Source of the DNA: Magnetococcales bacterium
Lineage (GTDB): Bacteria; Pseudomonadota; Magnetococcia; Magnetococcales; UBA8363
Direction: 5' to 3'
Assembly: GCA_002753515.1 (NCBI GenBank)
Contig: PEAK01000029.1
Span: forward strand, 1-47,237
Length of the DNA stretch: 47,237 nucleotides
This document shows, one piece after another, positions 1-47,237 of this stretch; the stretch's first letter is position 1, and the number at the start of each line of letters is the position of its first letter. The notes below the pieces were generated by a model. It was not told the DNA's origin, made no database searches, and saw only the letters and a list, made by a program, of their open reading frames with translations. The position numbers and the translations under genes were made by a program.

Positions 1-71
1 CAATAAATTTCCGCCTACCGCTTCCCTTCAGAAGCAGCGCGGTATTTTTCCATAGTTCCTGAACCTCTACA

Positions 72-1406
72 TTACATTTCTCCGTTGATGAATAATTGGA
101 AAAATTTTAACAAATTCAGAGAATATTGGCCAGGGGAAATGGGATATTTTATTTTTTCCGCGAGCCTAATCAGCATAAAGGGATGGAAAATGCCTAATGT
201 CACAAAATCATAAGTGCCAATCTTTCCGAATACGCTGCTGCAAAACGCAGTTACCGTCATGAGTAACTGCCACCACATTTTGGTCAAAAAACTGTCGTGC
301 CGACTCTGATAGCTCACATTACCCAGGCTCCATCTCAAAATAAAGAAGAACGAGAAAGAAAAGAATCCGAGACCAACCAAATAACCGGATCTGAGCAGGT
401 TCTCCCCTCCCTGACCGAGGAGAATGGTCAGATTGATTCCACCCAATCCCACCACGGTCAGGGGAATAACCATCTGGACCAGAATCCGTTCCGCTCGAAT
501 AGGCTCCGGGATGCGCAGATGACCAAGGATTAATACCATAACAAAAAGAATGAATATGACATTGGATCCGGTCATGTCATAAAAGGTCGTTACATCGTAA
601 ATAAGGTGGGCATGGGCTTTTTCTGAAAGTACGAAGTCGGTCAATGCTATCGGAAAAAACAGAAACAACGTGGTCGGAAGGACCAGCAATACCAGGCCAG
701 GACTAACACCGTAATAATAAGCGGAGATAATCGGTAATAGATATAACCAAATAATGCTTTTGTAACCAATTCTACCAACCAATTCTATTTCCCAGTTGAG
801 CATCACCAGTGGCATGCAGACAAGAAAAACCACATAGAGCGGACAACATGTCCATTTTTTGTTTGAGTCGTAATACAAACTTCCAGGCCCGTTTTCGGCG
901 ATCCACAAGCGCAACGCGCCAATCAGTAGACCATAAAGGGGATATTGCAGGATATGCAAGATATTTCCCCTAATATAGCTCCCTTTCCCCCCTCCAAGAT
1001 ATAATTGGTTAATCCAGAAAGCAGATGGTTTGATAACAGCCCCCATATCGGTAAACACGCTCAGCAGATACACCACCGTTCTGGGTAGGGCGATGATCAC
1101 CCCAGCGACTACGCCCGCACGGGGGCCATGGCGGTAACCGATCCACAGGATAATCATACTCCAGGTATATACCAAACGGTTGCCATCCAAAAGGATATGG
1201 ATATCCCCAGGAAACCGCCAAGTGAAATGAGCCAAGAAATTTTTGACTGTTTCTCCTAACGGATCATTCCCAAAGTATGGAACTAGTGTGAGCATCCCTG
1301 CGATCAGGATGAGGGCATAGCTTTGCCTATCCAACGGCAGAAAGACTCGGGACGTAGCAGTCGGCTTCCCCAAAGAACGCAATATGGACTTCTTTACTGT
1401 TATCAT
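72..1406 (-). CDS. Multi-spanning membrane protein of unknown function
   Basis: I do not recognise this family. The 444-residue product is strongly hydrophobic, with roughly nine to eleven predicted membrane segments spread from about residue 25 to the C-terminus and short charged loops. A segment near the middle reading YYYGVSPGLVLLVLP loosely resembles MASE1/DUF4118-type sensor membrane modules, but no kinase, GGDEF or other output domain follows, so it would be membrane part only. The open frame continues upstream to 1493, but those extra 29 codons are the translated 3' end of a group II intron remnant (see 1431-1498), so the first in-frame ATG after the scar, at 1406, is taken as the start. 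No clear Shine-Dalgarno is visible before it, and the upstream DNA is AT-rich. Expression may therefore have been altered by the intron insertion. Confidence 0.6.
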   Translation of the reverse strand: MITVKKSILRSLGKPTATSRVFLPLDRQSYALILIAGMLTLVPYFGNDPLGETVKNFLAHFTWRFPGDIHILLDGNRLVYTWSMIILWIGYRHGPRAGVVAGVIIALPRTVVYLLSVFTDMGAVIKPSAFWINQLYLGGGKGSYIRGNILHILQYPLYGLLIGALRLWIAENGPGSLYYDSNKKWTCCPLYVVFLVCMPLVMLNWEIELVGRIGYKSIIWLYLLPIISAYYYGVSPGLVLLVLPTTLFLFFPIALTDFVLSEKAHAHLIYDVTTFYDMTGSNVIFILFVMVLILGHLRIPEPIRAERILVQMVIPLTVVGLGGINLTILLGQGGENLLRSGYLVGLGFFSFSFFFILRWSLGNVSYQSRHDSFLTKMWWQLLMTVTAFCSSVFGKIGTYDFVTLGIFHPFMLIRLAEKIKYPISPGQYSLNLLKFFQLFINGEM

Positions 1407-1430
1407 TAAACTAAATATTTTTATTATAGA

Positions 1431-1498
1431 ATAGGTGTAGGGAAGATTTCGCCTCCCCTCCCTCCGAACCGTGCATGCGGTTCTCCCACACACGGATC
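1431..1498 (-). other. Group II intron 3' end remnant (domains V and VI)
   Basis: Read on the minus strand, 1498-1466 folds as a 33-nt domain V hairpin: arms GATCCGTGT and GCACGGTTC with a two-base AU bulge, then a GTGG/CCGC upper stem closed by a GNRA-like loop. It is followed by a domain VI-like stem (AGGGGAGG pairing with CTTCCCT) and a typical intron end CTACACCTAT at 1431. The catalytic triad position that is usually AGC reads AUC here. No reverse transcriptase or domains I-IV are present, so this is a scar, not a working intron. Confidence 0.7.
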
Positions 1499-1595
1499 TC
1501 CAGTGTGCAACGCAATATTACGTAACAACAAAGACTTGCATATAATAAAGGCTCAATATGGGTGAGAGGGTGCTGGACCTTCGAGGAAGAAAAAG

Positions 1596-1671
1596 TGGCG
1601 TCCCCAACGGGTTTCGAACCCGTGTTACCGGCGTGAGAGGCCAGCGTCCTAGGCCACTAGACGATGGGGAC
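1596..1671 (-). tRNA. tRNA-Glu (anticodon CUC)
   Basis: The minus strand gives a full 76-nt cloverleaf: acceptor arms GTCCCCA and TGGGGAC, a D-arm with CTAGTGGCC, anticodon stem CTGGC/GCCGG with loop CUCUCAC (anticodon CUC, reads GAG), T-arm ACGGGTTCGAACCCGT, discriminator G and an encoded CCA. It lies between the DUF971 gene and the group II intron scar, all on the minus strand. Confidence 0.95.
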
Positions 1672-1748
1672 ATTGCGACCAACAGGAAGCATTTTGCAAC
1701 GATTATTCCGCCATGGCAAGGGCAATTGTGCGGTTGACTTTCCCGCCT

Positions 1749-2141
1749 TCAAACCACCTGAATTGGGATAATGGATGGTTTGCGGCGCTTTCCCGCCTTT
1801 TCCAGGGCATTCAGATAATCCTGCCACAATACCGCTTGACGCGCCCCCAGTTCGTAAAGGGTGTCCCAGGAATACAAACCACTGTCGTGGCCATCACTGA
1901 AAACCAGCTTGACGGCATAGTGACCAACAGGAACTATGGACTGAATGGTTACATCAAGCTTGCCATCGATCAACTGCGCCTGATCCGGGGTATGCCCGGA
2001 ACACTTGGCGCACGGGCACATGACCCGCAAATATTCCATGGTATAGTCAAACTCTTCACCACTGGACCAAGTGATTTTGAGCAAACGCTCCTTGGAAATC
2101 TGGCGAATCTGCGTGGGTTGAAGCCGGCTGCCGTAGGACAT
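1749..2141 (-). CDS. DUF971 family protein
   Basis: The 130-residue product matches the DUF971 (gamma-butyrobetaine hydroxylase N-terminal-like) family. Its signature elements are LRVMCPCAKCSGH near residues 39-51 with three cysteines and a histidine that could bind a metal, and a later block reading VFSDGHDSGLYSWDTLYELG. The family is small and stand-alone in many proteobacteria, and often lies near iron-sulfur or MRP/ApbC genes, but no such gene is adjacent here. The start ATG at 2141 is supported by GAGAGG six bases upstream. The gene is followed directly by tRNA-Glu on the same strand. The molecular role is not established, so this is a family call only. Confidence 0.8.
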   Translation of the reverse strand: MSYGSRLQPTQIRQISKERLLKITWSSGEEFDYTMEYLRVMCPCAKCSGHTPDQAQLIDGKLDVTIQSIVPVGHYAVKLVFSDGHDSGLYSWDTLYELGARQAVLWQDYLNALEKAGKRRKPSIIPIQVV

Positions 2142-2210
2142 GAATAGCCTCTCGATTTGATTGATTCCATCATGAAAACATCGGCATCTTCCCTTGTTTT
2201 CTGCCCCGGG

Positions 2211-3347
2211 TCAACCGTCGCCCGCCACTGTCATGTGAGCCTCCGTGGGATCGACCCCCAATGGCTTCCGAGGATCCTGAAATACCGTTTCCAAACGGGT
2301 CCGTCGGCGTTGATAATCGGCGTCTGCCAAGAGCTGCCGCCAATCACCCGGCGGCAAACGATAACGATCCAACCTGGATGCCACCTCACCGGCGCTGAAC
2401 CAGGGTCCCTGACCGCTCTCCTTTGCAGATTCCAAGGCAGCGAGAACCCCCAAACGGGCCGCTTCGTTGTCGTCCAGTCGCCCGGTACAACACAAGACCA
2501 AATCACACCCCGCCGCAATCGCCCGATGTGTCCTGAACCCCAGATCCCCTTCCAATGCCGCCATTTCGATTGCATCGGAAACGACCAAGCCTTGGTAGCC
2601 CCACTCGCGGCGCAATAATTGGGTCATAATTCCCGCCGACCAGGTTGCCGGAACCCTGGGATCCAACGCCCGGGCCACCAGATGGGCCGTCATCAAGGCT
2701 GGCAGTCGATGCAGCAACTGTTTGAAAGGGGATAATTCCCGTTGTTGCAACTGGGCGAGATCCCGATCAATCACCGGCAAGTGCCGATGGGAATCGACCA
2801 GGGCCCCGCCATGTCCGGGAAAATGCTTGCCAACCGCCATTCCGCCACTGCCGGCAAATCCCGTCAACCAGGCTCCAGCCAATCGAACCACTTGCTCGGG
2901 ATCACCGCCAAAGGCACGATCACCAATGACCGGATGCGCCCCCGGTTCCCAAAGATCCAACACCGGGGCACAATCAACACCAAAACCCAACGCCAACAAT
3001 TCCTGACCACACAAATGCCCCCAATCCCGCGCCAATTCCAAGGCGGCTTCGGGATGATCCCCTTCCCAACGCGCCAAAGTGCCCGCACTGGGATAGGCGG
3101 TGAGAGGCGCACGCAATCGTTGGACCCGCCCCCCCTCCTGATCCAGCCACAAAGTGGGCGCTGGAGACCCCGCCGCACGAACGGCCCGAACAAGTTCCAC
3201 CACCTCATCCAGCGATCCCAGATTGCGGGCAAAAAGGATCACCCCGGCAGGACGATGCTTACCAATCCAATCCCGCTCGTCCTCCTGTAACGTTTTTCCC
3301 GCAAGGCCAATCACCAAATGTCCAGCCGGATGCCACGACGATTGCAT
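2211..3347 (-). CDS. nagZ: Beta-N-acetylhexosaminidase NagZ (GH3)
   Basis: Glycoside hydrolase family 3 enzyme of peptidoglycan recycling. It removes N-acetylglucosamine from anhydro-muropeptides in the cytoplasm. The 378-residue length fits the single-domain NagZ type (about 340 residues). Recognisable elements are WLDQEGGRVQRL for substrate binding, the diagnostic KHFPGHGGALVDSHRHLP, where the Asp-Ser-His loop carries the general acid histidine, and VVSDAIEMAAL with the nucleophilic aspartate. No signal peptide is seen, consistent with a cytosolic site. The start is an ATG at 3347 with only a weak Shine-Dalgarno. Neighbours on the same strand are the molybdopterin oxidoreductase upstream and DUF971 downstream, with short gaps, so co-transcription is possible. 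Confidence 0.92.
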   Translation of the reverse strand: MQSSWHPAGHLVIGLAGKTLQEDERDWIGKHRPAGVILFARNLGSLDEVVELVRAVRAAGSPAPTLWLDQEGGRVQRLRAPLTAYPSAGTLARWEGDHPEAALELARDWGHLCGQELLALGFGVDCAPVLDLWEPGAHPVIGDRAFGGDPEQVVRLAGAWLTGFAGSGGMAVGKHFPGHGGALVDSHRHLPVIDRDLAQLQQRELSPFKQLLHRLPALMTAHLVARALDPRVPATWSAGIMTQLLRREWGYQGLVVSDAIEMAALEGDLGFRTHRAIAAGCDLVLCCTGRLDDNEAARLGVLAALESAKESGQGPWFSAGEVASRLDRYRLPPGDWRQLLADADYQRRRTRLETVFQDPRKPLGVDPTEAHMTVAGDG

Positions 3348-3405
3348 AGGTCACATTCCATCTCGTTTGGGATCATGTTGATCTGTCAGATTTCCGTTTT
3401 CGCGC

Positions 3406-5436
3406 TTAAGGGGCATTGACCCGGGTCACCTCCACCCGATTGTCGTGAAAACACGCCCCGCCATCGGGTGCCACTGGTTCGGCACTGGTCAGGCAGTTCA
3501 GGGAAACACCCTCGGCAAACATCTCTCCCCGACTCATGCCGGGACATACCGTCAAACCGGGCCGTACCCGTTCGGTCAGTTTCGCCTTCAAGGTCACCTG
3601 CCCTCGTTCGTTGGCAACCCGTACCCAATCACCCTCTCCGATCCCCCGACTGGCAGCATCCTCGGGGTGAATCCACAAACGCGGCGCCAAGCGGTCATCC
3701 GCGATATAGGAAAACGTGGTGTTGAGGACATCCAGAGATGGGGGAATCATGAAATCCAGGGGATAGGGGTTGGTTTCCGGCTGCCGGTCCCGGGCGTTGA
3801 CTGGCCAATGATCGGGCTTCGTTGGCATGGCGGGATTGCTCCAGCCAGGATAAAAATGAAAACGACCATCCTTTGTCGGAAACGAATGGGTGAACTGCCG
3901 CTCTTCCCGAGGCGGGCGGCAATCCAACCACCCCGGATCCTTCCAGGATTCCAGGGGGGGATAATCGGATGCGGCCAATAGCTGTTCGATCCGCTCCAAT
4001 GTGTTCCCCTGAAATGCCGGTTCCGTGAATCCCATGGCATTGGCCAGGGCATTGACCACATCGTGATTGCAACGGGCCTCGCCACGCGGTGGCAGACAAC
4101 CGTGGCTCCATTGCAGGGTGTATTGGCCATACGATTTAAACAGATCATCCTGTTCCAAAAAGGTCGTTGCGGGCCAGATCACATCGGCCAGGCGGGCGGT
4201 ATCGGTCATGACCTGTTCGTGGACCACGGTAAACAGATCGTCGCGGCGCAAGCCTTGATGGACTCGGTTCAAGTCGGGACAGGAACCGGCGGGATTGGCA
4301 TTGAACACCAACAAGGAGTGAATACGCGGACTCAGGCCGGGATCTGTCAGCAATGCCCCCAGACGGCTCATGTCGAGGATGCGTGTCGGACTGGACAGGA
4401 ACTGCGTATGCCGAACCGGTTCCATCTGCATATGGAAGGCGTCCCCGGTGGCGAACAAAGCCCCACCGCCCTCCTTGTCCCAGGCCCCGATCATGGCGGC
4501 CAGACAAGTCACAGCGTGCAGATTCACCGCCCCGTTGGCTTGACGACTCATTCCCAGGCCGAGACGTAAAAAGGGAGCACGCGCCTGCGCCAGCAAACGG
4601 GCCAGTTGTTCCATCCGCTCTGGTGCGATCCCCGTGATATCCGCAGCCCAGGACAAACTTTTATTGGCCAGGTGGTGTGCCATGGCAGCATCAAAATCGG
4701 TCCGCTGATCCAGGTAGTCGCCATTGCCCAGGTTTTCCCGGATCATCACCCCCATCAGCGCCACGGCAAGGGCACCATCGGTACCGGGACGGGGTTGCAC
4801 ATGTTCGTCGGCACCCCGGGCGGTACGGGTTTCGTAGGGATCGACGACCACAACCCGAGCCCCCTTTTTTTTCGCCTTTTTGACGTGGCCCATGAGGGTG
4901 ACGTGGGTCACCAGGGCATCGATGCCCCACAGAACGATGACATCGCTGTGGGCGATGTCCGCCGGATCGGGACCTATGACTTTTCCGACCCCGGCACACC
5001 ATCCAGCGGAGCCGATGGGAAAGCAGATGGTACCCAACATTCGGGAAAATCCCGCCCGATGGGTCAGACGATCCACCGCCCCCCGTTGAACCAGTCCCAT
5101 GGTGCCACCGTAATAAAACGGATACACCGCTTCCGCAGTGTGGCGCGCCGTAATTTCCTTGAGGCGCGTCGCCACGAAGGTCAGGCTCTCTTCCCAACTC
5201 ACCCGGGTGAACTGCCCCGAACCTTTGGGGCCGGATCGATGCATGGGGTACTCGATGCGGGGGCCGTCCTGAAGTTCACGATAGTGGGCCACCTTGCCGC
5301 AGATCACCCCCTGGGTAAACGGGTGGTCTTGCCGGCCACGAATCATCTTGATGGTTTGCTGCTCCAGAATCACATCAAGGGCACACGCTCCGGGACAGTC
5401 CAAGGGACAGACCAGGGAATGATGGGTTTCAGTCAT
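3406..5436 (-). CDS. Molybdopterin-dependent oxidoreductase (DMSO reductase superfamily)
   Basis: A 676-residue catalytic subunit of the molybdopterin oxidoreductase superfamily. At the N-terminus Cys10, Cys14, Cys18 and Cys46 are spaced for one [4Fe-4S] cluster. The body contains typical cofactor-binding segments such as IVLWGIDALVTHVT and VVVVDPYETRTARGADEH, and a C-terminal molydopterin dinucleotide-binding domain (PLDFMIPPSLDVLNTTF, then a WVRVANERGQV strand pair). There is no Tat signal, so the enzyme should be cytoplasmic. No electron-transfer or membrane subunit gene is adjacent. The substrate cannot be told from sequence. An in-frame TTG at 5448 is rejected because GAGG, the ribosome binding site of the ATG at 5436, lies between them. 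Confidence 0.88.
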   Translation of the reverse strand: MTETHHSLVCPLDCPGACALDVILEQQTIKMIRGRQDHPFTQGVICGKVAHYRELQDGPRIEYPMHRSGPKGSGQFTRVSWEESLTFVATRLKEITARHTAEAVYPFYYGGTMGLVQRGAVDRLTHRAGFSRMLGTICFPIGSAGWCAGVGKVIGPDPADIAHSDVIVLWGIDALVTHVTLMGHVKKAKKKGARVVVVDPYETRTARGADEHVQPRPGTDGALAVALMGVMIRENLGNGDYLDQRTDFDAAMAHHLANKSLSWAADITGIAPERMEQLARLLAQARAPFLRLGLGMSRQANGAVNLHAVTCLAAMIGAWDKEGGGALFATGDAFHMQMEPVRHTQFLSSPTRILDMSRLGALLTDPGLSPRIHSLLVFNANPAGSCPDLNRVHQGLRRDDLFTVVHEQVMTDTARLADVIWPATTFLEQDDLFKSYGQYTLQWSHGCLPPRGEARCNHDVVNALANAMGFTEPAFQGNTLERIEQLLAASDYPPLESWKDPGWLDCRPPREERQFTHSFPTKDGRFHFYPGWSNPAMPTKPDHWPVNARDRQPETNPYPLDFMIPPSLDVLNTTFSYIADDRLAPRLWIHPEDAASRGIGEGDWVRVANERGQVTLKAKLTERVRPGLTVCPGMSRGEMFAEGVSLNCLTSAEPVAPDGGACFHDNRVEVTRVNAP

Positions 5437-5487
5437 GGGTAGCCTCAAGAATCGACGATGTTATATTTAACCTTTTGAAAAGTAAAA

Positions 5488-5493
5488 ATTATA
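5488..5493 (-). promoter_or_regulatory. Candidate -10 element for the oxidoreductase gene
   Basis: The minus strand carries a perfect TATAAT about 50 bases upstream of the ATG at 5436, in the AT-rich gap between two divergent genes. A matching -35 is unclear: TTGAAC lies only 14 bases upstream. On the plus strand TACAAT (5495-5500) could serve the ATPase gene in the other direction. Confidence 0.3.
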
Positions 5494-5646
5494 GTACAAT
5501 GAATCCTGTTCAATGGCAAGGTACGGCCTTGGGTTCCCTGAAAATCGGAAACTGCGGGATGGTAACCCGATTACATGAATGGCCAGGAAAATCGAAAATG
5601 GCACGTCCGTCTGACCAAAATCCAGAACAACAACCGAGAGTGTAAT

Positions 5647-6834
5647 ATGCTCCTTCATAGCTTGAAAATAGCCAATCTGCTCTCTTTTGGACCCGATTCA
5701 GAAGAAATTCCTTTACGAAAACTCAATATCATCATAGGTGCCAACGGTTCCGGAAAGTCCAACTTCCTGGAAGCTATCTCCCTGCTTCAGGCCGCACCCA
5801 AAGATTTAACCAAACCTGTCCGTGAAGCGGGTGGTATCCAGGAGTGGCTTTGGAAACCGGGAGGAAAAGGGATTAACGCCAGCGTAGAAGCCATCGTACG
5901 TGCCCCTTTACGGAATTCCCATCAAGAACGCACCATGCACTTGCGCCACCATCTATCCTTCCGGGAATCTGGTGATCGTTTTGATATTATTGAAGAACGT
6001 ATCGAAAACGAAAAACCGTATGGAAACAACACTATTCCCTACATCTATTATCATTTTGTCGACGGCAGGGCCGTGTTGAACATGGCAGGCGATGACAAAC
6101 CGAGAGAATTACGGCGAGAAACCGTTCACCCGGAACAATCCGTTTTATCTCAGAGAAAAGATAGTGATATCTACCCAGAGATTACAAAACTTGGGGAAGA
6201 ATACTCGGCTATCAAGCTCTACCGCGAATGGTCGATTGGCCGTTATACCCCTCCAAGACTTTCGCAAGATTCCGCTGGACGCAACACCAACCTTGAAGAG
6301 AATGTCACCAATCTTGGTCTGGTTCTCAACGGATTGCGTAAAAACATGAGCGCCAAGTCGATGCTACTTGACTATCTTGGCCGTTTAAACAGCGATATCA
6401 AAGATTTCGATGTCGCAGTCGAGAATGGCAAAGTTCAAGTATTCCTTCAGGAACAAAGCATTTTCATTCCCGCAACCCGCCTTTCGGATGGTACCCTGCG
6501 ATTCGTTACCCTTCTGGCAATCCTGTGCCATCCGCAACCACCTTCCCTGGTGTGCATTGAAGAACCGGAGTTGGCCCTGCATCCCGACATCCTCCCTATC
6601 CTTGGATTACTGATCAAGGAAGCCTCCTCCCGGATGCAACTGATCATAACCACCCATTCCGATATCCTTCTGGATGCCTTTACCGACACCCCCGAAGATG
6701 TCATCGTGTGCGACAAGGAAAACATGCAAACCCGAATGCAACGCCTCAACAAAAAGGAACTGGCGGATTGGCTCAAGGATTACCAACTGGGGGGCGGATG
6801 GATTAAGGGAAAAATTGGAGGCACACGGTGGTAA
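5647..6834 (+). CDS. AAA/ABC-type ATPase, defence-like (AAA_21-type)
   Basis: A 395-residue ATPase of the SMC/ABC-like AAA_21 type. The Walker A motif GANGSGKS is at residues 31-38, an ABC-like signature LSDGTLRF at about 280, and the Walker B with two glutamates (LVCIEEPELALHP) at about 301-313, followed by a conserved histidine in TTHSDILLDAF. These proteins act as dimeric sensors or effector regulators and are often paired with a second protein in phage defence. Here the stop overlaps the next gene (DUF4276) by seven bases, so the two are surely co-translated. An upstream ATG at 5575 exists, but ATG 5647 has GAGAG seven bases before it and starts exactly where family homology begins. Confidence 0.85.
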   Translation: MLLHSLKIANLLSFGPDSEEIPLRKLNIIIGANGSGKSNFLEAISLLQAAPKDLTKPVREAGGIQEWLWKPGGKGINASVEAIVRAPLRNSHQERTMHLRHHLSFRESGDRFDIIEERIENEKPYGNNTIPYIYYHFVDGRAVLNMAGDDKPRELRRETVHPEQSVLSQRKDSDIYPEITKLGEEYSAIKLYREWSIGRYTPPRLSQDSAGRNTNLEENVTNLGLVLNGLRKNMSAKSMLLDYLGRLNSDIKDFDVAVENGKVQVFLQEQSIFIPATRLSDGTLRFVTLLAILCHPQPPSLVCIEEPELALHPDILPILGLLIKEASSRMQLIITTHSDILLDAFTDTPEDVIVCDKENMQTRMQRLNKKELADWLKDYQLGGGWIKGKIGGTRW

Positions 6835-7559
6835 AAGTTCGTATCTATGCCGAAGGAGGGGGCGAAAAAGGCCAGTCCAAGAAGGGATTGGATATTATGA
6901 TGCGCGCTGCATTCAAAACATTTATAATGAAAGCCCTGCAACAAACTTATCCCTACCAGGAACCTCTTGAACGCTCTTTCATCATAGAAGCCTGTGGTAG
7001 CAGAATCCAGGCCTATGACTCTTTTTGCCATGCATTGGCGCAACGAATAAGTGGCGACACGGAAAAAAAGGGAGAGGTTTTACTGTTGGTAGACAGCGAG
7101 TCGGAAGTTGCGGGAAACATCGGACCTTGGACTCATCTCAAGAAGAGAGAAGGTGATGGTTGGGAGCGCCCCAATGGTGCCATGGACGAACACGTTCATC
7201 TCATGGTGCAGTTTATGGAGACGTGGTTTTTGGCTGACCCCAAAAATGTCGCTTCCTATTTTGGTAAAAATTTTAATAAACGCGCTCTTCCAGTCAGTGA
7301 AAAAATTGAAAAAGTCCCTAAAGATAAAGTATTACAATATTTAAATAACGCTGCACGCAAAACTAGTAAAAAAATATACGACAAGGGTGACAGTTCCTTT
7401 GGTATCTTGGAAAAAATCGATCCGTGCCTTGTCCAGATAAAATCCCCCTGGTGTTGCCGCTTCCTGAAAGTATTGGATGATATCCTTGTTCATGGCAAAA
7501 TGAATTCTTCCATAAGACAGTGCGATCCGCCAGCCATAATACAGGGAGGCCCGTCATGA
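6828..7559 (+). CDS. DUF4276 family protein, partner of the ATPase
   Basis: A 243-residue DUF4276 protein starting with GTG at 6828, inside the end of the ATPase gene. Typical family elements are the N-terminal strand VRIYAEGGGEKG, a hydrophobic strand ending LLLVDSESEV, the motif HLMVQFMETWFLADP, and a C-terminal SSFGILEKIDPCLVQIKSP segment. The early Glu and the Asp-Ser-Glu after a buried strand are arranged as in Toprim-like folds, which would make it a possible metal-dependent nuclease. That is inference. ATPase plus Toprim-like partner is the architecture of several phage-defence toxins (OLD/GajA and PARIS types), though PARIS uses a different partner family. The stop codon overlaps a following ATG (ATGA at 7556). 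Confidence 0.8.
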   Translation: MVKVRIYAEGGGEKGQSKKGLDIMMRAAFKTFIMKALQQTYPYQEPLERSFIIEACGSRIQAYDSFCHALAQRISGDTEKKGEVLLLVDSESEVAGNIGPWTHLKKREGDGWERPNGAMDEHVHLMVQFMETWFLADPKNVASYFGKNFNKRALPVSEKIEKVPKDKVLQYLNNAARKTSKKIYDKGDSSFGILEKIDPCLVQIKSPWCCRFLKVLDDILVHGKMNSSIRQCDPPAIIQGGPS

Positions 7560-7609
7560 TCACCATCCGTCGTGCCGAACCCCTGGAGTTTCTTTGTTTC
7601 CGGGGATAG
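7556..7609 (+). pseudogene. 17-codon stub resembling a GNAT N-terminus
   Basis: An ATG overlaps the DUF4276 stop (ATGA) and opens a frame of 17 codons reading MITIRRAEPLEFLCFRG before a TAG. MITIRRAEP is a typical beginning of GNAT acetyltransferases, whose first strand is followed by D/E-x-D/E-A, but the frame ends at once. It could be the remains of a third operon gene truncated by deletion, or chance. No further GNAT motif is seen in the following 120 bases. Confidence 0.3.
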
Positions 7610-7735
7610 GTCATGAGATCCGATGGTTTGCGATCCTCATTCCTGAGACAATGCTCCCATGGTTTTGTCCTTTTATTTTTTGCCCGAAGGGCATATTGTT
7701 CTTGCTGGTAAGGGTCTTTTTTGCTGGAGAATGCC
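7610..7735 (+). promoter_or_regulatory. Leader region of the cold-shock gene
   Basis: About 126 bases without a gene precede the cold-shock start codon. It holds a small hairpin, TGCCC-GAA-GGGCA at 7681-7693, flanked by T-rich sequence, and a GGAG ribosome binding site just before the ATG at 7736. Long structured leaders are known for cspA-type genes, where they control translation with temperature. Whether this one does is inference. Confidence 0.35.
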
Positions 7736-7948
7736 ATGTCATCACGCGTGCAGGGTTCGGTCAAATGGTTTAACAGCGGCAAGGGGTATGGTTTCATTGC
7801 CCCTGAAGATGGGGGAGAGGATGTGTTCGTCCACTTCTCCGCAATCCAGGGTGAAGGTTTCAAAACCCTGACGGAGGGACAAAAAGTTACTTTTGAGGTG
7901 GTACGAGGACTCAAAGGTTTACAGGCGGCCAACGTCACTCCCGCTTAG
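7736..7948 (+). CDS. Cold-shock protein (CspA family)
   Basis: A 70-residue single cold-shock domain protein, which binds single-stranded RNA/DNA and acts as an RNA chaperone. Both nucleic-acid-binding motifs are present: [15 protein letters not shown] (RNP1, with KGYGFI) and DVFVHFSAI (RNP2). Length is that of the stand-alone CspA type. An in-frame TTG lies five codons upstream, but GGAG is located between the two, so ATG 7736 is the start. A strong intrinsic terminator follows at 7987-8022, so the gene is probably its own transcription unit. The leader upstream is long, as is common in this family. Confidence 0.95.
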
Positions 7949-7986
7949 GTTTCCACACCCCATAACGATGAGCCGGCAACCTTCAG

Positions 7987-8022
7987 CCGCCCGCAAATGT
8001 CACGAGTTTGTGGGCGGTTTTT
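7987..8022 (+). terminator. Rho-independent terminator after the cold-shock gene
   Basis: CCGCCCGCAAA (7987-7997) pairs with TTTGTGGGCGG (8007-8017) to form an 11-bp stem with one G-T pair and a nine-base loop, followed by five T residues. It lies 39 bases after the cold-shock stop codon and also shows that the next gene must start downstream of it. Confidence 0.88.
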
Positions 8023-8034
8023 GTTTCACCAGCC

Positions 8035-9189
8035 ATGCCCATGACCCGATCCTTCGCCGAAAAAGAGTTTTTTCTCGAAACCTTCCGTGGGAAAACGTTG
8101 TGTTTTGCCCTGATTTCCGGTGCCTCCACCCAAAACGTGGCAACGCTGGTGCGTTGCCTAACCGAATTGGTTCAGGAGGATATTCGCGTTGTATTGCTGG
8201 TCCAACCTCAAGACCGACCTCTTCTGGAAACACAATTAATTCTGGTCACAAAATCGGTTTGTTGGAAAGTCGTGCCTGATAACGAGACGTTACCGTCGCT
8301 GCCTGTCGAATTATGGAAAGCCCCTACCGGGATCATCGCCCTGACAATCGAAACACACGACTGGGCCTCCTTTCTCGATCAGACGGTCCACCTTGCCTTG
8401 GCATGGCGCATGTCCCGGATGATCTTTTTTGCAAGTCAGGGGGGACTGACCGATGACCAAGGGCGACTGGTCACATTTGTTCCTTTTCAAAAATTGTCCG
8501 AACACTTGCGAATGCCGACGCTTGCCGATAACGAATTTCAAAAAAAGCTATTAAAATCGATACTATTTCTTCTTTCACACGGCATGGGGGCGGTAGGATT
8601 ATGCCGCATGGAAGAGTTGCATCGGGAATTGTTCACCTACGAGGGGAGTGGCACCTATTTTTCTTGCGACCATTATTGTCAGGTACGATATTTAGCCTGG
8701 GATGACTTTGCCCAGGTGGCAACATTAATTCATCAAGGAATCAAGGAAGGATTTTTATTGCCTAGGAATGATGAACAAATAGCAAAAATATTACTTAATG
8801 GTTTTGGCGCTTTTTTATCGGGACACCATCTGGCTGGAGTCTGTGGTCTGTTCACCGAAGGTTACGAAACGGAAAACGCCGGAGAAGTCGTGGGATTGTA
8901 CGCCTTGACGCGCTATCAGGGAGAGGGTATTGGGGTCAGGTTGGTACAAGAGTTGAAAAATGAAGGCCAAAAGATGGGGTTGGATTATTTGTTTTCCTGC
9001 ACCCAGCAGCCGCGAGTCATCGATTTTTTTCAGCGTCAGGGGTTTGTGGCGGTGGATCAGACCAACGTTCCGGCAGCCAAGTGGCATGATTATGATCTGG
9101 AACGAAAAAAAAGGGTGCGTTGCCTTGTATTCCATCTGTCCCGTTCCACCGGACAACGTGCGAATCCTCCCCCTGACCCCCTAAATTGA
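8035..9189 (+). CDS. N-acetylglutamate-synthase-like protein (kinase-like domain plus GNAT)
   Basis: The 384-residue product has a C-terminal GNAT acetyltransferase domain (about residues 240-375; the acetyl-CoA loop reads TRYQGEGIGVRLVQEL) and an N-terminal half (about residues 15-180) that looks like the amino-acid-kinase fold of ArgA/NAGS: CFALISGASTQNVATLV followed by a strand ending VVLLVQP. This suggests acetylation of glutamate, the first step of arginine synthesis. However, the N-terminal half is short and lacks clear glycine-rich nucleotide motifs, so the domain may be regulatory only or the enzyme may act on another amine. The frame extends upstream to 8008, but that part lies inside the terminator. 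ATG 8035 or ATG 8041 is the start. No clear Shine-Dalgarno is visible. Confidence 0.6.
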   Translation: MPMTRSFAEKEFFLETFRGKTLCFALISGASTQNVATLVRCLTELVQEDIRVVLLVQPQDRPLLETQLILVTKSVCWKVVPDNETLPSLPVELWKAPTGIIALTIETHDWASFLDQTVHLALAWRMSRMIFFASQGGLTDDQGRLVTFVPFQKLSEHLRMPTLADNEFQKKLLKSILFLLSHGMGAVGLCRMEELHRELFTYEGSGTYFSCDHYCQVRYLAWDDFAQVATLIHQGIKEGFLLPRNDEQIAKILLNGFGAFLSGHHLAGVCGLFTEGYETENAGEVVGLYALTRYQGEGIGVRLVQELKNEGQKMGLDYLFSCTQQPRVIDFFQRQGFVAVDQTNVPAAKWHDYDLERKKRVRCLVFHLSRSTGQRANPPPDPLN

Positions 9190-9220
9190 GGAATCACCCC
9201 TTAATCAAAGGTCACCATCC

Positions 9221-10312
9221 ATGGGCAAGGTATGTATTATCGGGGCTGGCGTCATGGGCACGGCAACGGCCCATCGATTGTTGGAACGAGGCTTTTCAGT
9301 CACGCTCCTGGAAAAATCATTGCCCGGAGCCGAATCGTCTGCCGCCGCCGCCGGTATTCTCGGTGCCCAATCGGAAGTGTCGGGTGCCGGTCCCTTCCTG
9401 GAATTATGCCTAGCCTCCCGGGCCATGTTTCGGGAATACGTTCGGGAACTCGAAAGCCTTTCCGGGGTAGGGTGCGATTTTGAAGATTCGGGGGTGCTGG
9501 AAGTCGCCTTGACCCCTGCCGAAGGACGCTTGGCCGCCGGTCGGGCGCAGTGGATGTTGGAGCAAGGACTCAAAGTGGAATTGTTGGATCGGGAACAGGC
9601 CAAACAATTGGAACCCAACTTAACCGATCGGATGGTGGGAGCCAATTTCTACCCCGAGGATTGCCAACTCGATCCCGTCCGCTTGGCTAGCGCCCTGGCT
9701 GGGACGGTCCATCGTCTGGGCGGGGTGTTTCAAACCGGATTGCAAGTCCTGGGACTCGAAACCCGGCAGGGAAAAGCCAGCGGTGTACGAACCAGTGCCG
9801 GTGTCATCCCCGCCGATTGCATCGTCGTAGCCGGAGGGGCGTGGAGTACCGGCATTGCCGATCTTCCCCCAACCCGAACCACGATCAAACCCATGTCGGG
9901 ACAAATCATCCAGGTTTTGACGCGTCCATCGGCATTGCGCCATGTTCTGTACGGCTATCAAGGTTATGTCGTCCCCCGGCGCGATGGCCGCGTTCTCATG
10001 GGCTCCACGCTGGAGGAACGCGGCTTTGATAAAGCGGTCACCCTGAATGGCTTGCACCGGATTTCCAGCATGGCCCGCGATCTGGCACCCATTCTGGGCG
10101 AGGCACGCCTGGACGCCACTTGGTCGGGATTACGCCCCGCCTCCGCCGATGGCCTGCCAATGCTCGGCGAATCCCGGCATCTCCCCGGATTGTTCTTTGC
10201 CACAGGACACTATCGGAACGGTATTCTTCTCACCCCCATCACCGGGCGTATCCTGGCCGATCTGATCGAAAAGAAAACGCCTCCGGTCACCGTGGAGCCC
10301 TTCCTGCCGTGA
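9221..10312 (+). CDS. thiO: Glycine oxidase ThiO (FAD-dependent)
   Basis: A 363-residue FAD-dependent amine oxidase of the DAO family. The N-terminal dinucleotide-binding motif VCIIGAGVMGTATAHRLLERG (at residue 4) is followed by an acidic strand end LLEKS and the FAD-contact stretch SSAAAAGILGAQ. The C-terminal block SGLRPASADGLPMLGESRHLPGLFFATGHYRNG is typical of ThiO, which oxidises glycine to the imine used for the thiazole ring of thiamine. No thiG/thiS gene lies nearby, although thiC occurs at about 36 kb. The stop codon overlaps the GTG start of mnmA (GTGA at 10309), so both are translated from one message. The other possible role is a general D-amino-acid or sarcosine oxidase. Confidence 0.85.
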   Translation: MGKVCIIGAGVMGTATAHRLLERGFSVTLLEKSLPGAESSAAAAGILGAQSEVSGAGPFLELCLASRAMFREYVRELESLSGVGCDFEDSGVLEVALTPAEGRLAAGRAQWMLEQGLKVELLDREQAKQLEPNLTDRMVGANFYPEDCQLDPVRLASALAGTVHRLGGVFQTGLQVLGLETRQGKASGVRTSAGVIPADCIVVAGGAWSTGIADLPPTRTTIKPMSGQIIQVLTRPSALRHVLYGYQGYVVPRRDGRVLMGSTLEERGFDKAVTLNGLHRISSMARDLAPILGEARLDATWSGLRPASADGLPMLGESRHLPGLFFATGHYRNGILLTPITGRILADLIEKKTPPVTVEPFLP

Positions 10313-11427
10313 ACCGGGATATCAACCAATCCCGTGAACGGGTCGCCGTCGCCATGTCGGGAGGGGTCGATTCATCGGTAACAGCCGCCTGGTTGGTGGA
10401 ACAGGGGTATGATGTCGTTGGATTGACCATGACCTTGTGGCAGGATGCGGGTGTACGATCCAACACCCGAAGTTGCTGCACCACCAACGATGCCGAAGAT
10501 GCCCGGCGCGTGGCACAAACACTGGGGATTCCATTTTATATCGTTGCCATGCAAGATCTTTTTCAAGCTGCCGTCGTGACTCCTTTCCTGCACTCCTATG
10601 CCGTTGGACGTACCCCCAACCCGTGCATCTTGTGCAATCAGGAGATTAAATTCAATCATTTATTGGCAAAAGCGTGCAACTTGGGGGCCGCATTTTTGGC
10701 TACCGGCCATTATGCCCAAATTCACCTGAGCCCCGAGAACAAACCACAGCTTTTTCGTGGCGTCGATCCCCGCAAGGATCAATCCTATTTCCTGGCCAGC
10801 ACACCTCGGAAAATGCTGGAAAAAATTCGCTTTCCCCTCGGTGTGATGACCAAGGGGGAAACCCGTCGACTGGCACAACACTTTAACCTGCATCTGGCAC
10901 AAAAACGCGAAAGCCAGGATGTTTGTTTCGTTCCCGATGGGGACTATGCCGCCTTTTTTCACCACCATGGTTACTCTGATCTGCCCGGTCCCATACGCGG
11001 ATTGGATGGCAAACTTTTGGGACAGCATCGGGGCATTCACGGCTATACCATAGGGCAAAGGCGGGGTTTGGGACTCGCAACACCCAAGCCGATGTTTGTT
11101 GTAGCCATCGATGCGCGAGAAAATACATTGATAGTTGGACCGGAAGAATCCCTGTTGGGGCAAGGTGCCCGGTTGAGCGGAATCAACTGGCTCATCGACC
11201 TGGATCGCCTCGCCCCCGCCATCGAACTTCAGGCCAAAATCCGTTACGCCTCACCCCCGGTTGCCGCAACCTTGACGTTGGGCGCAACACCAGAACAAGG
11301 TACCCTCCTGTTTCACGCACCCCAAAGGGCTATCACCCCGGGTCAGGCATGTGTGTTTTACCGGGAAAACCAGGTTCTCGGAGGTGGGTGGATCGACGAA
11401 AACCTGTGCAATATCACATTGGAATAA
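10309..11427 (+). CDS. mnmA: tRNA 2-thiouridylase MnmA
   Basis: A 372-residue enzyme that thiolates U34 in tRNAs for Lys, Glu and Gln. The ATP pyrophosphatase loop is AMSGGVDSSV at about residue 15, the catalytic cysteine lies in GRTPNPCILCNQEIKF, and the second catalytic cysteine in RESQDVCFVPDGDY, about 100 residues later. A C-terminal beta-barrel tRNA-binding region follows (HGYTIGQRRGLG onwards). The start is GTG at 10309, overlapping the thiO stop, with GGAG about ten bases upstream. The frame is open much further back (to 10120) but only inside thiO. Length matches the family. Pairing with a thiamine gene is not functionally required, although both use sulfur chemistry. Confidence 0.96.
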   Translation: MNRDINQSRERVAVAMSGGVDSSVTAAWLVEQGYDVVGLTMTLWQDAGVRSNTRSCCTTNDAEDARRVAQTLGIPFYIVAMQDLFQAAVVTPFLHSYAVGRTPNPCILCNQEIKFNHLLAKACNLGAAFLATGHYAQIHLSPENKPQLFRGVDPRKDQSYFLASTPRKMLEKIRFPLGVMTKGETRRLAQHFNLHLAQKRESQDVCFVPDGDYAAFFHHHGYSDLPGPIRGLDGKLLGQHRGIHGYTIGQRRGLGLATPKPMFVVAIDARENTLIVGPEESLLGQGARLSGINWLIDLDRLAPAIELQAKIRYASPPVAATLTLGATPEQGTLLFHAPQRAITPGQACVFYRENQVLGGGWIDENLCNITLE

Positions 11428-11486
11428 AAACGTTTTGTATTCCTTTAATAAAAACAACACCTTCCATCAACCGGAACATCACAGCC

Positions 11487-11936
11487 ATGCCAACCAACAA
11501 ACTTCTCGATACGATCTCCTTTTTTAGCATTTTCTCCAAGGAAGAAAAACAACTCATCCTGGATTCGGAAAGTTACTTTGAAAGTTTCGAGCCAGGAGAA
11601 AAAATCATTGAGGAAGGATCGACAGACAGCAATTTGTACATTCTGATCAAGGGCAAGGCGAGGGTGAGTAAACGAGATCATCCCGAACATGTATTGGCTG
11701 TTTTGGGGGGTGGGACGGTTATGGGGGAGTTGTCTTTTTTGACACGTCGCCCCCGTTCAAGTGACGTGACCGCGACAGAAAAAGTGGTCTGTTTCACCCT
11801 CAATAGCGAAACAATGGCCCAGCTTCAATCCAGTATGCAGCATAAAATCAAGGATCAATTGATTGAAGTATTGATAGGCCGGCTCGATGATATGAATGCG
11901 TTATACTTGAATTCATTACGTCAGGAGACTGCGTAG
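11487..11936 (+). CDS. Stand-alone cyclic-nucleotide-binding-domain protein
   Basis: The 150-residue product is a single cNMP-binding (Crp-like) beta-barrel domain without a DNA-binding helix-turn-helix. The barrel core runs from LLDTISFFSIFSKEE to about residue 120. The binding cassette region reads VMGELSFLTRRPRSSDV, matching the phosphate-binding consensus (GEL..L....R...V). A C-terminal amphipathic helix ends the protein. Such proteins act as cAMP/cGMP-responsive partners or adaptors. The partner is unknown. The start ATG 11487 was chosen because homology begins there; no strong Shine-Dalgarno is visible. A second, unrelated protein with this domain occurs in the window at 43435-45063. 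Confidence 0.85.
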   Translation: MPTNKLLDTISFFSIFSKEEKQLILDSESYFESFEPGEKIIEEGSTDSNLYILIKGKARVSKRDHPEHVLAVLGGGTVMGELSFLTRRPRSSDVTATEKVVCFTLNSETMAQLQSSMQHKIKDQLIEVLIGRLDDMNALYLNSLRQETA

Positions 11937-12028
11937 GGTGTAGAATGACCGAGTGTGAAAAAAGTAGTGGTTTTGTCTTAATCTGGTGACTGAATTTACC
12001 GTAAAGATAGTGTTTTACCCAATTTGTT

Positions 12029-12931
12029 ATGACTGATACCACCCATCCGCAACGGTATGATGCGACACTGAAGTCTATTTTCCAGACTCCACCGCAACAT
12101 CTGCTTCAGATGCTCATCGGCCAAGAGGCTTGTGAACTTTTGACCGTCGAATTTCCATCGGTGCGTAAGCGTTTGCCCGATTTGCTGGTTCGGCTGAAGG
12201 ATGGAAGCATCTGCCATCTCGAACTGCAGAGCGGTTCCGACATAGACATGCATTGGCGGATGCTGGAGTATTATGCGCTGATCCGGCGACTGTATCCCGC
12301 CGCATCTCTCACACAACTGGTGCTGTTCGTGGGCGAAGGTAATCCGGTCTTTCCAGTTGCGATTGAAGAAGGACCGTTGACTTTCCGTTATACTGTGCGA
12401 AACATCCGGGAAGTTGACTGTCGACTATTGCTGACCAGCGCATGCGTGGAAGAAAATATCCTGGCTATACTGTGCCGCATGCCAGACGAGCGAGGCACCA
12501 TCCGGGAAATACTAACCCGCATTGCGAGCCTGGAGCCAAAGGCCAGGGCCGATGCGTTGGAACAACTGGTGATCCTGTCCGGATTAAGAAAACTGGGACC
12601 GGTCATTCGTGAGGAGGTTAAAATAATGGCTATTACCTTTAACGTGATGGAAAATGAGTTCCTTCGGGACTTGTTTATGCAGGGACTGCAGGAGGGCGAA
12701 AAAAAAGGCGAAAAAAAAGGCGAAAAAAAAGGCGAAAAAAAGGGCGAAAAAAAGGGCGAAAAAAAAGGCGAAGCTAGGATGCTAACACGCATGCTGCAAC
12801 GCCGCTTCGGCACCGTACCTGACTGGGCCAGCGAAAAAATAGCCAAAGCAAAATCAACGACCCTGGAGGAATGGAGCCTGCGCTTTATAGATGCCCAATC
12901 ATTGGACGACGTTTTTTCGGACTCCAAGTGA
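12029..12931 (+). CDS. Rpn-family PD-(D/E)XK nuclease with DUF4351-like C-terminus
   Basis: A 300-residue protein of the Rpn/YhgA-like group (often labelled putative transposase). The nuclease core at the N-terminus begins RYDATLKSIF, and the PD-(D/E)XK residues are Asp51 (RLPDLLV), Glu65 and Gln67 (CHLELQS). The C-terminal 50 residues match the DUF4351 tail (RMLQRRFGTVPDW, then TLEEWSLRFIDAQSLDDVF). Between them lies a perfect GEKK repeat, residues 223-246, encoded by A-rich 12-bp units. Rpn proteins are DNA nucleases, recently tied to phage defence and recombination. The gene is monocistronic, transcribed toward the minus-strand TatD gene. A decayed copy of the same tail occurs at 41717-41812. 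Confidence 0.85.
   Translation: MTDTTHPQRYDATLKSIFQTPPQHLLQMLIGQEACELLTVEFPSVRKRLPDLLVRLKDGSICHLELQSGSDIDMHWRMLEYYALIRRLYPAASLTQLVLFVGEGNPVFPVAIEEGPLTFRYTVRNIREVDCRLLLTSACVEENILAILCRMPDERGTIREILTRIASLEPKARADALEQLVILSGLRKLGPVIREEVKIMAITFNVMENEFLRDLFMQGLQEGEKKGEKKGEKKGEKKGEKKGEKKGEARMLTRMLQRRFGTVPDWASEKIAKAKSTTLEEWSLRFIDAQSLDDVFSDSK
12695..12766 (+). repeat. Six tandem 12-bp units GGCGAAAAAAAA in the Rpn gene
   Basis: Six units of GGC-GAA-AAA-AAA or GGC-GAA-AAA-AAG follow without interruption, then half a unit. Four units contain runs of eight A residues. In-frame unit loss or gain changes the linker length by four residues, while slippage within an A8 run would shift the frame and remove the C-terminal domain. 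Confidence 0.97.
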
Positions 12932-12938
12932 TCCATCC

Positions 12939-12974
12939 AGGGGTACTATTTTGCAAAGTCCCGCTGGTGCCCCT
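12939..12974. terminator. Possible bidirectional terminator between convergent genes
   Basis: AGGGGTAC (12939-12946) can pair with GTGCCCCT (12967-12974), eight base pairs with one G-T pair, with a T-rich run (TTTCCTT) after it on the plus strand. It lies between the ends of the Rpn gene and the TatD/radical-SAM gene. The 20-base loop weakens the call. Confidence 0.35.
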
Positions 12975-12978
12975 TTCC

Positions 12979-14358
12979 TTACCCCAGGGCGTTCAAGGTG
13001 CGCTTTCTAAACCGGACCCCCAACTCGTCTTGGGCCATGGTTTGGCAGCGAGCAATGTCCACCCCTGCCAAACCTTCGATGGCCGTCACCTGGACATCGG
13101 GAACATGGCGCTTGACCAAGCGACAAAATTCCTTGACCGCCTCGTAGGAGCCTGCCAATGACGGCAGGCAATGCTGCTCGTAGAGCGCCGCATCCTGGGC
13201 ATTCAAAGAGACCGAGACCGCATCCACCACCCCGGCCAATTCTGGCGTAACGTCCCGGCCATGCACCAGGTTGGCCAAGCCGTCGGTATTGACCCGCACC
13301 CGGGGACAACCGTGCCTCTTGGCCCAACGAGCGACCTCCAGCAAGACCGGCAAGCGTAAGGTCGGTTCCCCATATCCGCAAAAAACCAGTTCGTCATAGG
13401 AAGCCATATCGCCCAGAGCGGCAATGATTTCGGCAGCTTTGGGATTGCGTTGCAGGGATAAATCATAGTGGTGAACCACCGGTTTATCCCACTTGGGGCA
13501 AAACGCGCATCGTAACGTACACCCACGGGTCAGATTGACGTACAACCCACGGCCAATGGCATAGACCAAGGTCTCTTTTGGCACCGATTGGGCCTGCAAC
13601 GCAAAAAGTTGGCGATAGTTGCGGGTGGTGATTTCCGCCAACTCCTCCAGGGTCACCCCCTTGACCTTCGCCAGCATTCGGGCCACTTCCACCACATAGG
13701 CTGGTTCATTGCGTTTGCCACGGTACGGAATCGGTGCCAAATACGGGGAATCGGTCTCCAATAACAACCGATCCAACGGCACCGAGGACGCCACCTGCCG
13801 CAGCGCTTCAGCCGTACGAAAGGTAACGACACCCGAAAAGCTGATGTAAAAACCAATATCGAGCGCCCAATGCGCCATTTCCCTGGAGCCGGTAAAACAA
13901 TGAATCACTCCCCCACATTCCTCTCCCCGTTCCTCTTCCAAGACGCGTCTGGTATCCGTTTCAGCCTCACGGGTATGCACCACCAACGGCAAATGCCGCG
14001 CCACCGCGACCCGCACATGTTCGCGAAACACCCGCTCCTGGTCCCCTTTGTCCGAATGATTGTAATGAAAATCAAAACCGGTCTCACCAACAGCAACCAT
14101 TTTTGGATGATTCAAAGCATTAAACAACTCTTGCGCCAAATTGGCTCCCGCCTCCCGGGCATAATGGGGATGAATGCCCGCTGTAGTAACCACGTGATCG
14201 TAGGGTTCAATCAGTTTGAGAATCGCCTCGGTTTCAGTCAACCGGGTACCGATGGTGTTTAAATAGCTGACGCCCGCCTGTCGGGCGCGCTCGATGATAG
14301 TCTCCAAGTCTCCGGTAAAATCTGGAAAATTTAAATGGCAATGACTGTCTGCAAGCAT
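12979..14358 (-). CDS. TatD-family hydrolase fused to a TatD-linked radical SAM domain
   Basis: A 459-residue two-domain protein. The first 255 residues are a TatD metal-dependent DNase/hydrolase: DSHCHLNF at residues 4-11 (two metal-binding histidines), VGETGFDF, VVHTREAE, IHCFTGS and LETDSPYLAP are all present. The rest is a radical SAM domain with the cluster motif CTLRCAFC (CxxxCxxC) after LYVNLTRG, and the GYGEPTLR segment that follows in the known TatD-linked radical SAM family. In other bacteria the two are usually separate neighbouring genes. Here they are one polypeptide. It is the last gene of the long fab-tmk-holB operon, starting directly after the PSP1 stop codon. The reaction of the radical SAM part is unknown. 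Confidence 0.9.
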   Translation of the reverse strand: MLADSHCHLNFPDFTGDLETIIERARQAGVSYLNTIGTRLTETEAILKLIEPYDHVVTTAGIHPHYAREAGANLAQELFNALNHPKMVAVGETGFDFHYNHSDKGDQERVFREHVRVAVARHLPLVVHTREAETDTRRVLEEERGEECGGVIHCFTGSREMAHWALDIGFYISFSGVVTFRTAEALRQVASSVPLDRLLLETDSPYLAPIPYRGKRNEPAYVVEVARMLAKVKGVTLEELAEITTRNYRQLFALQAQSVPKETLVYAIGRGLYVNLTRGCTLRCAFCPKWDKPVVHHYDLSLQRNPKAAEIIAALGDMASYDELVFCGYGEPTLRLPVLLEVARWAKRHGCPRVRVNTDGLANLVHGRDVTPELAGVVDAVSVSLNAQDAALYEQHCLPSLAGSYEAVKEFCRLVKRHVPDVQVTAIEGLAGVDIARCQTMAQDELGVRFRKRTLNALG

Positions 14359-14361
14359 GAC

Positions 14362-15771
14362 TCACTCCGATGTGGCAACCGGTGGTTCGGGAGACTGGTT
14401 TACCACAGACGATGTTTTTTTCTTTTTGCGGCGACGTTTTTTGCGTACGGTCGTACCCCCTGGAGCGTTTTTTTCCTCAGCGACCCCTTCCTCTCGATTA
14501 TCCGGCTCCGCACTTGGTCCAACCTCCCCATCGCCAGCTGCTACCGGGATTGCGTTCGACCGATCTGCCGCCACCCCGGCCTGATCACCCGACATATCCG
14601 ATTTTTTGCGATTTTTTCTCTTCCGGGAGCGCCGCTTCTTTTCCCCACTTGCCGATGTGTCCTCCGCCTGCAAACCGGCCCCACCCTGAGCAGTCGCAAC
14701 GCCCGATGTCACCATATCCGGTTTATGACTTGTTTTTTCTTCAATGTGTTGGGCAGTCTCCGGTCCCGCCACGTCCGGTTTTTCCGCCAACAGAGAGGAT
14801 GCCGGACAATATTCCCGTGTTCCATCGGCCAATTGACAGACAACACTCCCCTGCAAAGGATGGACGGTACGAATCTGTACTGCACGACCATCCCGTGTCC
14901 AATAATGCCCTTTCAGTGTCGGCAACGATTCCCGAAGGTGGGTATAGGTATCATTTTCGTAGGCCAGACAACACATCAGCCGACCGCAAACACCGGAAAT
15001 ACCCTCTGGATTCAATGATAAATCCTGATTTTTGGCCATGCGGACCGAAACAGGATGAAATTTTTTTAAAAATTGTGCGCAACAAAAATCTTTGCCGCAA
15101 TTGCCCACCCCACCCAGCATTTGGGTTTCATCACGCACTCCGATGTGGCGCATTTCTATGCGAACATTGAGTTTTTCCGTCAGTTGCTTGACCAATTCAC
15201 GAAAATCGACCCGAGCCTCGGAGGTAAACGTAAAGATGGCCTTGGTCCCGCTTGGTTGATAGACCACCCGGGACAACTTCATTGGCAATCCCTCCTGGCG
15301 AATCAACTCCCGACCCAATATCTTGGCTTGAAGTTCTTTTTCACGCAATTCATTGGCCTTGATCTCTTCTTCCGGACCCAATTTTCGGACAATCCGGGTT
15401 ATCCGTCCTGGATAGAGTGACCTGGAATCATTTTTGCTAGTGTACACACTGCCAGAAACGAAAATCACCCGACCTGTCGTTTCCCCATCCCGGGTCTGCA
15501 CCAGCAATGGATCCCCGGGGATCAAATCTGGAAAGTTGGCCACCACGCGGTACACCATGCACGATTCCAGCAAGCGAATCCCGACAATCCGTTTTTCCCC
15601 CTTCGCCGAACGGGGATACCCCTTTTGTCCCGCAAAAGGTTCCTTGTCCTGCTGGGTTAGGCGACTCCCCGCCGCCTCCATCTCGTCCTCCGCCCAGTCC
15701 AGGTGAGGTGTCGCGCCAAGCTCAGGCTCAGCGGGCGTTTTTTCTTCCGCTATCGCCGGATCGTCGTTCAC
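14362..15771 (-). CDS. PSP1/RicT-domain protein with long basic tail
   Basis: A 469-residue protein. After a variable, acidic N-terminus of about 75 residues comes the PSP1 (YaaT/RicT) domain: RVIFVSGSVYTSKN onward, GTKAIFTFTSEARVDFRELVKQL, and the cysteine-rich core GNCGKDFCCAQFLKKF plus CGRLMCCLAYE, whose cysteines bind an Fe-S cluster in the RicAFT complex. The last 170 residues are low complexity, rich in Lys/Arg, with two basic clusters. That suggests RNA binding. The start is GTG at 15771, overlapping the holB stop (GTGA). An upstream ATG at 16023 lies within holB and is rejected. In many bacteria psp1 follows holB, so the context supports the call. Confidence 0.88.
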   Translation of the reverse strand: MNDDPAIAEEKTPAEPELGATPHLDWAEDEMEAAGSRLTQQDKEPFAGQKGYPRSAKGEKRIVGIRLLESCMVYRVVANFPDLIPGDPLLVQTRDGETTGRVIFVSGSVYTSKNDSRSLYPGRITRIVRKLGPEEEIKANELREKELQAKILGRELIRQEGLPMKLSRVVYQPSGTKAIFTFTSEARVDFRELVKQLTEKLNVRIEMRHIGVRDETQMLGGVGNCGKDFCCAQFLKKFHPVSVRMAKNQDLSLNPEGISGVCGRLMCCLAYENDTYTHLRESLPTLKGHYWTRDGRAVQIRTVHPLQGSVVCQLADGTREYCPASSLLAEKPDVAGPETAQHIEEKTSHKPDMVTSGVATAQGGAGLQAEDTSASGEKKRRSRKRKNRKKSDMSGDQAGVAADRSNAIPVAAGDGEVGPSAEPDNREEGVAEEKNAPGGTTVRKKRRRKKKKTSSVVNQSPEPPVATSE

Positions 15772-16730
15772 AGGCTGGCTCCCGAGGTACGTATCATTTT
15801 GATGAATATCCCCTCCAACAGGTAACGCTTGTTGACATTGAACGTCTCCCCCCGGGCAAATATCTCCCTGGCAAAAGCCTCCACCGCAAGCCAGGCCCGT
15901 ACCCCTCCAGCCCCACTGTCGGAGCGGACACTTTCCCGGACCCGCTCCACCAACCAGCGGCCAACCACTGTCCTCGCCAGGGCAAAGCGCTCCTCCTTGG
16001 ACCAATGTTCCGCCACATCGCACAACTTGGTCAGCCCCCCATGCGTCATAAGCTCTCGCAATTCGTCATGCAACCGGCTGCATTCGTCCAATTGCCCACC
16101 CGCGACAAAGTTCAGCCCAAAACCCACATTACCCTCCGAATAATGCCACACCCCATCCCATTCGGTATCCTTGAGCGATGTCTTATCCGCAAGGATACGA
16201 AAGAAATCATCCTTGGAAAGGGCGTTAAAGGGGTAGATGACGCAGCGGGAGCGGATCGTTGCCAGCAGCATCCCCGGACGCGACGAAACCAAAATGAGGA
16301 TGGATTGCGCAGGGGGTTCTTCCAACGTTTTGAGCAAGGCGTTGGCTGCTGCCGGGTTCATTGACGCCGCATCATCAATTATGGCTACTTTCCACGGTGA
16401 CTCCATAGGAGTCAAAGATAAAAAACGCGCCAACTCCCGTATTTGATCCACGGCAATGCGTGTTTTTTTTTCCGCCATTTCCACCACGATCAGGTCAGGG
16501 TGACAGCGCATGGCCACTTTGTGACAGGAGGGACAACGTAGACATCCCGTAACCGTGGCGCTGTCCTTTGGGGTATCCTGACATAACAAAGCCTGTGCCA
16601 AAGCACGGGCCACCGTTGCCTTACCCACCCCTTCCGGGCCGGTGAACAGATAGGCATGAGACAGGTTACCCGCCTGCAAGCCGGCCTGCAACCCCCGCAC
16701 GATTTCCCGATGACCAACGATCTCATTCAA
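15768..16730 (-). CDS. holB: DNA polymerase III delta' subunit HolB
   Basis: A 320-residue clamp-loader subunit. Residues 1-170 form the AAA+ module: YLFTGPEGVGKATVARAL holds a Walker A with lysine retained but Ala in place of Ser/Thr, as expected for the non-hydrolysing delta' subunit. The zinc module CLRCPSCHKV with a preceding Cys, and the delta' sequence ANALLKTLEEPPAQSILILVSSRPGMLLATIRSRC are diagnostic. The C-terminal collar region follows. Start is TTG at 16730, overlapping the tmk stop by eight bases. The tmk-holB-psp1-tatD order is widely conserved. Confidence 0.95.
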   Translation of the reverse strand: MNEIVGHREIVRGLQAGLQAGNLSHAYLFTGPEGVGKATVARALAQALLCQDTPKDSATVTGCLRCPSCHKVAMRCHPDLIVVEMAEKKTRIAVDQIRELARFLSLTPMESPWKVAIIDDAASMNPAAANALLKTLEEPPAQSILILVSSRPGMLLATIRSRCVIYPFNALSKDDFFRILADKTSLKDTEWDGVWHYSEGNVGFGLNFVAGGQLDECSRLHDELRELMTHGGLTKLCDVAEHWSKEERFALARTVVGRWLVERVRESVRSDSGAGGVRAWLAVEAFAREIFARGETFNVNKRYLLEGIFIKMIRTSGASL

Positions 16731-17382
16731 GGTGTGGAAAAACTCCCGTGACCTCCCGCCAGATCGCCATCGCTACTGCCTCCCGGGAAGAATGGCCGTC
16801 AATGATGCGAATGCGATCCAGGTTTCTGCCCGCCAATTCTCTAAAGCCGTCCTGCACCCGTTGGTGAAATGACACATCCTCGGCCTCAAAGCGATTCTCA
16901 ACCGACCTGTTACGCAACCGATCCCCCGAACGCTGCAAACCATACTCCACATCAAGTGCCACAAACAGGGTCAAATCAGGGACCAGTTCCCCCACACTCC
17001 AACGATGCAACGACTCCAAAAACGCCACATCCATCCCACGGCCACACCCCTGATAAGCCCAAGTACTATCAAAAAAACGATCACACAGCACCCACCTGCC
17101 CCGGTCCAGCGCCGGCTGGATCACTTGGCGGACATGTTCAATCCTGGCAGCCGTCATCAACAATAATTCGGTTTTGGCTGTAATACCCTCCGGTGGTCCA
17201 GAAACCAACAACGCCCGGAGTTGTTCGGCAATCGGACACCCCCCCGGCTCACGGGTCACGACCACATCCACACCACACCCGGCCAGACGCTCGGCCAAAA
17301 GCATTATCTGGGTTGATTTTCCGGCCCCCTCGCCCCCTTCCAAGGTCAAGAATGCACCCGAGCCGGGTCGCAACTCAGCCAT
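16723..17382 (-). CDS. tmk: Thymidylate kinase
   Basis: A 219-residue kinase converting dTMP to dTDP. The P-loop is EGGEGAGKST at residues 15-24, the substrate motif DRFFDSTWAYQGCGRG follows at about residue 100, and the C-terminal region has the usual helix. The LID segment (SGDRLRNRSVENRFE) carries several arginines. Start ATG at 17382. The gene overlaps holB by eight bases and follows mltG after 11 bases, inside the long minus-strand operon. Confidence 0.97.
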   Translation of the reverse strand: MAELRPGSGAFLTLEGGEGAGKSTQIMLLAERLAGCGVDVVVTREPGGCPIAEQLRALLVSGPPEGITAKTELLLMTAARIEHVRQVIQPALDRGRWVLCDRFFDSTWAYQGCGRGMDVAFLESLHRWSVGELVPDLTLFVALDVEYGLQRSGDRLRNRSVENRFEAEDVSFHQRVQDGFRELAGRNLDRIRIIDGHSSREAVAMAIWREVTGVFPHLE

Positions 17383-17393
17383 GGCTCGTCAAG

Positions 17394-18395
17394 TCACTGC
17401 CGGCGTTTGTGGCGCTGGTAAATGTCCACATACCTTTCATGCTCCTCCAAGGTATTGGAAAAGATATGCGATCCATTACCACTGGCGACAAAATAAAAGG
17501 CCTTGGTCTCATTGGGATGAAACACCGCGTGAATCGAAGCCCGCCCGGGATTGCAAATGGGGGTGGGAGGCAAACCCTTACGGGTATAGGTATTGTAGGG
17601 AGTCGGCGTAGTCAGATGCTTCCTGGTGATGTTACCGTCAAAATCAGCAATCCCATAGATAACCGTGGGATCGCTCTGTAACATCATGTCCCGGCGTAAA
17701 CGATTGTGGAACACCCCCGCGATCAACGGGCGCTCCGTCGCCTGACCCGTCTCCTTTTCCACAATGGAAGCCAGAACGAGCGCCTGATAGGGCGTCAAGG
17801 CAAAATCCTTGGGGCGCTTTTCCCACTCCTCGTACAACACTTTCTTGCTGCGCACCACCATCCGCCGCATCATGCTCACAGCTGTGTCTTTATTGCGGAA
17901 AAAATAGGTATCCGGGTACAACCATCCCTCCAGGGAGTTGCCCTCGATCTGCATCTTTTGGAGAAATGCGGTCCCTTGCATCAGACGGGTTGCATCTTTC
18001 CAGCCCCGCTTGACCATCAACGCAACAATTTCTTTGGCCGAAAGCCCTTCAGGAACTACAAAGCGGGACGGCAACATGCCCGTCCCGCTTTGCAACTGAG
18101 CAACAATGGCACTGGGAAGTTTGCCCTGCTCAATCCGATATTCGCCAGCCTTGATAATGATATTTCCCGATGCCTTAACCAAAGCCAACAGCCAAAAAGA
18201 GGATGAAACCACTCCCGCCTCTTCCAGGGCATCGGCTATCTTGACCATCCGCCACCCTTTTTGGATGTCAATCACTTTGGTTTCGGGGACGGGCCGGGTA
18301 TAAAACAGATAAAAATGCAACCCCACCGACCCAACCATCACTCCCAGGATGGCCAACACAACCCCTAATACTTTCAGGATCTTGCTGTTTTTCAA
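17394..18395 (-). CDS. mltG: Endolytic murein transglycosylase MltG
   Basis: A 333-residue inner-membrane enzyme (YceG family) that cuts nascent glycan strands and limits their length. A single N-terminal membrane anchor (residues 9-29) is followed by a LysM-like part and the catalytic domain: [26 protein letters not shown] contains the catalytic glutamate, and [11 protein letters not shown] follows, then [19 protein letters not shown]. The start codon is TTG at 18395, overlapping the fabF stop (TTGA). No nearer ATG exists before the membrane segment. fabF-mltG-tmk-holB is a conserved order in proteobacteria. Confidence 0.95.
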
Positions 18396-19633
18396 CGCAC
18401 GCGCTTCAACAACAGACTGGAATTGGTCCCCCCGAAGCCGAATGAGTTGGTCAGGGCATACTCCATATCGGCATTTCTGGCGGTATGGGGTACATAATCC
18501 AAATCACAATCGGTATCGGGATTGTCCAGGTTAATGGTCGGCGGCACCTGTTTGTGATACAACGCCAGGGCCGTAAATATGGCTTCCACCCCACCTGCGG
18601 CTCCCAGCAAATGCCCAGTCATGGATTTGGTGGAAGAAACCATCAATTTTTTTGCGCGCTCAACGCCAAAAACCGATTTCATAGCCACCGTCTCGACCAC
18701 GTCACCCAAAGGTGTCGAAGTACCGTGAGCGTTGACATAGCCAATTAAATCCAAATCCGCCTGGGCGTCCTGGATAGCATTGCGCATACACTTGGCCGCC
18801 CCGGCGCCATCGGGCGACGGTGCCGTAATGTGGTGGGCATCCCCGGACATCCCATACCCCGCCACCTCGGCATAAATAACCGCTCCGCGTTTTTTTGCCA
18901 TCTCCATCTCTTCCAGCACCACAACCCCGGCCCCCTCCGAGATGACGAAGCCATCGCGATCCTTATCCCAGGGACGCGATGCCCTGGTTGGTTCGTCATT
19001 ACGTGTGGAGAGGGCCTTGGCAGCCGCGAAACCACCCACACCCAACTCACAAATGGCCGCTTCCGCCCCGCCCGCAAGCATGACATCGGCATCACCACGG
19101 CGAATCATGGCCATGGCATCACCAATGGCATGATTCCCGGTGGCACAAGCCGTCACCGGCGCATGATTGGGTCCCTGCAAACCATAGCGAATGGCCACAT
19201 GGCCAGAAATCAGGTTAATCAACGACATGGGAATGAAGAAGGGCGAAATGCGCCGTGGTCCCTTCTCCTTCAGGGCAATGGCCTGATTTTGGATCGCCGT
19301 CAGACCACCGATGCCGGAACCAATGGTCACCCCATAACGATGGGCATTCTCTTCGGTGACCACCAAACCCGACTCTTCCCAAGCCATCTGCGCAGCCGCC
19401 ATACCAAAATGCATGAAGAGGTCCATCTTGCGAACCTCTTTTTTATCCACCCAATCCTCGGACTTGAAATCGCGGCATTCACCAGCGATCCGACTGGCAT
19501 ATTCCGTAGCATCAAAGCGAGTGATCGCGCCAATGCCCGAACGCCCGGAAACCAAACCCGACCACGTCTCCCGGGTACCCACGCCCAAGGGAGTTACCAA
19601 CCCGAGGCCTGTAATGACCACACGACGGTTCAC
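18392..19633 (-). CDS. fabF: 3-oxoacyl-ACP synthase II FabF
   Basis: A 413-residue beta-ketoacyl-ACP synthase, the condensing enzyme of fatty-acid elongation. The nucleophilic cysteine is in [12 protein letters not shown] at about residue 165, and the two catalytic histidines are in [12 protein letters not shown] and [11 protein letters not shown]. The C-terminus [16 protein letters not shown] is typical. The start is GTG at 19633, with AAGGAG nine bases upstream. It lies 93 bases after acpP and overlaps mltG by four bases. Confidence 0.97.
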
Positions 19634-19726
19634 GTTCCTGATTCTCCTTCGACGAGTGTCCGTTCAAAACAAACCATCAGACCCACACCCGGCCGGCAAC
19701 AGGGCCAGGATTGGCATCGGTCGTCT

Positions 19727-19960
19727 TCAGGCATGTTTTTCAATATATTCAATAGCCTGACGCACCGTTTGAATTTTTTCTGCGGCGTCGTCCGGAATTT
19801 CCATACCAAATTCCTCTTCCAGGGCCATGACCAGCTCTACCGTATCCAAGGAGTCGGCTCCCAGGTCATCGACGAAATGGGCATCATCGGTCACCTGATC
19901 CGCCTCAACCTGGAGCTGCTCGACGACAATTTTTTTAACTCTCTCAGCAATTGAACTCAT
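19727..19960 (-). CDS. acpP: Acyl carrier protein
   Basis: A 77-residue acidic acyl carrier protein. Ser37 in [10 protein letters not shown] is the site of 4'-phosphopantetheine attachment. The frame opens eight codons earlier, but the sequence CAGGGGAATAGA places a Shine-Dalgarno directly before the ATG at 19960, which gives the canonical N-terminus [12 protein letters not shown]. It lies between fabG and fabF as in many bacteria. Confidence 0.97.
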
Positions 19961-20042
19961 TCTATTCCCCTGTAAAAGGATCATAATCCATCATTGTAAA
20001 CGACCTGGATGACCGTCATTACCCTTCCGGTCACATCCCTGG

Positions 20043-20777
20043 TCAACCCATATACATTCCCCCATTGACATGCAAGGTTTCGCCGGTGATATACCCCGAC
20101 GATTGGGCCGCCAAAAAACTCACCGCATTGGCCACATCCGCAGGTGTTCCCATTTCACCCATAGGTATTCGGGAGAGGATAGCCTCCCTGGCCTTGGGAT
20201 TCAACTTGTCTGTCATGGCGGTACGAATAAAACCAGGGGCAACGCAATTGGCGGTAATGTTGCGCGAAGCAACCTCGGCGGCCACACTCTTGGTAAACCC
20301 CATCAGACCCGCCTTGGAAGCGGCATAATTGGCCTGGCCCGGATTTCCCGTCGCCCCAACAACCGAGGCAATATTGACGATCCGGCCATAACGGGCCTTC
20401 ATCATCGGTTTGAGAGCCAGGCGGGTCAGACGAAAAATACTCGTCAAATTGACCGCCAGGACAGCATCCCATTCCTCATCTTTCATGCGCATCAACAGAT
20501 TGTCGCGGGTAATACCCGCATTGTTGACCAGGATGTCCAGCCGACCAAAAGCCTCCATGACCTGATCAACCACCTTGGTCAGATCGTCGACTCGGGTCAC
20601 ATCCGCCACCACAGCCAGGGACTGCGGCGATTGGACCCGAACTTCCGTCAATGCATCCATGATTGCCGGTTCATTGCTCACCAGGAACAACGTTACCTTT
20701 CTGGATGCCATCTCATTGGCAATGACCCGACCAATCCCACTACTCGCTCCGGTAACAACAGCAACCCGGCCCTCCAT
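20043..20777 (-). CDS. fabG: 3-oxoacyl-ACP reductase FabG
   Basis: A 244-residue short-chain dehydrogenase that reduces beta-ketoacyl-ACP with NADPH. The cofactor motif VVTGASSGIGRVIA is at the N-terminus, NNAGITRD follows, and the catalytic Ser-Tyr-Lys set is seen in NIASVVGATGNPGQANYAASKAG. The C-terminus GYITGETLHVNGGMYMG is the FabG type. ATG 20777 shares one base with the fabD stop (TGATG), so translation is coupled. A GTG one codon earlier is possible but less likely. Confidence 0.97.
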   Translation of the reverse strand: MEGRVAVVTGASSGIGRVIANEMASRKVTLFLVSNEPAIMDALTEVRVQSPQSLAVVADVTRVDDLTKVVDQVMEAFGRLDILVNNAGITRDNLLMRMKDEEWDAVLAVNLTSIFRLTRLALKPMMKARYGRIVNIASVVGATGNPGQANYAASKAGLMGFTKSVAAEVASRNITANCVAPGFIRTAMTDKLNPKAREAILSRIPMGEMGTPADVANAVSFLAAQSSGYITGETLHVNGGMYMG

Positions 20778-21766
20778 CACACGGAAGCCCTTCCGGCATT
20801 GGCAACCAAACGATGAGAACCCATTAGAACGGAGTCATCCAGGATGGCATCCGCATCCTCAGGGACGTTGACAGCCAAAACACGCGCCTCTGAGGCAATC
20901 CGCTTCATCATGCCCGAAAGCACACGCCCCGTACCCAGTTCAATAAAGGTATCCACACCCAGTTCCACCAAATGTTCCATGGAATCCTGCCAACGCACCG
21001 GAGCGGTCACCTGCTCCACAAGAAGATGCCGCACATCGTCCGCATGCCGAACTTCTTCACCGGTCACATTGGCAACCAACGGTATCCGCAAATCATGCAT
21101 CCGCGTTTCTGCCAGAGCCTTTTCCATCACCCGGGCCGCAGGTTCCATCAAAGGACAATGGAAGGGAGCCGCCACCGCCAGGGCAACACACCGGCGCGCA
21201 CCTTTGGCTTTGGCCAATTCCAACGCCCGATCCACGGCCTCTTTGTGACCCGATATGACAATTTGCGCCGAGGTATTGTAATTGGCGGGAACACAAACGC
21301 CGCCGGTCTCCTGGGCCGCCTGCCGGCACACTTCCTCGACCACATCGCATTCCATGTTCATCATGGCCGCCATGGCACCTTTTCCCGGCGCGACCGCTTC
21401 ACGCATGGATTGGCCACGCAAGCGCACCAGACGAATCGCATCTTCCATGGAGAATCCACCTGCCGCCGCAATAGCCGCATATTCACCCAACGAGTGACCC
21501 GCCACATAATCCGGCACCAATCCCGTCCGCTCGGTCAAGCATTGCATGGCCGCCAGCGCCGTTGTCACCAGAGCCGGTTGGGCATTTTCCGTCCAGGTCA
21601 ACTTTTCCTTGGGTCCCTCGAACATCAACCGGGTCAGCGAGAACCCGACAACACGATCGACCATGTGGAACATGTCGCCAACCGCACCACCAAGCCCGGC
21701 CAACTCACGCCCCATACCTACATCCTGGGCCCCTTGTCCGGGAAATAAGAAGGCTAATTTTGCCAT
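20777..21766 (-). CDS. fabD: Malonyl-CoA:ACP transacylase FabD
   Basis: A 329-residue acyltransferase loading malonyl groups onto ACP. FLFPGQGAQDVGMGREL at the N-terminus, the nucleophile Ser92 in AGHSLGEYAAI, and the catalytic histidine in PFHCPLMEPA are all present. It is the first gene of the fab operon here. plsX and fabH, which often precede it, are not upstream. The ATG at 21766 has AAGGG eight bases before it. About 200 bases of non-coding sequence lie upstream, in which I cannot name a convincing promoter. Confidence 0.97.
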   Translation of the reverse strand: MAKLAFLFPGQGAQDVGMGRELAGLGGAVGDMFHMVDRVVGFSLTRLMFEGPKEKLTWTENAQPALVTTALAAMQCLTERTGLVPDYVAGHSLGEYAAIAAAGGFSMEDAIRLVRLRGQSMREAVAPGKGAMAAMMNMECDVVEEVCRQAAQETGGVCVPANYNTSAQIVISGHKEAVDRALELAKAKGARRCVALAVAAPFHCPLMEPAARVMEKALAETRMHDLRIPLVANVTGEEVRHADDVRHLLVEQVTAPVRWQDSMEHLVELGVDTFIELGTGRVLSGMMKRIASEARVLAVNVPEDADAILDDSVLMGSHRLVANAGRASV

Positions 21767-21964
21767 TATTCAACCCTTCATCTATGTATGGATGTCCCAA
21801 AAAACCTCAAATACCAAACAGTCAAAGCAAACTTAAGCTCCAATCGATCGGTCCTGCTACACCCCGACCGTCACTACGCCAACCTGATGTTCAGTAATCT
21901 ATGCAAGTACAGGTCCATACGTTAACACAATACAGCCAAGCCGAACACAACACCATGAAAATAC

Positions 21965-22510
21965 TCAGGAATGGTGCCCATGACTCCCACGGATCAACTC
22001 ATCCTTGATCTCGTTCAACTCGATAAAATCGTCAGCCTGCCGACGCAATTCGTCGGCGATCATGGGCGGCTGTGTCAACAAAGAGCTGATCACCGTCACA
22101 TGTTTGCCCTGATCTTGTACCGCCTCGACCACGCTACGAAAATCCCCATCCCCAGAAAACAGGACGGCATGGTCGTAATAGGGGGCCATGCGCAGCATTC
22201 CCACAGCGATTTCGATATCCATATTGCCCTTGGTCCGCTTGTGGCCCGTCACCGGATCCACATATTCCTTGATGGGCTTGGTAATCACGGCAAAGCCATT
22301 GTAAGCCAACCAGTCGACCAGCGGACGAATCGGCGAATAATCCTGATCATCACCCAACGCAGTATAATAATAAGCCCTTACCAACCGGCACCGTTTTTGA
22401 AAATAAATTAACAGTTTTTTGTAATCAAAATCAAATCCCAACGAGCGAATGGCCGCATAAAGATTCGATCCATCTATGAAGATGGTTGCTCGTTCATCGG
22501 AGTGAAACAT
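21965..22510 (-). CDS. NYN-domain protein (LabA/DUF88-like)
   Basis: A 181-residue protein of the NYN/PIN-like nuclease group (LabA, DUF88). The conserved acidic residues are seen in ATIFIDGSNLYAAI (first Asp), KGNMDIEIAVGML (middle Asp) and AVLFSGDGDFRSVVEAV (Ser-Gly-Asp-Gly-Asp). These coordinate a metal ion for RNA cleavage in the family. The frame opens with a GTG at 22516, but AAGGTAGG five bases before the ATG at 22510 favours the latter. It stands between fabD and the tRNA cluster, on the same strand, with about 190 bases on each side, so is probably transcribed alone. The RNA target is unknown. Confidence 0.85.
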   Translation of the reverse strand: MFHSDERATIFIDGSNLYAAIRSLGFDFDYKKLLIYFQKRCRLVRAYYYTALGDDQDYSPIRPLVDWLAYNGFAVITKPIKEYVDPVTGHKRTKGNMDIEIAVGMLRMAPYYDHAVLFSGDGDFRSVVEAVQDQGKHVTVISSLLTQPPMIADELRRQADDFIELNEIKDELIRGSHGHHS

Positions 22511-22699
22511 GCACACCTACCTTTATAAAAGAGTGAAATAAATTTTCCCACCCCCCATATCCTCCCATAACCCGACATCAGGCACCATCATGACCGGACA
22601 ACCAGCCTGACTTTATAAATCCTGCCTTCAAACGGGCAACCGCACAGCAACCAATTGGAAAGGGCGCCATAGTATCAAAGGAAGTCGGGGATATAAGGA

Positions 22700-22774
<75 letters not shown>

Positions 22775-22820
22775 ACAATCATTCAGCATCACCATAAGCA
22801 GTTTTCATTTCGAGCAGACC

Positions 22821-22918
22821 GGACGGCCAATTTTGCACGTTACATTTCGCACGCCAAATTTTGCACGACCAGCTCTACACGACCCACACTGCACGAACAA
22901 TCCTGCATACAAGGGCCG
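22821..22918. repeat. Degenerate 14-bp-period array between two tRNA genes
   Basis: GCACG or a one- or two-base variant begins at 22821, 22835, 22849, 22863, 22877, 22891 and 22905, exactly 14 bases apart each time. The variants are GGACG at 22821, ACACG at 22877 and GCATA at 22905. The rest of each unit is diverged, with a rough consensus GCACGACCAATTTT. The array lies between tRNA-Cys and tRNA-Gly copy 1. A 14-bp period is not a multiple of three, so it is not a protein repeat. Confidence 0.8.
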
Positions 22919-22953
22919 TCCGAACAAAACAGGGCCCGGGGCCTTGGGTCGGG

Positions 22954-23030
22954 TGGAGGCCGGGGTGGGATTTGAACCCACGAATGGAGGTTTTGCAGAC
23001 CTCAGCGTTAGACCACTTCGCCACCCGGCC
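22954..23030 (-). tRNA. tRNA-Cys (anticodon GCA)
   Basis: The minus strand shows acceptor arms GGCCGGG/CCCGGCC, anticodon stem GAGGT/ACCTC with loop CTGCAAA (anticodon GCA), T-arm GTGGGTTCAAATCCCAC, discriminator T and encoded CCA. Nine bases separate it from tRNA-Gly copy 2, so the two are almost certainly cut from one precursor. Confidence 0.95.
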
Positions 23031-23039
23031 ATTTTAGTT

Positions 23040-23114
<75 letters not shown>

Positions 23115-23172
23115 AACATCAGTGTCCCGATTGGGTCAGCGACCCGAACATCAACACTGCGACACCGGCACA

Positions 23173-23210
23173 CAATCTACAAGTCACATCCCGGAGAGTC
23201 AAGTAGATTG
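23173..23210. repeat. Inverted repeat between pgsA and tRNA-Gly
   Basis: CAATCTAC at 23173-23180 and GTAGATTG at 23203-23210 are perfect inverted copies, eight bases each, just beyond the pgsA stop codon. A T-run after it on the minus strand is missing, so it may be a processing or weak termination structure. Confidence 0.4.
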
Positions 23211-23212
23211 TT

Positions 23213-23761
23213 TCAACTGTTTTTTTGAATAACCGGCCAAGCTTTGATGAAATATTGAAACCCAGACACTATAGAAAAAACAGTTGATAAATAAAGAAAA
23301 AAAAGACCTGGATGCTGCAATGGCACATTCCACAACCCGTCTTGAACCAACAACATCAGGATGGCGGTCATCTGAAATCCCGTCTTCCATTTGGCCCCAC
23401 GTGACACATAGACCGCACGACCCTGCCCTGCCATCCGCTCCCGTAATGCCATAACCATCACTTCCCTGGCAAGGATTATCATCACTAAAAGTAACGGAGC
23501 CCGCTGCATTCCAACCAACAACACCAGTGCCGATATCACCAACAGCTTGTCGGCGACGGGATCAAAGAAACGGCCAAAGCTGGTCGCCAGCCCGTGCTGA
23601 CGCGCAAAATATCCATCAGCCCAATCGGTTAGCGCCGCCAAGCCAAACAATGCCATTGACCCGATCAAACCCCACCGCCCTGGAATGAACGCGCAGCCAA
23701 CAAAAAACGGAATCAAGATCACCCGCAATGCCGTCAAAGAATTAGGAAGATTCCAAACCAT
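23213..23761 (-). CDS. pgsA: CDP-diacylglycerol--glycerol-3-phosphate 3-phosphatidyltransferase
   Basis: A 182-residue integral membrane enzyme making phosphatidylglycerol phosphate. The CDP-alcohol phosphotransferase motif D-x2-D-G-x2-A-R-x8-G-x3-D-x3-D is complete (DWADGYFAR, then GRFFDPVAD). The N-terminus NLPNSLTALRVILIPFFVG and five to six membrane segments are as expected for PgsA. An in-frame GTG lies one codon upstream of the ATG at 23761. A good promoter is seen 100 bases upstream, and the tRNA cluster follows downstream on the same strand. Confidence 0.95.
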   Translation of the reverse strand: MVWNLPNSLTALRVILIPFFVGCAFIPGRWGLIGSMALFGLAALTDWADGYFARQHGLATSFGRFFDPVADKLLVISALVLLVGMQRAPLLLVMIILAREVMVMALRERMAGQGRAVYVSRGAKWKTGFQMTAILMLLVQDGLWNVPLQHPGLFFLYLSTVFSIVSGFQYFIKAWPVIQKNS

Positions 23762-23860
23762 CACCAGCCCGATAGGTTGTTTTTCAAAAGTTACTGTTTA
23801 AGAGGCAGGCTAATTTTCTCGAAAAATACCCGGTTGGTCACCTAAAGACGCGACGTTGGC

Positions 23861-23889
23861 AGTATAAACACCTCCTCACTCGCCGGCAA
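23861..23889 (-). promoter_or_regulatory. Sigma-70-type promoter for pgsA (and possibly the tRNAs)
   Basis: On the minus strand TTGCCG (23889-23884) and TATACT (23866-23861) are separated by exactly 17 bases. A six-bp inverted repeat GGCAAG/CTTGCC (23885-23890 and 23897-23902) overlaps the -35 element and could be an operator or the end of the uvrC transcript. Confidence 0.5.
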
Positions 23890-23985
23890 GAACAGTCTTG
23901 CCTCAGAAGTGTGTATTTCCGCGACAAATATGGGCATGCGCGTAAAACACATACAGCACCGCAGCCCATCATTGATACAATGCTT

Positions 23986-25884
23986 TCAAGAAGATTCCAA
24001 CCCATCCTCTCGACAATCCAACTCTTTGAGATGCTGCACGATACGGCAAGCCAATTCTTGGGAAATACCGGGCACGCTCATCAAAGATTCCGGGTCTGCC
24101 CCCCGAATGGCCGCCACTGAACCAAACTGACGCAGCAAATCCCGCTTTTTCTTGGCACCAATCCCGGGAATCTCGTCCAACAGGCTTTGGCGTTGGCGTT
24201 TTTTCCGACGCACCCGATGAAACCCGATGGCAAATCGATGTGCCTCATCGCGTATCCTCTGCAAAAGATGTAACACCGGCGAATGGTGCGGCAGGACAAT
24301 CGCCTCCTCCCTGCCCGGCAAAAACAATCGTTCCCGGCCCGCATTTCTCTGGGGACCCTTGGCTATGGCACAAAAAACAATCCCATCGGTCTGCAATTCG
24401 TCGGCAACCTCCAACACCGCCTGCAATTGTCCCACCCCGCCATCCAACAGGATCACATCCGGCCATGGTTCCACCCCTTCCGCCCCCTGGCTTTCCTTGA
24501 GCGCCAGCAAACGCCGACGCAATACCTCCGCCATCCGCGCCGTATCATCCGCCAAGCCTTCATCGCGAATGGCATAGCGACGGTATGCCTCCTTGCGAAA
24601 CCCCTCCTGGGTGAACACGACCTGCGACCCCGATGGTTCGGAATCCTGGAAGTGCGAAATATCATAGGCTTCGATCAGCTCCGGCATCTGCTCCATCTCC
24701 AATACCTGAGCCAATTGCAACAAATCCCGCCCCTGGGCTTTGTGCGAACCCAAGCGCCGCAATAAGACCTCCAAAGCATTTTTTTCGGCCATTTCCAACA
24801 GGGTACGTTTTTCCCCACGCTGGGGCCGCAACAACCGTACCCCCGACCCCCGCAAACGACTCAAAACCGATCGCAACCAAGCATCATCAGCCAAGTCAAC
24901 GTTAACAATCACTTCCGGAGGCGGCCACGTCCCCTGTCCCCTTGCGGAACCTTGCTCCAACCGATTGGCCGGATTGGCGTAAAATTGCGCCAAAAACGAT
25001 TCCATGACCTCCTCGACCCCCGCCTCCTCGGCATTTTCCGGAAAAAAACTGCGACTGCCCAGCAAAAGACCATGGCGCACAAACAAAAACAACGCCACCG
25101 CCATGCCATCCTGCTTAAGAACCACTGCTACATCCAAATCGACTTCCTGGGATAAATTGAGCCGGCGCTTATCCTGAATCTGGATCAAACAATGCAAGCG
25201 ATCCCGTAACCTGGCCGCCTCCTCAAAATCCAGGGCTTCGGCGGCCTCCCACATCGCCTTTTTGGTCTCCCGTTCCATCCCTTTGTCGCGTCCCTCCAAA
25301 AACCCCACCAACTCCTTCACCCGTGCCGCATACACCTCCCCTGCCTCGCGACCACAACAAGGGGCTGTGCAACGCTTGATCTGATATTGCAAACAAGGCC
25401 GATGACGATTGCTGAACTGCCCATCGCTGCACTGTCGTACCGGAAAGACTTTTTGCAACCATTTCAAGGTATCACGCACGGCATGCACCGACGGATACGG
25501 ACCAAAATAACGCCCATCCTGGCGTCTAAGCCCGCGGTACAGCGACAATCTGGGAAATGGGTGCGACAAATTCAGATACAGGTAGGGGTGCGACTTGTCA
25601 TCCTTCAACAATACGTTGTACGGCGGCTTGAATTGCTTGATCAGATTGGCTTCAAGAATGAGGGCTTCGTTTTCCGTCTCGGTCAGGGTGAACTCCAGGG
25701 ATACGGCCTGACGCAACATGGCCAGGGTTCGTGGTGCCTGACTTCCGGAAAAATAAGAACTCGTCCGTTTTTTTAGACTTTTGGCCTTGCCGACATAGAC
25801 AACCCGTCCTTCCAGGTCCAAAAAACGGTAAACCCCCGGCCCATCCGGTAATTCATGAGCGATCTTGCGTAATGTTTCCTCCAC
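23986..25884 (-). CDS. uvrC: Excinuclease ABC subunit C
   Basis: A 632-residue nuclease of nucleotide excision repair, making both cuts around a lesion. It has an N-terminal GIY-YIG domain (PDGPGVYRFLDLEGRVVYVGKAKSLKKR region), a cysteine patch (YQIKRCTAPCCG), a UvrB-binding UVR helix pair (MWEAAEALDFEEAARLRDRL), the RNase-H-like domain (YDISHFQDSEPSGSQVVF; LLDGGVGQLQAVLEV) and C-terminal helix-hairpin-helix repeats (LLDEIPGIGAKKKRDLL; MSVPGISQELA). Length is normal. Start GTG at 25884, five bases after the lgt stop, so it is coupled to lgt. Confidence 0.96.
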   Translation of the reverse strand: MEETLRKIAHELPDGPGVYRFLDLEGRVVYVGKAKSLKKRTSSYFSGSQAPRTLAMLRQAVSLEFTLTETENEALILEANLIKQFKPPYNVLLKDDKSHPYLYLNLSHPFPRLSLYRGLRRQDGRYFGPYPSVHAVRDTLKWLQKVFPVRQCSDGQFSNRHRPCLQYQIKRCTAPCCGREAGEVYAARVKELVGFLEGRDKGMERETKKAMWEAAEALDFEEAARLRDRLHCLIQIQDKRRLNLSQEVDLDVAVVLKQDGMAVALFLFVRHGLLLGSRSFFPENAEEAGVEEVMESFLAQFYANPANRLEQGSARGQGTWPPPEVIVNVDLADDAWLRSVLSRLRGSGVRLLRPQRGEKRTLLEMAEKNALEVLLRRLGSHKAQGRDLLQLAQVLEMEQMPELIEAYDISHFQDSEPSGSQVVFTQEGFRKEAYRRYAIRDEGLADDTARMAEVLRRRLLALKESQGAEGVEPWPDVILLDGGVGQLQAVLEVADELQTDGIVFCAIAKGPQRNAGRERLFLPGREEAIVLPHHSPVLHLLQRIRDEAHRFAIGFHRVRRKKRQRQSLLDEIPGIGAKKKRDLLRQFGSVAAIRGADPESLMSVPGISQELACRIVQHLKELDCREDGLESS

Positions 25885-25888
25885 CCGT

Positions 25889-26668
25889 TCACATCCGGCG
25901 TCGCGACAGGGAGAACAACGTGACCCCGGCCACGATCATCGGGACACACAACCATTGCCCCATGCTCAATCCCAAAGACAACAGACCCAATTGTGGATCG
26001 GGCTCACGGTAAAATTCGACAAAAAAACGTGCGGCACCATAGCCGATCAAGAAAATGCCAAACAACGCCCCCGGTTTATGCATGGTTTTGCCCAACCACC
26101 ACAGCAGGGCGAACAGCAATACCCCCTCCAAAGCCGCCTCATAAAGTTGGCTCGGATGTCTGGGCAACGGCCCGCCGCCGTGGGGAAAGAGCATACCCCA
26201 GGCAACGTCGGTAGTCCGCCCCCACAATTCACCGTTGATGAAGTTGCCTATGCGCCCCAATAACAATCCCACCGGTACAACGGGCGACACCAAATCACCC
26301 AACGACAGGCAGGGGATCTTTTTTTTATGGGCGAAGTAACAGATGGCCACCGCCACTCCGAGCAATCCCCCATGAAATGCCATCCCCCCTTCCCATATCT
26401 TGAAAACCGCCAGGGGATGATCCCAATAGTAGGAAAACTGGTAAAACAGGATATATCCCATGCGCCCACCCAGAAGCACCCCGCCCAGGATCCACATGGT
26501 CAAATCGCCCAACTCATCCTGGGTCAGTTGCAGCGCCATGCGCCTGGCCTGAATCTTTAACAAAGGCCATCCCAGCAAAAAAGCCAGGCTGTACATCACG
26601 CCATACCAGCGTATCGCCAACGGACCGATGGAAAAAACCACGGGATCAAATTCCGGGTGTACGAGCAT
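25889..26668 (-). CDS. lgt: Prolipoprotein diacylglyceryl transferase
   Basis: A 259-residue inner-membrane enzyme that transfers diacylglycerol from phosphatidylglycerol to the lipobox cysteine of prolipoproteins. The signature GRIGNFINGELWGR and the HGGLLG motif (MAFHGGLLGVAVAICYF) are present, and about seven membrane segments. Its substrate phosphatidylglycerol is made by the PgsA pathway encoded downstream. The gene follows pheA after four bases and precedes uvrC by four bases, showing one transcription unit pheA-lgt-uvrC. Confidence 0.97.
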   Translation of the reverse strand: MLVHPEFDPVVFSIGPLAIRWYGVMYSLAFLLGWPLLKIQARRMALQLTQDELGDLTMWILGGVLLGGRMGYILFYQFSYYWDHPLAVFKIWEGGMAFHGGLLGVAVAICYFAHKKKIPCLSLGDLVSPVVPVGLLLGRIGNFINGELWGRTTDVAWGMLFPHGGGPLPRHPSQLYEAALEGVLLFALLWWLGKTMHKPGALFGIFLIGYGAARFFVEFYREPDPQLGLLSLGLSMGQWLCVPMIVAGVTLFSLSRRRM

Positions 26669-26672
26669 GGTC

Positions 26673-27530
26673 TCACTTTCCTGAAGTTGCGGGGACTGCG
26701 GTATCGGGGTTTTCGGGATAGCAACCCAGAATGGTCAAGTTGCTGGTGAAAAAGCCTAATTCCTCCAGGGCCAGTTTGCAATGCGGTTCTTCGGGATGGC
26801 CCTGAAAATCCAGATGAAAATGATAACTCCAATGCTTCCCGGGTATGGGGCGCGATTCCAAGCGGGTCAGGTTGACACCGTTGGTGGCGAAACCTCCCAA
26901 ACATTTGTAAAGTGCCGCCGGGATGTTTCGCACCTCAAAAAACAGGCTGGTCTTGTGGGGCTGGTGACTGTCGGTGAGCAGCTTTTCCCGGGATATAACC
27001 AAAAAACGGGTGGTATTCATGGTGTTTTCCTGGATACCCCGCATCAACACCTTCAACCCGTACAACTCGGCGCACAATTCCGAAGCAATCGCCGCCTCGT
27101 GAATATCCTGACGCATCATCAAGTCCTGGGCCGCCCCGGCGGTATCATATACCGAATTGCGGTTCCAACCCCGCTTGCGGATAAACGCCCGGCATTGTGC
27201 CAATGCCTGCGGATGCGACGCAACGGTTTGAATGTCTTCTATCGTGGCTTCCTTCAATCCCAGCAGGCAATGGCTGACCTTGAGGTAGTATTCCCCAACT
27301 ATGTAGAGATGATGCGCTGCCAAAAGGTCGTAGCTGTCACTGATACCCCCGGCCATGCTGTTTTCCACTGGCACCATGCCCCAATCCACCTGCCCCTCCT
27401 CCACCATGGAAAACACATCCTCAAAAGTTTTGCATGGTATGAACGACTCCCCCGGAAAACGTTCCCGGCACGCCTGTTCACTGTAGGCCCCCGGCATCCC
27501 TTGAAAAGCAATCTGACGTTTCTTATTCAC
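26673..27530 (-). CDS. pheA: Prephenate dehydratase
   Basis: A 285-residue prephenate dehydratase (phenylalanine pathway) with C-terminal ACT regulatory domain. The N-terminal domain begins IAFQGMPGAYSEQACRE and includes VPVENSMAGGISDSYDLL and the catalytic NTTRFLVIS. The ACT domain contains LESRPIPGKHWSYHFHLDF, the phenylalanine-binding ESR motif. No chorismate mutase domain is fused at the N-terminus. The frame is open from a GTG at 27569, but GTG at 27530 has GGGAG six bases before it and starts where the family does (VNKKRQIAFQG), so it is preferred. Confidence 0.93.
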   Translation of the reverse strand: MNKKRQIAFQGMPGAYSEQACRERFPGESFIPCKTFEDVFSMVEEGQVDWGMVPVENSMAGGISDSYDLLAAHHLYIVGEYYLKVSHCLLGLKEATIEDIQTVASHPQALAQCRAFIRKRGWNRNSVYDTAGAAQDLMMRQDIHEAAIASELCAELYGLKVLMRGIQENTMNTTRFLVISREKLLTDSHQPHKTSLFFEVRNIPAALYKCLGGFATNGVNLTRLESRPIPGKHWSYHFHLDFQGHPEEPHCKLALEELGFFTSNLTILGCYPENPDTAVPATSGK

Positions 27531-27677
27531 AAAAAACTCCCAATTAACAATGTTGACATCTTTAGCCACAACTTGAAAGATTGAACCTGCTTTGTTACGT
27601 TGACGGTCCAGGTTTTGTTGTCACAGGATGCCTGCTATGACCTGAAAAATAACTCATCCCGCCAAGGATGCCAATGC

Positions 27678-28109
27678 ATGATTCACATAACAAACTGCAA
27701 AGATTTCAAACTTGAACAGTCATGGAAAAGACTCAGGGGGGCTTGTATGTTGCAAGGTTTACCCTTAGAGTCGGCAAACCTGCTCCTCTTCTATGCAGTG
27801 GAATGCGGTCTCAAACATCTCCTTCTTGCAAAACTCGCATCACCCAAATGCCCTGGCGAAGGCTTACTTTACAGCCACAACCTTAAAGCCATTGCCAGTG
27901 ATTTGTGGTCTTCATCAGCCAATGTGCCACGACTGCCACGCAGCATACACCTTAAACTAAAATCAAAAAAACTCATGGAAATAAAAGTGGAAGACATCCA
28001 TTTGGCATGGCGATATGGCCTGTCAATTGATGATGCAGACGAAGGCAAAATGGTTGAATGGTTGCAAAAGGTCAACGATTACATGACCAAAATAGGGAAA
28101 ACACTATGA
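27678..28109 (+). CDS. Small HEPN-like protein, first gene of a two-gene cassette
   Basis: A 143-residue, mostly helical protein. Residues about 35-90 resemble HEPN-domain proteins: SANLLLFYAVECGLKHLLLAK is a typical first helix pair, and LLYSHNLKAIASDL matches the conserved H-x-L region. LAWRYGLSID near the C-terminus resembles the R-Y segment of other HEPN proteins. The canonical RNase motif R-x4-6-H is not evident, so it may be a non-catalytic or divergent member. The frame opens at 27600 but ATG 27678 has AAGGA upstream and begins where helices do. Its stop overlaps the ATG of the next gene (ATGA), which strongly couples the pair. Direct recognition of the family is moderate, not certain. 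Confidence 0.6.
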   Translation: MIHITNCKDFKLEQSWKRLRGACMLQGLPLESANLLLFYAVECGLKHLLLAKLASPKCPGEGLLYSHNLKAIASDLWSSSANVPRLPRSIHLKLKSKKLMEIKVEDIHLAWRYGLSIDDADEGKMVEWLQKVNDYMTKIGKTL

Positions 28110-30928
28110 ATACCCCCGAATTGCTCCTGAACTGGGTGGACGTAGCACGCAAGCTCCTGAGGGAATCCCATCGCCCTGTTACGGAAAATAGCGAGTCGCC
28201 CATTCCGAAAGGAGTTGTTTTCACACGCACCTTTTGGGACCGGTTGCTCGTGGGCGTAGCACCCGATACTGATTTAAATGATGTCTGGAACTGGCTGTCC
28301 AAGCTCTTTGGAGAACGATGGGAAAAAAACCGGTCCCATGATGATAAATCCATCCTCCTGGAGGCCCAAGGCGACTCGCTTCCCCACCTTCCCGTGGAAG
28401 TGGAAGAACTTGATGCAAACGAAGTCCTTGAGTGGCGTCAGGTTCCCTTTCAACCCCGATTCACCCCTCCAAGAACGGCCTATTTCTCCAAAGATGAGAG
28501 CCATCCCCCGAAAAACTTTCCGCCGGACCAACCGCCAGTCCTCGCCTTTCACTCTTTCAAAGGGGGGGTGGGGCGTACCTTATGTACCTTGGCCACCACC
28601 TTGGCCTATACCGCCCATGAAAAAAAAGTTTTGCTGGTGGATGCCGACTTTGAGGCCCCTGGCATCAGTTTTCTCTATGAAACGAGAAACCCCGATCTTG
28701 GTTTCTCTATGGCCGATCTTTTGACCATGCTGCATGCCGATCCAAAACCCAGTGGTGACGATGCCATGGCCAGTGCCAAGATAGGTGTTTTAAGCCAGCA
28801 CTTGGACAACGTCTTTGTCCTCCCCTGCTACAGAGACCTGCGGGACAGCGTCTCATTGGAAATCCGCCCGGAACACTTGATAGCCAGTACTGCCCATCCC
28901 CCTTTCTTTCTGGGCGACATCCTTTCGCGTCTGGGCAAGGAACTTAAGGTTGATGTGGTCATCGTCGATCTGCGTGCCGGACTGTCAGAATTATCAGCCC
29001 CTATCATCTTTGACCCAAGAATCAAACGCATTCTGGTGACCAACGCCTCGGGGCAATCCATTCGCGGCACCCAGCTTGTCATTCAGGAAATCGGCAAAAC
29101 CTTGCAAATCAATCAATGGCCCACCGACAACCTGCCCGCCCTGATTCTCAATCAACTACCGGGCACCATGCTCCCAAATAAAGATGGTTCAGGAGGCAAT
29201 CAATATTTTAGTGACATGCTGGAGAGTATCAACCAAACCTTGGAACAGGCTTTTTCGCAACCATCCGCGATAACGGATGAAGATGGTCAACCGATTACAG
29301 ATGAAGATGGTCAACCGATTCTTGCAGAATGCGCCGAGGAAGGTATTTCCCATACCTTCCTTTCCTACAATGAGCCCCTGGCCTCCCTTTCCGGTAGCTG
29401 GGAAGACGCCTTGAAGACGATCCAACAATCCCTTGTACCACAAAAAATCTGGGACAAGCTGCAACTTTGGCTACCGGCTACCAGCTCTCCTATTACATAC
29501 GCCCTTCCAGAAGCGTCCCTTGATGACAGACGCATCTTATTGCGCGATTTCGCTGGAAAATTCGTATATGCCGACGGGACCTTTGAAGCTACAGACAAGG
29601 ATATCTCTTTCCTTGCCATCCAACCACTAACAAATCTGGCAAAGGATCATACTGCCAAATTACCCATGGTCGTCTCTATCGGTGCCAAGGGTGCCGGAAA
29701 AACCTATGCATTCTTGAACATTGCACGCAGCCGACAATGGCAAGAGTACGTCACCAAGGTAGACCCGAAAATACGTTGCAACTTTAACGCGCCCGTGTTT
29801 CCCCTCCTTTGGAGCAAGAACACCGATCTGGAGGAAATGCAACAACTCTGTCAAGCCTGTCAGCAACAATTGGGATTAACACCATCCTCAGCCCCATTTG
29901 ATTTGCCAAAGGAAGTGAGTCGTTTCAAGGGAAAAGATATCTTTGCATGGCGCGATTTTTGGGCCAACGCCATTGCCCAATCCCTGGGAAAAACGAGTAC
30001 AGAGCAACCATTTGAATCTCTACAGGATCACATTAATCAGCGAAATCAGCACATCGTCATCTTGATGGATGGCCTTGAAGAGACGTTCCCAGAGTTTACC
30101 ACCAATCGTTCTCAGCAACTGGCCTTGCGCGCACTACTCCAGGAGATTCCCAATTGGCTCCGAACGTTACCAGGAGCGCCTATCGGCATCATCGTCTTTG
30201 TCAGGCAAGATATGGTGGCACATGCCATACCGCAAAACCGTGGGCAATTCGTAGATCGTTTCAAAAACTATGCCTTGCGCTGGACATGGGATGAGGCACT
30301 GGAATTGGTAGCGTGGGTATGTGTCAACTCCAGGGCAATAGACAATCTTTGGAAAGATTTTAATACACTGAACGATTCAGAACGAATGGAACGTTTGAGG
30401 CCTCTTTGGGGCATGAAACTGGGAGGGGACGAAACAAACGAAGCCATCGCCAACAACTGGGTGCTGTCCGTTCTTTCCGACCTGCGTGGACGAATCCAGG
30501 GCCGTGACGTGGTGCGTTTCTTGAGTCTTGCAGCCAGGGAATCCGTTAATAACACCAAAACAACAGACCGCTTGCTCGCTCCCACCGCCATGCGACAGGC
30601 GATCAAACCTTGCAGCCAAGAAAAGGTTGTAGAAATTGGACTAGAAAATGAACCTCTTAAAAAGATTTTTTCAAAAATAAAAGAGAAAAGTTCAGGCCCC
30701 TCCAGATTACCAACGCCATGCACCTATAGAGAACTGGCGTCCCGCAAACTTTCCAGGTCGGACGTTGAACTGATGGAGGAAAATGGGGTCATTTTCTTCG
30801 ACGAAAAGAAAAAGGAATACCATTTCCCAGAGATCTTCCGGCATGGCCTTGGTGTTGAATTCGCCGGTTACGGTCGAAAAAAAGTTCTTTCTCTCATTCG
30901 CCAAGTGCGCAATCAAGGGCGCTTTTGA
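28106..30928 (+). CDS. Large protein with ParA-like (KGGVGR) and second P-loop NTPase modules
   Basis: A 940-residue protein. Residues 1-140 are of unknown type, helical. Residues about 145-440 form a ParA/MinD-like NTPase: the deviant Walker A FKGGVGRT (151-158) has Arg where Lys is usual but keeps the signature lysine, followed by KVLLVDADFEAPGISF and VDVVIVDLRAGLSELSAP. Residues about 440-520 link to a second P-loop module: SIGAKGAGKTYAF (Walker A about 526-533), Walker B IVILMDGLEETF at about 650, and arginine-rich C-terminal helices resembling STAND/AAA sensors. It has no recognised effector domain, so the HEPN partner is the likely effector. The stop is followed by an 11-bp perfect inverted repeat. 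KGGVGR-variant ATPases are known from predicted conflict systems. Confidence 0.75.
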   Translation: MNTPELLLNWVDVARKLLRESHRPVTENSESPIPKGVVFTRTFWDRLLVGVAPDTDLNDVWNWLSKLFGERWEKNRSHDDKSILLEAQGDSLPHLPVEVEELDANEVLEWRQVPFQPRFTPPRTAYFSKDESHPPKNFPPDQPPVLAFHSFKGGVGRTLCTLATTLAYTAHEKKVLLVDADFEAPGISFLYETRNPDLGFSMADLLTMLHADPKPSGDDAMASAKIGVLSQHLDNVFVLPCYRDLRDSVSLEIRPEHLIASTAHPPFFLGDILSRLGKELKVDVVIVDLRAGLSELSAPIIFDPRIKRILVTNASGQSIRGTQLVIQEIGKTLQINQWPTDNLPALILNQLPGTMLPNKDGSGGNQYFSDMLESINQTLEQAFSQPSAITDEDGQPITDEDGQPILAECAEEGISHTFLSYNEPLASLSGSWEDALKTIQQSLVPQKIWDKLQLWLPATSSPITYALPEASLDDRRILLRDFAGKFVYADGTFEATDKDISFLAIQPLTNLAKDHTAKLPMVVSIGAKGAGKTYAFLNIARSRQWQEYVTKVDPKIRCNFNAPVFPLLWSKNTDLEEMQQLCQACQQQLGLTPSSAPFDLPKEVSRFKGKDIFAWRDFWANAIAQSLGKTSTEQPFESLQDHINQRNQHIVILMDGLEETFPEFTTNRSQQLALRALLQEIPNWLRTLPGAPIGIIVFVRQDMVAHAIPQNRGQFVDRFKNYALRWTWDEALELVAWVCVNSRAIDNLWKDFNTLNDSERMERLRPLWGMKLGGDETNEAIANNWVLSVLSDLRGRIQGRDVVRFLSLAARESVNNTKTTDRLLAPTAMRQAIKPCSQEKVVEIGLENEPLKKIFSKIKEKSSGPSRLPTPCTYRELASRKLSRSDVELMEENGVIFFDEKKKEYHFPEIFRHGLGVEFAGYGRKKVLSLIRQVRNQGRF
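29270..29317 (+). repeat. Two tandem 24-bp units inside the NTPase gene
   Basis: ITDEDGQP is encoded twice in succession at 29270-29293 and 29294-29317, with three base differences at most. It lies in the linker between the two NTPase modules of the large protein. Confidence 0.9.
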
Positions 30929-30943
30929 AAGCCCGGTATTGTG

Positions 30944-30980
30944 CATGAGGTTTTACACAAAGGACGCGAAAAACCTCATG
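30944..30980. terminator. Perfect 11-bp inverted repeat after the HEPN/NTPase cassette
   Basis: CATGAGGTTTT at 30944-30954 is matched by AAAACCTCATG at 30970-30980. It lies between the ends of two convergent genes and is a likely bidirectional termination structure, though no T-run follows outside the stem. Confidence 0.5.
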
Positions 30981-31001
30981 CCATGGACTCATTAAGATAT
31001 C

Positions 31002-31796
31002 TCAAGACCCAAAGCTTTGCACCAAAAACTGGCGCAACGCCTCCCAGGATTGCTGATCCGCTTCCTTGTTGTAAGCGATGGGTAACTTGAACTCGCGGCC
31101 CAGCGCATCGGCATCGGGATTGGTAAAGCTGTGGGTGGCTCCAGGATAGCTGATCACTTTGAAGTCGGCCCCCGCCCGGGTCATCTCCTCCTTGAATGCT
31201 TCAACCTTGGCCGAAGGCACCATGGGATCGGTCTCCCCGGTCAACACCAAAATTTTCGAGCGGATACCTCCAGGCACCGCTGATTGCATAGGATCCAGGG
31301 AACCATGAAAACTGGCGACCCCTTTGAGATCCACTCCTTGGCGCGCCATGTTGAGGACCACTCCCCCACCAAAGCAATAACCAATGGCGGCTATTTTTGT
31401 TTTCGCCACGTGCGGCTGTTCCCGTAATAGATTCAAGGCTGCCTCAAAGCGCCCTTTGGCGACAGGGAAATTCTGGATTGCCTCCTTGGAAAAAGATTGG
31501 GCCTCATCGGGATGCTTGGCCACCTTACCATCGCCATACATATCCACAGCCAGGGCAACATACCCCATCTCAGCCAACATGGTTGCACGCTTGCGGGTGT
31601 AATCATTGTGGCCCCACCATTCGTGGACCACCAACACCCCGGGTTGCAGCCCGGTTAGGCCCTCATCCCGTGCCAGGTAACCTTTCATGGTAACCCCGCC
31701 GGCGCTGTAGGTGACCTCGTGACCCACCACGGCGGCCAAGGACGATGTCACCCAGAAACATACGGTCAATATAAAGCCCAGGATAATTTTCCTCAT
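31002..31796 (-). CDS. Exported dienelactone hydrolase family protein
   Basis: A 264-residue alpha/beta hydrolase of the dienelactone hydrolase family. A Sec signal peptide occupies residues 1-23 (hydrophobic core after MRKII, ending SSLAAV), so it acts in the periplasm. The catalytic triad is Cys in GYCFGGG, Asp in TGETDPMVP and His in GATHSFTNP, all in proper order. LVVHEWWGHNDYTRKRA is the oxyanion region. The start ATG 31796 has GGAGG six bases upstream, and upstream frames add no family sequence. The natural substrate is not known. The members exported in this way are often called DLH-like. It converges with the NTPase gene. Confidence 0.9.
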   Translation of the reverse strand: MRKIILGFILTVCFWVTSSLAAVVGHEVTYSAGGVTMKGYLARDEGLTGLQPGVLVVHEWWGHNDYTRKRATMLAEMGYVALAVDMYGDGKVAKHPDEAQSFSKEAIQNFPVAKGRFEAALNLLREQPHVAKTKIAAIGYCFGGGVVLNMARQGVDLKGVASFHGSLDPMQSAVPGGIRSKILVLTGETDPMVPSAKVEAFKEEMTRAGADFKVISYPGATHSFTNPDADALGREFKLPIAYNKEADQQSWEALRQFLVQSFGS

Positions 31797-32054
31797 CACT
31801 ACCTCCATTATTGGTGTCCCAAAGAGTGGTTCACAGGCCAGAATCCCTCTATGAGTGGTATGCAATGATAGCTTACCTTTCGGCAAGAGATTTTCAGACC
31901 ATCATACAATAAAATTGTCCCCATTTCCGATGTACTGTTACTCTAATGATAGCCATTTAAGCACCTTTATATTGCACAAAATACACAAACAATATATGTT
32001 TATCATGGTTTATTGCATGGCTTCAATAAAAGTTCCTGCCTTAACATTATCTAT

Positions 32055-32083
32055 TTGCCGGAAATATCCCTTTCTGCTAGAGT
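32055..32083 (+). promoter_or_regulatory. Candidate promoter for the chemoreceptor gene
   Basis: TTGCCG (32055-32060) and TAGAGT (32078-32083) are 17 bases apart, about 75 bases upstream of the ATG. Both hexamers are only moderate matches. The remaining 170 bases back to the divergent gene are AT-rich with nothing else recognised. Confidence 0.3.
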
Positions 32084-32155
32084 TTGAGTGTCATAAGTGA
32101 CGATTTGTAACTGTTATCCACGCCCACAATAAAAACAAACACTCAGGAGTCCATC

Positions 32156-34174
32156 ATGAAGAACCTTAAACTATTGACAAAAATAGGCATGGGATTTGGT
32201 GCTGTCATCATGCTGATTATTATTGTTTCAGTTATTAGTAATATAGGTTTTTCATCGGTAGTCACCCGGGTTACCAACCAAACGATCATCAGGGAAGCCT
32301 ACACCGAAGCCGTCATGGCCTTGCGTGCCGAACGTAACTTTATAGATGATCGGAATGCAAAACATCTGGAAGGTGCCACCAAGGCTATGGAAGCCCTGAA
32401 AAACAAGGCTACCATCGCCCGTGACCAACATTTTAAAAGTCCTGATGATCAGGATAAAATGACCAAGTTAATCAAGGTGGCAGAAGAGTATAGCAAAGAC
32501 TTCACCCTATTGGTGCAGGCCAATACAATAACTGATCAAAAAATTGAGAACATGCGCGGCCTGTCCAAAACACTCCTTGAGTCAATCAATGCTTTGGAAA
32601 TGAACCAGACGGCAAAACTTGTAGCAATGGGGAAAACCATTGCCTCAAACCAAAATCAGGCGGAAATCGAAGAGTTGTTGAAAGCACGTGTCGAGAAGAT
32701 CGATACAGCTTCTGAAATTGCAAAAGATTTTCTCGACGCGCGTATTGGTGAAAAAGAGGTGCTTTTATCTCGCGGTTCGGACGAAAAAGATATCAAACGT
32801 AACCATCTAGGTATTGCCAAAGCCACTGAATTAACTGACAAGTTGCTTGCATCCTTCAAGGATGCCAAAGATATCGAGACGGGTAAGGCAGTCGCCAATG
32901 CCCTCGTAAGTTACAAAAAAGGTTTTGAAGAAGTCCTTGCCAAATTGGTTGAGCAAGACAAGTTGGAAAAAGACATGGTCACCGCCCGTCTTGCAATCAA
33001 AGATTTGGTGGATGAAGTGAGCGATGGCCAAAGCAAAAAATTAGCAGCGGAAATTTCCAGTTCAGAACGCATGATCTTTTTTGGCAGCCTTTTCGGAGTG
33101 GGTTTGGGTCTGTTTCTCGCCTACGTGATCGCCAAAGGCTTGGTCAATTCCATTACCGGATGCATTGGCAATCTGATGGAAATGTCGGAAGGACGCATTG
33201 CCATTCGCTGCGTGACCGAACGGGGTGACGAAATCGGCGACATGTCCAGAGCCATCGACAAAATGGCCGTCAAATTGCGGGAGGTCGTGGAACAAATCAC
33301 GATTGCTTCAGGCAGCGTCACCGATGGTGCCGCACAACTTGCTGATTCCGCCCAAACCTTGTCGCAAGGGGCAACGGAACAAGCCGCCAGCATCGAAGAA
33401 ACCTCCTCCGCCATGGAACAAATGAGTTCCAACATTGCTCAAAATACCGAAAATGCCGAAACGACCGAGAAGATTTCCCGTTCCGCTTCCGAAAACGCCG
33501 CCGAAGGCGGTCAAGCCGTTTCCGAAGCGGTCGGCGCCATGAAAGAAATCGCCAGCAAAATTTCCATCATCGAAGAAATTGCACGGCAAACCAATTTGTT
33601 GGCCCTCAACGCCGCTATCGAAGCCGCCCGAGCCGGTGAACATGGAAAAGGTTTTGCGGTTGTCGCCGCCGAAGTTCGCAAATTGGCAGAACGCAGCCAG
33701 ACTGCCGCCGGTGAAATCAGTCAACTCTCCAACTCCAGTGTCCAAGTGGCGGAACGAGCCGGCCACATCATCAACGAACTCGTCCCCAACATTCAGAGGA
33801 CGGCACAACTGGTGCAGGAGATTGCCTCGGCTTCTCGGGAACAAAGCCAAGGATCGTCGCAAATCAATACCGCCATTTCACAACTGGATCAGGTCATCCA
33901 GCGCAATGCCGGTGCCGCCGAGGAAATGGCCGCTACCGCTGATGAAATGAATGAACAATCCCGAAACCTTGCCAACGCGATTGGATTCTTCGACACCGGG
34001 GCGCGGCCACCAATGGCACATCGAAAAATTTCCACCCCGAAAAGCAAACCCATGGTGGCATCCAAAAGGCAGGACTCCATGAAACTGCCGGCCCCGACTC
34101 ACAAAAAGGGTGGTGCCGACCTGGACATGGGATCATCCCACGCCGCCTCCGATGCCGATTTTGAAACCTTTTAG
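32156..34174 (+). CDS. Methyl-accepting chemotaxis protein
   Basis: A 672-residue chemoreceptor. The first membrane segment is at about residues 9-29, a periplasmic helical sensor of about 275 residues (HBM or 4HB type) follows, then a second segment at about 305-325 and a HAMP domain ([17 protein letters not shown] onward). The cytoplasmic signalling tip reads [20 protein letters not shown]. The C-terminus ends DFETF, fitting the consensus x-[FYW]-x2-[FYW] pentapeptide that tethers CheR. Ligand is unknown. Start ATG with AGGAG eight bases before it. No other chemotaxis gene lies next to it. Confidence 0.96.
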
Positions 34175-34210
34175 GGGGTGTTGACAGGTTCTTTCTTTAG
34201 AATGGATAGG

Positions 34211-34239
34211 TTCCGGGAAGGGGGCACACCTTCCCGGAA
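34211..34239. terminator. Perfect 11-bp inverted repeat between convergent genes
   Basis: TTCCGGGAAGG (34211-34221) and CCTTCCCGGAA (34229-34239) with a seven-base loop form a very stable hairpin 36 bases after the chemoreceptor stop codon. There is no T-run, but position between convergent genes suggests termination. Confidence 0.6.
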
Positions 34240-34286
34240 AAGCAAGAAACGGGAGACGATTGGGCAAACCCCGATGAAAACGATTC

Positions 34287-35321
34287 TCAAGGCCATGCCG
34301 GTGAACTGGCCTGAATGCAGTTCAGCCACAGATCATTGGCAGCCTCGTTGGGATGGCCTTCACCAGCGACACGCCAGCGATCATCTTTGGGGTCGGGAAC
34401 AGGGCAGTTCAGGCTGGCAATCTGCGAAGACTTGAGAAACCCTAGTAGTTTTTCACGAAAGTTGGGTAACCCCTCCAAGAGCAGGACATGGAAACTGGCT
34501 TTGTACCTGCTGGTGAAATCTGCCATCTGCTTGATAAGTTCCCGTGTTCCCTCCTCGCCCTGTCCGCTACGCCTCCAGGTAATCAGTTCCATGGTAAGGC
34601 TTTCGACAAAACGTGCCAGGGAAAGGTTCTGGCGTAACGGCAGATGAAGATACTGTTCAGGCGCGTGGCGTACCAGGGTACCCGTATTATCCAGACTCAC
34701 GTAAGGCACGAAGAGAGTGCCGCGCTTGGTAAAAGACTCTAAATGAGCCATCCAACTGGCCGGGGCGACGTTACGTACCTGATGGTGTTCAATGATGCCG
34801 TAGATCACATGCACCGGAGGTGGAAGCTTGGGGAGGATCTGTTCCAGGAGGATCAGGGATTGCAACGTACCGAAGCCACTGGTTGCATGGTTGAAGACCT
34901 GGAGACGGGGGTATTTTTCCTGGAGTTTCCAGCCCAAAGTCTGATGGTCGGAAAGTGCCCAGCCAAAAAGGTAAGAACATCCTACCAAAAGCAGGGTTCC
35001 TTCCGGTCGGGCTGGAGCCGATCCCGTATCACGAGCGCCATTTTCCATTATATGGATAGCAATGGGTTGACCCTGTGGGGTGTACGGTGGCAGGACATGG
35101 TGCCCGGGTTTGTTGCGCCAGCCGGTGTCGGGATCAAACACCATCAAGGTGGGTTCGTTAAGATCCAAAATTTGGAAAGATTTGACGTTGACCGGCCAGT
35201 AACCCAACTGTCGCAACAAAAACTCCCCACCCAGAACAAATAGCCCTATGGAAACCAGCAGGGTGACCAAAGAAAACAACAGGCGCTTCTTTGGCGTCAG
35301 GAGATCGGCTTTATGCGTCAC
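34287..35321 (-). CDS. Membrane-anchored SGNH-hydrolase-like protein
   Basis: A 344-residue protein with an N-terminal membrane anchor (about residues 14-34) and a periplasmic SGNH-type domain. Block I reads [11 protein letters not shown] (Gly-x-Ser), the Asn block [11 protein letters not shown] and the last block [13 protein letters not shown] carry the remaining conserved Gly/Asn/His. The preceding Gly is GC instead of GD, so catalytic activity is less certain, but His in GHPN is present. Such proteins hydrolyse or transfer acyl groups, often on polysaccharides. The start GTG at 35321 overlaps the end of msrB by 11 bases, so it is coupled to thiC-msrB. The substrate is not known. Confidence 0.72.
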
Positions 35322-35715
35322 GGGAATCGGGGTCCAGTTTCAAGGCGACCGAGTTGATGCAATAGCGCAACCCGGTCGGCTTCGGACCATCGGGAAAGAC
35401 GTGACCCAGATGGGCCTCACACCGGGCACACAACACCTCAATGCGCAACATGCCAAAAGAATGGTCTTCACGGGTCGCCAGATGGTCCGATTGGATCGGG
35501 GCATAAAAACTTGGCCAACCACATCCCGAAGCAAATTTGGCCCGGGAGGAAAACAATTCCGCACCACAACAAACACATCGGTAGATCCCCGGGTCATTAC
35601 ATTCATAATATTCGCCGGTGAACGGGGCTTCGGTACCCCGCCGCCGGCAAACCTGAAACTGCTCCGGTGAAAGCTCCTGCATCCATTGGGCATCGGATTT
35701 GGCCATTTTACTCAT
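35311..35715 (-). CDS. msrB: Peptide-methionine (R)-S-oxide reductase
   Basis: A 134-residue MsrB, repairing methionine-R-sulfoxide. Two zinc CxxC pairs (RCVCCGAEL and [12 protein letters not shown]) and the catalytic cysteine in [11 protein letters not shown] are present, with GCGWPSFY between. No signal peptide, so cytoplasmic. ATG 35715 has AGGGGG six bases upstream. It follows thiC after 15 bases on the same strand and overlaps the SGNH gene. Confidence 0.97.
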
Positions 35716-35730
35716 GGTCGCCCCCTTGTC

Positions 35731-37110
35731 TCATGCGGCTGGTTCCGGACAAAAATCGGGCAATAATTTTTCCGCCACCCCCCGATATTGGGCGGTCACT
35801 TCCCGCGATAATTTATAGGCGCAAAACCGGGGGCCACACATGGAACAAAATTCCGCATTTTTATGGGCCATTCCCGGCAAGGTTTCGTCGTGGTATTCCC
35901 GGGCACGTTCCGAATCCAAGGCGAGTTCAAACTGCCGATTCCAATCAAAACGGTAGCGCGCCCGGCTCATTTCATCATCCTGGTCACGCGCCCCCGGGCG
36001 GTGCCGGGCGATGTCGGCGGCATGCGCGGCAATTTTGTAGGCAATGATGCCATTGCGCACATCCTCGGCATTGGGCAAACCCAAATGTTCCTTGGGGGTG
36101 ACGTAACACAACATGGAAGCCCCCTTCCAGGCGGCAATCGCACCACCAATGGCCGAAGCGATATGATCATAGCCGGCAGCAATGTCGGTGACCAACGGCC
36201 CCAGGACATAAAACGGTGCCTCGTGACACAATTGCCGTTCCTTCTCCATATTCATCTCAATCTGGTCCATGGGGACGTGCCCGGGTCCTTCGATCATCAC
36301 CTGGACATCCTGTTCCCAGGCGCGTTGGGTCAACTCCCCCAAAATACGCAATTCCGTGAACTGGGCCGCATCGGAAGCATCGTGCAAGGAACCGGGCCTG
36401 AGTCCATCCCCCAGGGAAAGTGTGACATCGTAGCGTTTGCAAATTTCCAGCAATCGGTCAAAATGGACATACAGGGGATTTTCCTGTTCGTGATAGAGCA
36501 TCCACTGCGCCATGAGCGCCCCACCACGCGAAACGATCTTGGTAATGCGCGAGTCTATCAATGGCAATACCTCCAGAACGACACCACAATGGACCGTCAT
36601 GTAATCCACCCCCTGTCGCGCCTGCTCCTCGATCACCCCGAGGATCATGTCGGGAGTCAGGTGACGCACATCGGGCGTCCTTTCGATGACCTCATAAATG
36701 GGGACCGTACCGATGGGAACCGTCGAATGACGCAGGATGCGCTCGCGAATCTGGGGAATGTGCTTGCCGGTGGAAAGATCCATCACCGTATCAGCGCCAT
36801 AGTGGATGGAGAGACGCAACTTTTCCAATTCTTCTTCAAGGCTGGAAGAAATCTGGGAATTGCCAATATTGGCATTGATCTTACAGCGGGCGGCGATGCC
36901 AATACCCAAGGGGTGCAACTCGGGATGTTGCCTATTGGCCGGGATCACCATGCGCCCACGCGCCACTTCCTGACGCACCAGTTCCGGCTCCAACCGCTCC
37001 GACTGGGCCACATGACACATCTCTGGTGTTGTCATCCCTTGTCGGGCATAATGCATCTGGGTAACGTTACCCGTGCGCCCCTTGACCCAGTCGGACCGAA
37101 ATGCAGACAT
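35731..37110 (-). CDS. thiC: Phosphomethylpyrimidine synthase ThiC
   Basis: A 459-residue radical-SAM enzyme that converts aminoimidazole ribotide to HMP-phosphate for thiamine. The [4Fe-4S] motif is CSMCGPRFC (CxxCxxxxC) near the C-terminus, with conserved [20 protein letters not shown] and [14 protein letters not shown] blocks. It is the shorter bacterial class (no long N-terminal extension). The start is ATG 37110 with GGGGAGA seven bases upstream, not the more distant ATG at 37191. I looked for a TPP riboswitch in the 150 bases upstream and found no CUGAGA element. Confidence 0.96.
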
Positions 37111-37264
37111 GAAAGTTTCTCCCCAGGGCGTTCCTGGAATCAAGTTAAGGATTGACGGAAAAATTCCCGGTCGCATGCGGCGTGCCGCCATCGACCCGAA
37201 TTCCTACAAGCCAAGCTTACGTATTGTGCGTACCTCAAGGCATCATTGACAAGGAGTTTTCCCC

Positions 37265-38320
37265 ATGAGTCTGCTCGAATCTTTCCAGAAAACGAGCATC
37301 ACCTGGGTGCTGGACCGGGGAAAACAGACCCCACAGCACTTTGGCAACCCGGAATTGGAAACCAAAACACTCCTTGAGGAGGTGGCCCTGGTCGATTTCT
37401 CCCACCGGGGTGCTGTCTCCCTGTCGGGTGCTGATCGCGCGGGATTTCTTGGTGGATTGGTCAGCAATCAGGTCAAGGATTTAAAAACCGATCGAAGCCT
37501 GTATACCGCCATGCTCTCCCCTCAGGGACGCTTTTTGTGGGATTTTACCCTGGTGGACCATGGGGAAACAATCCTCCTTGATACCGAACCCGATGCCCCG
37601 GCCAACCTGGTCAATTCCTTCAACTTTTATAAAATGCGCAGCAAGGTGGCCATCCAGGACGCCAGTCCAGCATTCGCCACCCTGGGGATCATTGGACCCT
37701 CGGCAACCCAAAAAATCTTTGAGCTGTTTTCCGTAGCCGATGCCGACAAAGCCCCCCCGGGCGCTACCTGGTCCCTCGACGGCAACACCCGCCTGTGGCG
37801 CGATCCCAGGCATCCCGACTTCGGCTTCCGCCTGCAATGCCCGACTTCAGGTTTCACCGACCTGTGGCAACGGTTGCAAACCGCCCTGCCCTGCGCCGGT
37901 CACACCGCTTGGGAAAATTATCGTGTCCTGAAAGCCCTGCCACGGGGGGGCAGCGAATGGCAACCCGGTGAAACCTTGCTCCTGGAGGCGGGTGGCCTGG
38001 AAATGAACGCCGTCAGCTTCCAAAAAGGGTGCTACGTCGGGCAGGAAACCACCGCCCGTACCCATCATCGCGGCACCTTGAAAAAAAGGCTGTTCCGTGT
38101 TACCATTCACACCCAGGATTCACTTCCGGTTCTCACACCCCTCGTGCTGCGTTCGGGCAAAGAGGCGGGGAGTATCAGCAGTTTGGCCTCCTTCGATGGT
38201 CATACCCAGGGGCTCGCCTTGCTGCGACTCGCCGATGTGGTTTCCGGTGAACCCATGACCGCCCTGGGTCACGATGTCTCCGTGGCCCGTCCCCAGTGGG
38301 CCACATGGGAATTGCCCTGA
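37265..38320 (+). CDS. ygfZ: Iron-sulfur assembly protein YgfZ (CAF17-like)
   Basis: A 351-residue tetrahydrofolate-binding protein of the YgfZ/GcvT-like family, which supports Fe-S cluster repair of radical-SAM enzymes such as MiaB. The signature KGCYVGQETTARTHHRG with the essential cysteine is near residue 255, and the folate-binding fold begins at VDFSHRGAVSLSGADRAGFL. Two radical-SAM genes (thiC and the TatD fusion) lie in this window. Start ATG with AAGGAG eight bases upstream. It is divergent from thiC. Confidence 0.94.
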   Translation: MSLLESFQKTSITWVLDRGKQTPQHFGNPELETKTLLEEVALVDFSHRGAVSLSGADRAGFLGGLVSNQVKDLKTDRSLYTAMLSPQGRFLWDFTLVDHGETILLDTEPDAPANLVNSFNFYKMRSKVAIQDASPAFATLGIIGPSATQKIFELFSVADADKAPPGATWSLDGNTRLWRDPRHPDFGFRLQCPTSGFTDLWQRLQTALPCAGHTAWENYRVLKALPRGGSEWQPGETLLLEAGGLEMNAVSFQKGCYVGQETTARTHHRGTLKKRLFRVTIHTQDSLPVLTPLVLRSGKEAGSISSLASFDGHTQGLALLRLADVVSGEPMTALGHDVSVARPQWATWELP

Positions 38321-38456
38321 CCACTCGGATAGAAAACCGAGGGAGAATGTCGTCACCATTCGGTTTCCAGGTAACAGAACCTTTTTTTCTACAGTCTACT
38401 TCGCCAGGGGCAAATTGCCCACCCCCCAATCGAATAGCAAACCACACTGGAATCTC

Positions 38457-39563
38457 ATGCAATCAGCCACCATCGGCATTGAGCCCCTGCCACCCCTGAA
38501 AATCGGCGATTACACCCTACAAGTCCCCATTATCCAAGGGGGAATGGGAATTCGCATATCGGCCAACAGCCTGGCTTCGGCGGTCGCCAACGAAGGCGGT
38601 GCCGGCATCGTCGCCACAGTCGCCCTGTCGCTGGCCTCCCGCTATTACCAAAAAGGCAAGGATTATTTCCGCGCCAACGTCAAAGCCTTGATCGACGAGC
38701 TAACCTGGACTCGGGAAAAAAGCCCCAAGGGGATCATCGGTACCAACTGCATGGTGGCCATCCGGGATTACGAAGCCATGGTACGTACCTCGGTGGAACA
38801 CGGTGCCCAGTTGATCATCTCTGGAGCCGGTCTGCCACTCCGTCTACCGGAATTCGCCCAGGCCAACCCCCGTGCCGCACTCATCCCCATCGTCTCCTCC
38901 CTCAGAGCCGCCAAATTACTGGCCAAACGCTGGGCCAAACTCTACAAACGCATCCCCGATGCCTTTGTTTTTGAGGATCCCAACGTGGCCGGAGGGCACC
39001 TGGGGGTCAATCGCAACCAACTCTTCGACGCCCAACATGGTGCCGATGCCGTTGTGCCCGAGCTCGCCGAATGGTCGCGCAAAGAGTACAACGATGAAAT
39101 CCCCATCGTCACCGCCGGCGGGGTCTGGGATCGCAAGGATATCGACCATGCCCTTTCCCTGGGGGCCAAAGGGGTGCAAATGGCCAGCCGCTTTTTGTGT
39201 ACCTATGAATGTGATGCCCATCCCAATTTCAAGCAAACCTTCATCGATGCCAAACAAGGGGATGTGGTGATCATCGATTCCCCAGCCGGTCTGCCTGGCC
39301 GCGCCATCAATACCAACTTCACCCGCACCCTGTTTCGCGGTGGCGAGGTCGCCAGCCATTGTTTCGCCACCTGCCTGGAATATTGTCTGTGCCGTGAACA
39401 AAAAGAAGCCTTTTGTGTGGCCACCGCCCTGCATCATGCGCAGCAAGGCGACCTCACCCATGGCTTGGTATTCACCGGCACCAATGCCGTCCGACACACG
39501 CGGATGATGCACGTACACGAAATTTTTGCAGAATTGAAAACCGGAATACCCGCCCCATCCTGA
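38457..39563 (+). CDS. Nitronate-monooxygenase-like FMN protein
   Basis: A 368-residue FMN-dependent enzyme of the 2-nitropropane dioxygenase/nitronate monooxygenase superfamily. The N-terminus PIIQGGMGIRISANSLASAVANEGGAGIVA, GIIGTNCMVA, ISGAGLPLRLP, FVFEDPNVAGGHLGVN and IVTAGGVWDRKDIDHALSLGAKGVQMASRFL are family blocks that bind FMN. Some relatives are enoyl-ACP reductases of the FabK type. The LP..G phosphate motifs do not decide. The long frame back to 38274 overlaps ygfZ and is unused; ATG 38457 fits family length. The next gene follows after 50 bases on the same strand. Confidence 0.85.
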   Translation: MQSATIGIEPLPPLKIGDYTLQVPIIQGGMGIRISANSLASAVANEGGAGIVATVALSLASRYYQKGKDYFRANVKALIDELTWTREKSPKGIIGTNCMVAIRDYEAMVRTSVEHGAQLIISGAGLPLRLPEFAQANPRAALIPIVSSLRAAKLLAKRWAKLYKRIPDAFVFEDPNVAGGHLGVNRNQLFDAQHGADAVVPELAEWSRKEYNDEIPIVTAGGVWDRKDIDHALSLGAKGVQMASRFLCTYECDAHPNFKQTFIDAKQGDVVIIDSPAGLPGRAINTNFTRTLFRGGEVASHCFATCLEYCLCREQKEAFCVATALHHAQQGDLTHGLVFTGTNAVRHTRMMHVHEIFAELKTGIPAPS

Positions 39564-39613
39564 TTGAAGTGTCGGCCTCTGGTCCCACGCTCGAACACCA
39601 TGGAGATATCACC

Positions 39614-40702
39614 GTGAACCCTGGTCCGCGTTCTCAGGAACGATTTTTCCGCGCCCTGCCGGAACTGCTCCCCGTGGACAGGGTAACCCATGTCCACTTG
39701 GTGCATCAGGATCCCCAACAACCTTCGCCCATCCCCATGCTGCGTTCCCGGGGATTCAAAGGGTGCGTTGTCGCAGCCCGGGCCTCCATCGCCCAATCCG
39801 CTGCCTATTGGCCCGATTTACAGTGGGTGTTGCACGACCATCCCACGGCGGAACAACCCGCCGATCATTGCCTGCTGGAATTACCCCAAGGCCGGGAAGC
39901 CTCCCGTCTCACCATCGACAAAGCCCTGAACGCCATCAGCCCATCGGGACAACTGTGGATCTACGGCATTCGCGAACACGGCATCCTGTCCCTGGCCAAA
40001 AAATATCCACTGGCCCAGGTCCCCCTGGTCAAAGGTCACATGCGCTTGCTATCCCTGAGCGGACAGGATGCCACTCCCCGGGATGATACGACACAGGATC
40101 CGTATTTTCGCCTGCATTACGGGGGAATTACCTTCGCCACGCTGCCAGGGGTGTTCTCCTGGCGGGAACCCGACGAAGGCTCCCTGATGCTCCTGGAGGC
40201 CATGCTGGAACAAGACCCCGGTGATCGGGTGCTGGACTGGGGATGCGGCTATGGATTGTTGGGCATCACCCTGGCCCGACGTTGGCCACGGGCGCAACTG
40301 GTCCTGGCCGACGATCAATACGCCGCCGTCCGCGCCACTCGGGAAACGCTACAGAGCAACCAACTGGAAAGTCACATAACCGTCCTCTTGGAAGATGGTA
40401 TCGGCCCGGGATTGTCCCGGACGACATTTTCCACCATCGTCACCAATCCACCCTTTCATCGTGGTGCCCGCAATGACCAGGAACCGGCCCTGGCATTTTT
40501 CAAACAGGTCGGCTCCCTGCTGCAACCCCAAGGCAATCTGTGGTTGGTCGGCAATCAATTCCTCGCCCACCGGCGCACGCTGCAACATTTCGGTTTCGAG
40601 TGCGAAACCGTGCTGCAAAACAATCGCTTCGAAGTATGCCGGGCATGGAAAAAATCCCGCTTCAAACAAACCCATTCACCCCGCCTGAAAAGGATCCCAT
40701 AA
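39614..40702 (+). CDS. rsmC: RsmC-like 16S rRNA (guanine-N2)-methyltransferase
   Basis: A 362-residue class I methyltransferase of the RsmC/RlmG type, with a degenerate N-terminal methyltransferase half (residues 1-170) and an active C-terminal one. The SAM-binding motif is VLDWGCGYGLLGI at about residue 205, and the catalytic NPPFH occurs in IVTNPPFHRG at about 280. Target in E. coli is G1207 of 16S rRNA. The start GTG at 39614 has GGAG eight bases upstream. Earlier in-frame codons lie in the preceding gene. It converges with rubrerythrin. Confidence 0.85.
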   Translation: MNPGPRSQERFFRALPELLPVDRVTHVHLVHQDPQQPSPIPMLRSRGFKGCVVAARASIAQSAAYWPDLQWVLHDHPTAEQPADHCLLELPQGREASRLTIDKALNAISPSGQLWIYGIREHGILSLAKKYPLAQVPLVKGHMRLLSLSGQDATPRDDTTQDPYFRLHYGGITFATLPGVFSWREPDEGSLMLLEAMLEQDPGDRVLDWGCGYGLLGITLARRWPRAQLVLADDQYAAVRATRETLQSNQLESHITVLLEDGIGPGLSRTTFSTIVTNPPFHRGARNDQEPALAFFKQVGSLLQPQGNLWLVGNQFLAHRRTLQHFGFECETVLQNNRFEVCRAWKKSRFKQTHSPRLKRIP

Positions 40703-40721
40703 TACAGGCATCCCATCTTTA

Positions 40722-40758
40722 TCCGCGTGATATCGTTTTCCACCGGACATCACGCGGA
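40722..40758. terminator. Ten-bp inverted repeat between rsmC and rubrerythrin
   Basis: TCCGCGTGAT (40722-40731) and ATCACGCGGA (40749-40758) with a 17-base loop lie between two convergent stop codons. It lacks a T-run. Confidence 0.5.
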
Positions 40759-40765
40759 CATTGGC

Positions 40766-41266
40766 TCAGGCCATTTTGCGGTAGGCGCTTTTTTTGGCAC
40801 CACACACGGGGCACTTATCCGATGGTTCGCCAAAAATGGTGTGACCACAGACGTCACACACGTGCAGGGCCTCATGGTCCAGGTCCTTGCCACTTTCCAG
40901 GGCGGCAATGGCCCGTTGGTAAAGTTCGCTGTGAACCTTTTCCACAGCCATGGCATGTCGCATGCCCAAAGCGGCGGCTTTTTCCCCCTCAGCCTCGGCG
41001 GTCGCCACCATGCCGGGATACATCTCGTTGATTTCGTAATCTTCCCCCGCCTTGGCTGCACGCAAATTCGCCAAGGTGTCCGCCACGCCACCCAGATTGC
41101 GCAGGTGGGTATGGGCGTGGATGGTTTCCGCCTCAGCTACAGCACGGAACAAACTGGCAATGACCGGATACCCCTCCTTGTCGGCCTTCTTGGCAAAGGC
41201 GAGATATTTACGATTGGCTTGGCTTTCGCCGGCAAATGCCGCTTTCAAGTTGTCTTTGGTAGTCAT
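40766..41266 (-). CDS. Rubrerythrin
   Basis: A 166-residue non-haem di-iron protein reducing hydrogen peroxide. The ferritin-like four-helix part carries Glu/His ligands (AFAGESQANRKY, AEAETIHAHTH, AVEKVHSELY) and the C-terminal rubredoxin-like domain has VCDVCGHT and CPVCGAKKSAY, binding one iron by four cysteines. Typical of microaerophiles and anaerobes. ATG 41266 is preceded by GGGGCGA. Perfect inverted arms GTAAC/GTTAC lie about 35 bases upstream and might be an operator. Confidence 0.96.
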   Translation of the reverse strand: MTTKDNLKAAFAGESQANRKYLAFAKKADKEGYPVIASLFRAVAEAETIHAHTHLRNLGGVADTLANLRAAKAGEDYEINEMYPGMVATAEAEGEKAAALGMRHAMAVEKVHSELYQRAIAALESGKDLDHEALHVCDVCGHTIFGEPSDKCPVCGAKKSAYRKMA

Positions 41267-41431
41267 CGAAATCGCCCCTTTGTGGAATGGGTGGTGTAAC
41301 CGTTGTTACGGCACGAAAAGGGAAGAATACCCTGCCTCTTGACAATTTGGAAACCTGCAAATCCATTTTTTTTATCTGGCAACAACCGATCCACAAAAAA
41401 GCTGACGGTGATCTACAATTTTAGTTTGGAT

Positions 41432-41610
41432 ATGGAGATCATCATCCATCTTGCCAAGGAACAACACCCGGAAGCGCGTCCGCGCACCATTTCTGATAAC
41501 GGCCCCCGGTTCATTGCCAAGGATTTCAAAACCTTCATCCGGGTCTGGCGCAGTTGCCAAGCGTTTTTTGCCCGAGCCAGGGTCCACAATCGGATGGCTC
41601 CTCCCCAGAA
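41432..41610 (+). pseudogene. IS3-family transposase (integrase core) fragment
   Basis: The plus strand encodes HPEARPRTISDNGPRFIAKD at about 41462-41521, an obvious IS3-type DDE integrase core segment (second catalytic Asp in SDNG; family form SDNGPQFIARDF). After FIR the frame must shift to read SGLAQLPSVFCPSQGPQSDG, corresponding to the family's SGM-x-PYYPQSNG block. Nothing precedes or follows that could complete the gene, and no terminal repeats are seen. It is a decayed piece of about 180 bases. Confidence 0.8.
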
Positions 41611-41716
41611 GCGAATCTGAACGGCAACCTCCTTTTCCCGGGTCAATGTGACATCCTCGATCATTGACCAAGGCGCGAATCCCTTCCTTTCCAGCCTTAT
41701 CCAACACCTGTTGATC

Positions 41717-41812
41717 CACTTGGCGAAAGCAGACTTTTCATCATTAGAAAAGTGGAGTCCGCGTATCCTCGATACCCAATCCCTGGATGACGTTTCCTCG
41801 AACAGGGTGTGA
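41717..41812 (+). pseudogene. Decayed C-terminus of a second Rpn-family nuclease
   Basis: Translated in frame to the TGA at 41812, this stretch reads HLAKADFSSLEKWSPRILDT followed by QSLDDVSSNRV, clearly homologous to the last 30 residues of the Rpn protein encoded at 12029-12931 (AKAKSTTLEEWSLRFIDAQS, then LDDVFSDSK). Upstream to about 41660 the likeness continues only with frameshifts. No nuclease core remains. The identical ending motif makes chance unlikely. Confidence 0.8.
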
Positions 41813-41887
41813 CACTGTTTTCCGAGGGACATATGCGATATTCTTCCGGTTATTCAACACGATCTGGAAATTAAAATGGGCGCGCAC

Positions 41888-43438
41888 TTAAGGGATCGCA
41901 CACAAATCCCCATAGAGCGTACGATACGTCTGGGTCAACGTCTCCTGATCATAGCTGGTTCGTACCCGCTGGCGCGCCGCCTGGGAACATTGCTGCCACC
42001 ACAACGGTTGCGTCAACAAACGTACCAACTCACGTGCCGTTTCCGCCGGATTGGAGACCCGGGTTACCGCCCCCGCCGGTCCCAAGGGGGGATTTTCATC
42101 CGGCATCCCTTCGATCATCTCGCGACACGCCCCCACATCGGTCGCCACCGTTGGCACCCCAGCCGCTCCCGCCTCCAAAATCACCAACGGTTGCCCCTCA
42201 CTGATGCTGGTCAACACATTCACATCAATCTTGCCCAAATACTCCGACAAGGAAACCCGCCCGGTAAAGGTGATCATTTCCGTCAGGCGAAAATGATGGA
42301 TCAAATTCTGGCACTCTTCAAAATAGGAGGCATCCTCATCGGTGGGACCCATGATCAGGGCGCGAACGTTGGGAATCGATTGCCGCAAAAAGGCACACGC
42401 CTGGATGAATCCTTTGATATCCTTAATGGGCACCACCCGGCCAATCAAGGCAATGGTCGGCGGACGTTGCCCTTTGTCGGTCGGGAGGTTTTCGTAGCGC
42501 CGCCAATCAATGCCATTGGGAATCACCCGCATCTTGGCGGGATCGGCCCCATCCGCCCTTTGAAAATCCTGATTGCCCCCATAGATGGTGATGATCTGCT
42601 CGCACGCCTGATAACACGCCTTGGAATAGGCTTGAAACGCATCAATCCATAACTTGCGACAATCACCCGTCCCCACATCCAAGTGGTAACCCGCATGGGG
42701 ATCCTCATACAACCAATCGGCCATGGTGATTTCAATACGGCGTTCGTTGGTGTAGATTCCATGCTCGCAGACAATCACCGGGCGCCCATGCTCCAGGTGC
42801 GCCCGCGCCAAGAGCAGTCCGGCGTGCCCCGTGGAAACCGCATGATACGTCTTGGCCCTGGGCAGCTCACACCACAAAAGAGTCAACAAATTGCCCGCCA
42901 AATAGCGCCAAGTCCAAAAAAAGTCCAGGAACGGTCCCCCGGGCAATAAACGATCATACAATCGCAACAACATGTCCCAGCCACGATGGGAATTGACCAG
43001 CCAAGCAGGGTGCAAGCGCTGCCGATAGGGCTTGAGCAGGGTGAGCAACCTGTTTAAAGGTTCCATACCCCCTTCGGTTTGAAAGCGGTACAGCGCATCT
43101 TCCACCGCGTGCAACACACCCTCCAGTTTTTTTTCATGGATGCGCCCCATTTCCCCTTTGGGTGGCGCCAGAAACACATGGGTAATGCCCGTCACATTGT
43201 CGGGCAATTCATAACGCGTCTGCAATTTTTGCTTCGGCGGCAACAGGGCCAGGAGATGGAAACGCAGTTCGGGCAAACTTTTGATCAATTCGTGAACCCA
43301 ACTCGAAACCCCACCGGCCACGTAGGGGTAGGTCCCCTCGCAAATCAGGCAGACATCCACCACGTCAGCCACCGTGACCCCCGGCGTCCGCAACCAGCGC
43401 CGCAACACAAGCGGCAATCCCGACCATGGCAACGTCAT
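41888..43438 (-). CDS. pelF: Pel polysaccharide glycosyltransferase PelF
   Basis: A 516-residue GT4-type glycosyltransferase of the PelF family, which uses UDP-GlcNAc-type donors to build the Pel exopolysaccharide in the cytoplasm. The N-terminus VCLICEGTYPYVAGGVSSWV is diagnostic of PelF. The GT-B C-terminal domain has IGRVVPIKDIKGFIQA and the E-x7-E motif in SEGQPLVILEAGAAGVP. Length matches the roughly 505-residue family. The ATG at 43438 overlaps the stop of the upstream gene (ATGA). PelG, expected next, is missing: only remnants follow. Confidence 0.93.
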   Translation of the reverse strand: MTLPWSGLPLVLRRWLRTPGVTVADVVDVCLICEGTYPYVAGGVSSWVHELIKSLPELRFHLLALLPPKQKLQTRYELPDNVTGITHVFLAPPKGEMGRIHEKKLEGVLHAVEDALYRFQTEGGMEPLNRLLTLLKPYRQRLHPAWLVNSHRGWDMLLRLYDRLLPGGPFLDFFWTWRYLAGNLLTLLWCELPRAKTYHAVSTGHAGLLLARAHLEHGRPVIVCEHGIYTNERRIEITMADWLYEDPHAGYHLDVGTGDCRKLWIDAFQAYSKACYQACEQIITIYGGNQDFQRADGADPAKMRVIPNGIDWRRYENLPTDKGQRPPTIALIGRVVPIKDIKGFIQACAFLRQSIPNVRALIMGPTDEDASYFEECQNLIHHFRLTEMITFTGRVSLSEYLGKIDVNVLTSISEGQPLVILEAGAAGVPTVATDVGACREMIEGMPDENPPLGPAGAVTRVSNPAETARELVRLLTQPLWWQQCSQAARQRVRTSYDQETLTQTYRTLYGDLCAIP

Positions 43439-45063
43439 GACAATCCCATGTGCTGCCGCATCTGTTCGCGTAAATGCACCGCTCGCAATTCCGTTAACCG
43501 ATCATCCCCTTTATGGATTCGCCCCTCATTGATCGCCTCCCGTTGCAACTGCCGCAAGGCAACTTCCCGGGCAATGGCCTCCAGGAACCCCGGTTTGCCC
43601 TGCAACATGGAACGAAGCAATGGGCTGGAAATTTCCATCACCCGGCATTTTTCCGTCAGAACCAAAACATCCGCCTGACGCCTGGCCCCGGTCAACAGGG
43701 ATAATTCCCCAATAAAGGTTCCTTCTCCCAAACGCGCCATCTCCACCGCCACCCCCTGAGCGTTTATAAAGGAGACCACGACCAATCCCGAGAGAATGAC
43801 GAACATCTCATGCCCCTCCTCCCCTTGGCGCACAATGATATCCCCTTCCTGGAATTCGCGAATGGTCGCGGCCTGTGCCAGCGCGGAACGCTCCTCGACG
43901 GTCAAATAGCTGAAAATGCCCACCCGATGCAAACCATCGCCATTGTACCAACCCGACCACAAATCAACGGCATCGCGAATCGGGATCAACCAATCCTCAT
44001 CCCCCGTCAACAATCCCCGATATCGTCGCGCCACGCTGTTGAGCTGATCATGGCGCCCCAGTTGATACAGCGTTTCCATGAACCAGATGACCATCTGTCT
44101 GTTTTCATGCCCTTGTTGCATGGCACTGGCAAAAAATTCTACCGCCTCCGCCAGTTCACCGGAACGCACCAACGTCCGTCCCAAAGCCAGAACCACCCCC
44201 TGATCCCTGGGATCCATGGCCAAGCAACCCCGATAGCCGGCAATCGCTTTTTTACGATTTTCTTCCTCGCGCATCGGATCCAACAGACCCGTAAAGGCGA
44301 AATCATCATAATGACGTGCCACCCGTAACTTGAGATCCCGATCATGCCCCTTGCCAACCAACATGCGCTCCAACTTGATGGACGTTGCCATGAAGCGGTT
44401 TTCCACATGGGCAATGGCACTGGCCGCCTGCACCCGGATCGAATTGTCGGGATTATTGACCGCCTCGCGCAATACCGAAGCAAAAGAGGGTTTGAAATGA
44501 CGCGACATCTTGGCAATCATCGCCTGTTTTTGCCCCTGCGTCCCGTAGGTCAGGATGTCGCGAAATGGCGTCAGCGCCACCTGGGCGGTATCACCCCGGG
44601 CATCCAGGCGTTCCATGAGTGCCATGGCGGCACTGGCCTGATCGGCTGGAAACAAACTGGCATACCAAGATTCAAAAGAGGTGGCCGATCGGGCATATTC
44701 CAAATACAAACCCAACGCCAGCAATATCCCCAGAATGCCAATGTAGCCCATCAAGCCGGTGGTAACCGCGAGCAATACATAATAACCATTCAGACACGGG
44801 GCCGGGTTATTCCTTTGGCGATACCAAGACAAAAATCCCAACATAAGTGTCAGGAGGACATGAAAGAGCATCATCCAATAGGGTTTTGCCAGGGGGTTGC
44901 GACCATAATCCCAGAAAATGCCCAAAAGCAGGGCCAATTCCAGACACGACACCACCAGACATAATATCAAAAATCTCAGAATACAGGAAAAATCCCGTGC
45001 AATTGCCTTATTACCCATGGCAACAACGGTCGCAGACATGGCCGTACTCTTACAGTCCCCCAT
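43435..45063 (-). CDS. PelE-like membrane protein with C-terminal cyclic-nucleotide-binding domain
   Basis: A 542-residue protein. The N-terminal 120 residues hold three to four membrane segments. Residues about 130-370 form helical repeats (HEAT/TPR-like) including ASVLREAVNNPDNSIRVQAA, as in PelE. A cNMP-binding domain occupies about 390-510 (IFSYLTVEERSALAQAA, EGDIIVRQGEEGHEMFVILSG, GTFIGELSLLTGARRQADV). The coupling to pelF by ATGA and the helical-repeat type support the PelE assignment, but the extra CNB domain is unlike the known Pseudomonas PelE. Start could instead be ATG 45039 or 45018, as no strong Shine-Dalgarno decides. The normal c-di-GMP sensor PelD is not present nearby. Confidence 0.7.
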   Translation of the reverse strand: MGDCKSTAMSATVVAMGNKAIARDFSCILRFLILCLVVSCLELALLLGIFWDYGRNPLAKPYWMMLFHVLLTLMLGFLSWYRQRNNPAPCLNGYYVLLAVTTGLMGYIGILGILLALGLYLEYARSATSFESWYASLFPADQASAAMALMERLDARGDTAQVALTPFRDILTYGTQGQKQAMIAKMSRHFKPSFASVLREAVNNPDNSIRVQAASAIAHVENRFMATSIKLERMLVGKGHDRDLKLRVARHYDDFAFTGLLDPMREEENRKKAIAGYRGCLAMDPRDQGVVLALGRTLVRSGELAEAVEFFASAMQQGHENRQMVIWFMETLYQLGRHDQLNSVARRYRGLLTGDEDWLIPIRDAVDLWSGWYNGDGLHRVGIFSYLTVEERSALAQAATIREFQEGDIIVRQGEEGHEMFVILSGLVVVSFINAQGVAVEMARLGEGTFIGELSLLTGARRQADVLVLTEKCRVMEISSPLLRSMLQGKPGFLEAIAREVALRQLQREAINEGRIHKGDDRLTELRAVHLREQMRQHMGLS

Positions 45064-45122
45064 TTAACAAATCAGAGAATATCAAAAGTTCGGGAGAAAA
45101 CGTCGGTCGGCAGTCGGTGGCG

Positions 45123-46046
45123 CTACTCAGCGTCGCCCGTATCCGGCTTGGGTTGGTCACCAGATGCTTTGGAACCGGACTTCGCTTCCCCAGCTTTTTT
45201 AGGCTTGGCAGCCGCCTTCGTCTTGGTGTCTGGTGCTTTGGCAGCCGGTACTTCATCCGGTTTGGGAGTGTCAGGCTTGCCAGCTTCCGGTTTGGCAGCA
45301 TCGGGTTTGGCTGCTTCCGGCTTGGCTGCTTCCGGTTTGGCTGCTTCAGGTTTAGCAGCTTCAGATTTAACCGCTTCCGGTTTGGCTGCTTCCGGTTTGG
45401 TATCCACTGGCTTGGCAGCTTCCGGTTTGGCAGCCTCGGGTTTGGCTGCTTCGGTGGAAACATCCTTGGCAGGGGCTTCTTTGGTAGAGACCGGCTTGGC
45501 TTCAGCAGATTTGGGAGCCTCCTTTGGCATCCCCTGGGATGGATCGGCAGCACCTTGCGGCTTTTGCGATTGCGTATCGTTCTTGGACGGCACAACAGGT
45601 TGCTTGGGTGGTACAACAGAACCAGAAGAGGCCGGTGAATCATCCATAGTGGGTACCGGCTTGGAAGCGGCATCCCTGGGAGCCACGGGAACAGGGGCCG
45701 TTTGATTCTTGGGCGGAATCGGCTCACTCTCGGGGGCCGGGGTTTCTTTGCCGGGTGTCGCGGGAACCGTTGTCTTGGTCCCGGTCGCCGGGATTCCCAT
45801 AACTGATGTCGTCGCCCCCTTCTTGGTGCTGACAAAGGCAAGTGAAAGACTGGTAATCATAAAAACGGTAGCCAGGGTGGCCGTCAGCTTGCCGAGGAAG
45901 CTTCCAGACCCCCGTGCCCCAAAGACACTTTGCGAACTGCCACCAAACGCAGCCCCCATATCCGCACCACTCCCCTTTTGCAGGAGTACCACGAATATGA
46001 GGGCCAGCGAAACGAGGATATGAACAACTGTAATAATTAAGAGCAT
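45123..46046 (-). CDS. secG: Protein translocase subunit SecG with long repetitive tail
   Basis: A 307-residue SecG. The first 75 residues are canonical: two membrane segments flanking [16 protein letters not shown] and [18 protein letters not shown]. The remaining 230 residues are a low-complexity Pro/Ala/Lys/Glu tail, with at least ten units of the five-residue form EAAKP and many variants, presumably in the periplasm or cytoplasm depending on topology. Normal SecG is about 110 residues. SecG helps SecYEG move proteins through the inner membrane. tpiA-secG is a common order. The tail recalls TonB-like spanners. Its role is unknown. Confidence 0.93.
45286..45455 (-). repeat. 15-bp repeats coding EAAKP in secG
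   Basis: Read on the plus strand, the 15-bp unit TCCGGTTTGGCTGCT or close variants recurs about eleven times. The repeats are nearly in register and can expand or contract by five residues without frame change. Confidence 0.9.
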
Positions 46047-46112
46047 ACTGGACTCAGCGCATCCCCGGGTTCAACGAAAACTGCCTGGATAACATTCAGC
46101 AAACATCGGACA

Positions 46113-46889
46113 TCAGCCTTGAAAGCCGTCGATGATGCCAAGGAAATCTTCCGCTTTCAGAGCGGCACCACCAATGAGACCCCCATCGACATCCGGTTTG
46201 GAAAAGATGATAGCCGCATTATCGGGCTTGACGGAACCGCCATAGAGGATCCTCACTTTGGAAGCCGTGTCATTACCCAATTGGTCGACCAGCATTTTGC
46301 GTATGAAGGCATGTACTTCCTGCGCCTGTTCGGGAGTGGCGGTCTTGCCGGTACCGATGGCCCACACCGGTTCGTAGGCCAGGACGAGCTGTTGCCGTTT
46401 GGCTTCGTCAGCGGGGAGATTGGGGAAGATGGCGGAGACTTGATCGCGGATGACGTCGAGGGTTTTGCCCGATTCGCGTTCTTGCAGGGTTTCGCCGATG
46501 CAGACGATGGGGGTCAAGCCATCGCGATAGGCGGCAACCATTTTACGGGCAACCAGTTGCGAATCCTCACCGTACATGGAGCGGCGTTCGGAATGGCCGA
46601 GAATCACATAGGAGCAACCGATATCAGTGAGCATTTGTCCGGTGATTTCGCCGGTATGTGCGCCGGATTTATGCTCCGACATGTTTTGCCCACCAAGCTT
46701 TACCTCCGACCCGGACAGTTTTTTACCCACCGCTTGAATGGCGGTAAACGGGGGACAGACGAGAACTTCGCAAATATTTTTCCCTTTTCTTTGTTCCAGT
46801 CCCTTGAGGATTCCCCCAACCAGGGTATCGGCTGCTCCGGTCAGCCCGTTCATTTTCCAGTTTCCAGCTACCAGTCCGCGTCTCGACAT
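46113..46889 (-). CDS. tpiA: Triosephosphate isomerase
   Basis: A 258-residue TIM-barrel enzyme interconverting DHAP and glyceraldehyde-3-phosphate. GNWKMNG with the catalytic lysine, VILGHSERR with catalytic histidine, AYEPVWAIGTGKTATP with the catalytic glutamate and phosphate loop, and ILYGGSVKPDNA are all complete. ATG 46889 with GAGG eight bases upstream. It is the first of the minus-strand group tpiA-secG-pelE-pelF. The 258 bases upstream to the right edge gene show no convincing promoter. Confidence 0.98.
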   Translation of the reverse strand: MSRRGLVAGNWKMNGLTGAADTLVGGILKGLEQRKGKNICEVLVCPPFTAIQAVGKKLSGSEVKLGGQNMSEHKSGAHTGEITGQMLTDIGCSYVILGHSERRSMYGEDSQLVARKMVAAYRDGLTPIVCIGETLQERESGKTLDVIRDQVSAIFPNLPADEAKRQQLVLAYEPVWAIGTGKTATPEQAQEVHAFIRKMLVDQLGNDTASKVRILYGGSVKPDNAAIIFSKPDVDGGLIGGAALKAEDFLGIIDGFQG

Positions 46890-47147
46890 GAAAGCACCCT
46901 CACTCGTTGCAAAAGATGGTTTATCCTAAGACGATTGTTGCAGCACGACACTGTGATTTTTCGCCCATTTGCGCCACGATGCCGGCACAAAATGAACGAT
47001 TGCCGCCAAAAACGCAACTATAAAAATCGCTCGATTACAGCGGACGGTGTTCCTGACGCCAGGAATTGCTTGGTGGCCTGCCACAGTTTCATTAATTGAT
47101 TAGTTGTGCTACATAGACTTTCTCGTTGACGTAACTTGGAGGAAGTC

Positions 47148-47237
47148 ATGGCCACCACTGAAATTGCCCATGATGCTGTTTGCGTAAACCCGAAGTGTGA
47201 TGAATACGGCGTGGAAGGCCGGGAAAATGTGACCGTT
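47148..47237 (+). CDS. Start of a zinc-ribbon protein, possibly transposase (partial at edge)
   Basis: Thirty codons are visible before the window ends. ATG 47148 has GGAGG six bases upstream. The sequence contains VCVNPKCDEYG, a C-x4-C pair with Asn-Pro before Lys-Cys. Transposases of some IS families begin with such a CPNPxCPxYG zinc ribbon, followed by a second CxxC. Only the first half is seen here, so the call is tentative. Confidence 0.4.
   Translation, partial: MATTEIAHDAVCVNPKCDEYGVEGRENVTV

Follow-up and report, generated by a model that had tools for sequence, protein, structure and literature searches.

The window analysed here, i.e. the whole stretch of 47,237 nucleotides from a Magnetococcales bacterium (contig PEAK01000029.1), contains on its minus strand a single open frame of 459 amino acids (positions 12,979–14,358), which begins with ATG at 14,358, ends with its stop at 12,979 and has no internal stops. 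Among the NCBIfam profiles, the TatD model TIGR00010 matches residues 2–253 (296 bits, cut-off 206), and TIGR04038 (tatD_link_rSAM) matches residues 263–455 over model positions 1–191 of 192 (250 bits, cut-off 129.7). The Pfam models concur, with TatD_DNase (PF01026) and Radical_SAM (PF04055; 49.4 bits on the radical SAM half, cut-off 29.5) at the same positions. Both domains are whole, and about 10 residues join a YcfH-type TatD nuclease to a radical SAM domain. The original prediction, that TatD and its linked radical SAM enzyme form one polypeptide with a junction near residue 255, agrees with these results: both families are identified over their cut-offs, the gap between the domains lies at about residues 254–262, and the full name of TIGR04038, 'TatD family nuclease-associated radical SAM protein', itself records that the two families are linked. 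A stop codon or frameshift at the junction, which would speak against a fusion, is absent from the window, and the frames of relatives are open too.

Table 1 Features of the fused gene and of the genes upstream of it (window coordinates).
Feature	Position	Strand	Evidence
TatD domain, YcfH-type HxH metal-dependent nuclease, residues 1–254	13597..14358	(-)	TIGR00010 296 bits; PF01026; 44% identity to YcfH 1yix
HxH metal-binding motif, H6 and H8	14335..14343	(-)	in 74/74 fused rows with letters there
Linker, about residues 255–262	13573..13596	(-)	lower model confidence, pLDDT 75 for residues 251–260
Radical SAM domain, minimal core, residues 263–459	12982..13572	(-)	TIGR04038 250 bits; PF04055
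CX3CX2C cluster motif, C280 C284 C287	13498..13521	(-)	cysteines in 96/96 aligned rows
GxGEP motif, residues 328–332, directly after invariant C327	13363..13377	(-)	alignment of 96 rows
ricT/yaaT (PSP1), directly upstream of the fused gene; maximal ORF, true start inside	14362..16023	(-)	NF041131 230 bits
holB, DNA polymerase III delta' subunit	15768..16730	(-)	TIGR00678 201 bits
tmk, dTMP kinase	16723..17382	(-)	TIGR00041 158 bits

The fused gene begins 4 bases past the end of ricT, with holB and tmk farther upstream on the same strand; given this spacing and the shared orientation, it very likely closes an operon as its last gene. Genes still further upstream look, by their sequences, like mltG and fabF. 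Among the named loci, fused genes of many other bacteria often come after tmk, holB, ricT and metG. Positions 12,029–12,931 of the window encode a DUF4351 protein with in-frame GEKK repeats, made of near-identical 12-base units at about 12,690–12,770, a likely slippage site.

The TIGR04038 family was found over its cut-off in 42 of the 61 near-kin genomes (7 of 8 in the genus, 34 of 40 among other members of the order and 1 of 13 among other members of the phylum), and 41 of these 42 genomes have open frames of 450–689 amino acids. The remaining genome, G007, of the same genus as the window, has a frame of only 156 amino acids: at L205:697–2047, an 80-nucleotide deletion in the radical SAM part of the fused gene removes CX3CX2C and shifts the frame, which is either a genuine loss or an assembly error. 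Throughout the loci read, the two domains share one frame, and among the 98 fused frames in all loci fetched by then (duplicates included), the gap between the domain matches is 10–16 residues in 77 and up to 30 residues in the rest. A sequencing or assembly artefact finds no support in the window and has a single broken congener, G007, to its credit; against the identical open fusion across tens of genomes, it is scarcely conceivable.

Additional N-terminal partners were considered and rejected. A three-way MetG-TatD-radical SAM fusion in G094 and G132 (frames of 851 and 968 amino acids) failed on the reading frame, MetG lying in a different one, and the surplus is an upstream open frame in GC-rich DNA. 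No extra upstream domain was recognisable by eye in the long frames of G590, G627 and G674, and the upstream stretches of L046 and L088, also inspected by eye, resemble a spurious frame.

Phyla were sampled outside the Firmicutes and archaea, the Desulfobacterota-, Planctomycetota-, Nitrospinota- and Elusimicrobiota-type phyla being labelled after the named locus at the centre of each sample; in these counts, the length of the frame serves as the sign of fusion, and the order of the domains was verified in the fetched loci only. The family matches 20 of 118 genomes of the Desulfobacterota-type phylum, 19 of them over the cut-off, all with frames of at least 442 amino acids (the twentieth is a fragment), and 28 of 149 genomes of the Planctomycetota-type phylum, where the 27 that pass the cut-off all have frames of at least 456 amino acids. 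The Nitrospinota-type phylum yields 36 matching genomes out of 40 (frames of 458–638 amino acids), a further group 2 out of 2, and the control genome of Methanosarcina acetivorans also has the family over the cut-off. Separate radical SAM frames of 204–229 amino acids adjoin TatD in 4 of 5 genomes of the Elusimicrobiota-type phylum. Across the window's phylum, the family occurs in 45 of 398 genomes; the three beyond the 42 near-kin genomes belong to one genus and have frames of 200–240 amino acids. The phylogenetic spread of the fusion includes the window's order and the Desulfobacterota-, Planctomycetota- and Nitrospinota-type phyla.

Among the best 80 of at least 576 named loci (some of which are short, the contig ending there), 32 are fused, 1 is adjacent and 47 are standalone, and the radical SAM gene has no linked TatD in 46 of the 80; in one standalone locus, L058, a TatD-type gene lies at a distance of two genes. 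The titles of the standalone loci are gammaproteobacterial or unplaced Proteobacteria. TatD without the TIGR04038 gene is found in most sampled genomes of the Pseudomonadota- and Desulfobacterota-type phyla.

To our knowledge, TatD has as yet no settled physiological role; it has also been described as a D-aminoacyl-tRNA deacylase, an activity for which our literature search retrieved only unrelated proteomics work. Compared with E. coli YcfH (1yix), the TatD half shows 44% identity and a VIA Z of 40.3, with an rmsd of 1.6 over 256 residues (the VIA-align rows span residues 1–258, i.e. exclude the radical half). All six metal and catalytic positions are kept in the fused rows, H6 and H8 in every row with letters there and E92, H128, H153 and D203 in 75 of 75. 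Judged from these sequence features, the TatD half is in all probability an active nuclease of the YcfH kind (3'-5' exonuclease/AP endonuclease). In the window's genome, the fused gene is the sole TatD match at E = 1 × 10−40, and in 8 of the 9 fused genomes reached by locus, no TatD besides the fused one is found at E = 1 × 10−20. According to one study (PMC10085689), the HxH motif defines Group II TatD, E. coli YcfH acts as a 3'-exonuclease on ssDNA and as an AP endonuclease on dsDNA, and loss of all three TatD paralogues makes E. coli sensitive to H2O2; another study (PMC4176340) gives ssDNA and RNA as the substrates preferred by E. coli TatD.

In the radical SAM half, every one of the 96 aligned rows has C327, G328, G330, E331 and the three cysteines of the cluster motif, and 90 of the 96 have P332. 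The GxGEP motif is one that we take, from what is known of the family, to bind SAM; together with CX3CX2C, it suggests that this half would bind a [4Fe-4S] cluster and SAM and make a 5'-deoxyadenosyl radical. Beyond the cluster motif, cysteines are conserved at C327 (96/96 rows), C397 (92/96) and C438 (85/96), and these could be catalytic or ligate something. In the model, the radical SAM domain is a small core to which no accessory domain is attached. Once TatD and related hydrolases are set aside, the top match of a fold search is TYW1 (6djt, E = 1.3 × 10−6), with NifB, PFL-activating enzyme and viperin close behind; a profile of 29 sequences searched against the PDB matches the radical SAM domain protein 5wgg, RlmN, TYW1 and MoaA at E = 0.0009–0.007, RlmN and TYW1 being among the best at 0.001–0.003. 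These matches are weak and unspecific, NifB, PFL-activating enzyme, viperin, MoaA and a peptide maturase scoring similarly or higher, and they amount to a lead towards RNA. Neither the TYW1 nor the RlmN family model in NCBIfam matches the window at E = 0.001. The statement of the original prediction that this half has no known reaction still holds; TIGR04038 was not mentioned anywhere in the literature searched, nor, judging by the titles listed, did we find work on a TatD-radical SAM fusion. One genome, G588 (L211:164–1861), has a tandem pair of radical SAM genes, each coding for about 280 amino acids; both fall below the TIGR04038 cut-off, and they are possibly a paired variant.

Alignment A1 comprised 12 of the loci then available. 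Alignment A2 and the radical SAM tree have 96 rows (75 fused, from which near-identical, masked and truncated ones had been removed, 17 of the 47 named standalone and 4 adjacent), and the 45 unfused TatD rows were taken solely from the top of the score list. A screen for TatD positions shared by at least 85% of the 75 fused rows but by less than 40% of the 45 unfused rows returns none, and the same test on the radical half returns one position, G376; a dedicated interface, sought through such fusion-specific residues, was rejected on these results. In the tree of the 75 fused and 45 unfused TatD rows, tailed and tailless proteins intermingle (at least six changes, of which the starred branches force just one). 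In the radical SAM tree, the standalone rows adjoin the window's order; a free quick tree has three state changes, and a tree forced to keep the 17 standalone rows in one group performs no worse (p-AU = 0.518). A single split from a fused ancestor fits the constrained tree, which is unrooted. A structural model built from 96 sequences has a mean pLDDT of 96.1 and two confident domains; the modelled arrangement of the domains relative to each other is not confident, and since the overall pTM is 0.67, no TatD/radical SAM interface can be claimed (prediction from the single sequence gave a pLDDT of 35.6 and is unusable). The earlier contention that the fusion argues for a common substrate is not upheld by these observations, namely, the number of unlinked loci, the absence of fusion-specific TatD residues and the intermingled TatD tree.

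Regulatory and neighbourhood signals accompany the standalone genes. With up to one mismatch allowed, FNR/Anr-like palindromes of the form TTGAY-N4-RTCAA lie upstream of the standalone gene in 16 of 47 loci compared to 18 of 293 other genes in the same loci (p = 5.5 × 10−7). This degenerate pattern was adopted once the strict one had been tried; the strict FNR consensus gives 9 of 47 compared to 11 of 293 (p = 0.00045). The loci with boxes are partly interrelated, such that the independent cases are, by our estimate, nearer eight or nine, and L075 is the only Shewanella locus among the 16. The palindromes are located about 90–165 bases ahead of the start of the radical SAM domain, e.g. in L057, L063, L038, L076 and L080. 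An mnmL-type gene comes next downstream in 8 of the 47 standalone loci, joined by ubiU and ubiV in 6 of these, and mnmL, ubiU and ubiV are found downstream in none of the 33 fused or adjacent loci. Loci of this type are L044 (6007–9426), L071 (6010–9655), L043, L046, L047, L050, L070 and L080; in L044 and L071, the names come from NCBIfam (TIGR01212 'tRNA modification radical SAM protein MnmL/YtqA', UbiU and UbiV), and the TIGR04038-mnmL-ubiU-ubiV set is a possible anaerobic operon. Nothing joining MnmL, tRNA and radical SAM was found in the literature searched. Downstream in L057 are hemN and a gene for an Fnr-type regulator. The family and the anaerobic ribonucleotide reductase NrdD tend to occur together in the Planctomycetota-type sample (15 of 27 genomes compared to 12 of 122, both families over their cut-offs; p = 7 × 10−7, kinship ignored). 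The FNR-like boxes, the mnmL-ubiUV neighbours and the NrdD co-occurrence suggest use at low oxygen.

The reading that we prefer, with a probability of roughly 0.5, is that of two autonomous enzymes on one chain, a housekeeping YcfH-type TatD and a TIGR04038 tail that is oxygen-independent and perhaps modifies RNA. The genome's housekeeping TatD would carry the radical SAM enzyme as a C-terminal tail, and both halves would be co-produced from the tmk-holB-ricT-tatD operon as independent catalysts rather than as obligate partners in one reaction; under low oxygen, the radical half would work as an oxygen-independent enzyme. Autonomy is indicated by the separability of the radical half, the lack of residues specific to fusion in TatD and the mixing of fused and unfused TatD. 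However, that many phyla have kept the fusion suggests some benefit beyond co-expression, and the low-oxygen component draws on FNR and mnmL-ubiUV evidence that comes from standalone rather than fused genes, in counts that ignore kinship. Tentatively, the substrate of the radical half may be RNA, probably tRNA or rRNA, which the tail would modify while TatD trims or removes 3' ends, although the fold and profile matches on this side have little specificity. A fuller scenario, which we consider rather unlikely in its entirety, would make TIGR04038 an oxygen-independent RNA-modifying radical enzyme whose fusion to the housekeeping TatD dates back to an ancestor shared by several phyla; in Gammaproteobacteria, it would have separated on a single occasion and been placed under FNR/Anr control, in certain lineages next to MnmL and UbiU/UbiV.

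An alternative closer to the original prediction is that the radical half alters or detaches a DNA or RNA lesion and the TatD half then acts on the result, either by hydrolysing it or by cleaning up the 3' end, e.g. in the repair of oxidative damage. Such a sequence of reactions is consistent with the wide distribution of the fusion, with the short linker in most frames and with the separate adjoining genes of the Elusimicrobiota-type genomes, as well as with the exonuclease and AP endonuclease activities of YcfH and the H2O2 sensitivity of the triple paralogue loss in E. coli, as given in PMC10085689. Nevertheless, more than half of the named loci (46 of 80) keep the radical half unlinked from TatD, TatD has no residues specific to the fusion, the overall pTM offers no trustworthy interface, and the FNR-like boxes indicate anaerobic rather than oxidative conditions, so that we rate this alternative as improbable on balance, albeit with a real share of the probability.

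Less probable still, the radical half could act on a protein in the manner of the activases of glycyl radical enzymes, its target being perhaps the TatD half or else an Fe-S protein, for example RicT. The small core devoid of accessory domains, the PFL-activating enzyme among the fold and profile matches, the position of ricT directly upstream and the NrdD co-occurrence in one phylum sample are compatible with this, but a constant partner is missing: ricT and metG stand beside fused or adjacent genes, and no neighbour is common to the standalone ones. We give similarly little credence to a neutral origin, in which a radical SAM gene formerly beside tatD was joined to it by read-through, with no functional consequence. 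Adjacent genes do occur, and one gammaproteobacterial split is compatible with the data; however, the junction has been kept open over many phyla, and both active sites are intact in the fused proteins. If the fuller TIGR04038 scenario outlined above is true, anaerobic growth would be tied to a novel RNA modification with a tethered 3'-end nuclease. In tractable genera such as Shewanella, the standalone genes make it possible to look for the reaction with no nuclease attached, and the FNR-like boxes and mnmL-ubiUV neighbours in other Gammaproteobacteria suggest a starting point; anaerobic RNA modification is the first hypothesis to pursue there.

With respect to known systems, the window's TatD half matches QatD, the TatD protein of the Qat anti-phage system, at 96.8 and 86.6 bits, far below the NCBIfam cut-off of 230, so membership was rejected; Qat genes were absent from the neighbour genes examined around the fused gene. 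TYW1 (4-demethylwyosine synthase) is the first radical SAM fold match of the window, with other radical SAM enzymes nearly equal, and the conserved SLNA...Y..C segment of TIGR04038 presumably resembles that of TYW1. TIGR04100 (rSAM_pair_X) is the second-best model for the radical half and matches at full length, but at 165.9 bits compared to a cut-off of 262, and the window was not assigned to it; a Monoglobus member scores above the cut-offs of both TIGR04038 and TIGR04100. The phage and plasmid records that match the radical half comprise two phage-labelled fragments that carry no annotation and one plasmid of Monoglobus, in which a TIGR04100-type gene follows a gene for a histidine-kinase-like ATPase (L242:5015–6600). 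From TIGR04038 itself, with the whole model covered by the window and the TatD association in the family name, no difference was found, and the window protein is an ordinary representative of a family whose name already records that association; in the standalone gammaproteobacterial form of TIGR04038, the association with TatD is not constant. With YcfH and the TIGR00010 Group II (HxH) enzymes, the TatD half has the fold and all metal and catalytic positions in common, whereas YcfH lacks a tail and the window protein carries a radical SAM tail of 200 residues.
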